Of a stretch of 64,000 bases of DNA, positions 1 to 64,000 are shown in pieces (position 1 is the first letter of the stretch; each line of letters begins with the position of its first letter). A program made the translations under genes and the position numbers. Origin of the DNA: Bacteroidota bacterium (GTDB lineage Bacteria; Bacteroidota; Bacteroidia; 2-12-FULL-35-15); NCBI GenBank assembly GCA_023251805.1, contig JAHEYB010000005.1, positions 1 through 64,000 of the forward strand, in the 5' to 3' direction. Below the pieces are notes generated by a model, which saw only the letters and a list, made by a program, of their open reading frames with translations, was not told the origin of the DNA and searched no databases.

Positions 1-717
1 GCAATCACACCCAAAACAAAATTGTTGATGGTTTGCCACATGATAAATATCACCGGGCAAATTTTACCCATCAAAAAAATATGTGACATGGCGCATAGCA
101 AAGGTGTTCCTGTAATGGTGGATGGAGCGCATGCTTTTGCTCATATTAAATTTAATATTTCTGATTTAAATTGTGATTATTACGGAGCAAGTCTACACAA
201 ATGGCTAAGCGTTCCCTTGGGCGCTGGAATGCTGTATGTCAAAAAAGAACATATTCCTAAAGTCTGGCCACTGTTTGCAGAAGAAGGCAAGAAAGAAGAT
301 GATATTTCCAGATTGAATCATACAGGAACTATTCCAGTTCATACGGATTTAGCCATTGCTAACTCAATAGAATTTTACAATAAAATTGGTGCTGAAAGAA
401 AAGAAGCTCGTTTGCGCTATTTGCAATATTACTGGACCGATAAAGTCCGTAACTTCCCTAATGTTATTTTAAATACGCCCATTCCGGGTCGTACCATAAC
501 TACACATGAAGAAATAATTCGTTCTTGCGGCATTGCAAACGTGGGAATCAAAAACATCAAGCCTGCAGATTTAGCTAAAACACTTTTGGAGAAATATAAA
601 ATCTATACGGTTGCCATAGATGGCAAAGGCGTTCAGGGTTGTAGAATTACGCCCAATGTATTTACAAGCACCGAAGAGTTAGATGTTTTGGTAAAAGCAC
701 TTTCTGAAATAAAATAA
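1..717 (+). CDS. Class V aminotransferase (PLP-dependent), 5' truncated by window edge
   Basis: The frame is open from base 1, so the N-terminal part of the protein lies outside the window. The visible 238 residues carry the hallmarks of the cysteine desulfurase / isopenicillin-N-epimerase-like fold. A VMVDGAHAFAH stretch contains the aspartate that pairs with the PLP pyridine nitrogen. It is followed by YGASLHKW, whose lysine is the expected Schiff-base residue, and GAGMLYVKK. The C-terminal small domain ends normally at TAA. An ATG at base 28 is internal and is not the start. The substrate cannot be told; the epimerase-like subgroup fits better than IscS/SufS because no cysteine-loop motif is seen. 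Family placement is firm, exact reaction open. Confidence 0.85.
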   Translation, partial: AITPKTKLLMVCHMINITGQILPIKKICDMAHSKGVPVMVDGAHAFAHIKFNISDLNCDYYGASLHKWLSVPLGAGMLYVKKEHIPKVWPLFAEEGKKEDDISRLNHTGTIPVHTDLAIANSIEFYNKIGAERKEARLRYLQYYWTDKVRNFPNVILNTPIPGRTITTHEEIIRSCGIANVGIKNIKPADLAKTLLEKYKIYTVAIDGKGVQGCRITPNVFTSTEELDVLVKALSEIK

Positions 718-736
718 TTAACAAAAATTAAAAGCC

Positions 737-1159
737 ATGGCAGAAAATAAAACCAAAGAAACAAGCGATAGCATTCCTGCTTATTTAAAAACAATAAAAG
801 ATAGTAGCAAAGCAAAAGAATTCGAAGCTTTTATTAAACTGCTTGGCAAACACACAGGACTAAAACCAAAAATGTGGGGAACAGCCATTGTTGGTTTCGG
901 AAGCTACCATTATAAATACGAAAGCGGAAGAGAAGGCGATGCGCCTCTTATTGGGCTTTCTCCAAGAGCTACATCTATTGTTCTGTACTTGTGTGGCACA
1001 AAAGACAAACCCGAGTTGCTTAAGAAATTAGGAAAACACAAATTGAGTGGCGGTTGTGTACACGTTCAAAAATTAGAAGATATAGATACTCCAACACTTT
1101 TAAAACTAGTTGACAATTCAATAAAAGTGACGCAAAAATTATATCCTACTAAAAAATAA
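737..1159 (+). CDS. DUF1801 domain-containing protein
   Basis: A 140-residue soluble protein with no signal peptide or membrane segment. The sequence has the DUF1801 (YdhG-like) pattern. An amphipathic N-terminal region (FEAFIKLLGKHTG) is followed by the hallmark MWGTAIVGFGSYHYKYESGREGD, then a PLIGLSPRATSIVLYL strand, and a C-terminal part with GCVHVQKLEDID. The fold is related to the iron-chaperone-like YdhG family, but the biochemical role is not established. It starts 19 bases after the aminotransferase and ends 2 bases before dacB, so the three genes probably form one transcript. Confidence 0.85.
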   Translation: MAENKTKETSDSIPAYLKTIKDSSKAKEFEAFIKLLGKHTGLKPKMWGTAIVGFGSYHYKYESGREGDAPLIGLSPRATSIVLYLCGTKDKPELLKKLGKHKLSGGCVHVQKLEDIDTPTLLKLVDNSIKVTQKLYPTKK

Positions 1160-1161
1160 TT

Positions 1162-2742
1162 TTGAAACAGTTTCTAAATAGAACACTTTCTGTAAAGCAA
1201 TTATTGGCGCTCATTCTTTTGCCATTGGCAATTTTTGCAACTATTATTGTTTTTAGTGTAGGGAATAATGGCGTTGCGCTTCTAAAAAAAGTGGATGGAA
1301 AAGATTCAACTGTTGTAGAAACAAAACTAGCAGATTCCACAGGATTAGGAATTCTACTTGCCTATGTGGATTCACTTAGCAATGCAGAACAAATGACTGG
1401 TGGCTCCTGGAGTTTTTGTTTGATGGATGCCGACAGCGGAAAATCTATGTGCGCAGTCAATACCGACAGAGGAATGGTTCCTGCTTCGGTTATGAAAGTG
1501 GTCACAACTGGAACAGCACTTTCTATCCTCGGTCCGAAATATCGTTTTGCAACCACCTTAAAATATGATGGAACGATTGACGCAGCAACAAAAACGCTTA
1601 ATGGTAATATTTATATTCGAGGTGGTGGCGATCCAGCTTTGGGTGCCGAAACATTTGGAAGTTCGCTCAACAAAGTTACCGACTCATGGTTAAAAGCAAT
1701 TAAAGCATTGGGAATTGATAGCATTGCAGGTTGTATTATTGGTGATGCACAAGCTAGCGACCAAGATCCTATTCCGGTTGGTTGGACTTGGGAAGACATA
1801 CAAAGCGATTATGGAACTGGTCCATGTGGGTTGAACATTCGTGAAAATGTATATGATATTTTATTGAAACAATCTGGCGGAGGTGTCAGTATGAAAACCA
1901 ATCCACAAATTCCGGGATTGAAATTATACAACCAAGTATTGAGTAATTCCAAGATTGCAAAATCCTATGCATACGTCCAAGGCGCTCCTTTTCAATTTGA
2001 ACGAACTGTTTTTGGGGAAGTGAAAGACACCTTACGTGAACGCAGCGCCATCCCCGACCCTGCTTTGTTTTGCGCACAGTTGTTAAAGAATACACTTATT
2101 GCAAATGGTGTACGCATGAAAGATTCTGCCACCACTACCCGACTCATTCGTTTGAATGGAATTAAATTAGAGTCGACAAAAGACTCAAAGAAAACCATTG
2201 CGAGTTCTCTTTCTCCCTCTTTGGAAGATTTAGTTTATCATACCAATCAAATTTCTCAAAATTTTTATGCAGAAAGTATTTTGCGCGCCATCTCCATGAA
2301 TGAAAATGGATATGGAAACGGAGCAAGCAGTGTTGGCATTATTTATAAATTCTGGAAAGAGAAAAAATTAGATTTACGTGGTATGTGTATGGTAGACGGT
2401 TGCGGACTTTCACGAATGAATAACATTACAACGCGTCAGTTAGTAGAAATGCTAAGAGTATTTTCAAAAGATGCAAATGTGTTTCCGGCATTTTATAAAT
2501 CATTGGCTGTTGCAGGAGAATCGGGAACCATTCGAAAATTATCACATGGCACATTGGCCGAAGGAAATCTGCATGCAAAAAGTGGAACCATGGCAAGGGT
2601 AAAATCCTATGCCGGTTATGTAAAAACAAAAAGCGGAAAACTGCTTTGCTTTGCCATGATTGGTAACAATACTTTATGGACAGAAGTCGAGCTCAAATAC
2701 AAATTTGAGAAGCTGTTTACTTTGATGGCGGAACTGCCATAA
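1162..2742 (+). CDS. dacB: D-alanyl-D-alanine carboxypeptidase/endopeptidase, PBP4 type
   Basis: Peptidase family S13 penicillin-binding protein that trims or cleaves peptidoglycan peptide cross-links in the periplasm. The TTG start is chosen because it directly precedes an N-terminal signal anchor (residues about 10-32) and no ATG lies nearby. The active-site motifs are visible in order: SxxK as PASVMK near residue 109, SxN as SQN in the segment ISQNFYAESILRA, and KTG as HAKSGTM near the C-terminus. The large insertion between SxxK and SxN typical of PBP4 is present, with RGGGDPAL. At 526 residues it matches the family. Expected substrate is D-Ala-meso-DAP cross-links. Confidence 0.93.
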   Translation: MKQFLNRTLSVKQLLALILLPLAIFATIIVFSVGNNGVALLKKVDGKDSTVVETKLADSTGLGILLAYVDSLSNAEQMTGGSWSFCLMDADSGKSMCAVNTDRGMVPASVMKVVTTGTALSILGPKYRFATTLKYDGTIDAATKTLNGNIYIRGGGDPALGAETFGSSLNKVTDSWLKAIKALGIDSIAGCIIGDAQASDQDPIPVGWTWEDIQSDYGTGPCGLNIRENVYDILLKQSGGGVSMKTNPQIPGLKLYNQVLSNSKIAKSYAYVQGAPFQFERTVFGEVKDTLRERSAIPDPALFCAQLLKNTLIANGVRMKDSATTTRLIRLNGIKLESTKDSKKTIASSLSPSLEDLVYHTNQISQNFYAESILRAISMNENGYGNGASSVGIIYKFWKEKKLDLRGMCMVDGCGLSRMNNITTRQLVEMLRVFSKDANVFPAFYKSLAVAGESGTIRKLSHGTLAEGNLHAKSGTMARVKSYAGYVKTKSGKLLCFAMIGNNTLWTEVELKYKFEKLFTLMAELP

Positions 2743-2754
2743 TAATAATATAGA

Positions 2755-3336
2755 ATGAAAAATAAAAACTTTCTTTTTTTAATTTTTATTAGTTCAATGT
2801 CGGTGTTGACCTACGGACAAACCACTACATTTAATAAGCTTGACGCAAAAGGAAAAAAAACAGGCTATTGGAAAGTATACCTTAACGCAAATGCAATGTT
2901 AACAGACAGTGCAAATTCGTACTTCTATGGATATGAATTCTACGACAATGACAAAGCCGTTCCAGGTATTTTCGAACAAGTAAAAGAGTATAGTAACATT
3001 AAACTCATTTTTTCTGGAAAAACTTCTACAAAAGGAAATCCAATAGCGATTAATGGCATGCTAAAGGAATACTTTATCAAAGAAGGCAAAGATGAACTAA
3101 ACGCAGAAACGTGCTATAGAGATGGCTTCCCCCAAACTTTCAAAGAATACTTGGCAGGCAACATCATTACTCTCGCGGACTTTACAAAAAGATATAATTA
3201 TATTGAAGGGACATATTTTATTTCAGATTATCTCACCTATATTGTTACCTCAGAAACAAGAAGAAAAACAACCTGCTATTGGTATCGAAAAGAAAAAAAC
3301 AAATGGATAGGGTTAAAACGTCTTGTGAGTAAATAA
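2755..3336 (+). CDS. Secreted hypothetical protein with MORN/YwqK-like start
   Basis: A 193-residue protein with a signal peptide (hydrophobic residues 5-20, cleavage likely after TYGQ). The segment just after cleavage, FNKLDAKGKKTGYWKVYL, resembles the 'x-G-x-x-x-G-x-W-x-x-Y' repeats of YwqK/MORN-like Bacteroidota proteins, but only one clear copy is seen. The rest is unrecognised. It starts 12 bases after dacB and probably shares its transcript. I assign no function. Confidence 0.7.
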   Translation: MKNKNFLFLIFISSMSVLTYGQTTTFNKLDAKGKKTGYWKVYLNANAMLTDSANSYFYGYEFYDNDKAVPGIFEQVKEYSNIKLIFSGKTSTKGNPIAINGMLKEYFIKEGKDELNAETCYRDGFPQTFKEYLAGNIITLADFTKRYNYIEGTYFISDYLTYIVTSETRRKTTCYWYRKEKNKWIGLKRLVSK

Positions 3337-3368
3337 ATCTCCCTTTTCTTAAAAAAATCAAAAAATAA

Positions 3369-3399
3369 TTTGCGAATTAAAAAAATGTGTTTACATTTG
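3369..3399 (+). promoter_or_regulatory. Bacteroidota-type promoter of the ArsR operon
   Basis: A TTTG at 3369-3372 lies 19 bases upstream of TACATTTG at 3392-3399. This fits the Bacteroidota consensus TTTG-N17-23-TAnnTTTG exactly. The inferred transcription start is around 3405, about 40 bases before the ArsR start codon. Its last bases overlap the inverted-repeat operator. Confidence 0.85.
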
Positions 3400-3415
3400 T
3401 AACCGATTGGTTACA
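3398..3415. promoter_or_regulatory. Perfect inverted-repeat operator for the ArsR-family repressor
   Basis: TGTAACC-GATT-GGTTACA is a perfect 7-bp inverted repeat with a 4-bp spacer. It overlaps the -7 element and the inferred transcription start. Position and symmetry suit a homodimeric winged-helix repressor, so the likely reader is the ArsR protein encoded 30 bases downstream, by autoregulation. That the pair is repressor and operator is an inference from placement. Confidence 0.8.
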
Positions 3416-3444
3416 TATTAATAGCTACGAATTAACAGCAGAAA

Positions 3445-3840
3445 ATGAGAAGAGACGTGTTTCAAGCAATAGCAGATCCAACCAGAAGACAAATTCTGGG
3501 GATAATTGCCAACCGGCCGCTCAACTTAAATACGGTTGCTGAAAACTTTAATGTGAGTCGCCCCGCGATTTCAAAACACATTAAAATATTAACTCAATGC
3601 GGATTGATTGTGATAAAAAAACAAGGACGAGATCATTTTTGTGAAGCCAAATTGGAAAAACTAAACGAAGTCAACGATTGGGTAGCGCAATACAAAAAGT
3701 TCTGGGAGCAAAAATTGGATGCATTGGAAATTTATTTACAAGAATTGCAGAGTAATCCTCCTACGCTAAAGCTTCGGAGGATGAAGAAAACGAAAAAAGA
3801 GAAAAGTCAAAAGTTAAAAGTTAAAAAAAGAAAATCATGA
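3445..3840 (+). CDS. ArsR/SdpR-family winged-helix transcriptional repressor
   Basis: A 131-residue metalloregulator-fold repressor without visible metal-binding cysteines, so it belongs with the SdpR-like autorepressors rather than true arsenic sensors. The N-terminus FQAIADPTRRQILGII and the recognition helix in VSRPAISKHIKILTQCGLI are diagnostic. The normal domain ends near residue 107 (LEIYLQEL). The last 24 residues are lysine-rich and are encoded by two repeat-like segments, a CCTCC...GGAGG hairpin and an AAAAGTTAAAAGTT run. Its final ATGA overlaps the next gene's start, indicating translational coupling. Likely binds the operator at 3398-3415. Confidence 0.9.
   Translation: MRRDVFQAIADPTRRQILGIIANRPLNLNTVAENFNVSRPAISKHIKILTQCGLIVIKKQGRDHFCEAKLEKLNEVNDWVAQYKKFWEQKLDALEIYLQELQSNPPTLKLRRMKKTKKEKSQKLKVKKRKS
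3757..3834. repeat. Two dispersed-repeat segments inside the ArsR 3' coding end
   Basis: Bases 3757-3780 form an imperfect hairpin bounded by CCTCC and GGAGG around GCTAAAGC. The core resembles other elements of this window (for example GGAAGCTAAAGC at 38545). Bases 3808-3834 are AAAAGTTAAAAGTT-like, as in intergenic spacers at 17491 and 32321. Both are translated in frame as the extra C-terminal tail of the repressor. Confidence 0.6.
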
Positions 3841-4778
3841 AAGCAAACGACAAAAACCTAGTAATCACAAGAGTACTTAACGCGCCAAAAGAATTGGTAT
3901 GGGAAGTATGGACAGACGAGAAACACATTCCAAATTGGTGGGGACCAAAAGGACTCCATACAATTGTGAAAGAACATGATTTTAGAGTTGGAGGAAGATG
4001 GGAATATGTAATGATAGACGAAAAAGGAAATGAATATCCGGCTGTTGGTATTTTCAAAGAGATTGTTAAGTATAAAAAACTAACCTCAACCGATGATTTT
4101 ACGGAAGAATTTAGAGCCAAAACAAATGTAGATCTACCAAGGGTAATGTTGTTTTCGATGTTATTGGAAGATGAAGGTGGCAAAACCAAATTAACACTAA
4201 CCTACGAACATGCTTCAGCAGAAGACAAACAGAAACACATTAACATGGGAGTTGAGCAAGGCTGGAACTCAATGTTAGATAAAGCAGAAGAATACCTTAA
4301 AACAAAAATTGCAATGCGTGCAAATTTAAAAACTAACAACATGGCAAGAACAGTCACTTATTTAAACTTCCCGGGAACTACAGAGGAAGCATTCAACTTC
4401 TACAAATCAATTTTTAAAACAGAATTTAGTGGAAAAGGAATTCAGCGCTTAGGAGAAGTTCCAGCTCATGAAGGAATGCCAGAATTATCGGCTGAGGATA
4501 AAAAATTAATCCTTCACATTGAATTACCAATTGTTGGCGGACATATTTTGATGGCAACAGACGCACCGGAAAGCATGGGTTTTAAATTGGTGACTGGAAA
4601 CAATATGCACATCAGTATGGAACCGGAAAGTAGAGAAGAAACCAAACGTTTGTTTGATGCACTTTCTGCCGGTGGAAAAGTAGACATGGAATTACAAGAC
4701 ATGTTTTTTGGTGCTTACTTCGGTAGCTGTACTGATAAGTATGGAATTAATTGGATGGTGAATTTCTCTACCAAGTAA
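3837..4778 (+). CDS. SRPBCC (AHSA1-like) domain fused to a PhnB-type VOC domain
   Basis: A 313-residue two-domain protein. Residues 1-157 are an AHSA1-type SRPBCC (START-like) hydrophobic-ligand fold, recognised by ITRVLNAPKELVWEVWTDEKHIPNWWGP and WNSMLDKAEEYLK. Residues 170-313 are a PhnB/3-demethylubiquinone-like VOC domain, recognised by TVTYLNFPGTTEEAFNFYKSIF, PIVGGHILMATD and GAYFGSCTDKYGINWMVN. The linker (AMRANLKTNNMARTV) reads like a translated intergenic spacer with an internal ATG at 4341. This suggests recent fusion of two adjacent genes by loss of a stop codon. Start overlaps the ArsR stop by 4 bases. Ligand unknown. Confidence 0.88.
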   Translation: MKANDKNLVITRVLNAPKELVWEVWTDEKHIPNWWGPKGLHTIVKEHDFRVGGRWEYVMIDEKGNEYPAVGIFKEIVKYKKLTSTDDFTEEFRAKTNVDLPRVMLFSMLLEDEGGKTKLTLTYEHASAEDKQKHINMGVEQGWNSMLDKAEEYLKTKIAMRANLKTNNMARTVTYLNFPGTTEEAFNFYKSIFKTEFSGKGIQRLGEVPAHEGMPELSAEDKKLILHIELPIVGGHILMATDAPESMGFKLVTGNNMHISMEPESREETKRLFDALSAGGKVDMELQDMFFGAYFGSCTDKYGINWMVNFSTK

Positions 4779-4816
4779 ATTATAAATATTGAATTATAAA
4801 TTATAAATTAAAACTT

Positions 4817-5194
4817 ATGAAGAAAATAAACATTCTCTATTGGATCCTAACGGGACTATTCGCAGCGTTTATGATTTTTACTGCTATCCCTGATATTACA
4901 GTTAATCCGGAAGCAGTTAAATTTATGACCGACCTTGGTTACCCTGTTTATCTACTAATGTTTTTAGGTGTTGCAAAAATATTGGGCTCCATCGCGATTT
5001 TAATTCCTGGTTTTCCTAGAATTAAGGAATGGGCGTATGCAGGCTTGATGTTCGACTTAATTGGTGCTATGTATTCTGTCGCTGCATTGAATGGTGTAGG
5101 ACCAGCAGCGCCTTTTGTTATTTTTTTAGCATTGGGCTTTGCTTCTTATTTTATGTATCACAAAAAATTAAAAGAAACAGCAAGTGCTGCATAA
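4817..5194 (+). CDS. DoxX-like integral membrane protein
   Basis: A 125-residue protein with four predicted membrane helices (residues about 5-25, 42-62, 70-90 and 96-115). The pattern is that of the DoxX_2 group: ILYWILTGLFAAFMIFTAIPDI, then FLGVAKILGSIAILIPGFPRIKEWAYAGLMFDLIGA, then a short basic C-terminus. Such proteins often sit beside ArsR and SRPBCC genes in Bacteroidota; the biochemical role is unknown. It starts 38 bases after the SRPBCC-VOC gene, in an AT-rich spacer of TTATAAATTATAAAT type, and is probably in the same operon. Confidence 0.85.
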   Translation: MKKINILYWILTGLFAAFMIFTAIPDITVNPEAVKFMTDLGYPVYLLMFLGVAKILGSIAILIPGFPRIKEWAYAGLMFDLIGAMYSVAALNGVGPAAPFVIFLALGFASYFMYHKKLKETASAA

Positions 5195-5195
5195 A

Positions 5196-5405
5196 ATGGT
5201 AGAAGTTTTTAAAACAAACATTGAAGAACACTTACAAGCTGAAAATGTAATCAGCTTGTTGGCTGTTTCTTTTCCCGAATGTAAAATAAATTTCGACCTA
5301 GAAGATTGCGATAAAATTTTAAGATTAGAAGGGACAGCTTTCTCTTCTGAAGAAATCATTGGTTTATTAAAAGCAAAAGGCTTTAACTGTGAGCCATTAA
5401 ATTAA
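5196..5405 (+). CDS. Small HMA-like (ferredoxin-fold) protein
   Basis: A 69-residue protein. The ATG at 5196, just after the DoxX stop, is preferred over an upstream GTG at 5184 that would overlap the DoxX gene. The pattern VEVFKTNIEEHLQAENVISLLAVSFPECKINFDLEDCDKILRLEG...SSEEIIGLLKAKGFNCEPL matches the beta-alpha-beta-beta-alpha-beta layout of heavy-metal-associated domains. The metal-binding CxxC loop is missing, so it is HMA-like in fold only. It ends 1 base before the next gene and is clearly part of the ArsR operon. Confidence 0.75.
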   Translation: MVEVFKTNIEEHLQAENVISLLAVSFPECKINFDLEDCDKILRLEGTAFSSEEIIGLLKAKGFNCEPLN

Positions 5406-5406
5406 A

Positions 5407-5844
5407 ATGGAAAATACACCTTTTACCATCGAACGCACTTACAATGCTCCCATACAAAAAGTATGGTCGGCAATAAGTGACAACAACGAAATGCAAAAAT
5501 GGTATTTCAAATTGGAAAATTTCAAACCTATTGTTGGTTTCGAATTCCGTTTTACTGGCGGTCCGACCGAAGACAGACAATACTTACACATTTGTATGGT
5601 CACAGAAGTGATTGAAGGAAAAAAATTAACATATAGTTGGAGATATGATGGCTACGAAGGCATTTCCTATGTTACGTTTGAATTGTTTGCAAAAGGAAAT
5701 CAAACGCACCTAAAATTAACACATGCTGGTTTAGAAACATTCCCTATAAACAATAAAGATTTTGCTCCAGAAAATTTTTCTGCAGGCTGGACGCATATTA
5801 TCGGGACTGGGCTACTGGAGTTTTTGACAAACTCTTCAAAATAA
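5407..5844 (+). CDS. SRPBCC (AHSA1-like) domain protein
   Basis: A 145-residue single-domain START-like protein, the second SRPBCC domain of this operon. Diagnostic stretches are FTIERTYNAPIQKVWSAISDNNEMQKWYF near the N-terminus and FSAGWTHIIGTGLLEFL at the C-terminus. It is a paralogue of the N-terminal half of the SRPBCC-VOC protein but diverged. It starts 1 base after the HMA-like gene and is the last gene of the operon. These proteins bind hydrophobic small molecules; the ligand here is unknown. Confidence 0.88.
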   Translation: MENTPFTIERTYNAPIQKVWSAISDNNEMQKWYFKLENFKPIVGFEFRFTGGPTEDRQYLHICMVTEVIEGKKLTYSWRYDGYEGISYVTFELFAKGNQTHLKLTHAGLETFPINNKDFAPENFSAGWTHIIGTGLLEFLTNSSK

Positions 5845-5976
5845 TGCAAAAGACAGCCTTATCTGGCAAAGATGGGGTTGTTTTTATACATTTTGCTTTT
5901 TAAAATACTTTTCAATACCTTAGTCCTAAGCATTTCACAATGCCAGGAGTACTCCCAGGGCGATTAATACAGTTTT

Positions 5977-7962
5977 ATGGAAAGCATTACAAAAATTAAA
6001 AAGTGGAATTACTTAATACTTCTTTACGTTTTATTCTTTTCAATAAAATTAAGCTCACAGGAAGATTCACTCAAGCAAATATTTTTTTCAAAATCACCTG
6101 ATACAACCAGAATAGCAGCTGCTATAAAACTTTCAATGTTTTATTCCAGTAATAATCCTGAATACTGCTTAATTATTTCAAACAAAGGAATAGAGCTGGC
6201 TCAAAAAACGAACAATCCTAAACATCTTCCTGCTTTAATGAAATTGAAAGGTGTTGCTTATGTCAATTTGGGCGAATACAAAAAAAGTGCTGAAGAATAT
6301 TTCAAGGGATTAAAAGAAGCGGAAAAACAGATGAACAAAAAAGAAGTTGCAGCCATCTACAATAACCTGGGAGTAAATTTTTGGTACCAAAATGATTATA
6401 AAAATGCCTTAAAATATCATTTACAATCACTTGAATTCAGAAAAGTATTAGGAAATCCTAAAGAAATTGCAAAGTCTTACAATAACTTAGGAATGGTTGA
6501 AGTGGAATTAAAAAATTACACCGAAGCAGTGGAATATTACAATTTATCGTTGGAAATTAAGGATAGTCTGGGTGATATACTTGGAATTGCTAACGTAAAC
6601 AATAACCTTGGAATTGTTTATGAGCGACAAAAGAAATATGCTGAAGCCAAAAATGCTTATGATAAATCCTTGAAAATATTCATTCAAGAAGGCGATAAAA
6701 GAGGTGAATTAGTAAGTTTAAATAATATTGCTGGTATTCATAAATCCCTTGGAAATTGCACTCAATCCTTAGAGTTGGCAAAAAAGGCCTTGCCTTTGGC
6801 AATTGAGCTTGGAGATAAAGAAGATTTAAAAACTGTTTATGAAATTTTAGCTGTTTGCTCTTACAATACAGGCAATTACAAATCATCCTATGATTACTTG
6901 CAAGAATTTATTATTATAAAAGATACCTTAACAACTGAAAATAATTTCAGGTCGGTGCAAGAGTTGGAAAAAAAGTACAATACCGAAAAGCAAGATCAAG
7001 AAATAAAATTATTGCAAAAAAATAATATTATTAAAGACATCGAACTTGATCAAGCTAAAAAGCAAAGACTGTATTTCTTACTAATTCTGTCGCTCGCTAT
7101 AATTATTATCTCTTTATCCATTTTTGCCTTTGTGAAAATCAGAAAACAAAACCATGTTTTAACAGACAACAAAAAATTTATCGAATTAAGAAATGCCCAA
7201 CTAGAGTCGCAAAAGAAAGAAATAGTGGATAGTATCAATTACGCGAAGAGAATTCAAGATGCAATGCTCAAAGAAGAAGAATATGTTAGTACACACCTTC
7301 CGCCCCATTTCATTTTATTTAAACCAAAAGACATTGTAAGTGGGGATTTTTATTGGGCATTGGAAAAAGACAATTTTTTGTATTTAGCTGCAGCAGATTG
7401 TACAGGGCATGGTGTTCCCGGAGCTTTTTTAACATTGCTTGGAACATCTTTTCTGAATGAAATTAATGCTGTAGATAAACTGCTTAGTCCGGCTGAAATT
7501 CTCAACCAATTGCGCGATAAAATTGTTAAAGAGTTGGGAAACCAAGGAAGAACAAGAGATGGAATGGATATTTCTCTGATTCGAATAAACTTAAAAACCT
7601 TTGATAGCATTTGGGCGGGTGCATACAATCCATTGTGGATAATAAAAAATAATGCTGAATTTATTGAAATCACTGCCGACAAACAACCCGTTGGATATAA
7701 CGAAATAACATCGGGGTTTACCGATCATTCATTACAATTAATTAAGGGAGATATGATTTATTTATTTACTGATGGTTATGCTGATCAGTTTGGTGGGAAA
7801 AGCGGTAAAAAATTTAAATACCGACAACTGCACAATCAGCTCAGTCTAATAAAGGACCTGCCACCGGATGAACAAAAGAAAAAACTAAACCAAGTTTTTG
7901 AAGAATGGCAAGGAAATTTAGAGCAGGTGGACGATGTATTAATTATTGGGATAAAATTATAA
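5977..7962 (+). CDS. TPR-transmembrane-SpoIIE (PP2C-type) protein phosphatase
   Basis: A 661-residue signalling protein. An N-terminal signal peptide (residues about 12-27) is followed by about seven tetratricopeptide repeats (residues 45-300, with the recurring YNNLG and AKKxYxxAxxYY patterns). Next come a coiled coil, one membrane helix (LYFLLILSLAIIIISLSIFAF, about 365-386), a second coiled coil (DSINYAKRIQDAML), and a SpoIIE/PP2C serine phosphatase domain. The phosphatase domain shows FLYLAAADCTGHGVPGAFLTLLG, RDGMDISLI and DMIYLFTDGYADQFGG, with metal-binding aspartates. Sensor TPRs would be periplasmic and the phosphatase cytoplasmic. The partner anti-sigma-like substrate is not encoded nearby. 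Confidence 0.92.
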   Translation: MESITKIKKWNYLILLYVLFFSIKLSSQEDSLKQIFFSKSPDTTRIAAAIKLSMFYSSNNPEYCLIISNKGIELAQKTNNPKHLPALMKLKGVAYVNLGEYKKSAEEYFKGLKEAEKQMNKKEVAAIYNNLGVNFWYQNDYKNALKYHLQSLEFRKVLGNPKEIAKSYNNLGMVEVELKNYTEAVEYYNLSLEIKDSLGDILGIANVNNNLGIVYERQKKYAEAKNAYDKSLKIFIQEGDKRGELVSLNNIAGIHKSLGNCTQSLELAKKALPLAIELGDKEDLKTVYEILAVCSYNTGNYKSSYDYLQEFIIIKDTLTTENNFRSVQELEKKYNTEKQDQEIKLLQKNNIIKDIELDQAKKQRLYFLLILSLAIIIISLSIFAFVKIRKQNHVLTDNKKFIELRNAQLESQKKEIVDSINYAKRIQDAMLKEEEYVSTHLPPHFILFKPKDIVSGDFYWALEKDNFLYLAAADCTGHGVPGAFLTLLGTSFLNEINAVDKLLSPAEILNQLRDKIVKELGNQGRTRDGMDISLIRINLKTFDSIWAGAYNPLWIIKNNAEFIEITADKQPVGYNEITSGFTDHSLQLIKGDMIYLFTDGYADQFGGKSGKKFKYRQLHNQLSLIKDLPPDEQKKKLNQVFEEWQGNLEQVDDVLIIGIKL

Positions 7963-9132
7963 TTAATCCAAAACAATTTCTTCTTTACTGAAATCGTAAT
8001 TAGAATAATCAGTAATCACATTATAAAGTGTATCGCGCTCAATTGGCGCACGGCCTACTTGCTTTATCATCTCTACCAATTGCTGTGTTGTTAAAGCAGG
8101 CGATTGTTCTTCCGAACCCGCCATTGTATAAATTTTTGTAGAATCGTCAATCGTTCCATCAATATCATCCACACCAAATGCCAAAGAAAGTTGTGCAGTG
8201 GTTCTGCCAATCATTGGCCAATACGCTTTCACATGTCCGAAATTATCCATGTAAATGCGAGACACAGCATAGTTACGCAAATCCTCTATCACCGTTGATT
8301 CGGCAATATGACTCATTTGGTTTCCACCGTTTCTAAATTTTAAAGGAATAAACGTATTAAAACCTTTTGTTTTGTCTTGCAAATCGCGCAAACGATTCAT
8401 GTGATCAATTCGGTGTTCAAATTTTTCTACGTGTCCGTATAACATTGTTGCATTCGAAGGCATTCCTAATTTATGCGCTGTCTCGTGAATCTCTAACCAT
8501 TCAGCAGAAGTACATTTGTCTTCGCAAATTTCTTTACGAACGGTTTCATCAAATATTTCTGCTCCGCCACCCGGTAATGAATTTTGTCCGTGCTCTTTTA
8601 AAATACGCAAACCTTCTTCATAACTTACTTTTGCTTTTCTGCACATGTATTCCAATTCCACCGCTGTGAATGCTTTCACATGCAAATCAGGACGAATTTC
8701 TTTTATTTTTTTGATCAGGTTTGCAAAATACATCAAGCCCATTTTCGGATGCACTCCACCAACAATGTGAACTTCGGTAATTGGTTTCCCATCGTATTTG
8801 CGTACTAAATCTAAAATTTGCTCTTCGGATAATTCCCAAGCGCCATCTTTTTGTTTTAACAAACGTGAGTAAGAACAAAACTTACAATCAAACACACAAA
8901 TATTAGTCGGCTCGATATGGAAATTGCGATTGAAATAAACGTTGTTTCCGTTTTTCTTTTCGCGGATATAATTCGCCAAAGTACCTAAAAAACCGAGCTC
9001 GCCTTTTTCAAAAAGCAAAACACCTTCATCGAAAGTAATTCGCTCGCTGGCAATTACCTTTTCAGTAATTTTTTTAAGGTCGTTTGATAATTTGGAATCT
9101 ATTAAAAGGGAAGAAATATCTCGGGTTTGCAT
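7963..9132 (-). CDS. mqnE: Aminodeoxyfutalosine synthase MqnE (radical SAM)
   Basis: Radical SAM enzyme of the futalosine route to menaquinone. It joins 3-[(1-carboxyvinyl)oxy]benzoate and S-adenosylmethionine to give aminodeoxyfutalosine. The CxxxCxxC cluster motif appears as NICVFDCKFCSY. The MqnE-specific stretch GGGAEIFDETVRKEICEDK...MPSNATMLYGHVE and the GRAPIERDTLYN tail separate it from MqnC and CofH. The ATG at 9132 is preferred over a TTG at 9153, because the latter lies inside the inferred -7 element at 9151-9158. The other pathway genes are not in this window. 389 residues, normal length. Confidence 0.92.
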   Translation of the reverse strand: MQTRDISSLLIDSKLSNDLKKITEKVIASERITFDEGVLLFEKGELGFLGTLANYIREKKNGNNVYFNRNFHIEPTNICVFDCKFCSYSRLLKQKDGAWELSEEQILDLVRKYDGKPITEVHIVGGVHPKMGLMYFANLIKKIKEIRPDLHVKAFTAVELEYMCRKAKVSYEEGLRILKEHGQNSLPGGGAEIFDETVRKEICEDKCTSAEWLEIHETAHKLGMPSNATMLYGHVEKFEHRIDHMNRLRDLQDKTKGFNTFIPLKFRNGGNQMSHIAESTVIEDLRNYAVSRIYMDNFGHVKAYWPMIGRTTAQLSLAFGVDDIDGTIDDSTKIYTMAGSEEQSPALTTQQLVEMIKQVGRAPIERDTLYNVITDYSNYDFSKEEIVLD

Positions 9133-9150
9133 GGTTGCTAATTTAAAGCA

Positions 9151-9182
9151 CAAATTTACGATTTGTAGGATTTAATAGCAAA
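9151..9182 (-). promoter_or_regulatory. Bacteroidota-type promoter of mqnE
   Basis: On the minus strand TTTG (complement of 9179-9182) lies 20 bases upstream of TAAATTTG (complement of 9151-9158). The element stands 18 bases before the chosen ATG and therefore also supports that start. Confidence 0.75.
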
Positions 9183-9227
9183 CGTATAAGGCTTTTGTTT
9201 CAAAATACAACAAATCGAACAATTCCG

Positions 9228-9235
9228 TATATTTG
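9228..9235 (+). promoter_or_regulatory. TATATTTG -7 element abutting the antitoxin start
   Basis: A perfect TAnnTTTG -7 box ends 4 bases before the ATG at 9240. No TTTG is found at the right distance upstream. If used, transcription would begin at or next to the start codon and the mRNA would be leaderless. Confidence 0.5.
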
Positions 9236-9239
9236 TGGC

Positions 9240-9434
9240 ATGAAAGCAATGGTAATCACCCCAAAAAGTCAAACAGAGTTTAAGTTCATTAACGACTTAT
9301 TAAAAAAGTTAGGCGTTTCCTCTGCAACAATGACCGAAGAAGAAATTGAAGATCTTGGTTTATCAAAACTATTAAAATCAGTTGATAAAGGAAAAAAGGT
9401 AAACAAAGAAACAATTCTTCAAAAGCTAAAGTAG
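9240..9434 (+). CDS. Antitoxin of a RelE/ParE-type toxin-antitoxin pair
   Basis: A 64-residue protein. The ATG at 9240 is chosen; the open frame extends upstream to 9195, but that part overlaps the promoter region. The C-terminal half (MTEEEIEDLGLSKLLKSVDKGKKVNKETILQKLK) has the acidic helix followed by a basic end seen in small Bacteroidota antitoxins whose C-terminus wraps the toxin. The N-terminus (MKAMVITPKSQTEFKFINDLLKKLG) has no recognisable ribbon-helix-helix. The gene ends 1 base before the toxin start, the classic antitoxin-first order. Confidence 0.75.
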   Translation: MKAMVITPKSQTEFKFINDLLKKLGVSSATMTEEEIEDLGLSKLLKSVDKGKKVNKETILQKLK

Positions 9435-9435
9435 T

Positions 9436-9702
9436 ATGCAAATTGAGTTTTTAGGAAAATTCTCAAAAGATCTTGATCGCATTAACCAAAAATCTGTCAA
9501 GACAGCTCTTTTAAAGCTTATTTATGAGATAGAACATTCAGAAAACTTAAACAATATCCAAAATCTTAAAAAACTAGTTGGTCATAAATCTGCCTATAGA
9601 GTAAGAATAGGTGATTATCGTGTTGGCTTCTTTTACGAAAATCGAAAAGTTTTATTTGCAAGAATAATTCATCGAAAAGATATTTACAAAGTCTTTCCAT
9701 AG
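9436..9702 (+). CDS. RelE/ParE-family toxin
   Basis: An 88-residue basic protein of the RelE/ParE superfamily. Diagnostic features are the N-terminal strand-helix (IEFLGKFSKDLDRI), then LKKLVGHKSAYRVRIGDYRVGFFYENRKVLFARIIHRKDIYKVFP. The YRVRIGDYRVGF hairpin and the arginine/histidine-rich last strand are the family signature. RelE members cleave mRNA on the ribosome and ParE members block gyrase; the sequence does not decide between them. It is paired with the antitoxin directly upstream and ends 9 bases before a response regulator gene. Confidence 0.88.
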   Translation: MQIEFLGKFSKDLDRINQKSVKTALLKLIYEIEHSENLNNIQNLKKLVGHKSAYRVRIGDYRVGFFYENRKVLFARIIHRKDIYKVFP

Positions 9703-9711
9703 GCTATAACA

Positions 9712-10401
9712 ATGAGTCAAAAGCACATCCTTTTAGTAGAAGACGAGGAAAATCTTCGTAAAACCATACAATTGAACTTGGAGTTGGAAGGTTATTCCGT
9801 TTCCACAGCTTCTGATGGAATAGAGGCTTTGAAGGAATTCAGAAAAGGGAGTTTCCATTTGGTGATTTTGGATGTTATGCTTCCTGAGATGAATGGCTAC
9901 GATGTGTGTGAGGAAATTCGGAAGGAAAACACCCAACTACCAGTTTTGTTCTTAACCGCAAAAGGCTCCAGTGCCGATAAAATTCAAGGATTAAAATTGG
10001 GTGCTGACGATTATTTGACCAAACCATTCAATTTGGAAGAGCTGCTGTTGAGGGTTCAAATTTTGGTAAAAAGAGGTAATCAGCAAACAGAAAAATCGGT
10101 TGAATCATATTCCTTTGCTAACAACAAAGTGAATTTTGTTACTTATGAAATTGTAGGACTGAATGGAAAAACAGAAATCAGCAAAAAGGAAATTGCGCTT
10201 TTGAAATTATTGATTGAACGTAAAGGAGAAGTAGTTTCCAGAGAAGAAATATTAGATTCTGTTTGGGGAAAAGATGCGTATCCATCATCAAGAACAATCG
10301 ACAATTACATTCTTGCTTTTAGAAAATATTTTGAACAAAATCAACGTGAACCGATACACTTTCATTCCATCAGAGGTGTGGGATATAAGTTTACGGAATA
10401 A
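9712..10401 (+). CDS. OmpR/PhoB-family response regulator, orphan
   Basis: A 229-residue DNA-binding response regulator. Residues 1-120 are the receiver domain, with the acidic pair in LLVEDEE, the phosphoacceptor aspartate in LVILDVMLP, the threonine in LFLTAKG and the lysine in YLTKPF. Residues 130-229 are the winged-helix effector domain (ISKKEIALLKLLIERKGEVVSREEILDSVWG...SRTIDNYILAFRKYF...IRGVGYKF). No histidine kinase lies beside it. It follows the toxin gene by only 9 bases, so it may share that transcript or have a promoter inside the toxin gene. Confidence 0.92.
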   Translation: MSQKHILLVEDEENLRKTIQLNLELEGYSVSTASDGIEALKEFRKGSFHLVILDVMLPEMNGYDVCEEIRKENTQLPVLFLTAKGSSADKIQGLKLGADDYLTKPFNLEELLLRVQILVKRGNQQTEKSVESYSFANNKVNFVTYEIVGLNGKTEISKKEIALLKLLIERKGEVVSREEILDSVWGKDAYPSSRTIDNYILAFRKYFEQNQREPIHFHSIRGVGYKFTE

Positions 10402-10650
10402 CTACTTAGCTTCTTCTTGTTTAGCAGGATCGCTTCCCTCCTCTTTCTCCAGCACTTCAATAATCACAAACATCACTAACAAAATCAACAATATTACAAT
10501 AAACACTTTTCTGTTTTTATAAAGTGGCGTTTTGTATAAAGGTTTTGTAGCTGATTGATAATTATACATCAACTTCTTAAAATCCTTATGCTTATTGATT
10601 TGCTCATCCGGCAAATCGGGTTTATCAATATTGAATTTCAGGTTCGACAT
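10402..10650 (-). CDS. Small single-pass membrane protein coupled to the sigma factor
   Basis: An 82-residue protein with a cytoplasmic-type N-terminal region of about 48 residues (many lysines and tyrosines), one membrane helix (FIVILLILLVMFVIIEVL, about 50-67) and a short acidic tail. Its start codon overlaps the sigma factor stop by 1 base (TAATG), so the two are translationally coupled. Position and topology are those expected of a membrane anti-sigma factor or regulator, but no known anti-sigma domain is recognisable. That role is inference only. Confidence 0.7.
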   Translation of the reverse strand: MSNLKFNIDKPDLPDEQINKHKDFKKLMYNYQSATKPLYKTPLYKNRKVFIVILLILLVMFVIIEVLEKEEGSDPAKQEEAK

Positions 10651-11216
10651 TATTTCTTGCTCAGCACTTTTTTTAATTTATCTAAAATGCGATAGACTTT
10701 CACTTTCGCATTGTTCTCTGTTATACCAATAATTGCTCCAACTTCGGCAAATGAATTTTTTTCAAAAAAACGTAATTCTATTAATTGAAGTTCTAAAGCA
10801 TCTAATTGCTTTACTGCAACCATCATTTTTTGAATTCCTTCGGCATTTTCGTCCAATTCTACCTCCTGCGCAATTTGCATCATCCCATTTTGGTTCAGAC
10901 TCACTACTCGTTGGGCATTATTTTTTCTAAAATACATATTTATTTCATTAAAGGCAATTCTGAAAAGCCATGCTGAAAAAGGAACGCCTTTGTACTCGTA
11001 TTTCTTAATATTAATAAGTGCTTTTAAAAAAACTTGTGATGTAATATCGGCTGCCAGCTCTTCATCGTCCGTCCTTCTGTGTACAAAAACAAATATCGAC
11101 TTATAATACTTATCATACAGCACACCGAATCGCGCAGGGTTTTCTTTTGCTGCTTCAATGAGCTGCAATTCCTGCTGAATTTCGATATCCGATTTATGAT
11201 GAGAGCTCACCGGCAC
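10650..11216 (-). CDS. RNA polymerase sigma-70 family (ECF-like) sigma factor
   Basis: A 188-residue alternative sigma factor with regions 2 and 4. Region 2 is seen as FGVLYDKYYKSIFVFVHRRTDDEELAADITSQVFLKALINI...PFSAWLFRIAFNEINMYFRKN. Region 4 is seen as LDALELQLIELRFFEKNSFAEVGAIIGITENNAKVKVYRILDKLK. The start is GTG at 11216; no ATG is available upstream of region 2. It directs RNA polymerase to an unknown regulon. The partner downstream is a one-TM protein rather than the FecR-type anti-sigma factor common in Bacteroidota. Confidence 0.9.
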   Translation of the reverse strand: MPVSSHHKSDIEIQQELQLIEAAKENPARFGVLYDKYYKSIFVFVHRRTDDEELAADITSQVFLKALINIKKYEYKGVPFSAWLFRIAFNEINMYFRKNNAQRVVSLNQNGMMQIAQEVELDENAEGIQKMMVAVKQLDALELQLIELRFFEKNSFAEVGAIIGITENNAKVKVYRILDKLKKVLSKK

Positions 11217-11276
11217 AAATTTGTTTAATTAATAATGATTGAAAAGACCAAAAGATACAAGTAACTGAATTTATTT

Positions 11277-14180
11277 TTAACGGTTACAAATCCCTTTAAA
11301 TGAACAATATTCACAATTGTCTACCTCCTTCGTTTGAGTAAAACGTAATTTCGTATCCATTATTTCAGAAAGCATCAATTGCAATTGCTTTTCAAAATCA
11401 CCCAGTACTTCTATATTCAAATTAGCTGAGTCCTTTACTTTTACTGTTTTTAATCCTGCACTTAATTCACGAAACGTAACAATTCCTGAAACGATATTTT
11501 CTTTTATTACAGGATTTTCCTTTTGATACAACCAGGCATAGGTCAACAATTGAAAACTTTTTGCCAAGTCTGAATTGGTTCTTAGATCATCCCAATCTTC
11601 CAATTTCAACTCTTTGTTATCCGCTAAACCTGTTTTATAATCCACAATACGCGTGGTGCTCCCCAATGTATCAATCCTATCCGCTTTTCCTTTTACTTTT
11701 ACTTTAATCGCATTAGTGCCAACCATTATATCACTTTCCAATTCCCTCTCCAACGCTTTAATAATAATTGGAGTTCCTTCCTTTTCCGCTTTTTGGATGC
11801 TTGCAATTTCAGTATCTAAAAAATTATGAATGAATTTAAGAGCAACTTTTAAAGTAAGTAAATTTTTTCCATAGCTCACTTCCGTGCCACTGCTTTGTTT
11901 CATGAACAAAGTAAGCGTGGTGGATTCCGCTTGCTTTTTCATTTCATTAATATCAGTAATTTGGATTTTTTTTCCGACATGAGGTCTATAAAATAGCTCC
12001 AATGCTTCGTGAATAACATTTCCAAGTGTGTCTGCACCAATAGTGTCTTCTATTTCGTCAGCTTCTCTTAAACCAGCAATAGCATGAAAATAAAACTGTA
12101 AAGAACAATTACGATATATATTTAATAATGAAGGAGAGAATCCATACTCTGATTTCAGCTTCAGCTTTTCCATCACCGGTGCTGACTTTTCAATTGAAAT
12201 AGCGGTATTAAATCCATTATTAATAATTGGAATACTAACGAGCTTCTCAGTAATTATTACATTCGGATTTACTTTTGGCAATTCATAAATCAATTGTGTT
12301 AAAAATCTACTCTTCTCCCCGCTTCCCAAAGCATCACTTTCTGTATTGTACAATAAATGAATGTTTGTAGCACGCTGCAACAACCTGTAAAAGTGATAGG
12401 AAAAAATAGAATCTTTATCTCCGTATGTTGGTAATCCAAATACACGTTTTAGTTCAAAAGGAATAAACGAATTGACTGCTTTTCCGGAGGGCAAAATATC
12501 TTCATTGCAAGAAAGCAAAATCACGTTCTCAAAATCAAGTGTACGTGTTTCCAACATTCCCATTACTTGCAAGCCCATCAAGGGTTCTCCGTAGAATGGC
12601 AAAGTAGAGCTTCGCACTATTTGGTTCACGATACTTCTCAATACTTTTAAATCACTTATCGAAGACGGATATTCTATCATCAATACCTCAATACGCTTAA
12701 TAATTTTTGTGAACGCAAACAAATATTCTAATTCTAGACTTGCTTTATTCTCATCGTTTTTATCTTGCTGAAGAACAATTCCGTTTTTTAATGTTTCTAT
12801 TAAATAATGAACACATTTGATTGCATCTGACGGAATTTGCCAATGCAGGAAGATTCCTTTTAAAACCTTAAATTCTTCTTCACAATGAAACTCCGCAAAA
12901 ATAGATTCCAGCATTTTCAAGCCAACAAAAACAATATTTCTTTGTTGGATCGCTTGCAAAACAGCACGAATCTTATACTCTTGAGAAACAGAAAGCAATG
13001 CAGTAGCGGTATACGCATGACTCAACAACTTTAGTACATCACTGTGATAAAAACTATAATTTGTTTTCTCTTGTGCGAGTTTCAACCCGTTTTCGTGCAT
13101 TGCAAACACCAAATCAAAATAACCAGCAACAGGAGTGTTTTTCAATGGATAACCCATTGTAACGTTAATGTCTTTTAAATTTTCCGGTAAGGAATGTAAA
13201 ACAGGAAACAATAAATTTTCATCAGCCAAGACGATAGCGGTAGCTTTCAACAAAGGATCTGTCTTTTTTATTTCATCCACCAAGCTTCCAGCAACCTTTG
13301 CCTGAGCAACATTTTTAGCCGCACCAATCACTGTAATTAATTTTTTTTCGGTGGAAAGCAATGTCTCCTCGATTGTAATATTTCTATCGCCTGCTTGCTT
13401 ATCAGAAGAAAGAAGCTTTGAGAACTTACCCGATTGATTATACTTACGAATAAATCTTCCGGCTTCCTGATTCACATTCTTGATATAATAAGAATCGGTA
13501 TCCCAAATAATTTCTGCTTTATCTGCATTCAATAATTTTTCAATGATTTCTTCTTCTGCTTTATTCAAGGCATTGAATCCCGCAAAAATAATTTTCTTCC
13601 AAGGGTGTTTTCCTACACGCTCTTCTACATTATCAACCACAATTCGATAAGCCAATCCTTGATATGCTTGGTGCTGAGATAATAAACGTTGAGAGAAATT
13701 TTGATAGTATTCACCCAACAATTTCCAGAATTCCAAATATTGTTTTTGAAAATCTGTCAATGTTTCTTCAGAGTTCAAACTCCAAGCTTCTAATTCTTTA
13801 ATGTCTTTTAAATTTCCAAAAAGCTGTTTGTGATCTACTAGATACCTATCTATCTCATTTAAATCACTCAATAATATCTGTCCCCACTTACTAAACTCAT
13901 CAAATGTTTCAATGTCTCTTTTACCAACTGCTTTCACTGTCTCATACAATTCGAAAAGCAAAGTGGTAGAATCAGCAACCTCCAATTCAGCCAAAAGTGA
14001 AACAAAATCTTCGGTTGCTAGTATTTCCGGACTCCAGAAGGTTTTTTTGAGCTTTTTAGAAATCTGCGTTTTTAGAAACAAACCCGCACGTCTGTTGGGC
14101 AATACAATACACAACTCGCTCACATCATCCCCATATTTCTTATGGAGATAGTCGACCGTTTTTTCGAGGAATGATTGCAT
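11277..14180 (-). CDS. addB: AddB/RexB-like PD-(D/E)XK exonuclease subunit
   Basis: A 967-residue protein resembling the AddB/RecC-type subunit of a double-strand-break processing helicase-nuclease. The N-terminus (CIVLPNRRAGLFLKTQI) occupies the Walker A position without a usable GxGKT, so the helicase half is probably inactive. The C-terminal RecB-family nuclease shows GNVIHEALELFY, then IVDYKTG. Four cysteines, one in YRNCSLQFYFH and three in CEYCSFKGIC, would hold the [4Fe-4S] cluster known from AddB. The AddA-like partner is on the same strand at 17586-20768, not directly adjacent. Gene symbol by analogy. Confidence 0.85.
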   Translation of the reverse strand: MQSFLEKTVDYLHKKYGDDVSELCIVLPNRRAGLFLKTQISKKLKKTFWSPEILATEDFVSLLAELEVADSTTLLFELYETVKAVGKRDIETFDEFSKWGQILLSDLNEIDRYLVDHKQLFGNLKDIKELEAWSLNSEETLTDFQKQYLEFWKLLGEYYQNFSQRLLSQHQAYQGLAYRIVVDNVEERVGKHPWKKIIFAGFNALNKAEEEIIEKLLNADKAEIIWDTDSYYIKNVNQEAGRFIRKYNQSGKFSKLLSSDKQAGDRNITIEETLLSTEKKLITVIGAAKNVAQAKVAGSLVDEIKKTDPLLKATAIVLADENLLFPVLHSLPENLKDINVTMGYPLKNTPVAGYFDLVFAMHENGLKLAQEKTNYSFYHSDVLKLLSHAYTATALLSVSQEYKIRAVLQAIQQRNIVFVGLKMLESIFAEFHCEEEFKVLKGIFLHWQIPSDAIKCVHYLIETLKNGIVLQQDKNDENKASLELEYLFAFTKIIKRIEVLMIEYPSSISDLKVLRSIVNQIVRSSTLPFYGEPLMGLQVMGMLETRTLDFENVILLSCNEDILPSGKAVNSFIPFELKRVFGLPTYGDKDSIFSYHFYRLLQRATNIHLLYNTESDALGSGEKSRFLTQLIYELPKVNPNVIITEKLVSIPIINNGFNTAISIEKSAPVMEKLKLKSEYGFSPSLLNIYRNCSLQFYFHAIAGLREADEIEDTIGADTLGNVIHEALELFYRPHVGKKIQITDINEMKKQAESTTLTLFMKQSSGTEVSYGKNLLTLKVALKFIHNFLDTEIASIQKAEKEGTPIIIKALERELESDIMVGTNAIKVKVKGKADRIDTLGSTTRIVDYKTGLADNKELKLEDWDDLRTNSDLAKSFQLLTYAWLYQKENPVIKENIVSGIVTFRELSAGLKTVKVKDSANLNIEVLGDFEKQLQLMLSEIMDTKLRFTQTKEVDNCEYCSFKGICNR

Positions 14181-14304
14181 TCTTTACTGAATTTCTAAAA
14201 TTATTCTTATAAAATGTAAATATAAAAATACTAATTGGTAATATTGGTACGTTATTAGGAAAAGAACTCCCCTACACTTCAGTTTCGGAGAATAAAAAGA
14301 AATC

Positions 14305-14904
14305 ATGAACAGAATCATCGCCCTTCTAGTTATTGCGCAATTCATCTGTTTGTCGCAATCAGCCCAAGTGAAACGAGCATCAGATGCTTGTCCGGGTACA
14401 AATAACAAAGCAAGCACCAGCAAAGAGTATGCTTATCTCAGCAAACGTTCGGCTGCTAAAGACAATAGTGATTTTTCAAAACCGAAATATCAAAGTATCT
14501 ACAATAAAAAAGCGACATCGAATCCTGTTTCAGCGAGTGCAGAAGTACGAAGAGGTAGAGCAGCAACAACTCCGCAAAGAGTGGCTGTTCCTAAAAAGGA
14601 AAAAGAGCAAGCCATCGCTCCGAAAGAAACCACTGAGCCAAAAAAAGTAGAAACAGAAAATGAATTTGAAAAAGCGGAATCTTCTAAACCTTACGATGTC
14701 ATTCCGACTGAAAAAGTAATCGCTCCGAAAATAGAGAAAATTGAAAAAACTGTAAAGGCAGAAGGAAAATCGACTACTTCCCATAAGAAAGAAAAAGCTG
14801 TAGAAAATACAAAAGCCACAAACAAAGCGCTTGCTCAGCAAAAGCGCGCAAAGAAAAAATTGTGTTTCGGAAAAAAAGGCGCAACTAGTTGTCCTGAGTT
14901 TTAA
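14305..14904 (+). CDS. Secreted lysine/alanine-rich low-complexity protein
   Basis: A 199-residue protein with a signal peptide (residues 1-20, cleavage near SQSAQ). The mature part is highly charged (long K/E/A-rich stretch from about 75 to 190) and probably disordered. It has a cysteine near each end (DACPG; LCFGKKGATSCPEF), so a small C-terminal disulfide loop is possible. Family not recognised. An antisense open frame across its start is a by-product of the composition. The next gene starts 3 bases downstream. Confidence 0.7.
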   Translation: MNRIIALLVIAQFICLSQSAQVKRASDACPGTNNKASTSKEYAYLSKRSAAKDNSDFSKPKYQSIYNKKATSNPVSASAEVRRGRAATTPQRVAVPKKEKEQAIAPKETTEPKKVETENEFEKAESSKPYDVIPTEKVIAPKIEKIEKTVKAEGKSTTSHKKEKAVENTKATNKALAQQKRAKKKLCFGKKGATSCPEF

Positions 14905-14907
14905 ATT

Positions 14908-15150
14908 ATGAACATTCAATATCCTCAATACAGAAAATATTTAAATAATAAATCTTTTTTCAAAATCATTTCTGATAAGGAATGGGAAGAGATTCAAGTG
15001 GTTGGCAGCAAACATGTTCTCAAAAATTTTTCAGTTAAAATTATGCCCGACAGAAATTTTCTTCAGGATATGACCTTTGATTATAAAGAGAATTGGGAGG
15101 AGATAGAGGAAGGGGAATATGAAACAATAAAAAATAGAGTTACTAAATAA
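14908..15150 (+). CDS. Small hypothetical protein
   Basis: An 80-residue acidic-to-neutral soluble protein, rich in aromatic residues, with no signal peptide or membrane segment. It starts 3 bases after the preceding lysine-rich secreted protein, so the two are probably cotranscribed. I do not recognise a family. The frame is intact and begins at a clear ATG. Confidence 0.6.
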   Translation: MNIQYPQYRKYLNNKSFFKIISDKEWEEIQVVGSKHVLKNFSVKIMPDRNFLQDMTFDYKENWEEIEEGEYETIKNRVTK

Positions 15151-15154
15151 CATT

Positions 15155-15265
15155 TGTGAAATCCCCCTTTATCCCCCTTTTCCAAAGGGGGAATTTGATT
15201 CCAGCAATCACATTATTAGGAGTACTATCTATTCCCTCTTGGTGAAGAGGGTTAGGGAGATTGTT
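15155..15265. repeat. CCCCCTTT...AAAGGGGG-type palindromic intergenic repeat
   Basis: The spacer contains two CCCCCTTT units, the second pairing with AAAGGGGG, and later CCCTCTTGGTGAAGAGGG. This G/C-run palindromic style is repeated at 31354-31384, 31462-31492 and, inside a gene, at 31875-31902. It stands out strongly from the AT-rich surroundings. Confidence 0.6.
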
Positions 15266-15278
15266 TTAAAGCAACAAA

Positions 15279-15314
15279 AAAAACACCTTTCTCCAATTGG
15301 AACAAGGTGTTTTT
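15279..15314. terminator. Bidirectional rho-independent terminator
   Basis: AAAAACACCTT (15279-15289) pairs with AAGGTGTTTTT (15304-15314) across a 14-base loop. A T-run follows on each strand, so it can end both the forward small-gene transcript and the reverse M13 peptidase transcript. Confidence 0.8.
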
Positions 15315-15335
15315 AATTATTAATCACAAACAATA

Positions 15336-17390
15336 CTACCAAATTTCAGCTCTCTCAGCTTTCGGGCGATACATCTTATCGCCTTCTTTCACACCAAAAG
15401 CATCATAAAACTCTTGCATATTGCTTAAAGGCCCATTTCCACGGAAGTTCCCCGGTGAATGCGGATTTGTTTGAACCAAATTTTTCAAGAATTCAGGACG
15501 CATATTTCCTCTCCAACCTTGTGCCCAGGACATAAAAAAACGTTGCTCTGCCGTAAAGCCATCAATTTTTTCAGGAGCAGGTTTACCTTCCAATGATTTT
15601 TTAAATGCATAATAAGAAATGGTTACACCACCCAAATCGGCAATATTTTCACCAAGTGTAAGTTCACCTCTCACATGAACACTATCGATTGCAATGTAAT
15701 TATTGAATTGCATCACCAACATGTCTGTTTTCTTTTTGAAATTCGCTTTATCTGATTCTGTCCACCAATTTTTCAAATTTCCATCTGAATCAAACTGGGC
15801 ACCTTCATCATCAAAACCGTGTGTTAATTCATGACCAATCACTGCGCCCATACAACCATAATTCACAGCATCATCCGCATCTGGATTAAAGAAAATTGGT
15901 TGCATAATTCCTGCAGGAAATACAATTTCGTTCAAAGATGGATTGTAATACGCATTAATTGTTGGAGGCGTCATTCCCCACTCTGTTCGGTCAACAGGCT
16001 TTCCAAGCTTGTTCACCATTTGTTTAAATGAATAAGTATTTGCACGCATAAAATTTTCAGCATAAGAATCACGTTTGATATCAAGAGAAGAATAATCTTT
16101 CCATTTATCAGGATAACCTAGCTTCAACATTATTTTATCCAATTTTAAATTTGCCGCCTTTTTGGTTTCCTCACTCATCCAATCGCGACTTGCAATACGA
16201 ACACGGTAGGCAGCAATTAAATTTTTCACCATTTCCGCTACTTTATCTTTACTCGCTTGTGTAAAATGTTTTTCAACAAAAATTTGTCCGAGTGCATCAC
16301 CCAGTGCAGCATCTGTAGCTTCAAAAGCGCGCTTCCAACGGGGTTTTTGAACAGGAATACCCAACAACGTTTTGCCATAAAAATCAAAATGTTCATTCAC
16401 CACATTGTCGCTCAATTTACTAGCCATCTGATCGACTAAACCCCATCGTAAATAAGCTTTCCAATCATTAATCGACACCGATTTTATTTGTGCATTTAAT
16501 GTCTTGAAGAAATCAGGTTGCCCAACAATTACATTGCTGATGTTTTTAATTTCAACTGCATCAAAATAAATCGACCACTTAAAATTGGGTGTGAGGTCTG
16601 CCAATTCCGCCAATGTTTTTTTGTTATACATCTTCTCCGGATTACGCATATCAATTTTAGTCATTGACGCTTTTGCCAGATTGGTTTCGATTGCATATAC
16701 AATTTTTGCATTTTTTTCAGCAATATCAGATTTATCACCTAAAAGCATAAACATATTTGCTACGTGCTTTTTATATGCAGCCTGAAGCCCCAACGTCCGC
16801 TCATCTGTATTGGTATAATAATCTCTATCAGGCAAAGAAATTCCACCTTGGCCCAATTGCGTAATAATTTCGGTACTAATTTTTGGATCTTGTCCAATGT
16901 AGCCGCCAAACATTGCACCTACACCAATTGTATGCAAATGCGCAACTTCTTTTATTAAATCTTCCGTAGTTTTAATATTATCGATTGCAGCAAGCTCGGC
17001 TTTCAATGGAGAAATACCATCCAAGTTCAATTTCACGGAATCATTCGCAACAAAATAGAAATCACCGATTTTTTGTCTATTACTTCCTGCTTGCGCGGAT
17101 TTATCACCAGCTGCATCTTCTAAAATTGCTTTCAGCTTGGCAAGATTTTTTTCCATCAGCTCATTAAAACTGCCCCAGCGACTTTCAGATTCAGGAATAG
17201 GATTGTTTTTCATCCAATTTCCATTCACAAATTGATAAAAATCATCAACGGGCTTAATAGTACTATCAATATTTTTTGTATCAATAGCAGTATTAGGGGC
17301 TTTTAGAGCTTCCTCATTTTTAGCATCACCACCACATGATGCAATTGCTATAGTAGAAACTAATAAGGAAAGTTTTAGAATATTTTGCAT
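15336..17390 (-). CDS. M13-family (neprilysin/PepO-like) metallopeptidase, lipoprotein
   Basis: A 684-residue zinc endopeptidase. The N-terminus has a lipoprotein signal with lipobox (IAIASC), placing the enzyme in the periplasm or outer membrane. The zinc-binding motif is HExxH in AVIGHELTHGFDDEG, and the third ligand is the glutamate of GENIADLGG. The NAYYNPSLNEIVFPAGIMQP stretch and the C-terminal FRGNGPLSNMQEFYDAFG are typical of M13. Length matches the family (about 670-700). It probably cleaves small peptides. It lies between the AddB-like and AddA-like genes, with its own terminator. Confidence 0.94.
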   Translation of the reverse strand: MQNILKLSLLVSTIAIASCGGDAKNEEALKAPNTAIDTKNIDSTIKPVDDFYQFVNGNWMKNNPIPESESRWGSFNELMEKNLAKLKAILEDAAGDKSAQAGSNRQKIGDFYFVANDSVKLNLDGISPLKAELAAIDNIKTTEDLIKEVAHLHTIGVGAMFGGYIGQDPKISTEIITQLGQGGISLPDRDYYTNTDERTLGLQAAYKKHVANMFMLLGDKSDIAEKNAKIVYAIETNLAKASMTKIDMRNPEKMYNKKTLAELADLTPNFKWSIYFDAVEIKNISNVIVGQPDFFKTLNAQIKSVSINDWKAYLRWGLVDQMASKLSDNVVNEHFDFYGKTLLGIPVQKPRWKRAFEATDAALGDALGQIFVEKHFTQASKDKVAEMVKNLIAAYRVRIASRDWMSEETKKAANLKLDKIMLKLGYPDKWKDYSSLDIKRDSYAENFMRANTYSFKQMVNKLGKPVDRTEWGMTPPTINAYYNPSLNEIVFPAGIMQPIFFNPDADDAVNYGCMGAVIGHELTHGFDDEGAQFDSDGNLKNWWTESDKANFKKKTDMLVMQFNNYIAIDSVHVRGELTLGENIADLGGVTISYYAFKKSLEGKPAPEKIDGFTAEQRFFMSWAQGWRGNMRPEFLKNLVQTNPHSPGNFRGNGPLSNMQEFYDAFGVKEGDKMYRPKAERAEIW

Positions 17391-17490
17391 GTTTTTTTAA
17401 TTTGAGAACGAATTTAACTCAAATGATTAATATGGCAAAATGATTTTGTTAAATGGTGATTTTTAGGGACGAAAGGCGAGTCAAAAGGGC

Positions 17491-17566
17491 AAAATTCAAA
17501 AGTTAAAAGGGAAAAACAACAAAATAATTAGTGGAAAACAGATTAATAACTAAACTTTTGAATTTT
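17491..17566. repeat. Inverted repeat in the M13-AddA spacer
   Basis: AAAATTCAAAAGTT (17491-17504) is perfectly repeated in inverse as AACTTTTGAATTTT (17553-17566). It belongs to the AAAGTTAAAAGTTCAAA-type family also seen at 3808, 18078 and 32321. It could act as a weak terminator of the AddA-like gene. Confidence 0.6.
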
Positions 17567-17585
17567 AGCTTTTTTCTCTTTTAAC

Positions 17586-20500
17586 TTATACGGGCACAAC
17601 TTTCTCTTCCTCAATATAAACAAGCAATCGCTCCGTAATAGTGTAACCCATTTCGACCAGCAAATCGGAATAGCCAATGATCTGTTCCATATGTTTTTTG
17701 CGTTCTTCACCCGTTTTATAGTCGATTATTACAGCATTTTTGCCATTTAGCACTACCCTATCAGGCCGATATAATGCTCCTGCTGATGTAACAATTTCTG
17801 CCTCATTTTTAATGATTAATCCTTTTTCAAAATACGCCTTTAGTTTTGGCAATTTTACAATTTTACCCAGTGTAACGTATAAAGCATCTCGCTCTTCATT
17901 TGTTATTAAACCTTCTGCACACATTGCCTTTAGGGATGCATCTATATCATCAGCTACTTTCACTTTAGCCAAAGCAGTATGCACTATATTTCCGTAGTCC
18001 TTCTTAACTTCTGCCATATTGGTGTTCCAAATACTTGGTGCTGCAGCGCGCATTTTTATACTTTCCCTCCAACGGTTAGAGTTGAAAGTTAAAAGTTCAA
18101 AGTTCAAAGTTTCAGAATGATGCATCTTTTGCTTCTTAGGAACAGCATTGCCAAATGAATAAAGACTTTTTCCATCCTGCCATTCATTTTTCGATTGGTA
18201 ATAATAAGCGAGCATGTCGCTAACTGTGGAAAAGTTGCCTGGATTTTTCCCCGGCATACCTGTAAGCACATACATTCGCTCCTCTGCCCTAGTAAATCCA
18301 ACATACAACACATTTAAACTATCCAGCAATGATTTATTTTGCTCTTCGTGATACAAGTCAGCAAAAATAGTTTCTTCCAAATTTTTATTTGTAGGAACAA
18401 TTGCGGATGTTAGTTTTGATAGTTTTTCGTTTTGTAAATCAATCCACAAATTCTTTTTTCCATTTTTTTTCTCTGTATTCGAAAAAGGTAAAATAACAAC
18501 AGGAAATTCCAATCCTTTCGAACGATGGATAGTCATTATATTTACAGCATCCATCCCTTCAGGAATAATCAAGGAAGCTTTTTCTTTTTTCTCTTCCCAA
18601 TACTCAATAAAATCGTTGAGATTATTATTTTTTTTGATGCTGTAATTCAGCACTTCATCTAAAAAAAACTGAACGTATGCATTGGGAATACTATTGAGTT
18701 TAAAAATACGAATCAGTTCCTCACACATTTCATACAAAGCCATTTTTGAGAGCTGTGTTACGCTGAATTCAATTCCCGCATTTTTTATAATAGCACTTAA
18801 ACCTGTCCTGTTTTGTAGTGTTTCCGCCAAAGTAGTAGTAGAAATTAATTTTGATGATAGTAAGTATTCTAAAATCTCTGTTTGAATAATTGTATCACTT
18901 GTATTGGATAAATATTTTAAAAGCGAATGCAAAAAATTTATTTCAACTGAATTACTTAATAATAATGAATCGGATGAAATTACACCTATGCCATTTTCTG
19001 TTAAATAATTAGCTATTTCGCTTCCATCGGTATTTTTACGAACAAGAATAGAAATATCTTTCAACGAATAGTTATCATTAAGTAAGGCATGAATCAACTC
19101 CAATGTTCTTATTTTATTTTGTTCACGAAATTCATCTTTTACTCCCGACAAAAACTCCACTTGAACAAATCCTCCTACATTTTCAGAATTAAACTCCTGC
19201 TCTAAGCCTTCATAAATAACTTTGAACTTTTCATTTAATTTTTCTGAAAGCGTTTTAAAAAGTGAATTATTAAATTCGATTACCTCTCGCTTGCTTCGAT
19301 AATTTTTACCAAGCATTTTTGGAACATGGTTTCGTATTAATGCTTCCTCACGTTCCAGCACCAAAGGATTGTCGTTATGTTTAAAGACATTTGGCAACTG
19401 CGCAAATTGTTCCACTTCGCCTCCACGCCAACGGTAAATTGCTTGTTTGCCATCTCCTACCAACATTGTAAAATGACCATTTGCTAGCGAATTATCAATC
19501 AATGGCAATAAATTTTGAAACTGCAAAATAGAAGTATCCTGAAACTCATCAATCAAATAATTATTGTATCGTTCCCCCAATCGTTCATAAATAAAAGGAA
19601 TAGGTTCATTCAAAACAATCTTTGAAATCATTTTGTTGAATTCCGAAATGTGAAGTATGTTATTTTGTGTTTTGTATTCGGTCAATAATTTTTCTATCTC
19701 ATTTAAAACCGCAAGAGAATAAATATTTTTATTAATAAGAGAAAATAAAATGTAATCGGAATAAGACTTATCTTTTATTTCTTGAATTATTAAAAAACAA
19801 TCCAATAAAGTTGATTTTATTCCTTCTATCGCTGATTTAGTTTGAGTAGACACTTTTCCTCCCGCCCAATTATCTTCGCCTGTTGTGGTTTTAACATAAC
19901 TATTCGGTTGAATATAATCCATTCTTCCTTGCGCTAACTTTTCGAAATAAGCAGCAATGCCTTTGTCTCCATAATAAAAATCCTTATTGCTTAAACCTGC
20001 TTTTTTAATTATGTCCACCGCCTTTTTTGCAGAAGCGCCTACGACACTTTCAAATTGCTTCATTTCGGAAGACAAAACATCTTTTATTTGAAAAAAATCA
20101 TCGACACTTAATGCTTTTATTTTTTCAATGTGCAAGGCCCCTTCTTCATTTAATAAATTTTTGGCAAACACTTTTAAATCGTTTTCGATGTGCCAACTTT
20201 TTTCGTCATCGGTTTTACTTTCGGCAAACTCTACCAATGCTTTTGTTAGTCGTTCATTATTTCCAATTTGGGCTAAAAGTAAATCAATGGCTTGAGTCAA
20301 TAATTTTTCATCATCCATCTCAATTTCAAAACTCATGGGAATTTTTAAATCGAAAGCAAAAGTTCGGACTACTTTATGTACAAAAGCATCAATGGTTCCA
20401 ATTGCAAAATCGGAATAGTTATGAAGGATGGCAGTTAATACTTTTTGAGAACGTTTTCTAATAATCGCATCATCTAGCGCTTGAGTTGCGTTTAATTTTT

Positions 20501-20768
20501 CGTGTTTCTTTAATTCTACAAGTAAATTTTTTGTCCCGGCCGAAACCACAGAGTAATCATCCTCCGAAAGTTCCTTAAGCGCTTTAATAATCCGCTCTTT
20601 CATTTCTGAAGCAGCTTTATTGGTAAAAGTAACTGCTAAAATATGTTTATACGCTTGCGGAGAATCAGAGGTATCGTTTAAAGCCAAAGCTAAGTACTCT
20701 TTCACCAATGTAAAGGTCTTGCCCGAACCTGCAGAGGACTTATAAATAGTGAAATTTTTGTCGGACAT
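17586..20768 (-). CDS. addA: AddA/UvrD-like ATP-dependent helicase-nuclease subunit
   Basis: A 1060-residue superfamily 1 helicase with a C-terminal RecB-type nuclease. Walker A is SAGSGKTFTLVKEYL near residue 13; motif II is YLIDEFQDTS; motif III is VGDGKQAIYRWRGGE; motif V contains TIHRSKGLEFPVVIL; motif VI is YVGFTRAEERMYV. The nuclease motif is VIIDYKTGEE near the end. It would unwind and resect double-strand DNA ends together with the AddB-like protein at 11277-14180. Around residues 885-897 the stretch TLNFELLTFNS is translated from a dispersed intergenic-type repeat. Confidence 0.9.
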   Translation of the reverse strand: MSDKNFTIYKSSAGSGKTFTLVKEYLALALNDTSDSPQAYKHILAVTFTNKAASEMKERIIKALKELSEDDYSVVSAGTKNLLVELKKHEKLNATQALDDAIIRKRSQKVLTAILHNYSDFAIGTIDAFVHKVVRTFAFDLKIPMSFEIEMDDEKLLTQAIDLLLAQIGNNERLTKALVEFAESKTDDEKSWHIENDLKVFAKNLLNEEGALHIEKIKALSVDDFFQIKDVLSSEMKQFESVVGASAKKAVDIIKKAGLSNKDFYYGDKGIAAYFEKLAQGRMDYIQPNSYVKTTTGEDNWAGGKVSTQTKSAIEGIKSTLLDCFLIIQEIKDKSYSDYILFSLINKNIYSLAVLNEIEKLLTEYKTQNNILHISEFNKMISKIVLNEPIPFIYERLGERYNNYLIDEFQDTSILQFQNLLPLIDNSLANGHFTMLVGDGKQAIYRWRGGEVEQFAQLPNVFKHNDNPLVLEREEALIRNHVPKMLGKNYRSKREVIEFNNSLFKTLSEKLNEKFKVIYEGLEQEFNSENVGGFVQVEFLSGVKDEFREQNKIRTLELIHALLNDNYSLKDISILVRKNTDGSEIANYLTENGIGVISSDSLLLSNSVEINFLHSLLKYLSNTSDTIIQTEILEYLLSSKLISTTTLAETLQNRTGLSAIIKNAGIEFSVTQLSKMALYEMCEELIRIFKLNSIPNAYVQFFLDEVLNYSIKKNNNLNDFIEYWEEKKEKASLIIPEGMDAVNIMTIHRSKGLEFPVVILPFSNTEKKNGKKNLWIDLQNEKLSKLTSAIVPTNKNLEETIFADLYHEEQNKSLLDSLNVLYVGFTRAEERMYVLTGMPGKNPGNFSTVSDMLAYYYQSKNEWQDGKSLYSFGNAVPKKQKMHHSETLNFELLTFNSNRWRESIKMRAAAPSIWNTNMAEVKKDYGNIVHTALAKVKVADDIDASLKAMCAEGLITNEERDALYVTLGKIVKLPKLKAYFEKGLIIKNEAEIVTSAGALYRPDRVVLNGKNAVIIDYKTGEERKKHMEQIIGYSDLLVEMGYTITERLLVYIEEEKVVPV
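18078..18113. repeat. GTTAAAAGTTCAAAGTT-type repeat inside the AddA-like gene
   Basis: A run of near-tandem AAGTT/CAAAGTT units, identical in style to intergenic spacers at 17491 and 32321, is read in frame on the minus strand as TLNFELLTFNS. It lies between helicase motif VI and the nuclease domain, a region tolerant of insertion. Confidence 0.6.
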
Positions 20769-20896
20769 AAAATACCTTGTTTGAATCTTGCAAATTACAC
20801 AATAAATGGTTAATATTGTTATACAATAATCGATATTGAAGTTTTACCTCCGCAGACTTAATTATTGGACAAGTAATCTTCAAAAAAAAATCATTT

Positions 20897-22573
20897 ATGA
20901 AAAAAATCTACCCAGTAATTATTGCATTGTTTTTTATTACAATTAATGTAGCCTTTTCACAAGAAACGAACATTGTTCCCGGCAACTTATTAGTAATGGT
21001 AAACTCCGATGCGGATGCAAATCAACTTACAAAAGAATTTGCATTAGTAAATGGAGCGCAAACCGAATTAAAAGTGGAACGTACGCTTTCCCAATCAATG
21101 CATATTTATTTAATGACTTTTAATCCTTCAGCAGTAAATCAGGATTTATTTTTGACGGCAGTTAAAAGAAATCATCTTGTAAAAATTGCGCAATTCAATC
21201 ATACTTTTCAAGAAAGAATTATTCCAAATGATGCACAGTTCGGTGTTATGTGGGATATGCACAATACGGGTGCCAGCGGTGGTGTTGCAGATGCAGATAT
21301 TGATGCTCCTGAAGCTTGGGACATTACAACAGGTGGTTTAACTGCTGCAGGCGATACTATTGTAGTGGCTGTTGTTGATGGAGGATTTGATTTAACTCAA
21401 CCCGATTTAAATTTTTGGAAAAACTATCAGGAAATTCCAAACAACGGAATTGATGAAGATGGAAATGGTTTTACTGATGACTATGACGGCTGGAATGGCT
21501 CAAACGCAACTGATAATTTTCCTGTTGCTAGTCACGGTACCCATGTTTCGGGAACGGTTGGAGCAAGAGGAAACAATACTATTGGAGTTACCGGTGTTAA
21601 CTGGAATGTGAAAGTGATGGCCATTTCTTATGGTTCCGGTGGAAGCTTTGAAGCAAATGTTGTTGCTTCTTATGATTTTGCCAAAGAGCAACGCAGATTA
21701 TACAATCAAACAAACGGGGCGAAAGGAGCATTTGTTGTTTCTACCAATTCTTCTTTCGGAGTTGATTTGGCATTTCCATCATCCTATCCACTATGGTGCG
21801 CCATGTATGATTCACTAGGTGCTGTTGGAATTGTTAGCGCAGGTGCAACAGCTAATGCAAATTATAATATTGATGTGCAAGGTGATATTCCAACAGCATG
21901 CTTAAGCGATTATTTAATAGCTGTAACCAACACCACTCGCACTGATGCAAAAAATGGTAGTTGCGGATATGGGGCAACCATGATTGATTTAGGCTCACCG
22001 GGAACAAGCATTACATCCACTTATCCATCCAGCGCTTATTCATCTATTTCAGGAACCTCTATGGCAACACCGCACGTTGCCGGAGCTATTGCATTGATGT
22101 TATCCGTTCCTTGCAGTCAATTAATTACAGATTATAAAGCCAATCCTGCCGGAATTGCCTTGATGTTAAAAGATTCATTGCTTGGTGCAGTGGATGTTAT
22201 TCCTTCTATGAGTGGAGGAATCACTTTAACAGGTGGACGATTAAATTTGTATAAATCAGTTCGTGCTATGCAAAACTATTGTACTTCCGTAGATGTTGGC
22301 AACATGAACGCGCTTTCTGAATTCGAAATTCAAAATGTATATCCCAATCCTGCGAATAACCTAGTTACAGTTGTTTACAATAGTTATGATGTCGTTGAAA
22401 TTTCTATGTGTAATGTACTTGGACAAGAAATTAAACGCATAAAAGGAGATACGACAACAAAAGGAATTCAGCATAGCTACATAGATGTATCGGGATTAAA
22501 CAAAGGCATTTATTTTATTAGCATGCATGCGAACAACAAAAAATCAAATGTTGTAAAAGTGGTAGTTTACTAA
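20897..22573 (+). CDS. Subtilisin-like serine peptidase (S8) with T9SS sorting domain
   Basis: A 558-residue secreted protease. After a signal peptide (residues 1-21) come a propeptide-like region and the S8 catalytic domain. The aspartate is in VVAVVDGGFD (about 160), the histidine in SHGTHVSGTVG (about 213) and the serine in GTSMATPHVAGAIAL (about 387). Residues from about 480 form the type A C-terminal sorting domain (FEIQNVYPNPANNLVTVVY...GIYFISMHANNKKSNVVKVVVY). Export through the type IX system is therefore expected. The gene starts a forward run of three genes and is divergent from addA. Confidence 0.95.
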   Translation: MKKIYPVIIALFFITINVAFSQETNIVPGNLLVMVNSDADANQLTKEFALVNGAQTELKVERTLSQSMHIYLMTFNPSAVNQDLFLTAVKRNHLVKIAQFNHTFQERIIPNDAQFGVMWDMHNTGASGGVADADIDAPEAWDITTGGLTAAGDTIVVAVVDGGFDLTQPDLNFWKNYQEIPNNGIDEDGNGFTDDYDGWNGSNATDNFPVASHGTHVSGTVGARGNNTIGVTGVNWNVKVMAISYGSGGSFEANVVASYDFAKEQRRLYNQTNGAKGAFVVSTNSSFGVDLAFPSSYPLWCAMYDSLGAVGIVSAGATANANYNIDVQGDIPTACLSDYLIAVTNTTRTDAKNGSCGYGATMIDLGSPGTSITSTYPSSAYSSISGTSMATPHVAGAIALMLSVPCSQLITDYKANPAGIALMLKDSLLGAVDVIPSMSGGITLTGGRLNLYKSVRAMQNYCTSVDVGNMNALSEFEIQNVYPNPANNLVTVVYNSYDVVEISMCNVLGQEIKRIKGDTTTKGIQHSYIDVSGLNKGIYFISMHANNKKSNVVKVVVY

Positions 22574-22608
22574 AATAATTTCTCTATTAATTAAAGGAGA
22601 TTTTTAAA

Positions 22609-24177
22609 ATGAAAAAAATTGTTTTACTTCTTCTAATTAATTTTCTTGCCTTAAATTTATTTTCCCAATTGGAATATAAAGATGTGGCAGGAATATTTTT
22701 TAACCGATGTACTTCTTGCCACCATACCAATGGTGGAGCTCCATTTTCATTGATGAGTTATTCAGAAGCATTTCCGGAAGCGGCAAACATTCAAAATGCT
22801 TTAACATTTAATATTATGCCACCTTGGCCGGCTGATACTACTTATAGAAGATTTGCAAGAGAACATATTATTACTCAATCGGAAAAAAGTGCAATTTTAA
22901 GTTGGATTACTGATGGTGCTTTGCAAGGAGACACTACGCTTGCTCCTCCACCACCAACTTATTCGCAATACAAACTATCACCTCCACCCGATTTAGTTGT
23001 TCAAATTCCAACCTTTACAAGTAACGCCACTCCAACAGCCGATGCCTACAATCTTTTTGTGCTTCCATCAGGATTAACAAGCAATCGTATTATTAGAGCA
23101 GTTGAAATTGTTCCCGGAAATAATGGTATTGTTCATCACGTAAGTGTTGGTGCCGATACCACAGCATCTTCAACAAATGATCTTTCGGGAAGCGCATTTA
23201 CTTTTCCTGCTAATGTTGGAATTGGTGGGTACATTCCGGGCTCCGAACCAATTGTATTTCCAAACGCTAGCATTTTAAAAATGGGAATTACAATAAAAGC
23301 TGGTTCACAATTTCTTTTACAAATTCATTATCCTGCCGGAAGTGGTGGACAACAAGATAGCACACAAGTACGCATCTATTTTTATCCTCCTGCTACAACA
23401 GGTGTCAGAGAAGTATATGCTTTTGCTCCGCTTCAAAATTGGGGCTTTTGGATGATGCCAAGTGAAGTGAAAACAGTTACTGCCGATACGGCTTTACTGG
23501 ACTGGCTTCCACTTTCTATTTTTAGCTCATTACCCCATTCTCATAAAGTTTGTACCAATATTTTAAATTATGCTTACGCAGATACTTCAATTACAGGCGG
23601 TGCACCTGATACTATTCCATTGATGAAAATAAATGATTGGCAATTTCATTGGCAATTTTATTACTATTACAGAAACCTAGTTAAAATTCCTGTTAACTAT
23701 CGTTATCATGGTGAGCATATTTATGATAATAGTGCCGCCAATCCCAATAATCCATTTAGTCCGCCACAATTAATTGTTCCCGGAGTAAATTCAAACGATG
23801 AAATGTTTTATGATTCATTTCAGATTATGGTGTATTATCCCGGAGATGAAAACATAAACATTGACTCATTACTTTCTGTAGATCCTTTGCTAACGGCTTC
23901 TATAAACGAACCTATTGATTCAAAAAAATGGACCTACTCTTTTGCTTATCCAAATCCGTTTAATCAAAATACTACCATTCAACTAGTCAGTAATCAAACA
24001 CTAGAAGATTGTACTTTACGAATAGTGGATGCATCCGGAAAAGAAGTAAAACCTTTCATTGAGAAAAAAATAAATGCTTTTGAAATAAATAAGTCAAATT
24101 TATCTTCCGGAATTTATTTTTACCAAATCAGCTCAAACAAAAAAAGTATCTCTACCGGAAAAATAATTGTTTACTAA
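22609..24177 (+). CDS. Cytochrome c / copper type II monooxygenase-like secreted protein with T9SS domain
   Basis: A 522-residue secreted protein with three parts. After a signal peptide, residues 20-110 form a small cytochrome c-like domain with one CxxCH haem motif (FNRCTSCHHTNGGAPFSL) and a possible methionine ligand in IMPPWP. Residues 125-430 resemble the paired jelly-roll fold of PHM/DBH-type copper monooxygenases, with histidine pairs in NNGIVHHVSVGADT, LLQIHYPAG and SLPHSHKVC. The last 75 residues are a type A sorting domain (SFAYPNPFNQNTTIQL...GIYFYQISS). Substrate unknown. An AAAGGAGA sequence lies 13 bases before the ATG. Confidence 0.82.
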   Translation: MKKIVLLLLINFLALNLFSQLEYKDVAGIFFNRCTSCHHTNGGAPFSLMSYSEAFPEAANIQNALTFNIMPPWPADTTYRRFAREHIITQSEKSAILSWITDGALQGDTTLAPPPPTYSQYKLSPPPDLVVQIPTFTSNATPTADAYNLFVLPSGLTSNRIIRAVEIVPGNNGIVHHVSVGADTTASSTNDLSGSAFTFPANVGIGGYIPGSEPIVFPNASILKMGITIKAGSQFLLQIHYPAGSGGQQDSTQVRIYFYPPATTGVREVYAFAPLQNWGFWMMPSEVKTVTADTALLDWLPLSIFSSLPHSHKVCTNILNYAYADTSITGGAPDTIPLMKINDWQFHWQFYYYYRNLVKIPVNYRYHGEHIYDNSAANPNNPFSPPQLIVPGVNSNDEMFYDSFQIMVYYPGDENINIDSLLSVDPLLTASINEPIDSKKWTYSFAYPNPFNQNTTIQLVSNQTLEDCTLRIVDASGKEVKPFIEKKINAFEINKSNLSSGIYFYQISSNKKSISTGKIIVY

Positions 24178-24196
24178 CATTTAAAATATAAACAAA

Positions 24197-24529
24197 ATGA
24201 AAGCACTTTCTATTTCTGGATTTATCCTTAGCGTTTTATCTTTCATTACAGGATTATATTTACAATTTGTGTTGGCACCGGCAGCCGATTCATTGGAAGC
24301 ATCTTTGGACACAGGATTTTCTGACGACATCAATAGTATGATGTGGATGGCGGCTCATGAAGCAAAAGTAACAACCGGAGAAACGTTGGTGATAGCTGGT
24401 GGCTTAGCTTTAATATTATGTGCTATTCCCGCTATCAAAACTAAAAACAAACTTTCTCTATTAGGTGCGATACTTTCTTTGGCAGCTTTGTTAGCCGGAT
24501 TGATAAACGGAACGCATATGTTTTCTTAG
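24197..24529 (+). CDS. Small membrane protein, three to four TM segments
   Basis: A 110-residue integral membrane protein with helices at about 5-25, 64-80 and 86-106. The loop between the first two is acidic (SLEASLDTGFSDDIN) and carries an MMWMAAHEAK segment. No family is recognised. It follows the T9SS cargo gene by 19 bases, so it is probably cotranscribed; the arrangement gives no clear functional hint. Confidence 0.7.
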   Translation: MKALSISGFILSVLSFITGLYLQFVLAPAADSLEASLDTGFSDDINSMMWMAAHEAKVTTGETLVIAGGLALILCAIPAIKTKNKLSLLGAILSLAALLAGLINGTHMFS

Positions 24530-24533
24530 GAAA

Positions 24534-25424
24534 TTAATGCTTATGCATTCGCTCTTTTAACGTTTTCCTTTTCTTAATTGGGTAAGTTGAAAAGAGGAAC
24601 GAATTAGAGTATTTTTTTCCTTTTAAACCTAAACCAACAAAAACCCCTAAAGTAATATATTGATAGTGTTTACTTACATCAAAGCTTACTGAACTTTCTT
24701 GCTTTGTATATCCTTCTGTGCGAAGAATTTTTCCATGCCCTATGATATCCATATAACAAAATTCTAATTTTATTCCTATGTGCGAATATGCGACAGAGGG
24801 CTCTTCAGTATTTGCGTCTGCAAAATATTTATACCGAATACCTCCAACATACCCTTTTGCCACTAACGAGTTAAAAGAAAAGTCGTTGGTATAAAAATCA
24901 TTGGAAAAATTATCCTTGTATGCATATTTTCCATGAGGAAAAAGCCCCCTACCTATTCCATAACAAACATATGGCTGCAGGTATTTACTTTTAGTAAGTT
25001 TAATATTTCCTCCTAAACCCACTCTAAGATATTGAATACTATAATCACCAAGAGAAACCGGACCTGAGCTTTGGGCAAATTTTGGTTCGCCTTGAATAAA
25101 ATAGTTGCGATTGCTAATTTTTATTTCGGAATCAATTTTACTTCCGTTGGAATTAAATTTGTCATGAGCGTATTCTACTCCCAACAAAATTTTATTAAAA
25201 AAATAAGTTTGTAGTCCCCACTGAACATTACTTCCAATATTTTTACTATTATTCATAAAAATATCTGCACCTTCTGGAAGATAACCAATTTTACTAGTAC
25301 TTCCATACATAAGTCCCGCTTCAGCTACAACCTCAAAACGAATTTTTTTAAGATTTACCGTATCTACTTGCGCCCAAACATTGTTAGAAAAAAACACTGT
25401 TATTAAAAACAAAAATCTCATCAA
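24534..25424 (-). CDS. Outer-membrane beta-barrel-like protein
   Basis: A 296-residue protein with a signal peptide (cleavage near VWAQ). Alternating hydrophobic/polar strands with aromatic girdle residues (for example VQWGLQTYFFNKILLGVEYAHD, YLRVGLGGNIKL, HYQYITLGVFVGLGL) suggest an outer-membrane barrel of eight or more strands. Specific family not recognised. Its start overlaps the stop of the upstream lipoprotein gene by 4 bases, so the two are coupled and may work together. Confidence 0.75.
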   Translation of the reverse strand: MMRFLFLITVFFSNNVWAQVDTVNLKKIRFEVVAEAGLMYGSTSKIGYLPEGADIFMNNSKNIGSNVQWGLQTYFFNKILLGVEYAHDKFNSNGSKIDSEIKISNRNYFIQGEPKFAQSSGPVSLGDYSIQYLRVGLGGNIKLTKSKYLQPYVCYGIGRGLFPHGKYAYKDNFSNDFYTNDFSFNSLVAKGYVGGIRYKYFADANTEEPSVAYSHIGIKLEFCYMDIIGHGKILRTEGYTKQESSVSFDVSKHYQYITLGVFVGLGLKGKKYSNSFLFSTYPIKKRKTLKERMHKH

Positions 25425-25993
25425 TACAATTTAATTAATGCTGTTGAATCAAGCCAAACTTCTCCACCTTCCAAAAAGAGCTCTACGTAAAATTTACGAG
25501 GGACAAAATTATCAGGAGAGTGAATCAATAATAAATCGGCATATTCCGGAAAATTATTTTCTTCATAATCAGCATTGTATTTTGCAGTCGGCTGAATTGT
25601 TCCTTCGTATTCAATGGGTTTACTCACATTCATATAGTTGCCCGGCAAATACACAAAATAGTTGTTGAGGTTGGAAAGAGCAGGATGCAAAATATCAAAT
25701 GAATCGGAGCTGGTGATTTTTATTTTTTTAATAAAATTTTCTGCGTTAACCGAACTTTCATAACTATCAAAATACCTTCCTTTGCGATAGGTTTGAACAG
25801 GATGAAGATATAATCTTAAAGCATAAATTTCTTTTGCCAACGAATCAGCATTATTTACAACAGGCAGCCCCGGGGAAGAGTCAGCATTCTCTAAATCCAA
25901 ACTGGTGAAACGATACCTCACCACCTCGTCTCCTTCACAAGATGTAAAAAACAAAAGGGCTAAAAATGATAGAAAGGAAATGAAATATTTCAT
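25421..25993 (-). CDS. Hypothetical lipoprotein coupled to the barrel protein
   Basis: A 190-residue lipoprotein; the lipobox is FFTSC at about residues 15-19. The mature part contains repeated short strands with Tyr/Asn/Asp but no recognised domain. It is the first gene of a two-gene operon with the barrel protein, whose start overlaps its stop by 4 bases. A lipoprotein-barrel pair suggests an envelope complex. This is inference from context. Confidence 0.75.
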   Translation of the reverse strand: MKYFISFLSFLALLFFTSCEGDEVVRYRFTSLDLENADSSPGLPVVNNADSLAKEIYALRLYLHPVQTYRKGRYFDSYESSVNAENFIKKIKITSSDSFDILHPALSNLNNYFVYLPGNYMNVSKPIEYEGTIQPTAKYNADYEENNFPEYADLLLIHSPDNFVPRKFYVELFLEGGEVWLDSTALIKLY

Positions 25994-26024
25994 AAATATA
26001 AATTTACAAAAACAAATGCAAATA

Positions 26025-26057
26025 AAAAAGCCCCGAGCGTAAACCTCGGGGCTTTTT
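26025..26057. terminator. Strong rho-independent terminator after the pyrophosphatase gene
   Basis: AAAAAGCCCCGAG (26025-26037) pairs with CTCGGGGCTTTTT (26045-26057) over a 7-base loop. It lies just beyond the stop of the minus-strand pyrophosphatase gene and ends in a T-run on that strand. Confidence 0.92.
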
Positions 26058-26075
26058 CAATATATAATTTATTGC

Positions 26076-28727
26076 TTAGTGATGCTTCGCGCAAGATTCA
26101 CCGCATGACTTCATGCACTCTTCTTTTGTTTTGCAACCGTGAGAACATCCTTCCATACAACCTTTATCACCATGACCTTCACCAGAACATGCCTTACCTA
26201 CAGCGGCTTTGTCTTTGCAACAAGCTTTTGGTTCTTCATGTCCTTTGCAACAAGCTTTTGCTTCACCAGCTCCAGCATGCTTTACACACATGGCTTTTTC
26301 TTCTGCAGAACATCCAACTGAATCACAATATTTAGCACATGCTTCTTTGCTCATGCCCATACATTTGTTCATATCGCATTTCGGTCCAACAAATTTTCCA
26401 TCGGCACCATACATGCTCATGCAATATGCTTTTTCTTCAGCAGTACAACCAACGGAATCACACATAGCAGCACATTGTTCTTTTGTCATGGATGCGCATT
26501 TAGTCATATCGCACCCGCTTCCACCTTCGTGACAAGCTTCCATTTTAGCACCGTGTCCTTCGCAACATTCCATCGTCATTCCATGCTCACAATCCATTCC
26601 ACCACCTTCAGCAGTATTAACAGCAATGTAGGGAGCAATAACCAATGAAACAATCGACATTAACTTAATCAAAATATTCATTGATGGTCCGGATGTATCT
26701 TTAAATGGATCACCAACTGTATCACCTGTAACAGATGCTTTGTGTGGTTCTGATTTTTTATAGAACATTTCTCCATTAATCAAAACACCTTTTTCAAAAG
26801 ATTTTTTTGCGTTGTCCCATGCACCACCGGCATTTGATTGAAAAATTCCCATCAATACTCCTGACACAGTAACACCGGCTAATAAACCTCCTAATACTTC
26901 AGGCCCTAATGTGAAACCAACAATTAAGGGAGTGATTAAAGCAATTGCACCTGGCATCAACATTTCACGGATAGATGCTTTTGTAGAAATAGCCACACAT
27001 TTTTCGTATTCAGGTTTTGCTTTGTATTCCATAATTCCTGGAATTTCGCGGAACTGTCTACGAACTTCTTGCACCATGTCCATTGCGGCTTTACCTACTG
27101 CTTGAATACACAATGCAGAGAAAATAAATGGAATCATTCCACCCACAAATAAACCTGCTAATACTGGTGCTTTGTAAATATCAATTGCATCGATACCGGC
27201 AATTCCAACAAAAGCAGCAAACAAAGCTAATGATGTTAAAGCAGCAGATGCAATTGCAAATCCTTTTCCTGTAGCTGCAGTTGTATTACCAACAGCATCT
27301 AAATTATCTGTACGTTCACGCACTTCTGGAGGTAGCTGACTCATTTCAGCAATACCACCAGCGTTATCTGCAATCGGACCGAATGCATCAATTGCTAATT
27401 GCATTGCCGTTGTTGCCATCATACCTGCTGCTGCAATTGCAACACCGTATAAACCTGCACATTTATATGACGCCATAATACCACCAGCCAATGTTAAAAT
27501 TGGAATCACAGTTGATTTCATACCTACTGACAAACCTCCAATGATGTTAGTAGCATGTCCGGTTGACGATTGTTGAATAATAGATAATACAGGTTTTTTA
27601 CCCATTGCTGTGTAATACTCAGTAACGATACTCATGATTGCACCTACAATAGTTCCAACCACAATTGCCATGAACACACCCATTTTTGTAAATGTAGTTG
27701 TGCGCAAATGGATATCGCCTTCAGGCAACATCCACATAACCACAAAATACGATGCGATTACAGTTAACAACATAGAAGCCCAGTTACCCATATTTAAGGC
27801 ATTCTGAACACTTGATTTATCATCTTTAATAGTAACAAACCAAGTTCCTACAATTGAGAAAACAATTCCTAAACCGCAAATCACCATTGGCAATAAGATT
27901 GGAGACATACCGCCAAAATTATCCGCTACTACAATCTCTTGTCCCAATACCATTGTTGCCAAAATAGTCGCAACATAAGAACCAAATAAATCGGCACCCA
28001 TACCAGCAACATCACCAACGTTATCTCCAACGTTATCAGCAATGGTTGCGGGATTACGAACATCATCTTCAGGAATTCCTGCTTCTACTTTACCAACTAA
28101 ATCGGCACCTACGTCAGCCGCTTTTGTATAAATACCACCACCCACACGTGCAAACAATGCGATAGATTCTGCTCCTAAAGAAAATCCTGTTAATACTTCA
28201 ACAGCTGTTTTAACAGTGTTTTCACCCAAGCCGGCAAAAATGGAAAGAAAGGCTATAAACAAACCTCCTAAACCCAACACCGCTAAACCTGCAACACCTA
28301 AACCCATTACCGTTCCACCGGTGAAAGAAACTTTTAATGCTTGTTTTAAACTTGTACGAGCTGCTTGTGTTGTACGAACGTTTGCTTTGGTAGCCACCTT
28401 CATACCAATGTATCCTGCTGTTGCAGAAAACACAGCACCTATAATAAATGCGATGGAGATAATCCAACTGGAGTGAATTTCTTTTCCATTCACTTCATGA
28501 ATTGTTCCTGAATATGCTAATAAAATAGCTGCAAACAAAACAAATACACTTAACACTTTCCACTCTGCTTTTAAAAATGCCATTGCCCCATCGGCAATAT
28601 AACCCGCAAGCTCTTGCATATTTTTATCTCCGGCATCCTGTTTACTAACCCAAGCCGATTTAATTGCCATAACTAACAATCCTAAAATCCCTAATGCGGG
28701 CACTAAATAAATTACGTATTGATTCAT
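26076..28727 (-). CDS. hppA: Membrane-bound (ion-translocating) pyrophosphatase with long Cys/His-rich C-terminal tail
   Basis: An 883-residue protein. Residues 1-712 are a normal membrane pyrophosphatase, which couples PPi hydrolysis to H+ or Na+ export through 16 helices. The catalytic loop [22 protein letters not shown] is intact, with the [22 protein letters not shown] metal-binding stretch. The alanine in [10 protein letters not shown] (rather than lysine) marks the K+-dependent subgroup. Na+ versus H+ specificity is not decided here. Directly after the last helix comes a tail of 171 residues with 27 cysteines and 9 histidines, including a duplicated unit of about 45 residues (CDMxKC...CDSVGC...AEEKAxC). 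This tail is not part of the family and looks metal-binding. Confidence 0.95.
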
Positions 28728-28789
28728 ACTATTGCTATTAATTTAAATATTAAAAATTCTATTGCTCATTAATCATATCCTACCAATGA

Positions 28790-28840
28790 ACCCCTTTTTA
28801 TTTGGGGTGCAAACTTATGCAAAATATAGTAAATATCAAA
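28790..28840 (-). promoter_or_regulatory. Pyrophosphatase promoter and 5' leader hairpin
   Basis: On the minus strand TTTG (28837-28840) lies 19 bases upstream of TAAGTTTG (28810-28817), a perfect Bacteroidota promoter. A short hairpin, ACCCC...GGGGT (28790-28808), then sits at the very 5' end of the inferred transcript, about 60 bases ahead of the start codon. Confidence 0.8.
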
Positions 28841-28987
28841 AAGTATTGATTTTTAGACACTTATAAGTAAAAAAAAGGGGGTAATAGGTTAAACGAATTC
28901 GTTCAGACACAAGCCTGAATAGTGTATTGGATATGGCATAAGTATGATTAAAGAAGAGCCAAAGCACCCCAATAAATATTCAAGCCT

Positions 28988-31285
28988 TTAATCAAGAGCT
29001 CTTTTGTTGAAAATGATGTATCCGAAATGGAAAAGAATGGAGACCGGATCTTTAACTTGATCGTAGTAATTAGCGCTTATACTCATTGGGCCCACTGGCG
29101 TATGCCATACAAAACCCATTGTTGCCACATAATGTTGCAAAGCAAAGGGAATTCCGAACTCTGTTTTTAAATCTTGTGTCTTAATCAATACCTGATAGGG
29201 CTGGTAAATATAACCTTCTACCCTAAATTCTACGGTTTTACGAATATTGATTACAAATTTTAATCCGCCTGCTACATATTTATGTGTTCTATAATTTTCA
29301 TTGAAGATGGTTCGGCTATCGGGTGTTGGTTGAAATGCCTGGGCAGATAAAATACTGGATGTGTAATTTTGAAAGAGGGTTTGGGTTGAATATACTCCTT
29401 CTCCAAAGAGCCCAATTTTAAATTTTCCTTTTCTATTAAAATAACGTTCGCCTGTTAGTTTAAAAACAACCCACTCGTGGTGATTTGAATTTTCACTTGT
29501 ATCTACGGAGGTGGAACCAGGAGTATTTATTTCCAATCCGTAAACATACCTACCGCTTATTCTTAAATACTCGCCTTGATTCGCATATTGTTTTCTATTA
29601 AGTGAGTTAATTTCATAATACGCCTGTCCGGTAACTAAATCAAAATTTGTTTGATCGGCCGTATCCAATTGAACAAAGAATGGTGTTTGATAATATCTGT
29701 CGGTGATGCGTGCTACTCCTGCCCCACCAACAATTCGTCCTTTTTTTCCTGTAGGAAAACCAATGTTTAAATTACCATGCTCTTCACTTTGTATCAAGTA
29801 AGCGGGTTTGGTATCTTCTAAAAATGCGCTGCTACTTTTGTAATAATCCCATTTGTTCCAGGTAACTCCCGGCTCAATAAAAATGGGAACTCTGGAAGGA
29901 AAATCAAACCGTGTTTTTAACTGAACGGAGCTATATAGTTTTCCAAAATAAGCATTGGCCATAATTCCTGCAGCAAATTTTCCAAGGTAATTATATTGCA
30001 AACCCAAGTATCCATCACTAATCGGGCGGTTCGAAAAATTACCACCAAAATCAGTAATTAAGTTGCGTTCTTTTTTAATTCGCAAATACAAATCATAATA
30101 TCCTGTTTGTTCATTGAATTTTGCTTTCGGATAAATGTATTTAATCTTGTTATCAGCGGCCAACCGGAAATAGCCATTTTTTATATCTTCCAAAGTCACC
30201 AATTTCTTTTTATGTCGCAATACTTTTTGAACGTACTCCGATTGCTTTTTCGTTAATCCTTCGATGTAAATATTATCAAATAACATTGTAGGCTGCGAAC
30301 CTTTAAAATTGCTTCGTTTTATTTCCAGATTTTCTTTTGTTACTCTATTTTCTACATAGGTTTTAATAAAATCCATTTGTCGCATTGCCGCAGTATAACC
30401 ACTATCAATCAATGGTTGCACATTTCCAAATTCAAACAAACCAACATCCGTCTTAGGTTCAATAATTACTCCTCCTTCACATAAAATATCGTAATTGGAT
30501 TTACTTTGAAGCATCGATTTTATTTGCGAAAGTAAATTATCTTCATCGGGTGGCGGGTTATTTCCACTCACATTGCTTCCAATCATAAAATCAGGGAAAC
30601 ATTCATCGTACATTACATTCGCAGGAAAGTTATTGTACAAACCTCCGTCAAATAATAATTTACCATCTACTAAAATAGGTTTGATATAAAAAGGATAAGA
30701 CATAGAAGCACGAACAGCTTCCGCTAAATCACCTTTTCTGAAAATAACAGATTCTTTTTTTTCAATATCGGAGGCAACACAACGGAAAGGAACAAACAAA
30801 CTATCAAAATCGTAGTTCGCATATGCAGCTGGTCCGGCTGCTAATTCCATCATCCCAAAATCCATCGCCACGGGTGAAATTAAATTGGTTGGAAGTGTAG
30901 ATACAAAAGCGGAATCAAGAGAAAGTTTAAATGTTATCCAGGAAGCATTATCATCGGTACGTTTAAAATAATACGCATATTTTTGATCAACAATTCCTTC
31001 CGACCAGTTTTTAAAACGTTCCGTTTTTACAAGTGCCTCCAATTGATTAGGAGAATATCCCATAGCATACATGGAGCCAACCAATGCACCCATAGATGTT
31101 CCGGTGATGTAATCAATTGGAATATTATTTTCCTCTAATGCTTTTAATACACCAATATGTGCTATTCCACTGGCAGCGCCACCGCTCAAAACAACCCCTA
31201 CTTTTTGTGCTTTTAGAGAATTTGGAGAAAAGAATAGCAACAGGAAGATGGCACTAAAAAGTAATATCTGCTTTAAAAAAGTCAT
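28988..31285 (-). CDS. Patatin-like phospholipase fused to an outer-membrane beta-barrel
   Basis: A 765-residue protein. After a signal peptide (residues about 7-26) the patatin domain shows the oxyanion loop VVLSGGAASGIAHIGVLKAL, the nucleophile serine in TGTSMGALVG, and the dyad aspartate in LLFDGGLYNNFP. A POTRA-like segment follows (about 325-400, with NIYIEGLTKKQSEYVQKVL), then a C-terminal barrel region ending VGPMSISANYYDQVKDPVSILFHFGYIIF. This layout is that of type Vd (PlpD-like) self-secreting lipases. The Bacteroidota version probably stays at the cell surface. A TAGCTTTG -7 box lies on the minus strand at 31304-31311. Confidence 0.92.
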   Translation of the reverse strand: MTFLKQILLFSAIFLLLFFSPNSLKAQKVGVVLSGGAASGIAHIGVLKALEENNIPIDYITGTSMGALVGSMYAMGYSPNQLEALVKTERFKNWSEGIVDQKYAYYFKRTDDNASWITFKLSLDSAFVSTLPTNLISPVAMDFGMMELAAGPAAYANYDFDSLFVPFRCVASDIEKKESVIFRKGDLAEAVRASMSYPFYIKPILVDGKLLFDGGLYNNFPANVMYDECFPDFMIGSNVSGNNPPPDEDNLLSQIKSMLQSKSNYDILCEGGVIIEPKTDVGLFEFGNVQPLIDSGYTAAMRQMDFIKTYVENRVTKENLEIKRSNFKGSQPTMLFDNIYIEGLTKKQSEYVQKVLRHKKKLVTLEDIKNGYFRLAADNKIKYIYPKAKFNEQTGYYDLYLRIKKERNLITDFGGNFSNRPISDGYLGLQYNYLGKFAAGIMANAYFGKLYSSVQLKTRFDFPSRVPIFIEPGVTWNKWDYYKSSSAFLEDTKPAYLIQSEEHGNLNIGFPTGKKGRIVGGAGVARITDRYYQTPFFVQLDTADQTNFDLVTGQAYYEINSLNRKQYANQGEYLRISGRYVYGLEINTPGSTSVDTSENSNHHEWVVFKLTGERYFNRKGKFKIGLFGEGVYSTQTLFQNYTSSILSAQAFQPTPDSRTIFNENYRTHKYVAGGLKFVINIRKTVEFRVEGYIYQPYQVLIKTQDLKTEFGIPFALQHYVATMGFVWHTPVGPMSISANYYDQVKDPVSILFHFGYIIFNKRALD

Positions 31286-31353
31286 CGTTTTTTTGTTGCT
31301 TTACAAAGCTAGCAATAATATTGGAAGATTGGGAAAAGCTCTCATCATTAAAA

Positions 31354-31492
31354 ACACACCCCTAACCCCTCCCTAGAGGGGAATACATTCCTTTAAATTT
31401 TAAAATATAGTTTCAAATCAAATTATTAAATTGTAAAATAATTTTTATTATAGTAGTAGCAATTCCCCTCTAGAGAGGGGTTAGGGGTGTGT
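31354..31492. repeat. Element bounded by 31-bp inverted repeats
   Basis: The arm 31354-31384 and the inverted arm 31462-31492 match at 30 of 31 positions, centred on the core ACACACCCCTAACCCCT. They enclose about 77 AT-rich bases without an open frame. The layout (short, terminal inverted repeats, no gene) is like a MITE, or a large hairpin terminator between the patatin gene and the next gene. Confidence 0.75.
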
Positions 31493-31512
31493 AATCGTAT
31501 TCCCTATGCTGA

Positions 31513-32322
31513 TTAGACGCAAATACTATCAATAAGTTGCTTAAAATATTCCGGAGCTTTTAGCAATCGGGAACCATACCAGGAAAAAAGCTCTCCATCA
31601 ACGATTAAAATCTTTGCATTCGGACAAATTGCTTGAAATTCCTGAATGTGTTTTTCTTTGAATGGATAAGGTTCGGAGGATAATAAAATAACCTGAGGAT
31701 TTGCCTCCTCAATTTGTTTTGCATTCACTTCAGGATAACGTTCTATCTCAAAAGCATTTTTAAATCCGCATACTTTTAACATTTCGTTTATAAAAGTGTT
31801 ATTTCCTGCAACCATATATGGATTGTTCCAGATGAAATAGGCTGTTCGGATTTGAGAATGAACATTCGAGAAATCCTCCCCCTGCCCCCTCCAGAGGGGG
31901 ACAAACTCCGATTCAATTTTAAGTTTTAAATTAGTCGCTTGCTGTTGTTTTCCAACCAGTGTTCCAACACGCATAATCATATCGTACGCATCTTTCAAAT
32001 TATAAATATCACTCATCCATACATTGTAGTGTTTCATAAGAGCCTGAATCTGCTCTTGCTCATTCTCTTCTTTGTTGCCAATAATCAAATCGGGTTGCAA
32101 AGCTTTTATTTTTTCGAAATCATATTTTTTTGTGCCACCAACTCGGGTTTTCGAGCGAAACCATTCTTCGGGATGAATGCAAAACTTTGTGATACCTACT
32201 ACTTCATCGCGCAAGCCTAAATCGTAGAGTAATTCGGTTTGTGATGGAACGAGGGAGATTATCCTTTGAGGTTTCGAAGGGAGATTTATTTTACGATTGA
32301 GTTGGTCGGTGAATGAGTTCAA
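31513..32322 (-). CDS. Helical-backbone metal receptor (BtuF/FecB-like) without signal peptide
   Basis: A 269-residue protein of the class III substrate-binding fold used for cobalamin, haem or siderophores. Signature segments are QRIISLVPSQTELLYDLGLRDEVVGITKFCIHP, PDLIIGNKEENEQEQI and PQVILLSSEPYPFKEKH. There is no signal peptide, so it would act in the cytoplasm unless the start is wrong; ligand unknown. The start is TTG at 32322, inside an AAAAGTTTTAAGGTTGG-type repeat. Residues about 140-149 (VPLWRGQGED) are translated from a CCCCCT...AGGGGG palindromic repeat at 31875-31902, an in-frame insertion. Confidence 0.85.
   Translation of the reverse strand: MNSFTDQLNRKINLPSKPQRIISLVPSQTELLYDLGLRDEVVGITKFCIHPEEWFRSKTRVGGTKKYDFEKIKALQPDLIIGNKEENEQEQIQALMKHYNVWMSDIYNLKDAYDMIMRVGTLVGKQQQATNLKLKIESEFVPLWRGQGEDFSNVHSQIRTAYFIWNNPYMVAGNNTFINEMLKVCGFKNAFEIERYPEVNAKQIEEANPQVILLSSEPYPFKEKHIQEFQAICPNAKILIVDGELFSWYGSRLLKAPEYFKQLIDSICV
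31875..31902. repeat. C-run/G-run palindromic repeat inside the metal-receptor gene
   Basis: CCCCCT (31885-31890) pairs with AGGGGG (31895-31900) with loop CCAG. It is of the same style as the arms at 31354 and 31462 and the spacer at 15155, but here translated. Its G/C content is far above that of the gene around it. Confidence 0.7.
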
Positions 32323-32449
32323 AAGTTTTAAGGTTGGAAAGTTTTAAAGTTCTATCACTAGTAAGAACGAGTCAAAAGGTACTATAGAAAATCTGAAGTC
32401 TATCGTAAAGAAAAACTGAACCTTCTAACTTTCCAACCTTTCAACTTTT
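32321..32449. repeat. Inverted repeat flanking the spacer before cystathionine beta-synthase
   Basis: Left arm 32321-32343 and right arm 32427-32449 are inverted copies of about 23 bases with 2 mismatches (core GGTTGGAAAGTT). The left arm includes the TTG start codon of the metal-receptor gene; the right arm ends 4 bases before the stop of the next gene. Confidence 0.65.
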
Positions 32450-32453
32450 CAAA

Positions 32454-33830
32454 CTACTTCGTAAGTGCGTTGATAATATCGTAACGTGTAATAATATACG
32501 TTTTATCCAATTTAAAATCTTTTACCAAAACTGCAGGATTCGTGTCTGTAATCATGGCGGATAAAGAATCAATCGGAGCGGAAATATCCACAAAAGGAAA
32601 TGCCGGTTGCATAATCGTTTCAATTTTTTGTCCTTTTATTTCAGGGTTTGCAACAACTTTCTGATACAATAAACTCTCGTTCAAAGAACCTACTATTCTA
32701 CCACCATTGGTAACCGGAATTTGTGAAATATCCATTTTACTCATCACTTTTACTGCATTTCCAACAGTGTCGTTGCTTTCAACTGTAATCAATTTTCCAT
32801 TGGTATTGTTGTTCACCAAATCTTTTGCTTCCAATCCTTTTTTATCAAAGAATCCTTTTTCCATCATCCATTCATCGTTGAACATTTTTCCTAAATAACG
32901 TGTTCCATGATCGTGGAAAATTACAACTACTACATCGCCTTCTTTTAATTCGTCTTTCAACTGTAATAATCCAGCCATTGCCGAACCTGCTGAGTTTCCT
33001 GCAAAAATACCTTCACGCTTTGTAATTTCACGTGTCATAATTGCAGCATCCTTATCTGTTACTTTTTCAAAACGATCGATAATACTAAAGTCTACATTTG
33101 CAGGTAAAAAATCTTCTCCAATTCCTTCTGTGATGTAAGGATAAATTTCATTTTTATCAAAAACACCTGTCTCTTTGTATTTTTTAAAAACCGAACCATA
33201 TGTATCAATTCCCCATATTTTGATATTCGGATTTTTTTCTTTCAAATATTTTCCTGTTCCACAAATTGTTCCACCTGTTCCCACACCAACTACCAAATGG
33301 GTAATTTTCCCTTCTGTTTGTTCCCAAATTTCGGGACCGGTTTGTTCGTAATGTGCTTGTGAATTGCTTAAGTTATCATACTGATTCGGTTTCCAAGAAT
33401 TTTCCACCTCTGCCACCAAGCGTGATGACACAGAATAATAGGAACGTGGATCTTCAGGTTCAACATCAGTTGGACAAACAATTACATCAGCTCCAAAAGC
33501 CCTTAAAGCATCTACTTTTTCTTTAGATTGTTTATCGGTAGTGGTAAAAATACATTTGTATCCTTTTATAATAGCAGCTATTGCCAACCCCATTCCTGTG
33601 TTTCCACTGGTTCCTTCAATAATAGTTCCACCCGGTTTTAATCTTCCATCTTTCTCAGCATCTTCAATCATTTTCAAAGCCATCCGATCCTTGATAGAGT
33701 TACCAGGATTAAAGGTTTCCACTTTGGCATACACCGTTGCCCTAATTCCTTTTGTTACATTATTGATGCGAACCAATGGAGTATTTCCAATCGTATCTAA
33801 AATAGTGTTGCTTGCTTTTCTGAATGACAT
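32454..33830 (-). CDS. Cystathionine beta-synthase-like PLP enzyme with CBS-domain pair
   Basis: A 458-residue protein. Residues 1-320 are the cysteine synthase / cystathionine beta-synthase catalytic fold, with the PLP lysine in NSIKDRMALKM, GTSGNTGMGLA for the phosphate/substrate loop, and VGTGGTICGTG. Residues about 335-458 are a pair of CBS domains, as in eukaryotic-type CBS, likely binding an adenosyl ligand. It condenses serine (or O-acetylserine) with homocysteine or sulfide. The start at 33830 (MSFRKASNTILDTIG) is chosen. The open frame continues upstream to 33881, but that part is a translated TCGACTTCGCTCGAAGTGACA-type repeat. Confidence 0.92.
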   Translation of the reverse strand: MSFRKASNTILDTIGNTPLVRINNVTKGIRATVYAKVETFNPGNSIKDRMALKMIEDAEKDGRLKPGGTIIEGTSGNTGMGLAIAAIIKGYKCIFTTTDKQSKEKVDALRAFGADVIVCPTDVEPEDPRSYYSVSSRLVAEVENSWKPNQYDNLSNSQAHYEQTGPEIWEQTEGKITHLVVGVGTGGTICGTGKYLKEKNPNIKIWGIDTYGSVFKKYKETGVFDKNEIYPYITEGIGEDFLPANVDFSIIDRFEKVTDKDAAIMTREITKREGIFAGNSAGSAMAGLLQLKDELKEGDVVVVIFHDHGTRYLGKMFNDEWMMEKGFFDKKGLEAKDLVNNNTNGKLITVESNDTVGNAVKVMSKMDISQIPVTNGGRIVGSLNESLLYQKVVANPEIKGQKIETIMQPAFPFVDISAPIDSLSAMITDTNPAVLVKDFKLDKTYIITRYDIINALTK

Positions 33831-33857
33831 ACTTGTAGTTTTTTTGCGCCCATTGCT

Positions 33858-33892
33858 TCTCGACTTCGCTCGAAGTGACATGATCAGGGTGA
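33858..33892. repeat. TTCGAG/GTGAC-type palindromic intergenic repeat
   Basis: ACTTCG (33863-33868) and CGAAGT (33871-33876) form a hairpin, followed by GTGACA and CAGGGTGAC. Related copies occur at 35470, 43117 and 51292. Confidence 0.65.
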
Positions 33893-34033
33893 CAACTTTA
33901 TTTATTTTTTTAATGCTGCGAAAATACGAAATGGAACGCGGATGACGCTGAAAAAAGGGATAAAAAAACGGATTTTTATTTTTTTTGTTCTAATTTCTAA
34001 TCGAAACCTGCGAAAATCATTGTTTTCCGTTTA

Positions 34034-34055
34034 ACCTGCCTGCCGGCAGGCAGGT
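34034..34055. repeat. Perfect 22-bp GC-rich palindrome
   Basis: The half-site ACCTGCCTGCC is followed directly by its exact inverse complement. It lies between the cystathionine beta-synthase gene and the LolE-like permease gene, 23 bases beyond the permease stop. As a single perfect palindrome in very AT-rich DNA it may be a repeat unit, a terminator stem or a protein-binding site. Confidence 0.8.
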
Positions 34056-34077
34056 CCGCGTTCCTACCAGGTTCCTA

Positions 34078-35331
34078 TCAACTAAATCGAATCGCCTTAA
34101 CGGGAGTAATCTTAGAAATAATAAAGCTTGGAATAATTAGCATCAACACGCAACAAATTGCAGTACCTGCATTTAACAAAACGATATCCCAAAAATTCAA
34201 ATTGATTGGTATTTGAGAAATGTAATATACTTTTTCATCCAACTTAAAAATTCCGCAATATTGTTGAACAAGCGCAATGACTATCCCGAAAATATTTCCC
34301 CACAACATTCCTTTTCCAATAAGGTACATCGAATTGTATAAAAATATTTTTTGCACACTTCCATTTGTTGCACCCATAGCTTTTAAAATTCCAATCATGT
34401 TGGTGCGTTCTAAAATCAAAACCAACAAAGTAGAAATCATATTTATTCCCGCAACAATTACCATCAGAATTAAAACTACCATCACATTTATATCAATCAT
34501 ATCCAACCAGGAAAAAATTGCCGGATTGGTTTGCTTAATTGTCATTGCAACCAACCCCTGACCAATAAGTGCATCCACATCGTACCCTATTTCATCAATT
34601 TTTTTATAATCTTTTATCGCAATTTCAAAACCAGCTACTTGATCATCTTTCCAGCCATTCATTTTTTGAATCCTTCTAATATCCGTCAACACAAGTGTAT
34701 GATCAATGTCTTCCAAACCTGTTTCATAAATGCCCGAAATGTAAAAATCTTTCCCGCTCGTTTCTGTCCGTATTTTTGTTCCAACACTGTCAAATCTATC
34801 CACAATAAAATAAATAATCATTTTATCATTTAGCTTGAGGCTTAATTTATCACTTAAATATTTTGAAATCACAATGCTTTTAGAAACGGTATCGCCTAAA
34901 ACAAATCCTTTTCCTTCTACAAAACTCTTATCTATAAATGTCCAATCGTAATCGGTATCAATTCCCTTCAACAAAATCCCTTCATTATCAGTATTTGTTT
35001 TTACAATCCCATTTTTGGTAGCATAAACCGAAAAATGATTGATAGCTGTATTGGCTTTTAAGTCGTTTAAAAAAGGTTGGATTTTGCTGATGGGCTTAGG
35101 CTCGGCACTAACATTATTGTCGTAATTGGAAATTTGAATGTGGGAGTTAAAACCTATTAATTTGGCTTTTATCTCGTTTTGAAAACCTGTAACCACCGCC
35201 ACTGCCAATATCATAACCGCCAATCCGAGTGTTATTCCTAACATCGAAATGCGCACAATTGGGCGCGAAAGTTGATTGGAGGCGTTTGAACCCGAAAGGA
35301 TTCGTTTTGCTATAAAGCGTTCGATGCTCAA
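34078..35331 (-). CDS. FtsX/LolE-like ABC transporter permease
   Basis: A 417-residue permease of the LolC/E (MacB/FtsX) family. The first membrane helix (ISMLGITLGLAVMILAVAVVTGFQNEI) follows the N-terminal FIAKRILSG typical of LolE. A large periplasmic domain (about 50-260) comes next, then three C-terminal helices including VVLILMVIVAGINMISTLLVLILERTNMIGILKAMGAT, which contains the cytoplasmic coupling helix. Such proteins release lipoproteins from the inner membrane. No ATPase gene adjoins it. Divergent from the NamZ-like gene. Confidence 0.9.
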   Translation of the reverse strand: MSIERFIAKRILSGSNASNQLSRPIVRISMLGITLGLAVMILAVAVVTGFQNEIKAKLIGFNSHIQISNYDNNVSAEPKPISKIQPFLNDLKANTAINHFSVYATKNGIVKTNTDNEGILLKGIDTDYDWTFIDKSFVEGKGFVLGDTVSKSIVISKYLSDKLSLKLNDKMIIYFIVDRFDSVGTKIRTETSGKDFYISGIYETGLEDIDHTLVLTDIRRIQKMNGWKDDQVAGFEIAIKDYKKIDEIGYDVDALIGQGLVAMTIKQTNPAIFSWLDMIDINVMVVLILMVIVAGINMISTLLVLILERTNMIGILKAMGATNGSVQKIFLYNSMYLIGKGMLWGNIFGIVIALVQQYCGIFKLDEKVYYISQIPINLNFWDIVLLNAGTAICCVLMLIIPSFIISKITPVKAIRFS

Positions 35332-35338
35332 AATTTAT

Positions 35339-35346
35339 TAGCTTTG
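35339..35346 (+). promoter_or_regulatory. TAGCTTTG -7 element upstream of the NamZ-like gene
   Basis: A perfect TAnnTTTG box lies 43 bases before the ATG at 35390 and 10 bases before an alternative ATG at 35357. No TTTG lies at the right spacing upstream. Confidence 0.45.
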
Positions 35347-35389
35347 TTTGGATTAAATGATACACAAAAATACTATTTTAGAACTAAAG

Positions 35390-36682
35390 ATGTTTTTATT
35401 TATTTTCAAAAATATATCCATTTCATTCAAGCGTCCTCAAAGAACTCCAAATGACCTTATTGTAAGGTCATTTCGAGCTTGTCGAGCAACAGCTTTTTTC
35501 TTGCTTTTATTCTTTTCCTTAAAAACAAATGCACAAGGACTAATCAAAATAGATGCAGCCGTTAAAACAATTAATGATTTAAAAGTTGGAGCCGACCGCA
35601 CAACTGAATATTTGCCTTTGCTGAAAGGAAAATCAATTGCTATTGTTGCCAACCAATCTTCCCTTATCAAAAAAACACATTTAGTAGACAGTCTTGTGTC
35701 ACTTGGTATAAAAGTGAAAAAAGTATTTTGTCCCGAACATGGTTTTCGTGGATTAGTGGATGCAGGTGAAAATGTGGCAACAGAAAAAGATAAAAAAACA
35801 GGCTTAACCATTATTTCACTTTACGGAAAAAATAAAAAGCCGAATGCCTCTGATTTAAAAGATGTGGACATTGTGATTTTTGATATTCAAGATGTAGGTG
35901 TTCGCTTTTATACCTATCTCTCTACTTTGCATTATGTAATGGAAGCCTGTGCCGAAAACAATAAACAATTAATTGTGCTCGACCGACCAAATCCAAACGG
36001 ATATTTTATTGATGGCCCTGTTATGGAAGATGCGTACAAATCGTTTTTAGGCTTGCATCCTGTTCCAATTGTTTATGGAATGACCATTGGAGAATATGCG
36101 CAAATGATAAACGGAGAAGCTTGGTTAAAAGCAGGAGTGAAATGCAATTTAAAAGTGATTTCTTTAGTTGGTTATTCTCACATTGATATGTATGAATTGG
36201 CAGTTCGTCCTTCTCCCAATTTGCCAAACATGAGTTCTGTTTATTTATATCCAAGCTTAGGATTGTTTGAAGGCACACAAATTTCGGTGGGACGAGGAAC
36301 TGATTTACCATTTCAGGTAATTGGGAGTCCTTACTTAACAAAAACAAATTACACATTTACACCCGAATCAAAACCGGGGGCAATGGAGCCCAAATATAAA
36401 GGTGTACTTTGTCACGGGCACAATTTAGCGGAGTTTGGCAAAGAATATATGAAGGATACAAAAAAAATATATTTGTTTTGGTTGATGGGAACTTATGCTA
36501 ACACGGCCGACAAAACAATTTTTTTTGATGAAAATTTTAATTTCCATGCCGGTAATTCTACTTTACAACAACAAATAAAAGACGGAGTAAAAGAGGATGC
36601 CATTCGTAAGACTTGGGAACCGGGAATTGCTAAATTTAAAGTGATTCGCAAAAAGTATTTGTTGTATAAAGATTTTGAGTAA
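35390..36682 (+). CDS. DUF1343 / NamZ-like exo-beta-N-acetylmuramidase
   Basis: A secreted 430-residue protein. The DUF1343 signature is clear: GKSIAIVANQSSLI, VKKVFCPEHGFRGLVDAGENV, DVDIVIFDIQDVGVRFYTYLSTLHYVME, VLDRPNPNGYFIDGPV, FVGRGT-like ISVGRGTDLPFQVIG, and a C-terminal QQQIKDG helix. The family includes NamZ, which removes terminal N-acetylmuramic acid from peptidoglycan fragments. Two starts are possible (35357, 35390). The signal peptide's hydrophobic core is ATAFFLLLFFSL with cleavage near TNAQ. The preceding residues (about NDLIVRSFRACRA) come from a palindromic repeat at 35451-35486, which makes this n-region unusually long. Confidence 0.88.
   Translation: MFLFIFKNISISFKRPQRTPNDLIVRSFRACRATAFFLLLFFSLKTNAQGLIKIDAAVKTINDLKVGADRTTEYLPLLKGKSIAIVANQSSLIKKTHLVDSLVSLGIKVKKVFCPEHGFRGLVDAGENVATEKDKKTGLTIISLYGKNKKPNASDLKDVDIVIFDIQDVGVRFYTYLSTLHYVMEACAENNKQLIVLDRPNPNGYFIDGPVMEDAYKSFLGLHPVPIVYGMTIGEYAQMINGEAWLKAGVKCNLKVISLVGYSHIDMYELAVRPSPNLPNMSSVYLYPSLGLFEGTQISVGRGTDLPFQVIGSPYLTKTNYTFTPESKPGAMEPKYKGVLCHGHNLAEFGKEYMKDTKKIYLFWLMGTYANTADKTIFFDENFNFHAGNSTLQQQIKDGVKEDAIRKTWEPGIAKFKVIRKKYLLYKDFE
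35451..35486. repeat. Palindromic repeat inside the NamZ-like signal-peptide region
   Basis: ATGACCTTA (35451-35459) pairs perfectly with TAAGGTCAT (35463-35471) around a 3-base loop. TTCGAGCTTGTCGAGC follows directly, the same style as the intergenic copy at 33858. Here it is translated. Confidence 0.75.
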
Positions 36683-36707
36683 TTAAAAACTAAATAAAAA
36701 CAAAACC

Positions 36708-37250
36708 ATGAAAATCATAAAACGAATTTTAATCATCATCGGAATCCTAATCGCGATTCCTTTAATTGTTGCACTTTTTGTAAACGGAGAGTACAATGTC
36801 AAACGTGAAGTTGACATTAAAAAACCAAAAGCACAAGTGTTTGAATACATCAAGTATGTAAAAAATCAAGATTATTTTAGTAAATGGAACATGATGGATC
36901 CGAATATGAAAAAATCATATAAAGGAACGGATGGAACAGTAGGTTTTGTTTATTCTTGGGAAGGAAATCCAGATAATGTTGGAACAGGTGAACAAGAAAT
37001 TATAAAAATTACTGAAGGAGAACGCATGGATTTCAAATTACGTTTCAAAGTTCCTTTCGAAGCACAAGATGATGCTTATATGATTACAACTGCAACAGAT
37101 ACTGCAACAACTCATGTTACTTGGGGCTTTAGTGGAAAAATGCCTTATCCTATGAACTTCATGTGTTTGTTTATGAATATGGATGAAATGGTTGGACCAG
37201 ACCTTGCAACAGGTTTAGAGAATCTAAAAGCTGTGATGGAAAAACAATAA
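36708..37250 (+). CDS. SRPBCC-family protein with N-terminal membrane helix
   Basis: A 180-residue protein. An N-terminal hydrophobic segment (residues about 5-24, ILIIIGILIAIPLIVALFV) is followed by a START/polyketide-cyclase-like domain (YNVKREVDIKKPKAQVFEYIKYVKNQDYFSKWNMMDPNMKK...GTVGFVYSWEGN...WGFSGKMPYPMNFM). The anchor suggests that the ligand-binding domain faces the periplasm or is membrane-attached. It lies 25 bases after the NamZ-like gene and 2 bases before the esterase gene, so the three are probably one operon. Confidence 0.85.
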   Translation: MKIIKRILIIIGILIAIPLIVALFVNGEYNVKREVDIKKPKAQVFEYIKYVKNQDYFSKWNMMDPNMKKSYKGTDGTVGFVYSWEGNPDNVGTGEQEIIKITEGERMDFKLRFKVPFEAQDDAYMITTATDTATTHVTWGFSGKMPYPMNFMCLFMNMDEMVGPDLATGLENLKAVMEKQ

Positions 37251-37252
37251 GT

Positions 37253-38482
37253 ATGTCTCTACTCTTTTCGAAAAAATATTTGTTTTTTTTATTCTTATTT
37301 TTCTTTGCATCGTTTTCTTCCTTCTCACAAGATTTAAAACGCGTGCGTCATTTTGGAAAAAACAAAGGACATTTAAAAATGTATTTGCATACTCCTCCAA
37401 ACATCGACAAAAGCAAACCTGCTCCAATGGTTGTTGTGTTACACGGCTGTTTGCAATGCGCTACAAAAGTGCAAAAACAATCGGGATGGAGTAAGTTGGC
37501 GGATGAAAACGGATTTTATGTTTTATATCCTCAGCAAAGAAGAATCAATAATCCTGAAAGATGTTTTAAATGGTACAAACGAAAACACACCAATAAAGGT
37601 CACGGAGAAAATGCATCCATCAAACACATGGTGGATTTTATGAAAGCGAATTACAGTATTGATTCGTCCAGAGTTTTTGTCACAGGTTTATCTGCCGGAG
37701 CTGCAATGGGAGTTATTATGATGGCCGATTATCCCGAGACATTTAATGCGGGAGCTATTTTTGCCGGTGCTTCCTACAAAGCAGGAAACGGATACGTGAG
37801 TGCAGCAATGGCATTTGTAGGATGGAGAGTGAAATCGGCAGAAAAATGGGGCAACATTGTGCGCAAACAAAATCCGAATTACAAAGGAGAATATCCTCGT
37901 ATGATTATTTATCAGGGAAATAGTGATTGGATTGTAAATAAAAAAAATGGTATTGAAATTATGAAGCAATGGACAAACTTACATCACATCGGTGTTCAAC
38001 CGTCCGAAACAATTGATGGCTATGTTGGAGTCAAAGACATTCATCGCCATTCATACAACAGCGCAACAAAAAAAGAAGCGGTGGTATTTTATAAAGTGGA
38101 TAAATTAAGTCACGCTTTATTAGTAGACCCGGGCAAATGCAAAAACCAAGGAGGCAGACGAGGATTTTTTTCCAAAGACAAAAATTACAATTCTACTTTA
38201 TTTACAGCGTATGATTTTGGCTTAATTACTACTCCCGAAATTGATGGTCCGCATACAGCACTTTTAAATCAAACCTATACATTTACAGTTCCACTAACCG
38301 AAAGTTCAAGTTATGAATGGCATTACCCGGATTCATGTACTTTGGTAACCGATCAAAACAGAAATGCTATTTCTGTAAGATGGGGCTCAAATAATGGTTG
38401 TATTAATGTTACGGAGACGGATGTGAATGGTTGTAAGAAGCAATACAAGAGCTTGTTTGTGACGGTGAAGGATTTGAAATGA
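37253..38482 (+). CDS. PHB-depolymerase-like secreted esterase
   Basis: A 409-residue alpha/beta-hydrolase of the PHB depolymerase / LpqC family. Signal peptide residues about 8-26. Landmarks are PMVVVLHGCLQCATKV (oxyanion turn), YPQQRR...NPERCFKWY, and the nucleophile elbow VFVTGLSAGAAMG with serine near residue 148. A likely acid/histidine pair follows in YQGNSDWIV and KLSHALLVDP. The last 80 residues (about 325-409) form a beta-rich PKD/Ig-like domain without a sorting-domain signature. Substrate could be a polyester or feruloyl ester; this cannot be decided. Confidence 0.87.
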   Translation: MSLLFSKKYLFFLFLFFFASFSSFSQDLKRVRHFGKNKGHLKMYLHTPPNIDKSKPAPMVVVLHGCLQCATKVQKQSGWSKLADENGFYVLYPQQRRINNPERCFKWYKRKHTNKGHGENASIKHMVDFMKANYSIDSSRVFVTGLSAGAAMGVIMMADYPETFNAGAIFAGASYKAGNGYVSAAMAFVGWRVKSAEKWGNIVRKQNPNYKGEYPRMIIYQGNSDWIVNKKNGIEIMKQWTNLHHIGVQPSETIDGYVGVKDIHRHSYNSATKKEAVVFYKVDKLSHALLVDPGKCKNQGGRRGFFSKDKNYNSTLFTAYDFGLITTPEIDGPHTALLNQTYTFTVPLTESSSYEWHYPDSCTLVTDQNRNAISVRWGSNNGCINVTETDVNGCKKQYKSLFVTVKDLK

Positions 38483-38509
38483 ACACTCACAAAAAATTTC
38501 AACACGTAG

Positions 38510-38576
38510 ACACATAGTTTTTATATTAAAATTAAAAGGTCATAGGAAGCTAAAGCTTCTATAGAGAACTATGTGT
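38510..38576. repeat. Intergenic element with 10-bp terminal inverted repeats (copy 1)
   Basis: ACACATAGTT (38510-38519) and AACTATGTGT (38567-38576) bound a 67-bp element whose core AGGAAGCTAAAGCTTCTATAG (38544-38564) recurs at 55123-55143 with 2 mismatches. No open frame. The rest of the 292-base spacer after the esterase gene holds a TAATTTTG -7 box at 38739-38746. Confidence 0.65.
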
Positions 38577-38738
38577 TTCAAAAATTCACCCCGCAAACCA
38601 TGCTCAGCAACCCACTCAAGGTTATTAACAGTATTAACAATTAATAAATAGCCTATTTTTACTGATGTTTTCAGCGTAATTAACACACAGATGTTAATTA
38701 CTTTAATTTCCCTTCTTAAAAGCTTTTGGCTAGTAGTC

Positions 38739-38746
38739 TAATTTTG
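38739..38746 (+). promoter_or_regulatory. TAATTTTG -7 element
   Basis: A perfect TAnnTTTG box 28 bases before the ATG at 38775. The nearest TTTG is only 10 bases upstream of it, so the -33 part is not convincing. Confidence 0.45.
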
Positions 38747-38774
38747 CTCTGTTAAACCCCAACTCATAACTACT

Positions 38775-39470
38775 ATGAAAAGAGCACTTTACATATTGTT
38801 ATTTTTAGTTTTTGTTTTTTTATGTCCTAGCAACCTTTGGTCAGGAAATCATAAAAACGGGAAAATTGAAGACCCTATTTCATCATTGGGTGAGAAAGGA
38901 AGTGATGCAAAAGGGGAAAAAATTGTAGCCACCTTTGAAATACAGTCGTTTAAAATTAGCAAAGATGGAATGGTAAGCTGGACATCCAAAAACGAATCAG
39001 GCTCATTGCCTTATATAGTAGAACAATTTATTTTCGACAAATGGGTTCCAGTTGCAAAAGTAAATGGTGTTGGAAGTCCAAGTCCCAACTCCTACTCCGT
39101 TCCGGTTATTTTAAATAGTGGAGAAAACAAGTTCAGAGTAAAGCAAAAGGGATATGACAAAATGAGTAAATTCTCAGATGCCATTACCTTTTATTCAAAA
39201 AAAGAAGCTGTTAGCTATTCCGTTAAAAATAAAAATCAGTTACTGGAATTTTCTAGCGATACGTATTTCATTGTTTATAACCCTTACGGAGCAATTGTCA
39301 AACAAGGATATGGCAACTCGTTAAACATTTCGGAATATGCGAAAGGCTATTACTGTTTGGTGTACGACAATAAACTAGGTGGTTTTGAAAAGAAAAAAGT
39401 GTGGTTTAAAAACAGTTGTTGTCCGATTGTAGTAAATCCTATCCATCTAAGGAAAAAGAGAAAAAATTAA
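38775..39470 (+). CDS. Secreted hypothetical protein with sorting-domain-like C-terminus
   Basis: A 231-residue protein with a signal peptide (residues 1-22). The centre is beta-rich and Ig/Fn3-like (FEIQSFKISKDGMVSWTSKNESGSLPYIVEQFIFDKWVPVAKV). The last 80 residues (YSVKNKNQLLEFSSDTYFIVYNPYGAIVKQGYG...SEYAKGYYCLVYDNKLGGFEKKKVWFK) imitate the strand order of type A sorting domains, but the usual YPNP start and final motif are absent. Cysteines near the end (NSCCP) are unusual. Function unknown. Confidence 0.7.
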   Translation: MKRALYILLFLVFVFLCPSNLWSGNHKNGKIEDPISSLGEKGSDAKGEKIVATFEIQSFKISKDGMVSWTSKNESGSLPYIVEQFIFDKWVPVAKVNGVGSPSPNSYSVPVILNSGENKFRVKQKGYDKMSKFSDAITFYSKKEAVSYSVKNKNQLLEFSSDTYFIVYNPYGAIVKQGYGNSLNISEYAKGYYCLVYDNKLGGFEKKKVWFKNSCCPIVVNPIHLRKKRKN

Positions 39471-39573
39471 TATCCCTTCATAAATAGTCAAAATCTTTTC
39501 TATTTCCCTTGTTTTTGATTCCCCGATTTACTAAATTCGTGTCGATAAATCCTATTTTTACATCGACAAACAG

Positions 39574-39960
39574 TTGAATATCTTAGACAAAATAAAAATC
39601 ACTCTTGGTACAATTTCTTTGCAAGAAGAAGGAATTGTTAGGTATGATATTGATTCTATTGATGAAATTACGGTTCAACATCTCAAAGAATATTTAGTGG
39701 CAATTGAGCATTTTGGAGAAGGAAAAAAATTCTGCAATCTTATCCTCATGAAAAAATTCACTCAAATTGGAGACGAGGCAAGAAAATATGCAGCTAGTGA
39801 AGAGAATAATGTTTACACCATTGCCGATGCTTTTGTGATAAACTCTGTTGCCTTAAAAATAGTTGGAAATTTTTACATCCGATACAACAAACCTGTGAAG
39901 CCTACTCGCCTTTTTAGCAATGAAGAAGATGCACTGGGATGGTTGAGGACATTTTTATAA
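39574..39960 (+). CDS. STAS/SEC14-like (DUF7793-like) protein, paralogue 1
   Basis: A 128-residue soluble protein. The start is TTG at 39574; the next ATG is too far inside the domain. It shares a distinctive pattern with the next gene: GKKFxxLIL, AFVIxSxxxKxVGNxxxRxNKPxxPTRxFxxEExAxxWLxTFL. This is the layout of small STAS/SEC14-like Bacteroidota proteins. The upstream spacer carries TAAATTCG near 39532, a degraded -7 box. It and the next gene are tandem paralogues 9 bases apart. Confidence 0.7.
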   Translation: MNILDKIKITLGTISLQEEGIVRYDIDSIDEITVQHLKEYLVAIEHFGEGKKFCNLILMKKFTQIGDEARKYAASEENNVYTIADAFVINSVALKIVGNFYIRYNKPVKPTRLFSNEEDALGWLRTFL

Positions 39961-39969
39961 ATCTAATCC

Positions 39970-40371
39970 ATGCAAGCCCTCGCAGTAGAAATAATAAAAC
40001 AAATTGATTACAACAATAAATCGATTGCCTTGCGAAGTGATGGATTAGTAAAAATACACCTTAACATTAATGAAGAAGTTGAAATAACAGATGTGATCGA
40101 AGTGGTTACCGCACTTGAACAAATTGGAAGAGGAAAAAAATTTCCACTCCTCATCTTATCAAACAAGTATACTTTACCTAGCCCCGAAGCCCGCGCATAC
40201 ATTGCTACTCCCGAATCCGACCCATACGCCAGTGCTGAAGCATATGTGATTCAATCTTTGTCTCAGAAACTAGTTGGAAATGTATTTATGAAATTTAACA
40301 AACCTGCCCGACCAACTCGTATTTTTACTTCAGAAGAAAAAGCAATCGAATGGTTAAAAACATTTTTGTAA
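39970..40371 (+). CDS. STAS/SEC14-like (DUF7793-like) protein, paralogue 2
   Basis: A 133-residue protein beginning at a clear ATG 9 bases after its paralogue. Alignment by eye keeps the core (LEQIGRGKKFPLLILSNKYTLPSPEARAYIAT, AYVIQSLSQKLVGNVFMKFNKPARPTRIFTSEEKAIEWLKTFL) with roughly one residue in three identical to paralogue 1. No signal peptide. The pair could form a heterodimer. Transcription probably ends at the terminator directly downstream. Confidence 0.75.
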   Translation: MQALAVEIIKQIDYNNKSIALRSDGLVKIHLNINEEVEITDVIEVVTALEQIGRGKKFPLLILSNKYTLPSPEARAYIATPESDPYASAEAYVIQSLSQKLVGNVFMKFNKPARPTRIFTSEEKAIEWLKTFL

Positions 40372-40374
40372 AAT

Positions 40375-40410
40375 AAAAAAAGCCCAAAGTATAAACCTCT
40401 GGGCTTTTTT
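40375..40410. terminator. Rho-independent terminator, bidirectional
   Basis: AAAAAAGCCCA (40376-40386) pairs with TGGGCTTTTTT (40400-40410) around a partly paired loop. It lies between the convergent paralogue pair (+) and the coiled-coil lipoprotein gene (-). Confidence 0.85.
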
Positions 40411-40426
40411 CATGCGTTCTTAATTA

Positions 40427-41278
40427 TTATTCTACTACAATTACCAAATATTTAGAAGCGCTCCAAAACTCTTCCGAATTGATAATTACCAGCTTTTCAG
40501 CTTTTCCTTCTGCACCCTCAATTTTATATGAACCTATAGGGTGAGTTGTAATAAATTTTGCTTTTTTAGCACCCAAAGTAATTTCTGAAAGTGATGTAAT
40601 ATCAACTTTCGTAAAGTACCCTTTGTTAAAGTCTGCTTTCATCTTCGCTGTTTTACCCATCCCAATAAAGCCACCTTCTTTTGTCAACACATTGTTTTTG
40701 ATTAATTCTTTTGAAGTTCCAAAAGCATAATATGCAGTATTCAATTTTTCTGTTTTCACAGATGACTCTTGAATTGCTTCTTCATAATTTAAATTTAATG
40801 CCGTCATTTCCACATTCAAACGCTCCAATTGTCCTTTCAAATCATTAATTTGTGCATCTTTCTCTTCAATCTCAGTTGTCAATCGGGCAATGAATTTTTC
40901 CAACTCATCATTATGTTTGTTCGACTCTTTCAATTTCGATTTCATTGAAGCCAAACGTTGTTTATTTTTGTTCATGATATCATAAATTGATTGGATATCA
41001 TCAACTATTTGTTGCTCTTTTGTTTTACGAACCTCGGGATCCTTACTGTTTTCAGAAACAATTTTTTCTTTCGCTTTTATCTCATCTAAATTATCCTGAA
41101 TTTCATTGAACCCACGAATGAAAGACTGAATGCTTGAATCTTGTTTGTCGATACGAACTGCTTGCCCACCCGAAACAGCTGTTAAACTATCTTCTACAGA
41201 TAACGCTCCATCATTGTTACCGCCACCACATGCTACAACAAATGGTAAAAAAGCGATTAAATAAACTATTTTTTTCAT
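40427..41278 (-). CDS. Coiled-coil lipoprotein
   Basis: A 283-residue protein. The start at 41278 (MKKIVYLIAFLPFVVACGGG) is chosen because it gives a proper lipoprotein signal with lipobox VVAC; the frame is open for 30 more codons upstream without meaning. Residues about 60-200 form a long heptad coiled coil (KSKLKESNKHNDELEKFIARLTTEIEEKDAQINDLKGQLERLNVEM). The C-terminal third is a beta-rich domain (KVDITSLSEITLGAKKAKFITTHPIGSYKIEG...SEEFWSASKYLVIVVE). Similar Bacteroidota lipoproteins exist, but no function is established. Confidence 0.82.
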   Translation of the reverse strand: MKKIVYLIAFLPFVVACGGGNNDGALSVEDSLTAVSGGQAVRIDKQDSSIQSFIRGFNEIQDNLDEIKAKEKIVSENSKDPEVRKTKEQQIVDDIQSIYDIMNKNKQRLASMKSKLKESNKHNDELEKFIARLTTEIEEKDAQINDLKGQLERLNVEMTALNLNYEEAIQESSVKTEKLNTAYYAFGTSKELIKNNVLTKEGGFIGMGKTAKMKADFNKGYFTKVDITSLSEITLGAKKAKFITTHPIGSYKIEGAEGKAEKLVIINSEEFWSASKYLVIVVE

Positions 41279-41479
41279 ATGTTTTGTTTTTATTGCCACA
41301 AAAATGGCGATTGATTTTACTACTTGTACTACAAATTTCATCCTTATTGTCAAGTATTCGATAATCACCGAAAATTCATCGGTAATAATATGAATTCATA
41401 CGTTGACAACACTAAAATCCATTATGAAGTTGCAAAGGTATATTAAAATAGAATATCAATATAAAAAAGAGGAAAAAGA

Positions 41480-42670
41480 TTACTCTTCCATTTCAATTGT
41501 GCCGGAAGAACTGTTGCTGAGGATTTCCAATACGCCCTGTATCTGATAGGTACTACGATTGTATTTGTTACCAAGCACAATTATTGTTGTCTGATCAGCT
41601 GGTCTTCTAAAAAACAAACTATTGAAACCATGCCACCAGCCATTGTGGTAAATTATTTTCGGGTTTTTGCCATCGTCTGTTAATCTCCAGCCATAACCAT
41701 AATTGCGCTTTCCTTTGTGCTCGTTACTATATCCTGTAAATGCAATTTCAATGGTTTCTTTCTTGAGTAATTGTTCAGTATAAAACGATTGGTCCCACTT
41801 CAACATATCTTCCACCGAAGAATAAATCCCCTTGTCACCCACCACATCATCGGCATAAGTATCGTCTTCGAAATAACCTGAAGCTTTGTGCCCTACTGTT
41901 TTATTTTTATGAATTATGGCACTTTTTGGATTGTGCACCCAGGAATTATTCATCCCCAAAGGTTTAAAAATATGCTGCTCTACATAATCCGCGAAACTTT
42001 GTCCGGATACCTTTTCAACAATACTAGCTAAGATGGCATAATTGGTATTGCAGTATTCAAATTTTTTATTTGGTGGAGCATATACATTGCATTTATGTGT
42101 GCAAATAATCTCCATCATTGCTGCATTGTCAAACACGCCTTTATTATATTTATTAGGCTTTTCACAATATTGCTCGCAACAATAAATATAATTGAACAAT
42201 CCTGAGCGGTGCGACAACAACAATTTAACCGTAATACCTTTGTAAGGAAAATTGGGAAAAAATTTTTGAACGCTATCAGTTAATTGCAATTTACCCTGGT
42301 CGTACAACATTAAAATAGCTGTTGCGGTAAATGTTTTGGAAGCAGACGCTAATTGAAAAGCAGAATTTAATTTTAATGAATCTTTTGTTTTTAGATTGGA
42401 AAAACCAAAACTATTTTCATAAATAATTTGTCCCTTTTGTGCCACCAACACACAACCATTAAAACCGGCAAGCTTGGCTTTGTTTTTAAAAAGCGTATCC
42501 AATTGTTGCGCTTTTGATGAAGCATTAATTTCCTTCAGGATTTTACTTATGCTATCCTGGTTAATTGTAGCCAATTTCACATACCCATTCCTATCCGTTT
42601 GTGATGCACAACAGAAAAATACCACCAGAAAAAAAAGAAAACTAAATTTTACTAAGTAGCTTTTATTCAT
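41480..42670 (-). CDS. Class C beta-lactamase-like serine hydrolase, lipoprotein
   Basis: A 396-residue member of the beta-lactamase/transpeptidase-like family (EstB, PBP-X type). An N-terminal signal ends in a possible lipobox (FFCCAS). SxxK is seen in FQLASASKTFTATAILMLYD. The YxN-type motif is YCNTNYAILASIVEKVSG, and the third motif (HxG-like) is IYHNGWWHGFNSLFFR. This makes it an esterase or peptidase acting on D-amino-acid peptides rather than a resistance enzyme. Unusual cysteine-rich stretch around residues 165-200 (YIYCCEQYCEKPNKYN...ICTHKCN). Confidence 0.88.
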   Translation of the reverse strand: MNKSYLVKFSFLFFLVVFFCCASQTDRNGYVKLATINQDSISKILKEINASSKAQQLDTLFKNKAKLAGFNGCVLVAQKGQIIYENSFGFSNLKTKDSLKLNSAFQLASASKTFTATAILMLYDQGKLQLTDSVQKFFPNFPYKGITVKLLLSHRSGLFNYIYCCEQYCEKPNKYNKGVFDNAAMMEIICTHKCNVYAPPNKKFEYCNTNYAILASIVEKVSGQSFADYVEQHIFKPLGMNNSWVHNPKSAIIHKNKTVGHKASGYFEDDTYADDVVGDKGIYSSVEDMLKWDQSFYTEQLLKKETIEIAFTGYSNEHKGKRNYGYGWRLTDDGKNPKIIYHNGWWHGFNSLFFRRPADQTTIIVLGNKYNRSTYQIQGVLEILSNSSSGTIEMEE

Positions 42671-42746
42671 AATTTACAATATTATTTTTCGAAGTACTTT
42701 CACACTACCTTCTCCCAACCCAGTTCTACGAACTACTAACTACCCG

Positions 42747-42815
42747 CTCCCTTCTCCCTTCTCCCTTCTCCCTTCTCCCTTCTCCCTTCTCCCTTCTCCC
42801 TTCTCCCTTCTCCCT
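42747..42815. repeat. Heptanucleotide tandem repeat (CTCCCTT)n
   Basis: About ten uninterrupted copies of CTCCCTT. The array is flanked by a 14-bp direct repeat, CGAACTACTAACTA, at 42729-42742 and 42841-42854. The second flank runs into the stop codon of the RNA-binding protein gene. A purine-strand array of this kind can form triplex DNA and vary in length. Confidence 0.92.
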
Positions 42816-42851
42816 ACTCCGCTCTACCAACTACCGACAACGAACTACTAA

Positions 42852-43100
42852 CTATCTTCTTCTTTCTTCCGCTTCTTGAACAATCAGTTCTCTTCCTTTT
42901 ACTTCTTTACCATTTAACGCTTCAATTGCTTTTTCTCCGTCTGTTTTTTTTGCCATTTCTAAAAATGCAAAGCCTTTTGATTCCCAAGTAATGGTATCGT
43001 ACACAATTTTTGTGGAAACAACTTCTCCAAATTGAGCAAATAGACCTTCTAATTGCATTTCGTTGATGTCTCTATCGAGATTTTTTATAAATAATTTCAT
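42852..43100 (-). CDS. RRM-domain RNA-binding protein
   Basis: An 82-residue single RNA-recognition-motif protein. RNP2 is KLFIKNLDRD at the N-terminus and RNP1 is SKGFAFLEMA (consensus K-G-F-x-F-V/L-x-x). The C-terminus is basic/acidic (VQEAEERRR). Short RRM proteins of this type are common in Bacteroidota and cyanobacteria and bind mRNA, some during cold stress. Both ends abut repeats: the heptanucleotide array at the 3' side and a TTCGACT...GTGAC repeat at 43117-43140 upstream. Confidence 0.93.
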   Translation of the reverse strand: MKLFIKNLDRDINEMQLEGLFAQFGEVVSTKIVYDTITWESKGFAFLEMAKKTDGEKAIEALNGKEVKGRELIVQEAEERRR

Positions 43101-43116
43101 AGTACTACGAATTACG

Positions 43117-43140
43117 CCCTTCGACTAGGCTCAGGGTGAC
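43117..43140. repeat. CTTCGACT...GTGAC-type intergenic repeat
   Basis: CCCTTCGACTAGGCTCAGGG plus GTGAC is an imperfect palindrome closely matching the 51292-51313 copy. It lies 16 bases upstream of the RRM gene start. Confidence 0.65.
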
Positions 43141-43295
43141 AATTAATATTAAACTTAGACTAATCCAGATTTACAACTATTTAACATTCACCAGCTAATC
43201 ATTACAAAGAATGGGTAACAGGACTAATGAACCAATAAACAAGTGAACCAATGAACTAATTAATCACAAATATATTTTTAAAAACAATTTTTTTG

Positions 43296-43303
43296 TATAT
43301 TTG
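43296..43303 (+). promoter_or_regulatory. TATATTTG -7 element
   Basis: Perfect -7 box 18 bases before the ATG at 43322. The -33 TTG is not seen at the proper spacing. Confidence 0.55.
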
Positions 43304-43321
43304 GCTAACCAATAAGCTAAC

Positions 43322-43963
43322 ATGAGAAAGTTAATAACCTTCAGTTTATTTTTAGCTAGTACTTCTTTTCTAGGAGCACAAACCACTACTGACGATTATT
43401 ACAAGCCTGCAAAACCTAAGTTCCTATCAAAGGATAAGGTTTCAGGTTCTATCAGTGTTGGAACGGGACTAAGTGTTTCAAACAACCAAACTACCGCCCT
43501 TACCACTTACATTGCTCCTAAAATTGGTTATCAAGTGAACGAACGCTTCAAATTAAATGTTGGACTAATGCATTATTCAGTTGCTGGCAATACATTTATG
43601 CCTGTCAACCAAAATGAAGCTTTTATAAATTCAAGTAATAAAACACAAACAGGTAATTTATTATTTGTGGAAGGCCAATACCAATTGAACAAACGAGTAG
43701 TTGTTTCCGGAGCGGTAATGTATGATGCCAATAATATTTCCAACAATAAAAATAATTATAAAGCTGTTGAACTTGGCTTAGATTATAAAGTTTCTAAACA
43801 TAGCTCCATTGGTGTTAAAGCTGTAATTTCTCAAGGTGACAGTCCGTATTACAATTCTCATAACGGAATGTATAATTTCGGAGGACAAAATCCTATGATG
43901 TTTGATAGCTTTGGTGGTTTAGGAAATGACCTCACTCATCGCTTGAATTCTTCTATCAGATAA
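43322..43963 (+). CDS. Hypothetical outer-membrane protein
   Basis: A 213-residue protein with a signal peptide (residues 1-19, cleavage near FLGAQ). The body alternates polar and hydrophobic residues in short strands (KVSGSISVGTGLSVSNN, YIAPKIGYQVNERFKLNVGLMHYSV, NKRVVVSGAVMYDANNI, ELGLDYKVSKHSSIGVKAVIS), typical of a small barrel. The C-terminal 35 residues are Gly/Asn/Met-rich and probably disordered. No family recognised. The next gene follows after 12 bases. Confidence 0.72.
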   Translation: MRKLITFSLFLASTSFLGAQTTTDDYYKPAKPKFLSKDKVSGSISVGTGLSVSNNQTTALTTYIAPKIGYQVNERFKLNVGLMHYSVAGNTFMPVNQNEAFINSSNKTQTGNLLFVEGQYQLNKRVVVSGAVMYDANNISNNKNNYKAVELGLDYKVSKHSSIGVKAVISQGDSPYYNSHNGMYNFGGQNPMMFDSFGGLGNDLTHRLNSSIR

Positions 43964-43975
43964 TTCTTAATTTTC

Positions 43976-44641
43976 ATGACAAGAATTAATAAGCCTATAT
44001 CTCACAAGGCGCATTACTTTGTTTTTATTTTTGTAATTGTAGTATTGGTTGCACAATCAATTACTACTTCCGTTTCCATAAATAAAAGTGCTGCATCTTT
44101 TCAATCAGGAGATATTATTTTCCAATCTTCTCAATCCACACAATGTAAAGCCGTACAGTTAGCAACACATTCAAAATACAGTCATTGCGGAATTATATTT
44201 ATTGACAAGGGATTTACTTTTGTTTATGAAGCTGTTCAACCTGTAAAATACACACCTTTCAAAGAATGGATAAAACATGGGAAAGACAGCAAATATGTGG
44301 TGAAGCGATTGAAAAATGCGAGCACAGCTTTAACTCCAGCCGTGTTAACTAAAATGAAAACTGTGCGCGATAAATACATTGGCAAAAATTACGATTTGTA
44401 TTTCGACTGGAGTGATGATAAAATTTATTGTTCCGAATATGTTTGGAAAATATACAAGCAAGCAGTCAATTTAGAAGTAGGAAAATTACAAAAGCTCAAA
44501 GATTTTGATTTAAGCAGCGGACCCGTAAAAGATAAATTGAAAGAACGTTACGGAAATCATATTCCATTAGATGAAATTGTAGTTTCACCACAAGATATTT
44601 TTGAATCGGAGCTGTTGGAAACTGTTTATGATGGGTATTGA
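43976..44641 (+). CDS. YiiX-like NlpC/P60-superfamily cysteine hydrolase
   Basis: A 221-residue protein of the YiiX/YebB (permuted NlpC/P60) family. After an N-terminal membrane segment (residues about 12-32) come QSGDIIFQSSQSTQCKAVQLATHSKYSHCGIIF, with a histidine and cysteine in SHCGI, and the second motif KIYCSEYVWKIY, with a likely catalytic cysteine. This permuted fold hydrolyses peptide or acyl-amide bonds. Substrate unknown. Spaced 12 bases from the preceding barrel protein gene, so likely cotranscribed. Confidence 0.85.
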   Translation: MTRINKPISHKAHYFVFIFVIVVLVAQSITTSVSINKSAASFQSGDIIFQSSQSTQCKAVQLATHSKYSHCGIIFIDKGFTFVYEAVQPVKYTPFKEWIKHGKDSKYVVKRLKNASTALTPAVLTKMKTVRDKYIGKNYDLYFDWSDDKIYCSEYVWKIYKQAVNLEVGKLQKLKDFDLSSGPVKDKLKERYGNHIPLDEIVVSPQDIFESELLETVYDGY

Positions 44642-44867
44642 AAATCATTCTTAAAAAATAGAATACCTATTTACAAAACTATTCAGAACATTAATCACCT
44701 TTTGACTTTCTATAAAAAAATCGTTAGATTTGATATAAAAATATACCTCTACGTTATAGCGGTAACCTCTGCAATTTGGGAAGATTGCCGATACTGGATA
44801 GCGGGTATATACAAGTTAATTCCATCCATAAAATAAACAATAATTAAGCATAAGTAAATACAAACAC

Positions 44868-45647
44868 ATGAAAAAATATCTTTCCTTACTTATTTTGATT
44901 TCTTGCATCTCCTGTCAGACTAAAAAATCAATCATTGAAGAAAATGTATCACTAGAAATATCTGTGTATGAAGAAAATGGTGTGCAGAAAGCTTCCGCAA
45001 TGCCTGAGCTTAATCCCGAAAGCGAATTGAATAAGCATAAAAGAAGGTTTGAATACTTGCTTATGAATGTATCTAAAATGCATCAACCAGAAGCTCTCAA
45101 AGAAAGAACTGAAATTTGGAATTTGTATCCTGATACCCTAAAGTTAAAACAACTTTATCTGGATAAATTCATCCAAGATGAAAAATTGGTAAACTACTTT
45201 GAAGAAACAAATGTACCTATTGCTAACCCGGATGTAGAAATAACCAAAACGTATACTCAAGAAGAATTAATGGAAGTTGCTTCCAAGTTTTTTTACTGCG
45301 ACCAGCTATTACCCGACACTATTGTTCAGTTCCATATTTGTATTGGCATCAATGGAGTAAAAGAAACCAAATGGGATAAGGATTATACATTGCTCGCTGC
45401 ATTCTGCTATGAAGCAATATTTAATAATCTTGATAAAGATTCTTCGCAAATTGAAAAATCCTCTTCAACTGAAAAGAAAATAGCCAGTGAACAATTCAGA
45501 AAAAATATTACAACATTAGATAAATATCTCGAAGATGTGCGATTGGATTTGTTTAGTAGAATGAAAAACAATGCAATCTTAAAACAAGAGCTTTTAGCTT
45601 ACTATGAATTAAATAAGAATAATCTGGCATTTAAAATAATTAGGTGA
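44868..45647 (+). CDS. Hypothetical lipoprotein
   Basis: A 259-residue lipoprotein (lipobox ISCISC at about residues 12-17). The mature region is mainly helical and charged with no recognised domain (for example EEKLVNYFEETNVPIANPDVEITKTYTQEELMEVASKFFYCD). It stands alone after a 226-base spacer with unusual composition, and 13 bases before a DUF4304 gene. Function unknown. Confidence 0.65.
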   Translation: MKKYLSLLILISCISCQTKKSIIEENVSLEISVYEENGVQKASAMPELNPESELNKHKRRFEYLLMNVSKMHQPEALKERTEIWNLYPDTLKLKQLYLDKFIQDEKLVNYFEETNVPIANPDVEITKTYTQEELMEVASKFFYCDQLLPDTIVQFHICIGINGVKETKWDKDYTLLAAFCYEAIFNNLDKDSSQIEKSSSTEKKIASEQFRKNITTLDKYLEDVRLDLFSRMKNNAILKQELLAYYELNKNNLAFKIIR

Positions 45648-45660
45648 CAAAAAATTTCAA

Positions 45661-46305
45661 ATGAGCCAACCAGAGCATTCAAAAATAATAAACAAAGTTG
45701 CTAAGCAAATTCTCAAACCACATGGCTTTGAGCAAAAGGGTCAATCAAGGATATGGTATGACGACCAAGGACTTTACACAACAGTTGTCGAATTTCAGCC
45801 ACATAAATTTGCGCATGGTGCTTTTCTGAATGTTGGAGTTAATTTTCATTGGTTTGAAAAAGAATACACTTCTTTTGACATTGGCTACAGAGAACTTGGA
45901 TTTGAAAAATTTGAAACAGCCGAACAGTTCACTTCGAAAATTGAAGATATGGTAAATTTGGCCCTAGAAAAAGCACTGTCGTATCGACAACTACTAGTGA
46001 GCCTTGAGACTTCAAAGAAAACTATTCTTGCCCATAATTTTACAAGTGACACGTTATGGGGCAACTTTCATAAAGGCATTATTTGTGGACTTACTAATAA
46101 TATACAAGGTCTAATCAAATACTTTGATGCATTGCTTCTAGTAGACCATGATGTTGAATGGGCAAACGACCTTAAATCTAAAGTACGTGAATTAAAAGAA
46201 ATCGCATCGAATAATTCGAAATTTAAAACTGAAATTCTTAGAACAATTCTTGAGTCAAGAAAATTAAAGAAACTCAAGGATATGGAAATAAAATTATTAA
46301 TGTAG
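45661..46305 (+). CDS. DUF4304-like protein
   Basis: A 214-residue soluble protein. The N-terminal part (IINKVAKQILKPHGFEQKGQSRIWYDDQGLYTTVVEFQPHKF...AFLNVGVNFHWF) has the DUF4304 pattern, a fold found in stand-alone proteins and in some toxin-immunity settings. The remaining helical part is unrecognised. No signal peptide. It follows the lipoprotein gene by 13 bases. Function unknown; possible immunity role is speculation. Confidence 0.72.
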   Translation: MSQPEHSKIINKVAKQILKPHGFEQKGQSRIWYDDQGLYTTVVEFQPHKFAHGAFLNVGVNFHWFEKEYTSFDIGYRELGFEKFETAEQFTSKIEDMVNLALEKALSYRQLLVSLETSKKTILAHNFTSDTLWGNFHKGIICGLTNNIQGLIKYFDALLLVDHDVEWANDLKSKVRELKEIASNNSKFKTEILRTILESRKLKKLKDMEIKLLM

Positions 46306-46327
46306 GTTATTATTACAAAATATCACC

Positions 46328-47587
46328 CTACCTATTCTTCTCCTCTATCCACTTCGCCATATACTTTGTACTTCCTAAAGTATGATGCAATAACATTCCT
46401 CCAATAAAATTATTTTGACGATGAGATTTTAAATTGGATTGAAGATATTCAATTTGTTTTAAGAAATTTTCTTCGTGTTTTTGTTTCGAGTAAAACTGAT
46501 TTATAATTACTATTCCGTTTTTTTGACTTTGCTCCCACTCTACTTTATCGGTATACAATTTTACAGCAGCCTCCGCAAGTTCAGCAGGAGTGTTTTCAAT
46601 TGCTCCATTCCATGCAAGATTCCCATGCATTCCTTCTGCTCCAATAGCTGTTGTTACACTTGGCGTTCCACATTGCATTGCTTCTACCAGCTTTCCTTTT
46701 ATTCCCGCTCCGAATCGTAATGGAGCTAAACAAATTCTTGCTTGTTTCACAACAGTCATTGCATCTTCTGCTCTTCCTTTTATCAAAAATCCTTCTTTGG
46801 GATTATTGAGTTCATTTACTTTTTGAGAAGCATAAGCTCCGTAAACATGTAAGTCGGCATCAGGAAGTTTTTTGCGTATCAAAGGCCAAATTTCTTCTTT
46901 TAAATATTGAACAGCATTCCAATTAGGCTCATGCAAAAAATTTCCAATCGTTATAAAATGTGCTCTTTGCTCAAAACTCGGCCATTCTTGAGTTTCCTTT
47001 TCTGTAATCTCGTTCAAAAAAAAGGGCGCATAATGCAATAAGGCTTTATCAATTTTAAAATAATTTTGCAGAAGCTCCATTTCAAAATCAGAAATGATTA
47101 ATGAGCAATCGCTCCGCAAAATACTTGCTATTTCTCTTTTTGCCGTATCTGAAAATAAATCTTCCAATACAAAAGTTCTTTTTTCTTTGAAAGCATTTTG
47201 GCGCGCAATCCGTAAACAATGCAAATCTATTGTGTCAACTATTCTAATTGCATCCGGACAATTTTCAGCCACTCTCCAACCAAATTGTTCTTCAATCATA
47301 AATCGGTCGAAAATCACAATGCTAGGATTCAGTGTTGTAACAAACTCATCAAAACTTTTATTATTGAGTTCAATCTTTACTTTTTCTATTCCTAATTGCT
47401 CTAAGTCAAAAGCATATTCGCTATCACTTGCAGCAGAGGCGAATGTTATTTTCCACGAAGGTGCTCCTTCGGAGCAGCCTTGCTTTAAAAACAATGCTAT
47501 CAACTCCAATATTCTGGTCCCGGCAGCCGATGAATTAGGCTCTGGCCAAACTGTTCCAATGATTAATATGTTTTGAGGTTTACCCAT
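46328..47587 (-). CDS. Glycosyltransferase (GT-B fold, GT4-like)
   Basis: A 419-residue GT-B-fold glycosyltransferase. The N-terminal domain begins ILIIGTVWPEPNSSAAGTRILEL. The C-terminal domain shows FITIGNFLHEPNWNAVQYLKEEIWPLI, ADLHVYGAYASQ, and the nucleotide-sugar site ICLAPLRFGAGIKGKLVEAMQCGTPSVTTAIGAEGM, with a glutamate in LVEAM. Donor and acceptor unknown, probably a surface glycan. Near residue 40 the stretch QGCSEGAPSW is encoded by a hairpin-forming repeat at 47458-47481, an in-frame insertion. Confidence 0.87.
   Translation of the reverse strand: MGKPQNILIIGTVWPEPNSSAAGTRILELIALFLKQGCSEGAPSWKITFASAASDSEYAFDLEQLGIEKVKIELNNKSFDEFVTTLNPSIVIFDRFMIEEQFGWRVAENCPDAIRIVDTIDLHCLRIARQNAFKEKRTFVLEDLFSDTAKREIASILRSDCSLIISDFEMELLQNYFKIDKALLHYAPFFLNEITEKETQEWPSFEQRAHFITIGNFLHEPNWNAVQYLKEEIWPLIRKKLPDADLHVYGAYASQKVNELNNPKEGFLIKGRAEDAMTVVKQARICLAPLRFGAGIKGKLVEAMQCGTPSVTTAIGAEGMHGNLAWNGAIENTPAELAEAAVKLYTDKVEWEQSQKNGIVIINQFYSKQKHEENFLKQIEYLQSNLKSHRQNNFIGGMLLHHTLGSTKYMAKWIEEKNR
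47458..47481. repeat. Hairpin repeat inside the glycosyltransferase gene
   Basis: AAGGTGCTCC and GGAGCAGCCTT are inverted copies (one bulged base) around TTC. The element is GC-rich, at odds with the AT-rich gene, and is translated as KQGCSEGAP. Confidence 0.65.
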
Positions 47588-47658
47588 TAATTATCAATAA
47601 AATTCATACAAATGTATCATTATTTCATTTTTAGAATGATTTGCTGACGAATTAGCTT

Positions 47659-47685
47659 TTGGGGCTTTAATTTTTAGTATCTTTA
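47659..47685 (+). promoter_or_regulatory. Promoter-like TTG-N16-TATCTTTA
   Basis: TTTTG ending at 47661 and TATCTTTA at 47678-47685 approximate the Bacteroidota promoter, 24 bases before the SprB-repeat protein's ATG. Confidence 0.5.
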
Positions 47686-47709
47686 TAGAAACATAAACAC
47701 ACTCCTAAT

Positions 47710-50700
47710 ATGTTAAAAAAAATAAGCTTACTCCTTTGTGTTATTAGCATTCAATTTGCTTTTGCTCAAAACAAATGGACCTCTAAAAATATTTTTGAAC
47801 AAAAAAACTTTATCGAAAATAAAGGGCAATTTGATAATATTAAACTGCCTAACAATGAACTTGTGCGTTTTCAAACAAACATTGATGGTGTTCAATATTA
47901 TTTTACAAGGTCGGGGTATACCATTATTAGAAAAACGAAAGTAAAGAGGACAGAAAAAGACATGGAGGAACAACGCAAGAAGTTGAGCCTTCCTGAAGGA
48001 GAAGATGGAGATGAATTTTCGTACACATTTAATGAGCAATTTCATGAACTACAATTTTCTGAAGCCAATTCCGATGCTATTATTATTGCGGAAGACCGAG
48101 TAACAAACTATTATTCTTATTGTGATTGGAGAAATAATGCCCAGACTATAATCGCAAGCGCCTTTACACATCTTACATACAAAAATATTTATCCATTTAT
48201 TGATATTGTTTTTTCTTTTCCAAAAGATTCGAGTGGGATAAAGTATGCAATTTATTTGCATCCTGGAGCAAATCCAGATAACATCAAATTCATTTTCCCA
48301 TCTTCTGAAAAAGTAAAACTATCCAAACAAAATATTGAAATAAGTTCTTCCTTCGGACAAATAACTGACCACCAACCTGTGTCATTTGAATTGGGAAGCA
48401 GAAAATTTGTAAAAAGTAAATTTACTTTATCCGACAATACTGTTCAATTTAAAGTAGACAATAGTAACTCAAATGAAACAATTGTAATTGACCCTTGGTC
48501 GGTTACTCCGCCATTTAGCGGAGGCGATGACGCTTATGATGTGGATTATGATAATTTAGGAAATGTGTATGTTTATGGTAGCGGCAGCGGTTCAGGAATT
48601 TTAGTGAAATTTAATCCTGCAGGAACAATGGTGTGGACAAATACACCTTTTCCATTTGCACCCGGCTCCAGCGGATATTATGGTGATTTTGCTGTTGACA
48701 GAAATTCAAATAATATTTATTGTGTAGAAGGCGGAAACTTTTCCGGAACAGGTTCAAGAGTTGTAAAAATAAATTCAGTTACTACGGCTACACTTGCTTC
48801 TTTTACCGGCAATCCATTGTTTTCTGAAATGTGGCGAATCGCTTTTAGTAAATGTACCAATCAAGCAGTAATTGCAGGTGGAGGAACATCTAATCCAACC
48901 TATCAAACATGTTATTTAGATTCAAACTTAGTTTCACTTTCTCCTGTTCAATATGTGGTGACCACAAATTGCTGTCACGATGTTGGATTGTTGGCATTGG
49001 ATAATTATGGAAATTGTTATCAGCAAACAAATGAATCTTCTGTAGGTGACGGACTTTTCAATAACACACTTGTGAAGCTTCCACTTCCTGCACTTCTTCC
49101 AGTAACGTATTCTGTAAGTTCAGGGTACGACTTTCGTGAAGTTGGCAGTATACAATATTATAGTCCGGCTATTGGTCAACCTTTGAATGGTTACAATGGA
49201 TTAACAACTTCAAACATTTTCGTTTACTCTTATGATGGTTATGTTCTAAAAAAATGGGACGGACCAACAGGTGCTTTGTTAGCTTATAAAAGAATCAGTT
49301 TTCCAGCGGGAATGGATTCTTCTCAAATATTTTGGGGAGGAATTTCAGCAGACGATTGCGGAAATATATTTATTGGAGATAATTTGAATGTGCGTCAATA
49401 TGATACAACCTTAACATTAATAAACTCTTATCCGATGACCGGAGCAATCACCGATGTTGCAATCAGCAATACCGGTGAATTATATGTTTGCGGAAATGGA
49501 TTTGTTGCCAATGTAACACCTACAGGATTGATTAATTGTACAAGTGGTGGAACGTTGGCACTAACAACCACTTCAACAAATGCAACTTGTGTAACGCCAG
49601 GCGGAGCAACAGCAACTGTTACAGGTGGTAGTCCGCCATATAGTATTGTTTGGAATACTTCTCCTCCTCAATATGGAACAACCATTTCTGGAGTTCCTCC
49701 TGGAACTTACACCGTAACTGTTTCGGAAGGTTCGTGCTTACAACAAGTATTAATCGACACCGTAACAATTGGTGCAAGTGGTGGTGCATTTTTTTCTACT
49801 CCGTTAATTACTACGGGTTGTCCGGGTGCAGTTAACAGCGGAGCAATTACTGTTACTCCTTCAGGAGGTGTTTTACCATATTCTTATAGTTGGTCAACTG
49901 GTCCGAGTGATACAACCAATACCATTACAGGATTAGCAGCGGGAACATATACACTTACTATTACAGATAGCGCAGGATGTACCAACACTTATCCCGCGTT
50001 GGTAGTTGATACCGCCACCGGTGTAAATTTTTCTTTTAGCGGAACAGTAAATTGTAATGGTGATACCACTACTCTTTCCGTCAATCTATCAGGTGGCTCT
50101 CCACCTTATGGTGTAACATGGACAACACCTGTTGCAACCGGAGCAAATTTGCACGGAATAACAGCAGGAAATTTTGTAGGAAGTATTACCGATGCAAGTG
50201 GATGTACTCAACCATTTACATATACGCTTACCGAACCGCCTTTGTTTATTGCCAGTACAACTGCATCGTATAATTGCGCCATTCCTAATTCAGGTGTAAT
50301 TACGGTTGCTGCCTCGGGCGGAAATAATCCATACACATATTCATGGACAGGATTTCCGAGTAACACTACCAATACAAACAGTAGCTTGCCTCCCGGAATT
50401 TATACTGTAACAGTTACAGATAGTAATATGTGCTCAATTGTTTTAGTTGATACCATTGATACCTATGCTCCATTGATAGTAAACGGAACAACGGCTAATG
50501 CATGTTTTGGTGGAACAAATGGAAATGTAATAGCAACTCCATCGGGCGGAGCTGGTGGAACATATAGTTATACATGGACGGGCATATCAACAAATACTAC
50601 CAACACAGTTTCACCTGCTGCACCTGGAACTTATACTGTAAGTGTAGTGAGTGGATCTTGCACAGCTTCTTCAACTTTTACGGTCAATGAAAATCCAATT

Positions 50701-51243
50701 GTAGATACACTAAATTTACAAACGAGTTATTGTAAAGGAGAAACGAGTACCGATTTAGTTGTTGGCGGTGCTACACAATCGCCTTACCAGTGGTATTTTT
50801 TAGGAACACCACTCACAGGAGCTAATCAAAATAATTATACAGCAAGCGTAAATGCAATTAATGGTTATACAGTTACTTGGTTCTTAAACGGATGTGGCTT
50901 TACCACTACTGGAGTTGACAGCACCGTATTTCCTTTTTTAACGGGAACAACTGCAACCAATGTCTTTACTCCAAACAATGATGCAACAAATGATTTATTT
51001 TTTCCTTTTGTAGAATTAACAAATTCGGCAGGCATCAATTATTTTGAAGAATATCAATTACAAATTTTTGATAGATGGGGATTAAAAGTTTTTGAAACCA
51101 CTTCTTCTGAAAAGGGTTGGAACGGAATTACACCGAAAAGCAAAAAAGCAGATGCAGGAGTTTATTTCTGGATTGTAAAAGCAACCAGCAATTGTCACCA
51201 CAAAGAAATTGAAGAAAAAGGATTTGTAGAATTGGTGAGATAA
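47710..51243 (+). CDS. SprB-repeat, gliding-motility-type C-terminal domain cell-surface protein
   Basis: A 1177-residue surface protein. Signal peptide residues 1-19. The N-terminal domain (FIENKGQFDNIKLPNNELVRFQTNIDGVQYYF) is of the kind found at the head of large Bacteroidota adhesins. A beta-propeller-like central part (about 250-600) follows. Five to six SprB-type repeats (about 605-1000) share GGxxPYxxxWxxxxxxxxxxxLxxGTYTVTVTDxxxC. Residues from about 1075 form the type B gliding-associated domain (TNVFTPNNDATNDLFFPFVE...YQLQIFDRWGLKVFETTSSEKGWNG). Export by the type IX system is expected. Confidence 0.93.
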   Translation: MLKKISLLLCVISIQFAFAQNKWTSKNIFEQKNFIENKGQFDNIKLPNNELVRFQTNIDGVQYYFTRSGYTIIRKTKVKRTEKDMEEQRKKLSLPEGEDGDEFSYTFNEQFHELQFSEANSDAIIIAEDRVTNYYSYCDWRNNAQTIIASAFTHLTYKNIYPFIDIVFSFPKDSSGIKYAIYLHPGANPDNIKFIFPSSEKVKLSKQNIEISSSFGQITDHQPVSFELGSRKFVKSKFTLSDNTVQFKVDNSNSNETIVIDPWSVTPPFSGGDDAYDVDYDNLGNVYVYGSGSGSGILVKFNPAGTMVWTNTPFPFAPGSSGYYGDFAVDRNSNNIYCVEGGNFSGTGSRVVKINSVTTATLASFTGNPLFSEMWRIAFSKCTNQAVIAGGGTSNPTYQTCYLDSNLVSLSPVQYVVTTNCCHDVGLLALDNYGNCYQQTNESSVGDGLFNNTLVKLPLPALLPVTYSVSSGYDFREVGSIQYYSPAIGQPLNGYNGLTTSNIFVYSYDGYVLKKWDGPTGALLAYKRISFPAGMDSSQIFWGGISADDCGNIFIGDNLNVRQYDTTLTLINSYPMTGAITDVAISNTGELYVCGNGFVANVTPTGLINCTSGGTLALTTTSTNATCVTPGGATATVTGGSPPYSIVWNTSPPQYGTTISGVPPGTYTVTVSEGSCLQQVLIDTVTIGASGGAFFSTPLITTGCPGAVNSGAITVTPSGGVLPYSYSWSTGPSDTTNTITGLAAGTYTLTITDSAGCTNTYPALVVDTATGVNFSFSGTVNCNGDTTTLSVNLSGGSPPYGVTWTTPVATGANLHGITAGNFVGSITDASGCTQPFTYTLTEPPLFIASTTASYNCAIPNSGVITVAASGGNNPYTYSWTGFPSNTTNTNSSLPPGIYTVTVTDSNMCSIVLVDTIDTYAPLIVNGTTANACFGGTNGNVIATPSGGAGGTYSYTWTGISTNTTNTVSPAAPGTYTVSVVSGSCTASSTFTVNENPIVDTLNLQTSYCKGETSTDLVVGGATQSPYQWYFLGTPLTGANQNNYTASVNAINGYTVTWFLNGCGFTTTGVDSTVFPFLTGTTATNVFTPNNDATNDLFFPFVELTNSAGINYFEEYQLQIFDRWGLKVFETTSSEKGWNGITPKSKKADAGVYFWIVKATSNCHHKEIEEKGFVELVR

Positions 51244-51291
51244 AACGCTTTGACATCTCTGCTTTTTATTAACGCTCCGTAAGTGTGTACA

Positions 51292-51428
51292 CTTCGACTA
51301 CGCTCAGTGTGACGAAGCGTCAGTCTGAGCATTCTTCGGTGAAGCAGACAGACACATCGAATGTCAGTCTGAGTGTAGTCGAATGTCAGTCTGAGCGTAG
51401 TCGAATGTCAGTCTGAGCGTAGTCGAAG
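51292..51428. repeat. Palindromic repeat cluster with three 22-bp tandem units
   Basis: CTTCGACTACGCTCAGTGTGAC (51292-51313) faces an inverted run of three 22-bp units at 51357-51422 (core TCGAATGTCAGTCTGAGCG), with the last boundary at 51428. One unit differs by a single base. The cluster lies between the convergent SprB-repeat and topB genes and could help end transcription. Confidence 0.88.
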
Positions 51429-51430
51429 AC

Positions 51431-53725
51431 TTAACCAACAAAGGGCAAACGAAACGTACAGCCACTTTTATATTCGCTACAACCATAAGCTGTTTTTCCT
51501 TTAAGCACAGTTCCTTTTTTACAAACAGGACAAATACTTGGTTGTGTTTCAGCTTTTGCTGACTTTTTTATTTTCGTTATTTTTACAACAGCTTCCTCGA
51601 ATTCAACATTAAACATATCTGTCAATTTCAAGAATCCATCTTTCTTTGCTCCACCCAAAACAAATCCTTTCAACACAGCTGTTTTCTTTTTTTGCACCAA
51701 CGTTGCAATCTGACTATCAGATAATTTTTTGCCCATCAATTCAAAAGGTATTTTAAAATCACATCCCGATTTAAAATTACTGCAACCAAAAGCAGATTTT
51801 CCTTTTAATAAATTTCCTTTTTTACATTTCGGACACTCAACTACTTCTTTCTTTTCAATAGTTGCAGAATTGGATGCAATGGTAATTCGCTGTGCAGATT
51901 CACTTCTCACTTGTATCACCAAATCGCTCACCATTTGTTTCATCTCCGCTAAAAATGCATCCGCTTGGTAAGCACCTTTTTCAATTTGACGCAATTTAAA
52001 TTCCCAATTTCCTGTCATCTCAGCCGACTTCAGCAGCTCATTATTGATGACACGAATCAATTCCATTCCAGTAATTGTTGGCACCACATTTTTTCGTTCA
52101 CGAATAATATAATTCCTGCGAAATAATGTTTCGATAATTGCAGCACGCGTGGAAGGGCGACCAATCCCATTATCTTTCATCAACTCTCTCAACTCTTCGT
52201 CTTCCACTTGCTTTCCAGCTGTTTCCATCGCTCTCAACAAAGTAGCTTCGGTAAATGCTTTTGGCGGAGATGTTTTTCCTTCCGATAAAAATGCTTCGTG
52301 TTTTCCTGATTCTCCTTGTGTAAACTCAGGCAATATTTGAGTTTTTTCTTCTTCCTCGTCATCCGTAGCAATACCCAAATTATTATTTTTTGGTGCTGTT
52401 TTATTTGCGGAGGATGATTCTTCTCCTGTAGATTCTTTTCCATACACCATTCTCCAACCTGCATCCAAAATTTGTTTTCCAGTTGCTTTGAATTCGATTT
52501 GCTCTACTTTTCCCAAAACCGTTGTATTCGACACTTCACAATCAGGATAAAATGCAGCAAGAAATCTTTTTGAAATGGCGTCATACACCAATGCTTCGTT
52601 GCCCATCAATCCTTGTGCTTTCACATCAGTCGGAATAATTGCATGGTGATCGGTTACTTTTTTGTCATCAAATACTTTATTCGATTTGCGAATTTCAGCT
52701 CCTAATAATGGTTTTACTAAATTTTGATAATTCACCATACTGTTTAATATTCCGGGAATCTTCGGATATATATCATTCGGCAAATAGGTAGTATCTACAC
52801 GTGGATAGGTGACTAATTTTTTCTCGTATAAATTTTGAATAATCTTCAAGGTGTCATCCGCAGAAAATCCAAACTTCTTATTACACTCTACTTGCAAGGC
52901 GGTTAAATCAAACAAACGAGGAGCAGATTCTTTTCCCTTTTTAATTTCAACGGAAGTAATTTCAAATGGACTTTCTTTGATGGATTCTAAAAGTACTTCG
53001 CCTTTTTGTTTTTCATCTCCGGCAAAACGCTCAAGTTGTGCATTAAAAACAACATCTCTGTATTTTGTTTTCAATTCAAAAAACACAGCCGATTTAAATG
53101 CGTTGATTTCCAATTGTCGGTTGACAATCATTGCCAATGTTGGCGTTTGCACACGACCGATAGAAAGCACTTGTTTTCCATTTCCATATTTAACGGTGAA
53201 CAAACGAGTGGCATTCATGCCTAAAAGCCAATCTGCAGCAGCACGCGAATATCCCGCGAAATATAAATTCTCATAGTCCTTCCCGTCTTTCAATTTTGTA
53301 AATCCTTCACGAATTGCTTCTTCCGTTAAAGAAGAAATCCACAAACGTTTGAGTGGTTTTTTACAATTCGCTTTTGAAAATATCCAACGTTGAATCAATT
53401 CACCTTCTTGTCCGGCATCACCACAATTTATCACTTCAGAAGCATTTTCGAAAAGTGTAGAGATGGTGTTGAATTGTTTTTCAACGCCTTTATCGTTCTT
53501 GACTTTAATTCCAAATTTTTGAGGGAGAATGGGAAGCATGTTTAAATTCCACTCACGGTAAGCCGAATCGTACTCGTGTGGCTCTTTCAATTCGCATAAA
53601 TGTCCGAAACTCCAAGTTACTTGATAGCCGTTGCCTTCATAATAGCCATCTTTGCGCTGTTTAGCACCCAAAATTTCAGCTATTTCCTTTGCAACACTTG
53701 GTTTCTCGGCAATACATACTTTCAT
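51431..53725 (-). CDS. topB: DNA topoisomerase III (type IA)
   Basis: A 764-residue type IA topoisomerase. The Toprim domain starts KVCIAEKPSVAKEIAEIL with the catalytic acid in ECGDAGQEGEL-like INCGDAGQEGELIQRW. The nucleophilic tyrosine is in KLVTYPRVDTTYLP; LSIGRVQTPTLAMIV and GIGRPSTRAAIIETLF are also present. The C-terminus has two zinc-ribbon-like modules (CPKCKKGNLLKGKSAFGCSNFKSGCDF and CPVCKKGTVLKGKTAYGCSEYKSGCTF), each with four cysteines. It decatenates DNA. A TATTTTTG -7 box lies only 4 bases before the ATG. Confidence 0.95.
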   Translation of the reverse strand: MKVCIAEKPSVAKEIAEILGAKQRKDGYYEGNGYQVTWSFGHLCELKEPHEYDSAYREWNLNMLPILPQKFGIKVKNDKGVEKQFNTISTLFENASEVINCGDAGQEGELIQRWIFSKANCKKPLKRLWISSLTEEAIREGFTKLKDGKDYENLYFAGYSRAAADWLLGMNATRLFTVKYGNGKQVLSIGRVQTPTLAMIVNRQLEINAFKSAVFFELKTKYRDVVFNAQLERFAGDEKQKGEVLLESIKESPFEITSVEIKKGKESAPRLFDLTALQVECNKKFGFSADDTLKIIQNLYEKKLVTYPRVDTTYLPNDIYPKIPGILNSMVNYQNLVKPLLGAEIRKSNKVFDDKKVTDHHAIIPTDVKAQGLMGNEALVYDAISKRFLAAFYPDCEVSNTTVLGKVEQIEFKATGKQILDAGWRMVYGKESTGEESSSANKTAPKNNNLGIATDDEEEEKTQILPEFTQGESGKHEAFLSEGKTSPPKAFTEATLLRAMETAGKQVEDEELRELMKDNGIGRPSTRAAIIETLFRRNYIIRERKNVVPTITGMELIRVINNELLKSAEMTGNWEFKLRQIEKGAYQADAFLAEMKQMVSDLVIQVRSESAQRITIASNSATIEKKEVVECPKCKKGNLLKGKSAFGCSNFKSGCDFKIPFELMGKKLSDSQIATLVQKKKTAVLKGFVLGGAKKDGFLKLTDMFNVEFEEAVVKITKIKKSAKAETQPSICPVCKKGTVLKGKTAYGCSEYKSGCTFRLPFVG

Positions 53726-53790
53726 GCTTCAAAAATAGCATCCACATCGGGTTTTCTCGAAAAATGATGTAATGTTTTATTAACAAGTCT

Positions 53791-53820
53791 TTTGGTTTAA
53801 GATTTGTTATGTTATTTTTA
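53791..53820 (+). promoter_or_regulatory. Promoter of the cyclophilin gene
   Basis: TTTG (53791-53794), 18 bases, then TATTTTTA (53813-53820), 28 bases before the ATG at 53849. Confidence 0.65.
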
Positions 53821-53848
53821 CGTTCCATTAAAAAAATCAAAAATTGTT

Positions 53849-54454
53849 ATGAAAAAAATAGCTTTAGCATTTACATTATTATTGGTTGCTACATCAACCT
53901 TTGCAAAAAAAGATAAAAAGCCGAAATTGGAGCCCGGTTTATATGCTGAAATAACAACCACTAAAGGCGTTATTTTAGTTTCCTTGGAATTTGAAAAAAC
54001 TCCTTTAACTGTTGCAAACTTTGTAGGCTTAGCTGAAGGAAAAATAAAAAATACTGCAAAAAAAGAAGGAGTACACTTTTATGATAGCCTAAAATTCCAT
54101 AGAGTAATCCCTAACTTTATGATTCAAGGTGGTGACCCATTAGGAAATGGAACAGGCGGACCCGGTTATAAATTCAAAGACGAATGTTTACCAGAATTTT
54201 CTTTTACCGGTCCGGGTATATTAGCGATGGCAAATGCAGGCCCCGGTACCAACGGCTCGCAATTTTTTATCACTCATGTTGCAACATCTTGGTTAAATAT
54301 GAAGCACACTATTTTCGGACATGTGGTAAGCGGACAAGAAGTGGTGAATGCAATTACACAAGGAGATATGATTATTAAAGTAAAAATTATCCGTAAAGGG
54401 AAACCTGCTAAAAAATTCAAGGCTGATAAGGTTTTTGCTGAACTTAATAAATAG
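53849..54454 (+). CDS. Secreted cyclophilin-type peptidyl-prolyl isomerase
   Basis: A 201-residue protein. The start at 53849 is chosen because it gives a clean signal peptide ([19 protein letters not shown]); the open frame 15 codons upstream is AT-rich spacer. The cyclophilin core is clear: [66 protein letters not shown], and [28 protein letters not shown]. The R in FHRV and F in QFFIT are the catalytic-site residues. It catalyses proline isomerisation in periplasmic or exported proteins. Confidence 0.93.
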
Positions 54455-54519
54455 TTAGGAGAGCGGAGTTGGGAGTAAGTAGTTCGGAGATTTTAGAATT
54501 AATTTACAAAACAAAAATT

Positions 54520-55086
54520 ATGAAAAAAACTATTTTATCAATGCTTGCAGTTTCATTAATTGCATTTGCATTCAAGCCAAAAGCTGGAGTTATCGGAACC
54601 GTTTTCCCCTTTATGGATTGCGAAGATTACAATGGCAAAGCAGTAAACTTACCGACCGACACGAAAGGAAAATACACTTTATTATGTTGCGCATTCAGCA
54701 CTGCTGCGGAGCAGGATTTAAAAACATGGATTAATCCTATTTATAATAAATTTATTGGAAAAGTAGATGCATCAAAAGCTGATGTATTTGATGTGCACAT
54801 TGATTATGATGTGAATTTGTATTTCATTCCAATGTTTACAGGATTTAATAAGTTAGCAACGAGTAGTTCCAAAGAAAAAATAAAATCCAAAACGGATAAA
54901 GAATTATGGCCATACCTACTTTTTTATGATGGAGGTAAAACCTATAAAGATGAATTGGATTTCAAAAAACGCGATATTCCTTATTTCTTTGTGTTGGACA
55001 AAGCAGGAAAAATAGTGTATACCACTTCCGGGAAATATGATGACAATAAAATGGAAAAGATTCTCGATATTTTTGAGGAGAACTAG
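54520..55086 (+). CDS. Secreted thioredoxin-fold-like protein without CxxC
   Basis: A 188-residue protein. The start at 54520 (MKKTILSMLAVSLIAFAF) yields a signal peptide; the frame upstream is not meaningful. The body resembles a redoxin (FPFMDCEDYNGKAVNLPTDTKGKYTLLCCAFSTAAEQDLKTWINPIYNKF...IPYFFVLDKAGKIVYTTSGKYDD), with the strand-turn-helix at the place where CxxC would sit reading CCAFSTAAE. The redox motif is absent, so a structural or binding role is more likely. Function unknown. Confidence 0.7.
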   Translation: MKKTILSMLAVSLIAFAFKPKAGVIGTVFPFMDCEDYNGKAVNLPTDTKGKYTLLCCAFSTAAEQDLKTWINPIYNKFIGKVDASKADVFDVHIDYDVNLYFIPMFTGFNKLATSSSKEKIKSKTDKELWPYLLFYDGGKTYKDELDFKKRDIPYFFVLDKAGKIVYTTSGKYDDNKMEKILDIFEEN

Positions 55087-55101
55087 TCACACTTATTTCC
55101 T

Positions 55102-55227
55102 AACACATAGAAACAGAGAAAAAGGAAGCTAGAGCTTTTATAGTAGCACTTAAGTCTCAAATGAAGTTTGCTTCATCTATGAAAATAGAAAACACAGAAA
55201 AACACAGGAACTATGTGTCTATGTGTT
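55102..55227. repeat. Intergenic element with terminal inverted repeats (copy 2)
   Basis: AACACATAG (55102-55110) and CTATGTGTT (55219-55227) bound a 126-bp element. Its core AGGAAGCTAGAGCTTTTATAG (55123-55143) matches copy 1 at 38544-38564 with 2 mismatches. It occupies most of the 256-base spacer before the amidase gene. Confidence 0.7.
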
Positions 55228-55284
55228 AAATTTTTCCGAATTTCATACCTAATCTTCGACAAAAGCCCCTTTTTTTTCGACAAA

Positions 55285-55315
55285 TTGCATTTTTTGCTTA
55301 AATTTCCTATCTTTA
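55285..55315 (+). promoter_or_regulatory. Promoter of the amidase/GH18 operon
   Basis: TTG (55285-55287), 20 bases, then TATCTTTA (55308-55315), 27 bases before the ATG at 55343. Confidence 0.65.
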
Positions 55316-55342
55316 CTCTTCAAATTATACAAACAGCTACAA

Positions 55343-57811
55343 ATGAAAAAACTACTACTTTTTTCCATTTTTTTATTTTCAAGCGCTCTAATCCACGCTG
55401 ACAAAGTGATTGTAAATGAATATGCAAAATCTTTTGATAAAGCTTATTCGCTTCATCCCGAAATTGCCCGCGGAATGCTCGAAGCAGTTGCATTTTGTCA
55501 AACACGATTTACGCACATCACCCATTCTGCTTCAGAACCTGAAAGCTGTACAGGTGTTCCAAAAGCTTATGGCGTAATGGGATTGACTTTAGATGGAAAA
55601 AATTATTTTTTCAATAATCTTAATTTGGTATCCGACTTATCAATGGTAAGTGCCACTAATATTATCAGCAATCCTGAAACAAATATTTTGGCTTACGCAG
55701 ATGCTTATGCAAAAGCAAAAAAACTTCTTGGCATAAAAGGCAACAATGTTGAAAACCAATTAAGCATTCTTACTTATTTAAGTGAATTACCAAGAGAAAC
55801 ACCCGGACAAATTTATGCGCTTGTCACGCAAGAATACGGATATGTTCAGTTTTTAATGAACTCCAATTATCAACAAACATACAACTTCCCAAATCATAAT
55901 CTGGATCCTGTAAAAATATTTGGTGCTGATAATTATGCAATCCTTAGCTCTACTTCTGTTAATGTTTCCGGAGAAAATATCACCAACAAAAAAGGAGAAG
56001 AATTTAATGCAAAATCAATGATGTCGGCCGATTACGCGCCAGCACTTTGGAATCCGGCTTTATCGTGTAACTATAGTGTTGGTCGTGGTGGCACTCTTAT
56101 TTCTGCTGTTACCATTCACGATGTAGAAGGAAGTTATGCAGGATGTATTTCTTGGTTTCAGAATTGTGCCGCAAGTGTTTCTGCACATTACGTATTACGT
56201 TCGAGTGACGGACAAATTACTCAAATGGTTTTAGAAGCAAACAAAGCTTGGCATGTTGGAAGTGAAAATGGATACACCATTGGATTGGAACATGAGGGTT
56301 ACGTTACAGGCGGCTGGTATACTACTGCAATGTATAATAGTTCTGCAGCATTAGTAAGAGATATTTGTAGCAGTGGTTATGGAATAAATCCTTTACGTAC
56401 CTATTACGGCCCGGGCTGTTCGGGCGGTTATACTTCTTGTGAAGAAGGTGGTTGTATTGATATCAAAGGACATCAAATGTTTCCAATGCAAACACATAAC
56501 GATCCCGGTCCGTTTTGGGACTGGTATTATTATTACGAACAAATCAATAATACAACTCCCACAACTTCTTTGACTGCAACTGCTGGTACTTTTTATGACA
56601 GTGGTGGTCCATCGGGAAATTATGCAAATGACGAACGACAATTGTTTCTTATTAATCCCGCAGGTGCAGCTACTGTTACTATAACAATAAACAGTTTTGA
56701 TTTAGAAGCGAATTGGGATTATATGTATGTGTACGATGGAAATTCTCTTTCATCTCCTTTGATTGGAACCTACACAGCTACAACTATTCCCGGAACTCTT
56801 TCATCAACAGGTGGAGAAATGCTTATTCAATTTCGCTCCGATTGTTCAACTGTAAATGCAGGATGGGATATTTCATGGACTAGCTCTGGCGCTACTGTTG
56901 TAACACCAACAGCATTAACTGCTCTTTCAGCAACCTGTCCTAATATAGATGTAGACCTTTCATGGACAAGCTCAGGAACAGGTTGGTATCTCGACATATC
57001 CACTGATCCAACATTCACTACTTTCTACAACAAAGATGTTTCCGGATTAACTTCTGTAAATTGTCCGGGTGGATTTTGCGATTACCCGGCTTGTACTTCT
57101 TATTTAAAATTTAGACCAGCAACTACTTATTATTGGAGAATTTGGAACGGAACAACACAAACATATGGTTCGAGTTTCACCACTCCCTCTTGTTCTTCAA
57201 CTGATGTGAATTGCTCAGGAACATTTGATGATACAGGTGGTTCAGGTGCAGCTTATACGGGCAACGAAGATTATATTTATACCATTGCTCCAACCGGAGC
57301 ATCAAGTGTTTCGATGAACTTTAGCAGTTTTGATACCGAGAATGGATTTGATTCACTTTACATTTATGATGGAAATTCAACTGCTGCTGCTTTAATTGGC
57401 GCGTACACAGGAACAACATCACCCGGCTCAATTACATCAAGCGGCAATGCATTGACTTTGCATTTTGTTTCCGACCCATTTGTAAATAATGCAGGATTTG
57501 TATCTACATGGAATTGTACAATGTTAACAACCGGAATTAATGATGTTAATTCAAGTAATCCATTTAGTATTTATCCAAATCCATTTACAAATACCGCAAC
57601 ACTTTCATACTTTTTAAAAGAAAACGCAAGTGTTCAGATTACATTATGTGATGTATTAGGAAAAGAAATTAGCTTATTAAAATCAAATCAAGCTTCTGGA
57701 GCACATGAATTGTCAATCAATTCAGAGGAATTGAATTTGTCGAAAGGAATGTATTTTGTAAAGTTGAAAATGAACGAAGAGCAAAAAACAATAAAATTGA
57801 TTCTTCGTTAA
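55343..57811 (+). CDS. N-acetylmuramoyl-L-alanine amidase with CUB domains and T9SS sorting domain
   Basis: An 822-residue secreted peptidoglycan hydrolase. Signal peptide residues 1-19. Residues 20-200 resemble a lytic-transglycosylase-like helical domain (ARGMLEAVAFCQTRF...PKAYGVMGL). Residues about 230-400 are amidase_2, with zinc histidines in AVTIHDVEGSY and MQTHNDPGPFWDW and a conserved KAWHVG...YTIGLEHEG. Two CUB-like domains (about 410-520 and 630-730: SFDLEANWDYMYVYDGNS, SFDTENGFDSLYIYDGNS) flank an Fn3-like module. The end is a type A sorting domain (FSIYPNPFTNTATLSYF). The stop overlaps the next start by 1 base. Confidence 0.92.
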   Translation: MKKLLLFSIFLFSSALIHADKVIVNEYAKSFDKAYSLHPEIARGMLEAVAFCQTRFTHITHSASEPESCTGVPKAYGVMGLTLDGKNYFFNNLNLVSDLSMVSATNIISNPETNILAYADAYAKAKKLLGIKGNNVENQLSILTYLSELPRETPGQIYALVTQEYGYVQFLMNSNYQQTYNFPNHNLDPVKIFGADNYAILSSTSVNVSGENITNKKGEEFNAKSMMSADYAPALWNPALSCNYSVGRGGTLISAVTIHDVEGSYAGCISWFQNCAASVSAHYVLRSSDGQITQMVLEANKAWHVGSENGYTIGLEHEGYVTGGWYTTAMYNSSAALVRDICSSGYGINPLRTYYGPGCSGGYTSCEEGGCIDIKGHQMFPMQTHNDPGPFWDWYYYYEQINNTTPTTSLTATAGTFYDSGGPSGNYANDERQLFLINPAGAATVTITINSFDLEANWDYMYVYDGNSLSSPLIGTYTATTIPGTLSSTGGEMLIQFRSDCSTVNAGWDISWTSSGATVVTPTALTALSATCPNIDVDLSWTSSGTGWYLDISTDPTFTTFYNKDVSGLTSVNCPGGFCDYPACTSYLKFRPATTYYWRIWNGTTQTYGSSFTTPSCSSTDVNCSGTFDDTGGSGAAYTGNEDYIYTIAPTGASSVSMNFSSFDTENGFDSLYIYDGNSTAAALIGAYTGTTSPGSITSSGNALTLHFVSDPFVNNAGFVSTWNCTMLTTGINDVNSSNPFSIYPNPFTNTATLSYFLKENASVQITLCDVLGKEISLLKSNQASGAHELSINSEELNLSKGMYFVKLKMNEEQKTIKLILR

Positions 57812-60800
57812 TGAAAAAAATTTCGCTTTACATACTTTTTCTCTCTTCCCATTTTGCGTTTGCACAACCGAGCAAGCCGTATACATGTCGTTTACCACTA
57901 TATGAGAAAAATGACACAAACAAAGTTGTTCAAGATAAAGACGAGCACAATTCAACAGCGAAACCGCTCAAAAGAATAGTACATAGAGGTGGTGGCTCAT
58001 GGAAAAATGTAAGTTATTATTTACAGAATGATTCCTCTGCTGCTTCCTATATAAAAGCATACATCAAAGAAGATAATGAATTGATATATGGAATTAACAA
58101 AAAAGAAATTATTCCTGCTACACACAAATCCATTCATCAGGAAGAATCTGAAAAATATGCCGCTTTTGATTTAACAACTAATCAACAATGGGATAGCCTA
58201 AGAACTTTTCAAACTACAAATAGATTACCTGTTTCAACTAATACGCTGAAAAGTACTTCACGTGCATGCACATTAAACAAACGCGTATATGGTTGGCACC
58301 CATACTGGAATGCAGGATTAGAAGCAAACTATGATTGGAATGGATTAACCGACTTGTGTTATTTTTCTTATGAAGTAAATTCATCGGATGGAAATGCAAT
58401 TACCACTCATAATTGGTCGACCACCAGCGTAGTAACAACTGCACAAGCCAATGGAGTAAATGTTACTCTGTGTGCAACATTATTTAGCGGACACACTGCT
58501 TTTTTCGCAAGTTCCACCTCACAACAAACATTGATTACCAATTTAATTAATTTAGTTTCCGCACGAGGAGCAAAAGGTGTAAACATAGATTTTGAAGGAA
58601 TGGGCGCTTCTCACCGAGCAGCGTTTACAGCTTTTATGATTAATTTGTGTAACCAAATGCACACCGCAATTCCCGGCTCCGAAATAAGCATCTGTTTATA
58701 TGCTGTTGATTGGAGCAATGTATTTGACATGGCGGCAATGAATCCTTATGTTGATTTATTCATCATAATGGGCTACGATTATTATTGGAGCGGAAGCACC
58801 ACTGCAGGCCCGGATGCTCCTTTGTATAATTTTCAGACTTCTTACAATTATACACTTACCAAATCACTCACTTTTTATTTAAGCCAAGGAACTACTAAAT
58901 CAAAATTACTATTGGGATTACCTTATTATGGACGAGAATGGGGAACAACCCTCAGCACTATTCCCAGTGCCACTTCCGGAGTTGGAACAAATACTGTAAC
59001 GTATTCAACCATGCGAAACAATGCAAGTGGAAATTATTCCACGCGCTCTTGGGACCCAATTAGCTTCTCTACTTATTTTCCATCTGTTAGAGGTGGAAAC
59101 AATTGGCAAGCTTTTGTGGATGATGAAACATCGCTCGCTTACCGATTTAATATTGTTAACCAAAGAGGTATTGGTGGAATTGGAATTTGGGCCTTGGGAT
59201 ACGATAATGGATACAATGAACTTTGGAATTTAATTCAAGATAAATTTACAGATTGCGCTGTGGTTCCTTGTACCGATACCATTTATGATATGGGCGGTCC
59301 TAGCAGAAATTATTACGACAAAGAAGATTATACTTTCACCATTGCTCCAACAGGCGCAAGCGGACTCACATTAAATTTTTCTTCCTTCAATACCGAATTA
59401 AATTATGATACACTTTGGATTTATAATGGACCAAGTACTGCTTCGCCATTAATTGGATTTTATCACGGAACAAGTAGTCCGGGTTTAATTACTGCAAGTG
59501 GTGGCTCTTTGACTTTGCGTTACAAGTCAGATGTATCAACTGTTGCGTCCGGCTTCCAAGCCATCTGGAATTGCAGTATTGATGCCATTGCTCCAACCAC
59601 TGCTGTGAGTGCTCCAACAGGATGGGTAACAACAAACTTCAGCGCTAATTTTACTGATGCGGATAATGTTGGCGGTTCAGGAATAGAGAAAAGTTTTTAT
59701 CAAGTATTAGAAAATAATGGTACGGAATGGAGAGCTAATAATGGAAACGGATTTTTTAGTGATAATTTCGATTTGGTTATTCATCCCGACTGGACAGTAC
59801 AAAGCGGAGTGTGGTCGATTGCCGGAGGTTATTTAAATCAAACCGACCAAACAAATTCCAACACAAATATTTGGGCGCCACTTACACAAAATTTATCCAA
59901 CCGATATTTATACAATTGGCAAGGAAAAATTGATGGCTCAGGAACAAACAGAAGAGCAGGATTGCATTTCTTTTGTGATGATGCGACACAAACCAACAGA
60001 GGAAATTCTTATTTCGTTTGGTTTAGAGTAGAAAGCAGTGTATGTGAATTTTATAAAGTAGTGAGCAATGTATTCAGTTTGGTTTATTCTGTTCCAATGA
60101 CTGTAAATGCGGGGCAATGGTACGATTACAAAGTATTATACGATCGCATTTCTGGAAAGATGGATGTTTATCAGGATAATAATTTTGTAGGCAGCTGGAC
60201 AGATCCTTCTCCATATACAAATGGAAATGCCATTTCATTTAGAAATGGAAATTCGGATTACATGGTAAATGATTTAAAAGTGTATCGCTCACGATTACCA
60301 TCAGTAACAGTAAGTGTTGGTGCCGCATCAACAAATGATGTGCGTTATCAAAATGCAAATCCTAGTTCTCCTTCTTGCAGAGTGAAATCGATTACAAAAG
60401 ATGCTGCAGGAAATTTATCTGCTGTAGCTTCACAAGATGTAAATGTAGATTGGACAAATCCGAGTGATGTTGGTTTGAGCGATGGTGTAGCTTCGGATAT
60501 TGATACGACTTATTCATTAACGCAATTATCGGCCAACTGGACAACAAGTACTGACCCACATTCGGGGCTTACACAATATTGGTATGCAATAGGAACTACT
60601 CCTGGCGCAACAGATGTTGTGAACTGGACAAACAATGGAACAGCAACAACAAAAACTCACACAGGCTTATCATTAACACCCGGACAATATTATTACTACA
60701 GTGTTCAATCCGAAGACGGAGCAGGATTATTATCAAATAGTATTACTTCTGATGGACAATTGGTTTTATTATCAACTGGACTTGAAAATACTTCAAGTGA

Positions 60801-61059
60801 ATTGAATCTAATAGCTTATCCAAATCCATTTTCTGAAACAACTACTATTGCTTATCAATTAACTGAAGCATCTCAAATAGAAATTTCTTTGGTTGATGTA
60901 CTTGGCAAACAAATTGTATTGGTACAAAAAGAAAATCAATCAGCAGGCAAACATCAAATCAGTATAAATAAAAATGATTTGAATTTATCAAACGGAATTT
61001 ATCTTTTGAAATTAAATGTTGACGAAAAAGAATTGCTTACAAGATTGATTATACAATAA
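57811..61059 (+). CDS. GH18-family glycoside hydrolase with CUB and T9SS sorting domain
   Basis: A 1082-residue secreted protein. After a signal peptide, residues about 160-480 are a glycoside hydrolase 18 TIM barrel. RVYGWHPYW starts it; GVNIDFEGMG near residue 260 carries the catalytic glutamate (DxxDxDxE-type); FIIMGYDYYWSGS and GIGGIGIWALGYD follow. A CUB domain (about 490-590), a LamG/concanavalin-like module (about 640-830), Fn3-like repeats and a type A sorting domain (LIAYPNPFSETTTIAYQL) follow. It cleaves chitin- or peptidoglycan-like beta-1,4 linkages; substrate unconfirmed. Coupled to the amidase by TAATG. Confidence 0.92.
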   Translation: MKKISLYILFLSSHFAFAQPSKPYTCRLPLYEKNDTNKVVQDKDEHNSTAKPLKRIVHRGGGSWKNVSYYLQNDSSAASYIKAYIKEDNELIYGINKKEIIPATHKSIHQEESEKYAAFDLTTNQQWDSLRTFQTTNRLPVSTNTLKSTSRACTLNKRVYGWHPYWNAGLEANYDWNGLTDLCYFSYEVNSSDGNAITTHNWSTTSVVTTAQANGVNVTLCATLFSGHTAFFASSTSQQTLITNLINLVSARGAKGVNIDFEGMGASHRAAFTAFMINLCNQMHTAIPGSEISICLYAVDWSNVFDMAAMNPYVDLFIIMGYDYYWSGSTTAGPDAPLYNFQTSYNYTLTKSLTFYLSQGTTKSKLLLGLPYYGREWGTTLSTIPSATSGVGTNTVTYSTMRNNASGNYSTRSWDPISFSTYFPSVRGGNNWQAFVDDETSLAYRFNIVNQRGIGGIGIWALGYDNGYNELWNLIQDKFTDCAVVPCTDTIYDMGGPSRNYYDKEDYTFTIAPTGASGLTLNFSSFNTELNYDTLWIYNGPSTASPLIGFYHGTSSPGLITASGGSLTLRYKSDVSTVASGFQAIWNCSIDAIAPTTAVSAPTGWVTTNFSANFTDADNVGGSGIEKSFYQVLENNGTEWRANNGNGFFSDNFDLVIHPDWTVQSGVWSIAGGYLNQTDQTNSNTNIWAPLTQNLSNRYLYNWQGKIDGSGTNRRAGLHFFCDDATQTNRGNSYFVWFRVESSVCEFYKVVSNVFSLVYSVPMTVNAGQWYDYKVLYDRISGKMDVYQDNNFVGSWTDPSPYTNGNAISFRNGNSDYMVNDLKVYRSRLPSVTVSVGAASTNDVRYQNANPSSPSCRVKSITKDAAGNLSAVASQDVNVDWTNPSDVGLSDGVASDIDTTYSLTQLSANWTTSTDPHSGLTQYWYAIGTTPGATDVVNWTNNGTATTKTHTGLSLTPGQYYYYSVQSEDGAGLLSNSITSDGQLVLLSTGLENTSSELNLIAYPNPFSETTTIAYQLTEASQIEISLVDVLGKQIVLVQKENQSAGKHQISINKNDLNLSNGIYLLKLNVDEKELLTRLIIQ

Positions 61060-61074
61060 ATACGCATAGCATTT

Positions 61075-61941
61075 ATGAATAGGTTACTGCTCTCTCTACT
61101 TTTATTTTGTTCATTAAATGCTTTTGCTCAGGAAGACCTTGACCCGTTTGACAAATATGGACCTCCCGGCTCCCTAACCTTCACCAATATTAAAGATGCA
61201 CTGAAGGATTCAAAAAACACTTACAAACTAAAAATTGACAATCAGCCTATAGACCCTAAGTTATTTCCAAAAATTGGCAAGTTGGAACAATTGCAAGTGT
61301 TACAATTAAATTCCAATGGCTTTACTCAGTTACCTTCAGAATTCAAAGACTTAAACAATCTTATTTATTTTGCATGTATGGAAAACCCAATCACTTCTTT
61401 GCCTAAAGACATTGGAAATTTATCTATGCTAAATGAATTGCATTTATACAGCCCTAATTTAGATTCTCTTCCATATGAAATTGCATTTTTAGGGAAGTTG
61501 AAAGAACTAGAAATTCAAAACAACAAAGCCGATACTTTTTATTTCCCAAATTCAATTGGATACTTGAATAATCTCAATGGCATTTTACTCTACAACACAA
61601 AACTAGATACACTTCCCTCCTCTTTTGCAGAATTTAAAAAATTAAAAAGTTTGACAATGAGTCGATGTGGAATAAAAGATGTTCCAAAAACAGTTGCGAA
61701 AATAAATTCATTAGAAATGTTAATATTAGACGACAATAAGTTGGTTGAACTAAACAAACGTGTTTTTAAGTTAAAAAACCTAAAATATTTGTCGCTCCGA
61801 AACAATCAACTCACTTCAATTTCAGAAAACATAAGTGTGATGCAAAATTTGGAAGTATTGGATTTAAGAGGGAACACGTTTAAGGAGTTTGATATTGCAG
61901 TATTAAAGGCTTTGCTGCCTAAGTGTAGGATTATGAACTAG
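61075..61941 (+). CDS. Secreted leucine-rich-repeat protein
   Basis: A 288-residue protein with a signal peptide (residues 1-18). From about residue 65 to 280 it has about nine leucine-rich repeats of 22-24 residues (for example LEQLQVLQLNSNGFTQLPSEFKDLNNLIYF, LNELHLYSPNLDSLPYEIAFLGKLKEL, NLKYLSLRNNQLTSISENISVMQNLEVLDLRGN). LRR solenoids bind proteins. It is 15 bases after the GH18 gene and may share its transcript. Confidence 0.9.
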   Translation: MNRLLLSLLLFCSLNAFAQEDLDPFDKYGPPGSLTFTNIKDALKDSKNTYKLKIDNQPIDPKLFPKIGKLEQLQVLQLNSNGFTQLPSEFKDLNNLIYFACMENPITSLPKDIGNLSMLNELHLYSPNLDSLPYEIAFLGKLKELEIQNNKADTFYFPNSIGYLNNLNGILLYNTKLDTLPSSFAEFKKLKSLTMSRCGIKDVPKTVAKINSLEMLILDDNKLVELNKRVFKLKNLKYLSLRNNQLTSISENISVMQNLEVLDLRGNTFKEFDIAVLKALLPKCRIMN

Positions 61942-61952
61942 AAAATAAAACA

Positions 61953-62663
61953 TTGAAAAAAATAATTCCTATTTTAATTCTTACAATTCTATTTGCTTCT
62001 GCAGCAATAGACAAGGAAATACCATCAAAATTATATTATCTAGACAGAGAAAACGTTGACGTTTGGGATTATTATGCTTCTGATGGTGACATGGCTATCG
62101 GATTGTCCAATATTCTAGATCCCTATAATTTTAAAGGTCCTTCAAAAATTTATGAAATCTATTATGATAAAGAATTTACTTTATTGGCTGTCAGGAATGA
62201 ATATATAAAAGAGAACAAAGAAGAGCATTATCAGCGATATGATCGAAATGGAGTATTAAGAGGCGAATGGTTTAGAAAAAACAGCAAAGATATTGGACAA
62301 TCTAGAACATGGCACAGCAATGGCGTATTAAAAAACATAACATATTATAATAATGTTGGCCAAACAATTGCGGACAGTACATTTTACAATAACAAAAAAC
62401 TATCGGAGGCAGCTTTGTACAACAATAACGAAATATACAAGAAATATAATTTTTATAAAAGTGGGAAATTAATAGATGAGCTATACTATGTTCAACCTAA
62501 TTATAAAATTGCGTTGATAGTACGTTACGATACTCTCACTAATAAACCTACAATGTTTTATGCAAATGATACAACTCTTGAAGACCCAAACAATCCTGGA
62601 ACCTTTATGCAATCGTATACTATCTTTCCGGTTGATAGTTCAATTCTCAAAAAGAAAAAATAA
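61953..62663 (+). CDS. Secreted YwqK-like (MORN-related) repeat protein
   Basis: A 236-residue protein starting with TTG at 61953, which gives a signal peptide (MKKIIPILILTILFASAA). The centre carries YwqK-type repeats (YQRYDRNGVLRGEWFRKNSKDIGQSRTWHSNGVLKNITYYNNVGQTI, LYNNNEIYKKYNFYKSGKLIDELYY). In other bacteria YwqK-like proteins act as antitoxins to some toxins, but the secreted Bacteroidota forms have no known function. It is 11 bases after the LRR gene. Confidence 0.78.
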   Translation: MKKIIPILILTILFASAAIDKEIPSKLYYLDRENVDVWDYYASDGDMAIGLSNILDPYNFKGPSKIYEIYYDKEFTLLAVRNEYIKENKEEHYQRYDRNGVLRGEWFRKNSKDIGQSRTWHSNGVLKNITYYNNVGQTIADSTFYNNKKLSEAALYNNNEIYKKYNFYKSGKLIDELYYVQPNYKIALIVRYDTLTNKPTMFYANDTTLEDPNNPGTFMQSYTIFPVDSSILKKKK

Positions 62664-62694
62664 TCTGCACATCAGAAATCTACACATCTGCAAA

Positions 62695-63426
62695 TCATTT
62701 TCTTTTTTTCTTAACAGGCTTCTCTTCCGGCTCTTCATATCTCAGAATACCTCCCCACAGGCTCATTTGATTCATCACCCAGTTTTTTCTTTTCACAACA
62801 TACCCACTAGGCTTACCTGCATTAAATTTTATTGGATTTGGCAAAACAGCAGCAATGGAAGCTGCTTCCGACTTACTCAAATACTTCGCATCTTTTTTAA
62901 AAAATTTTTTTGATGCTGCCTGCGCCCCGTAAACACCATCCCCCATTTCAATTACATTTAGATATACTTCCATAATCCGCTCTTTACTCCAAAATGTTTC
63001 TATCAAAAAAGTAAAATACACTTCAAATCCCTTTCGAATAAAACTTCTTCCAGGCCACAAAAAAACATTTTTAGCAGTTTGCTGGCTTATCGTACTTGCA
63101 CCACGCGTTTTTTTATGCGTTTCGTTATAATCCATAGCTTTCTCAATCGCTTGAAAATCGAAACCACTGTGTTTAATAAAATTTTGATCTTCGGAACAAA
63201 CTACTGCTAATTGTAAATCGGGAGCTATTTTATCAATCGAAACCCAATCCTTGTTGAGTTTCATTTCTTTCCCGCTCGCTTTCTGTTCGATACAACGAAT
63301 TAGCATCAAAGGTGTAACGGGAACTGGTACCCATCTAAAGAAAATAACAGAGGCAATGCTAATAATAAAAAACCACAGTGCAGTTTTCCATATGTATCGC
63401 CAAAGTTTTCTAAAAAATTCTTTCAC
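62695..63426 (-). CDS. mtgA: Monofunctional biosynthetic peptidoglycan transglycosylase
   Basis: A 243-residue GT51 enzyme that polymerises lipid II into glycan strands. The start is GTG at 63426, directly after the upstream PorP stop, which avoids overlapping that gene as a longer frame from 63489 would. An N-terminal membrane anchor (residues about 13-31) is followed by the GT51 core: AVVCSEDQNFIKHSGFDFQAIEKAMDYN with the catalytic glutamate in SEDQNF, GASTISQQTAKNVFLWPGRS, KERIMEVYLNVIEMGDGVYGAQAASKKFFKK and LNPIKFNAGKPS-like. Positively charged end KKKRK. Confidence 0.95.
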   Translation of the reverse strand: MKEFFRKLWRYIWKTALWFFIISIASVIFFRWVPVPVTPLMLIRCIEQKASGKEMKLNKDWVSIDKIAPDLQLAVVCSEDQNFIKHSGFDFQAIEKAMDYNETHKKTRGASTISQQTAKNVFLWPGRSFIRKGFEVYFTFLIETFWSKERIMEVYLNVIEMGDGVYGAQAASKKFFKKDAKYLSKSEAASIAAVLPNPIKFNAGKPSGYVVKRKNWVMNQMSLWGGILRYEEPEEKPVKKKRK

Positions 63427-63427
63427 T

Positions 63428-64000
63428 TTAAAAATCGAAATCAAATTTTGGACAATCAGCAGCCCCATTAGGCTTATCATATCCTTCACTGCTCATTACG
63501 GGACTCATTCCCATCATAAATTCATTGGAATTAGCATTAGCAGAACGAAAAGCTGAAATGGTATAGTCGTAAGCAAACCCAACAACCACGTTTTTCAAAA
63601 CACGCACTTGAATCATCGCAGAAACCGCATCGTGCATGCGATAAGTAAGTCCAACACCAATACGCTGACGAAAATATGCCATAAAATTAAATTGTGAAGA
63701 TGGTATACCCACAAAGTTAGATTGAACATTCACACCGGGAACAAATACAAAATCGTAGCCATCGGATTTAAATTTTCTACTTGCGGTAAAAACAGCGGTA
63801 GGAATCAATCGCCCACCAGAACCAATTTCCTTACTTCCTTGTTTCAATGAATTTTTATAAACATTTCTAATGGACAAACCAACAGATACTTTTTTAGAAT
63901 ACAGATACAATCCCGGAATTACATCAGGTAATAATACTTTTGGGCCATTTTGAGCTAAGGCTGGATCATCCACATTAAAAATAGTGTTTGTAACAGCAAC
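63428..64000 (-). CDS. PorP/SprF-family T9SS outer-membrane protein, N-terminus outside the window
   Basis: At least 190 residues visible, with the frame open to base 64000 on the minus strand. The sequence matches PorP/SprF: DDPALAQNGPKVLLPDVIPGLYLYSKKVSVGLSIRN, FVPGVNVQSNFVGIPSSQFNFMAYFRQRIGVGLTYRMHDAVSAMIQVRVLKNVVVGFAYDYTISAF, then a C-terminal aromatic end (FDFDF). These barrels anchor cargo or assist gliding-motility secretion. The stop and the mtgA start are 1 base apart, so the two are cotranscribed. Confidence 0.9.
   Translation of the reverse strand, partial: VAVTNTIFNVDDPALAQNGPKVLLPDVIPGLYLYSKKVSVGLSIRNVYKNSLKQGSKEIGSGGRLIPTAVFTASRKFKSDGYDFVFVPGVNVQSNFVGIPSSQFNFMAYFRQRIGVGLTYRMHDAVSAMIQVRVLKNVVVGFAYDYTISAFRSANANSNEFMMGMSPVMSSEGYDKPNGAADCPKFDFDF

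Follow-up and report, generated by a model that had tools for sequence, protein, structure and literature searches.

A putative self-repressing ArsR-SRPBCC operon in Bacteroidota and a candidate four-residue code for its operator

ArsR-family regulators are very common, and for most of them we know of no operator. Among described systems, the closest to the locus presented here is Rv2034 of Mycobacterium tuberculosis, an ArsR protein reported from mobility shift (EMSA), footprint, and reporter assays to repress itself via CCGTAAGT-CTAA-ACTTACGG (PMC3338718); according to a section heading of that paper, its DNA binding is not inhibited by zinc and four other metal ions. For Brucella ArsR6, footprints are mentioned with no motif given in the text. 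Searches of the open-licence PMC literature found no residue-base code for ArsR proteins; literature searches likewise found no paper on solved CzrA contacts, and the occurrence of GTAACC together with ArsR that was found lies only in a primer. In the primary-sigma promoter of Bacteroidota, TTTG forms the -33 element. TAnnTTTG is the -7 consensus of the phylum, situated at -12 to -5 (PMC9723704).

Putative promoter and operator, and genes, of the ArsR locus

The window, by which we mean the whole 64,000-nucleotide stretch of DNA analyzed, contains an ArsR-type gene with the following features in front of, within, and behind it.

3369..3372, plus strand: putative -33 promoter element TTTG (from the sequence, and from the TTG or TTTG directly before the upstream operator of relatives in 128 of 138 two-site loci)
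3373..3390, plus strand: place of the upstream operator of most relatives, with no recognizable copy here (comparison with the operator consensus)
3392..3399, plus strand: putative -7 promoter element TACATTTG, of the form TAnnTTTG (from the sequence and the consensus in PMC9723704)
3398..3415, no strand assigned: predicted operator TGTAACC-GATT-GGTTACA (conserved in relatives; its letters covary with the ArsR recognition helix)
3404, plus strand: probable transcription start, give or take a few bases (from the placement of TAnnTTTG at -12 to -5 in PMC9723704)
3445..3840, plus strand: ArsR-family protein of 131 aa, a putative repressor (PF01022, 40.4 bits against a cut-off of 22; NF033788, 67.8 against 55)
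3559..3597, plus strand: recognition helix, codons 39 to 51 (RPAISKHIKILTQ), with 39, 40, 41, and 44 as proposed base readers (AlphaFold helix; covariation)
3837..4778, plus strand: protein that fuses AHSA1 (SRPBCC) and VOC, its start within the arsR stop (PF08327, 96.9 bits; PF06983, 33.4 bits)
4817..5194, plus strand: DoxX_2 membrane protein (PF13564, 68.6 bits)
5196..5405, plus strand: 69-aa protein of no known family (neither Pfam nor NCBIfam match)
5407..5844, plus strand: second AHSA1 (SRPBCC) protein (PF08327, 62.1 bits)
5849..5885, plus strand: possible terminator behind the operon (consensus scan only)

Both boxes of the Bacteroidota primary-sigma promoter, TTTG at -33 and TAnnTTTG at -7, are found at 3369 to 3399, separated by a spacer of 19 bases. 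An earlier note on this DNA had read TTTG, N19, TACATTTG, and an overlapping inverted repeat, and on re-reading all of its letters and coordinates proved correct. It had also called the operator perfect; the arms (3398 to 3404 and 3409 to 3415) are fully complementary, and the GATT center is asymmetric. The operator ends 29 nt before the ArsR gene start at 3445. Since TAnnTTTG occupies -12 to -5, transcription would be expected to start near 3404, within the operator. A sigma-70 promoter scan stayed at background level; its model is unsuited to this phylum.

The next gene, which the earlier note had taken to be of ArsR type, is the open reading frame at 3445 to 3840, and its product exceeds the cut-offs of both PF01022 and NF033788. 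Its winged-helix domain, which scores over curated cut-offs, and Foldseek matches to ArsR structures place the protein in the ArsR/SmtB superfamily, and its score against the SdpR autorepressor subfamily model (NF033789, 61.7 bits) lies below the cut-off of 100. An AlphaFold model built on 24 sequences, as a monomer without DNA (mean pLDDT 84.1), has a helix at residues 39 to 51, and residues 39, 40, 41, and 44 are predicted to lie at its start. The closest solved folds are 3f6o, 3f6v, and 7p6f. Two cysteines, Cys52 just past the recognition helix (3598 to 3600) and Cys66 (3640 to 3642), are conserved, the first in 99 and the second in 86 of 100 relatives, and possibly form a thiol or metal site.

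The genes for ArsR, the AHSA1-VOC fusion, DoxX_2, the 69-aa protein, and the second AHSA1 protein occupy 3445 to 5844 in a single orientation. Of the 79 named relatives with room, 52 have an AHSA1 match that starts at most 80 bp from the arsR stop. In all 11 cases where AHSA1 and VOC are neighbors on the same strand, that of the window among them, the two form a single fused protein; in five further loci, both are present and lie far apart. The terminator scan was hardly above background (4 in the region versus 2.3 in shuffles). Elsewhere in the window, at 9195 to 9702, a 79-aa open reading frame whose product has no Pfam match is directly followed by a ParE-like toxin gene (PF05016, 29.2 bits), possibly a toxin-antitoxin pair, and 7963 to 9153 on the minus strand encodes a radical SAM protein with a CofH/MqnC C-terminal domain, which perhaps belongs to the futalosine menaquinone pathway.

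Operator conservation and two-site anatomy in relatives

Homologs were drawn from two sources, 59 related genomes (25 of which gave a match) and the 80 best named loci out of a larger set. Among these 110 loci, 108 gave a tblastn hit and 100 passed a filter of at least 38% identity and a protein of more than 80 aa, the 8 removed by it being distant, SdpR-like, or low-identity homologs. An operator-like site lies within 110 nt upstream in 94 of the 100 relatives (5.3% in shuffled upstreams), and 80 have two such sites (0.12% in shuffles), in a scan whose consensus was derived from those same loci. The earlier note had proposed that orthologous operons lacking the repeat would count against its reading; at 50% identity or more, the repeat is present upstream in 83 of 85 relatives, and 71 of the 85 have two. 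The wider phylum (395 genomes) supplied another 109 loci, 29 of them automatic and 80 fetched, in listed order; scanned with bases 3, 5, and 6 left unfixed, these yielded 100 loci with a site and 74 with two (5.2% and 0.06% in shuffles).

Across all 209 loci, the unfixed-base scan within 80 nt found a pair of sites in 138, a single site in 52, and no site in 19. What had been presented as a rare case is thus a common promoter-operator arrangement, shared by 190 of 209 homologous loci, nearly all of them in Bacteroidota. In 107 of the 138 two-site loci, one site starts 26 bp from the start of the other, a distance of about 2.5 helical turns. In 128 of the 138, TTG directly precedes the upstream site or TTTG is shared with it (4.7% at random positions); in 104, the last letter of a TAnnTTTG falls on base 2 of the downstream site or shortly ahead of it (1.5% at random positions). 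These coincidences indicate that two-site loci mostly have an operator fitted to each promoter box, the usual layout being one operator that abuts the -33 TTTG and another that overlaps the -7 box. This usual arrangement had been overlooked in the earlier note, and the window locus has one operator only; the best other consensus match nearby agrees in 8 of 14 letters. Only the downstream site is likewise present in one relative (L002), and two loci of the same genus (L003 and L004) have both; the missing upstream copy may most simply have been lost.

Counts within the window give no such signal. Perfect 7-N4-7 repeats number 6, against a mean of 9.35 in Markov sequences, and TTTG-N17-21-TAnnTTTG matches on both strands number 7, against a mean of 6.2; we therefore reject any significance of the promoter or operator taken singly within the window as being at chance level. 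The element is real through its place and conservation, not through window statistics. In the 2.98-Mb genome assembly (about 80% complete), the exact repeat occurs once, and sites with at most two mismatches number 9, versus 23 for a reversed control pattern; the assembly therefore gives no sign of an enriched regulon. The sole other NF033788 match in this genome (L220, contig C41, 16263 to 16484) has no such operator upstream.

Covariation between the recognition helix and the operator

Operator letters vary with the recognition helix of the adjacent ArsR protein in a nearly one-to-one pairing, residue 39 with base 2, 40 with base 3, 41 with base 5, and 44 with base 6; in the window ArsR, R39 stands with G, P40 with T, A41 with A, and K44 with C. 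Rules for residues 40, 41, and 44 were drawn from the first 100 loci and frozen before testing on the 109 further loci, where, taking the majority base per locus, they held in 83 of 98 cases for residue 40, 96 of 97 for residue 41, and 82 of 94 for residue 44. The misses were mostly systematic: 14 of the 15 for residue 40 come from Q40 loci, which divide into those with C and those with A, and 8 of the 12 for residue 44 come from T41 loci, where base 6 is T. Q40 half-sites (n = 152) have C in 123, A in 29, and T in none, and P40 half-sites have T in 179 of 186. The rules are accordingly not strictly single-letter, since Q40 occurs with either C or A and K44 with either C or T, and S41 is mixed. 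In five Q40 loci (L171, L189, L204, L205, and L209), the outer half-sites of the tandem pair read GAAACC, with A at base 3, and the inner ones GCAACC, with C, so that the pair forms a larger dyad.

Eighteen plasmid records of other phyla, about 8 of them with a convincing site by eye, suggested the 39-2 pairing and do not count as a test of it. The enlarged rules, with residue 39 added, Q40 read as C or A, and K or R44 as C or T, were frozen in turn and applied to 89 loci from a second phylum, that of the genome (G450) carrying L093, a locus whose record is of Acidobacteria. These loci comprised 29 automatic and 60 fetched from the top of a longer list, with two near contig ends excluded. The scan detected a site in 44 of these loci (4.5% in shuffles) and none in the other 45. 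Agreement by half-site was 80 of 86 for pair 39-2 (mean of 500 permutations 29, highest 53), 73 of 80 for 40-3 (mean 37, highest 56), 74 of 80 for 41-5 (mean 64, highest 78, not exceeded), and 90 of 96 for 44-6 (mean 82, highest 90, not exceeded). Residues 41 and 44 barely vary in this phylum, and these permutation maxima mean that only residues 39 and 40 were tested there with power.

We then pooled 336 loci (L220 to L222 left out), including those on which the rules had been found; the helix is readable in 334, and a stricter palindrome scan found a site in 198. Over these 198 loci, R39 goes with G in 146 of 155, L39 with T in 16 of 17, Q39 with A in 13 of 16, P40 with T in 118 of 126, T41 with G in 7 of 7, Q44 with G in 20 of 22, and L44 with G in 10 of 10. 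A rule for G41, frozen with the enlarged set, was not borne out (A in 2, G in 1). Sequence, conservation, spacing, and covariation are in this way established by computation. We consider it probable that ArsR-SRPBCC repressors follow a nearly modular code of one residue to one base across phyla, in which R39 would read G, Q39 A, and L or I39 T at base 2; P40 T and Q or N40 mostly C at base 3; A41 A and T41 G at base 5; and K or R44 C or T and Q or L44 G at base 6. An operator would then be predictable from four residues and specificity switchable by single substitutions, with Bacteroidota fitting two such operators onto their -33 and -7 boxes.

Alternative explanations and relation to known systems

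We favor, with a probability of about 0.9, a self-repressing ArsR of an ArsR-SRPBCC operon whose -33/-7 promoter is overlapped by its operator, such that transcription of the whole operon would be blocked. RNA polymerase would use the Bacteroidota-type promoter at 3369 to 3399, and an ArsR dimer would bind the 7-4-7 inverted repeat at 3398 to 3415, over the end of the -7 box and the presumed start point. By covering both, the dimer is proposed to block transcription of arsR, AHSA1-VOC, DoxX, the 69-aa gene, and AHSA1 as a common transcript. In most relatives, a second dimer may occupy the upstream copy, which lies 26 bp away beside the -33 box, and specificity would come mainly from residues 39, 40, 41, and 44 of the recognition helix reading operator bases 2, 3, 5, and 6. 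Binding and repression are suggested by position, covariation, and the analogy with Rv2034. The autoregulated promoter-operator-regulator unit put forward in the earlier note is supported. Counting against this reading are the loci in which no site was found (19 of 209 relatives, 45 of 89 in the second phylum, and 3 of 9 resembling Rv2034) and the lack, in the window, of the second operator that the family usually has.

A metal-responsive switch would use the same operator, with release by a metal ion, and could point to the general NCBIfam model "metalloregulator ArsR/SmtB," which the protein passes, and to Cys52 and Cys66 (99 and 86 of 100 relatives). However, the protein scores far under the cut-off of the CmtR metal-sensor model (NF047906, 39.3 bits versus 150), Pfam finds no metal or efflux gene in the operon, and Rv2034, by the section heading cited above, binds DNA unhindered by the metal ions added (PMC3338718), and we regard such a switch as improbable. 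That the repeat serves another regulator or is a chance palindrome fits the ordinary frequency of perfect 7-N4-7 repeats in the window (6 versus 9.35 expected), yet it is very hard to square with a repeat conserved, position included, in 83 of 85 relatives and with operator letters that track the adjacent ArsR helix on new loci. Least credible of all is a leader RNA hairpin, acting as attenuator or stability element in place of a protein site: the repeat would indeed lie at or near the 5' end of the transcript if this starts near 3404, but the second copy that most relatives have lies ahead of the -7 box, where no transcript from this promoter would reach, and the letters of the repeat covary with a protein helix.

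For the covariation itself, the alternative to direct contact is that it mainly reflects the common descent of regulator and operator. A tree built without the helix columns, poorly supported, has starred independent pairs numbering 3 for residue 40, 1 for residue 44, and 1 for residue 41, nearly always in the expected direction and far from significant; these supported pairs are too few, and the limited variation of residues 41 and 44 in the second phylum also leaves room for ancestry. Against it, in the pool the matching residue carries the highest mutual information for each of bases 2, 3, 5, and 6 (0.69, 0.74, 0.29, and 0.71 bits), and it does so again in 39 proteins of less than 55% identity outside the helix (1.00, 0.57, 0.37, and 0.92 bits). 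Off-pair information is lower yet nonzero, and at this thinning residue 42 comes near for base 5 (0.33). The same letters also recur with the same residues in several phyla. We therefore see shared ancestry as unlikely to be the main cause, though it is the most serious of the alternatives, and prefer direct reading of bases by the four residues. The locus itself is an ordinary, autoregulated ArsR-SRPBCC operon on this account, and the wider result is a testable four-residue code. If true, the code would allow operators, and so regulons, to be predicted from protein sequence on the strength of self-regulated operons, and it would offer distinct repressor-operator pairs for Bacteroidota genetics.

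Recognition codes are reported for other protein families, for LacI reportedly by Camas in 2010. One for MerR regulators (PMC5045206) does not mention ArsR in its main text. Among the best sequence and structure matches to the window ArsR, 3f6o, 2oqg (Rhodococcus), and SrnR (7p6f) share its fold at 29 to 37% identity over the aligned part, and the 3f6o helix reads ALPSFMKH where the window ArsR has SRPAISKH. The recognition helix of Rv2034 we take to be SRPAVSQH (R39 P40 A41 Q44). The protein sequence assumed for it agrees with A32, E35, and C61, the residues named in PMC3338718, and the rules, applied to the presumed helix, give G2 T3 A5 G6, which are the reported footprint letters. With the assumed protein as query, 9 of 24 matching records were examined at a threshold loosened to 5/7 pairs: three Rhodococcus loci and one Tsukamurella locus with SRPAVSQH all have GTAAG..CTTAC, two Sinorhizobium loci with Q39 have ATAAG..CTTAT, and no site was found in the other three of the nine.

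Rv2034 differs from the window ArsR in its promoter type and in having other reported targets, such as dosR, whereas the window genome has no enriched second site. It differs also at base 6, with G where the window has C, matching the rule for Q44 if the helix is as presumed. In other respects the two agree: the window locus has the 7-4-7 repeat upstream of its own regulator gene and the adjacent AHSA1 gene (96.9 bits) of the Rv2034 type of ArsR-SRPBCC system, and in both cases the inverted repeat ahead of a demonstrated or putative ArsR autorepressor has a 4-bp spacer and keeps the same frame, GTAAGT-CTAA-ACTTAC in Rv2034 (PMC3338718) and GTAACC-GATT-GGTTAC in the window.
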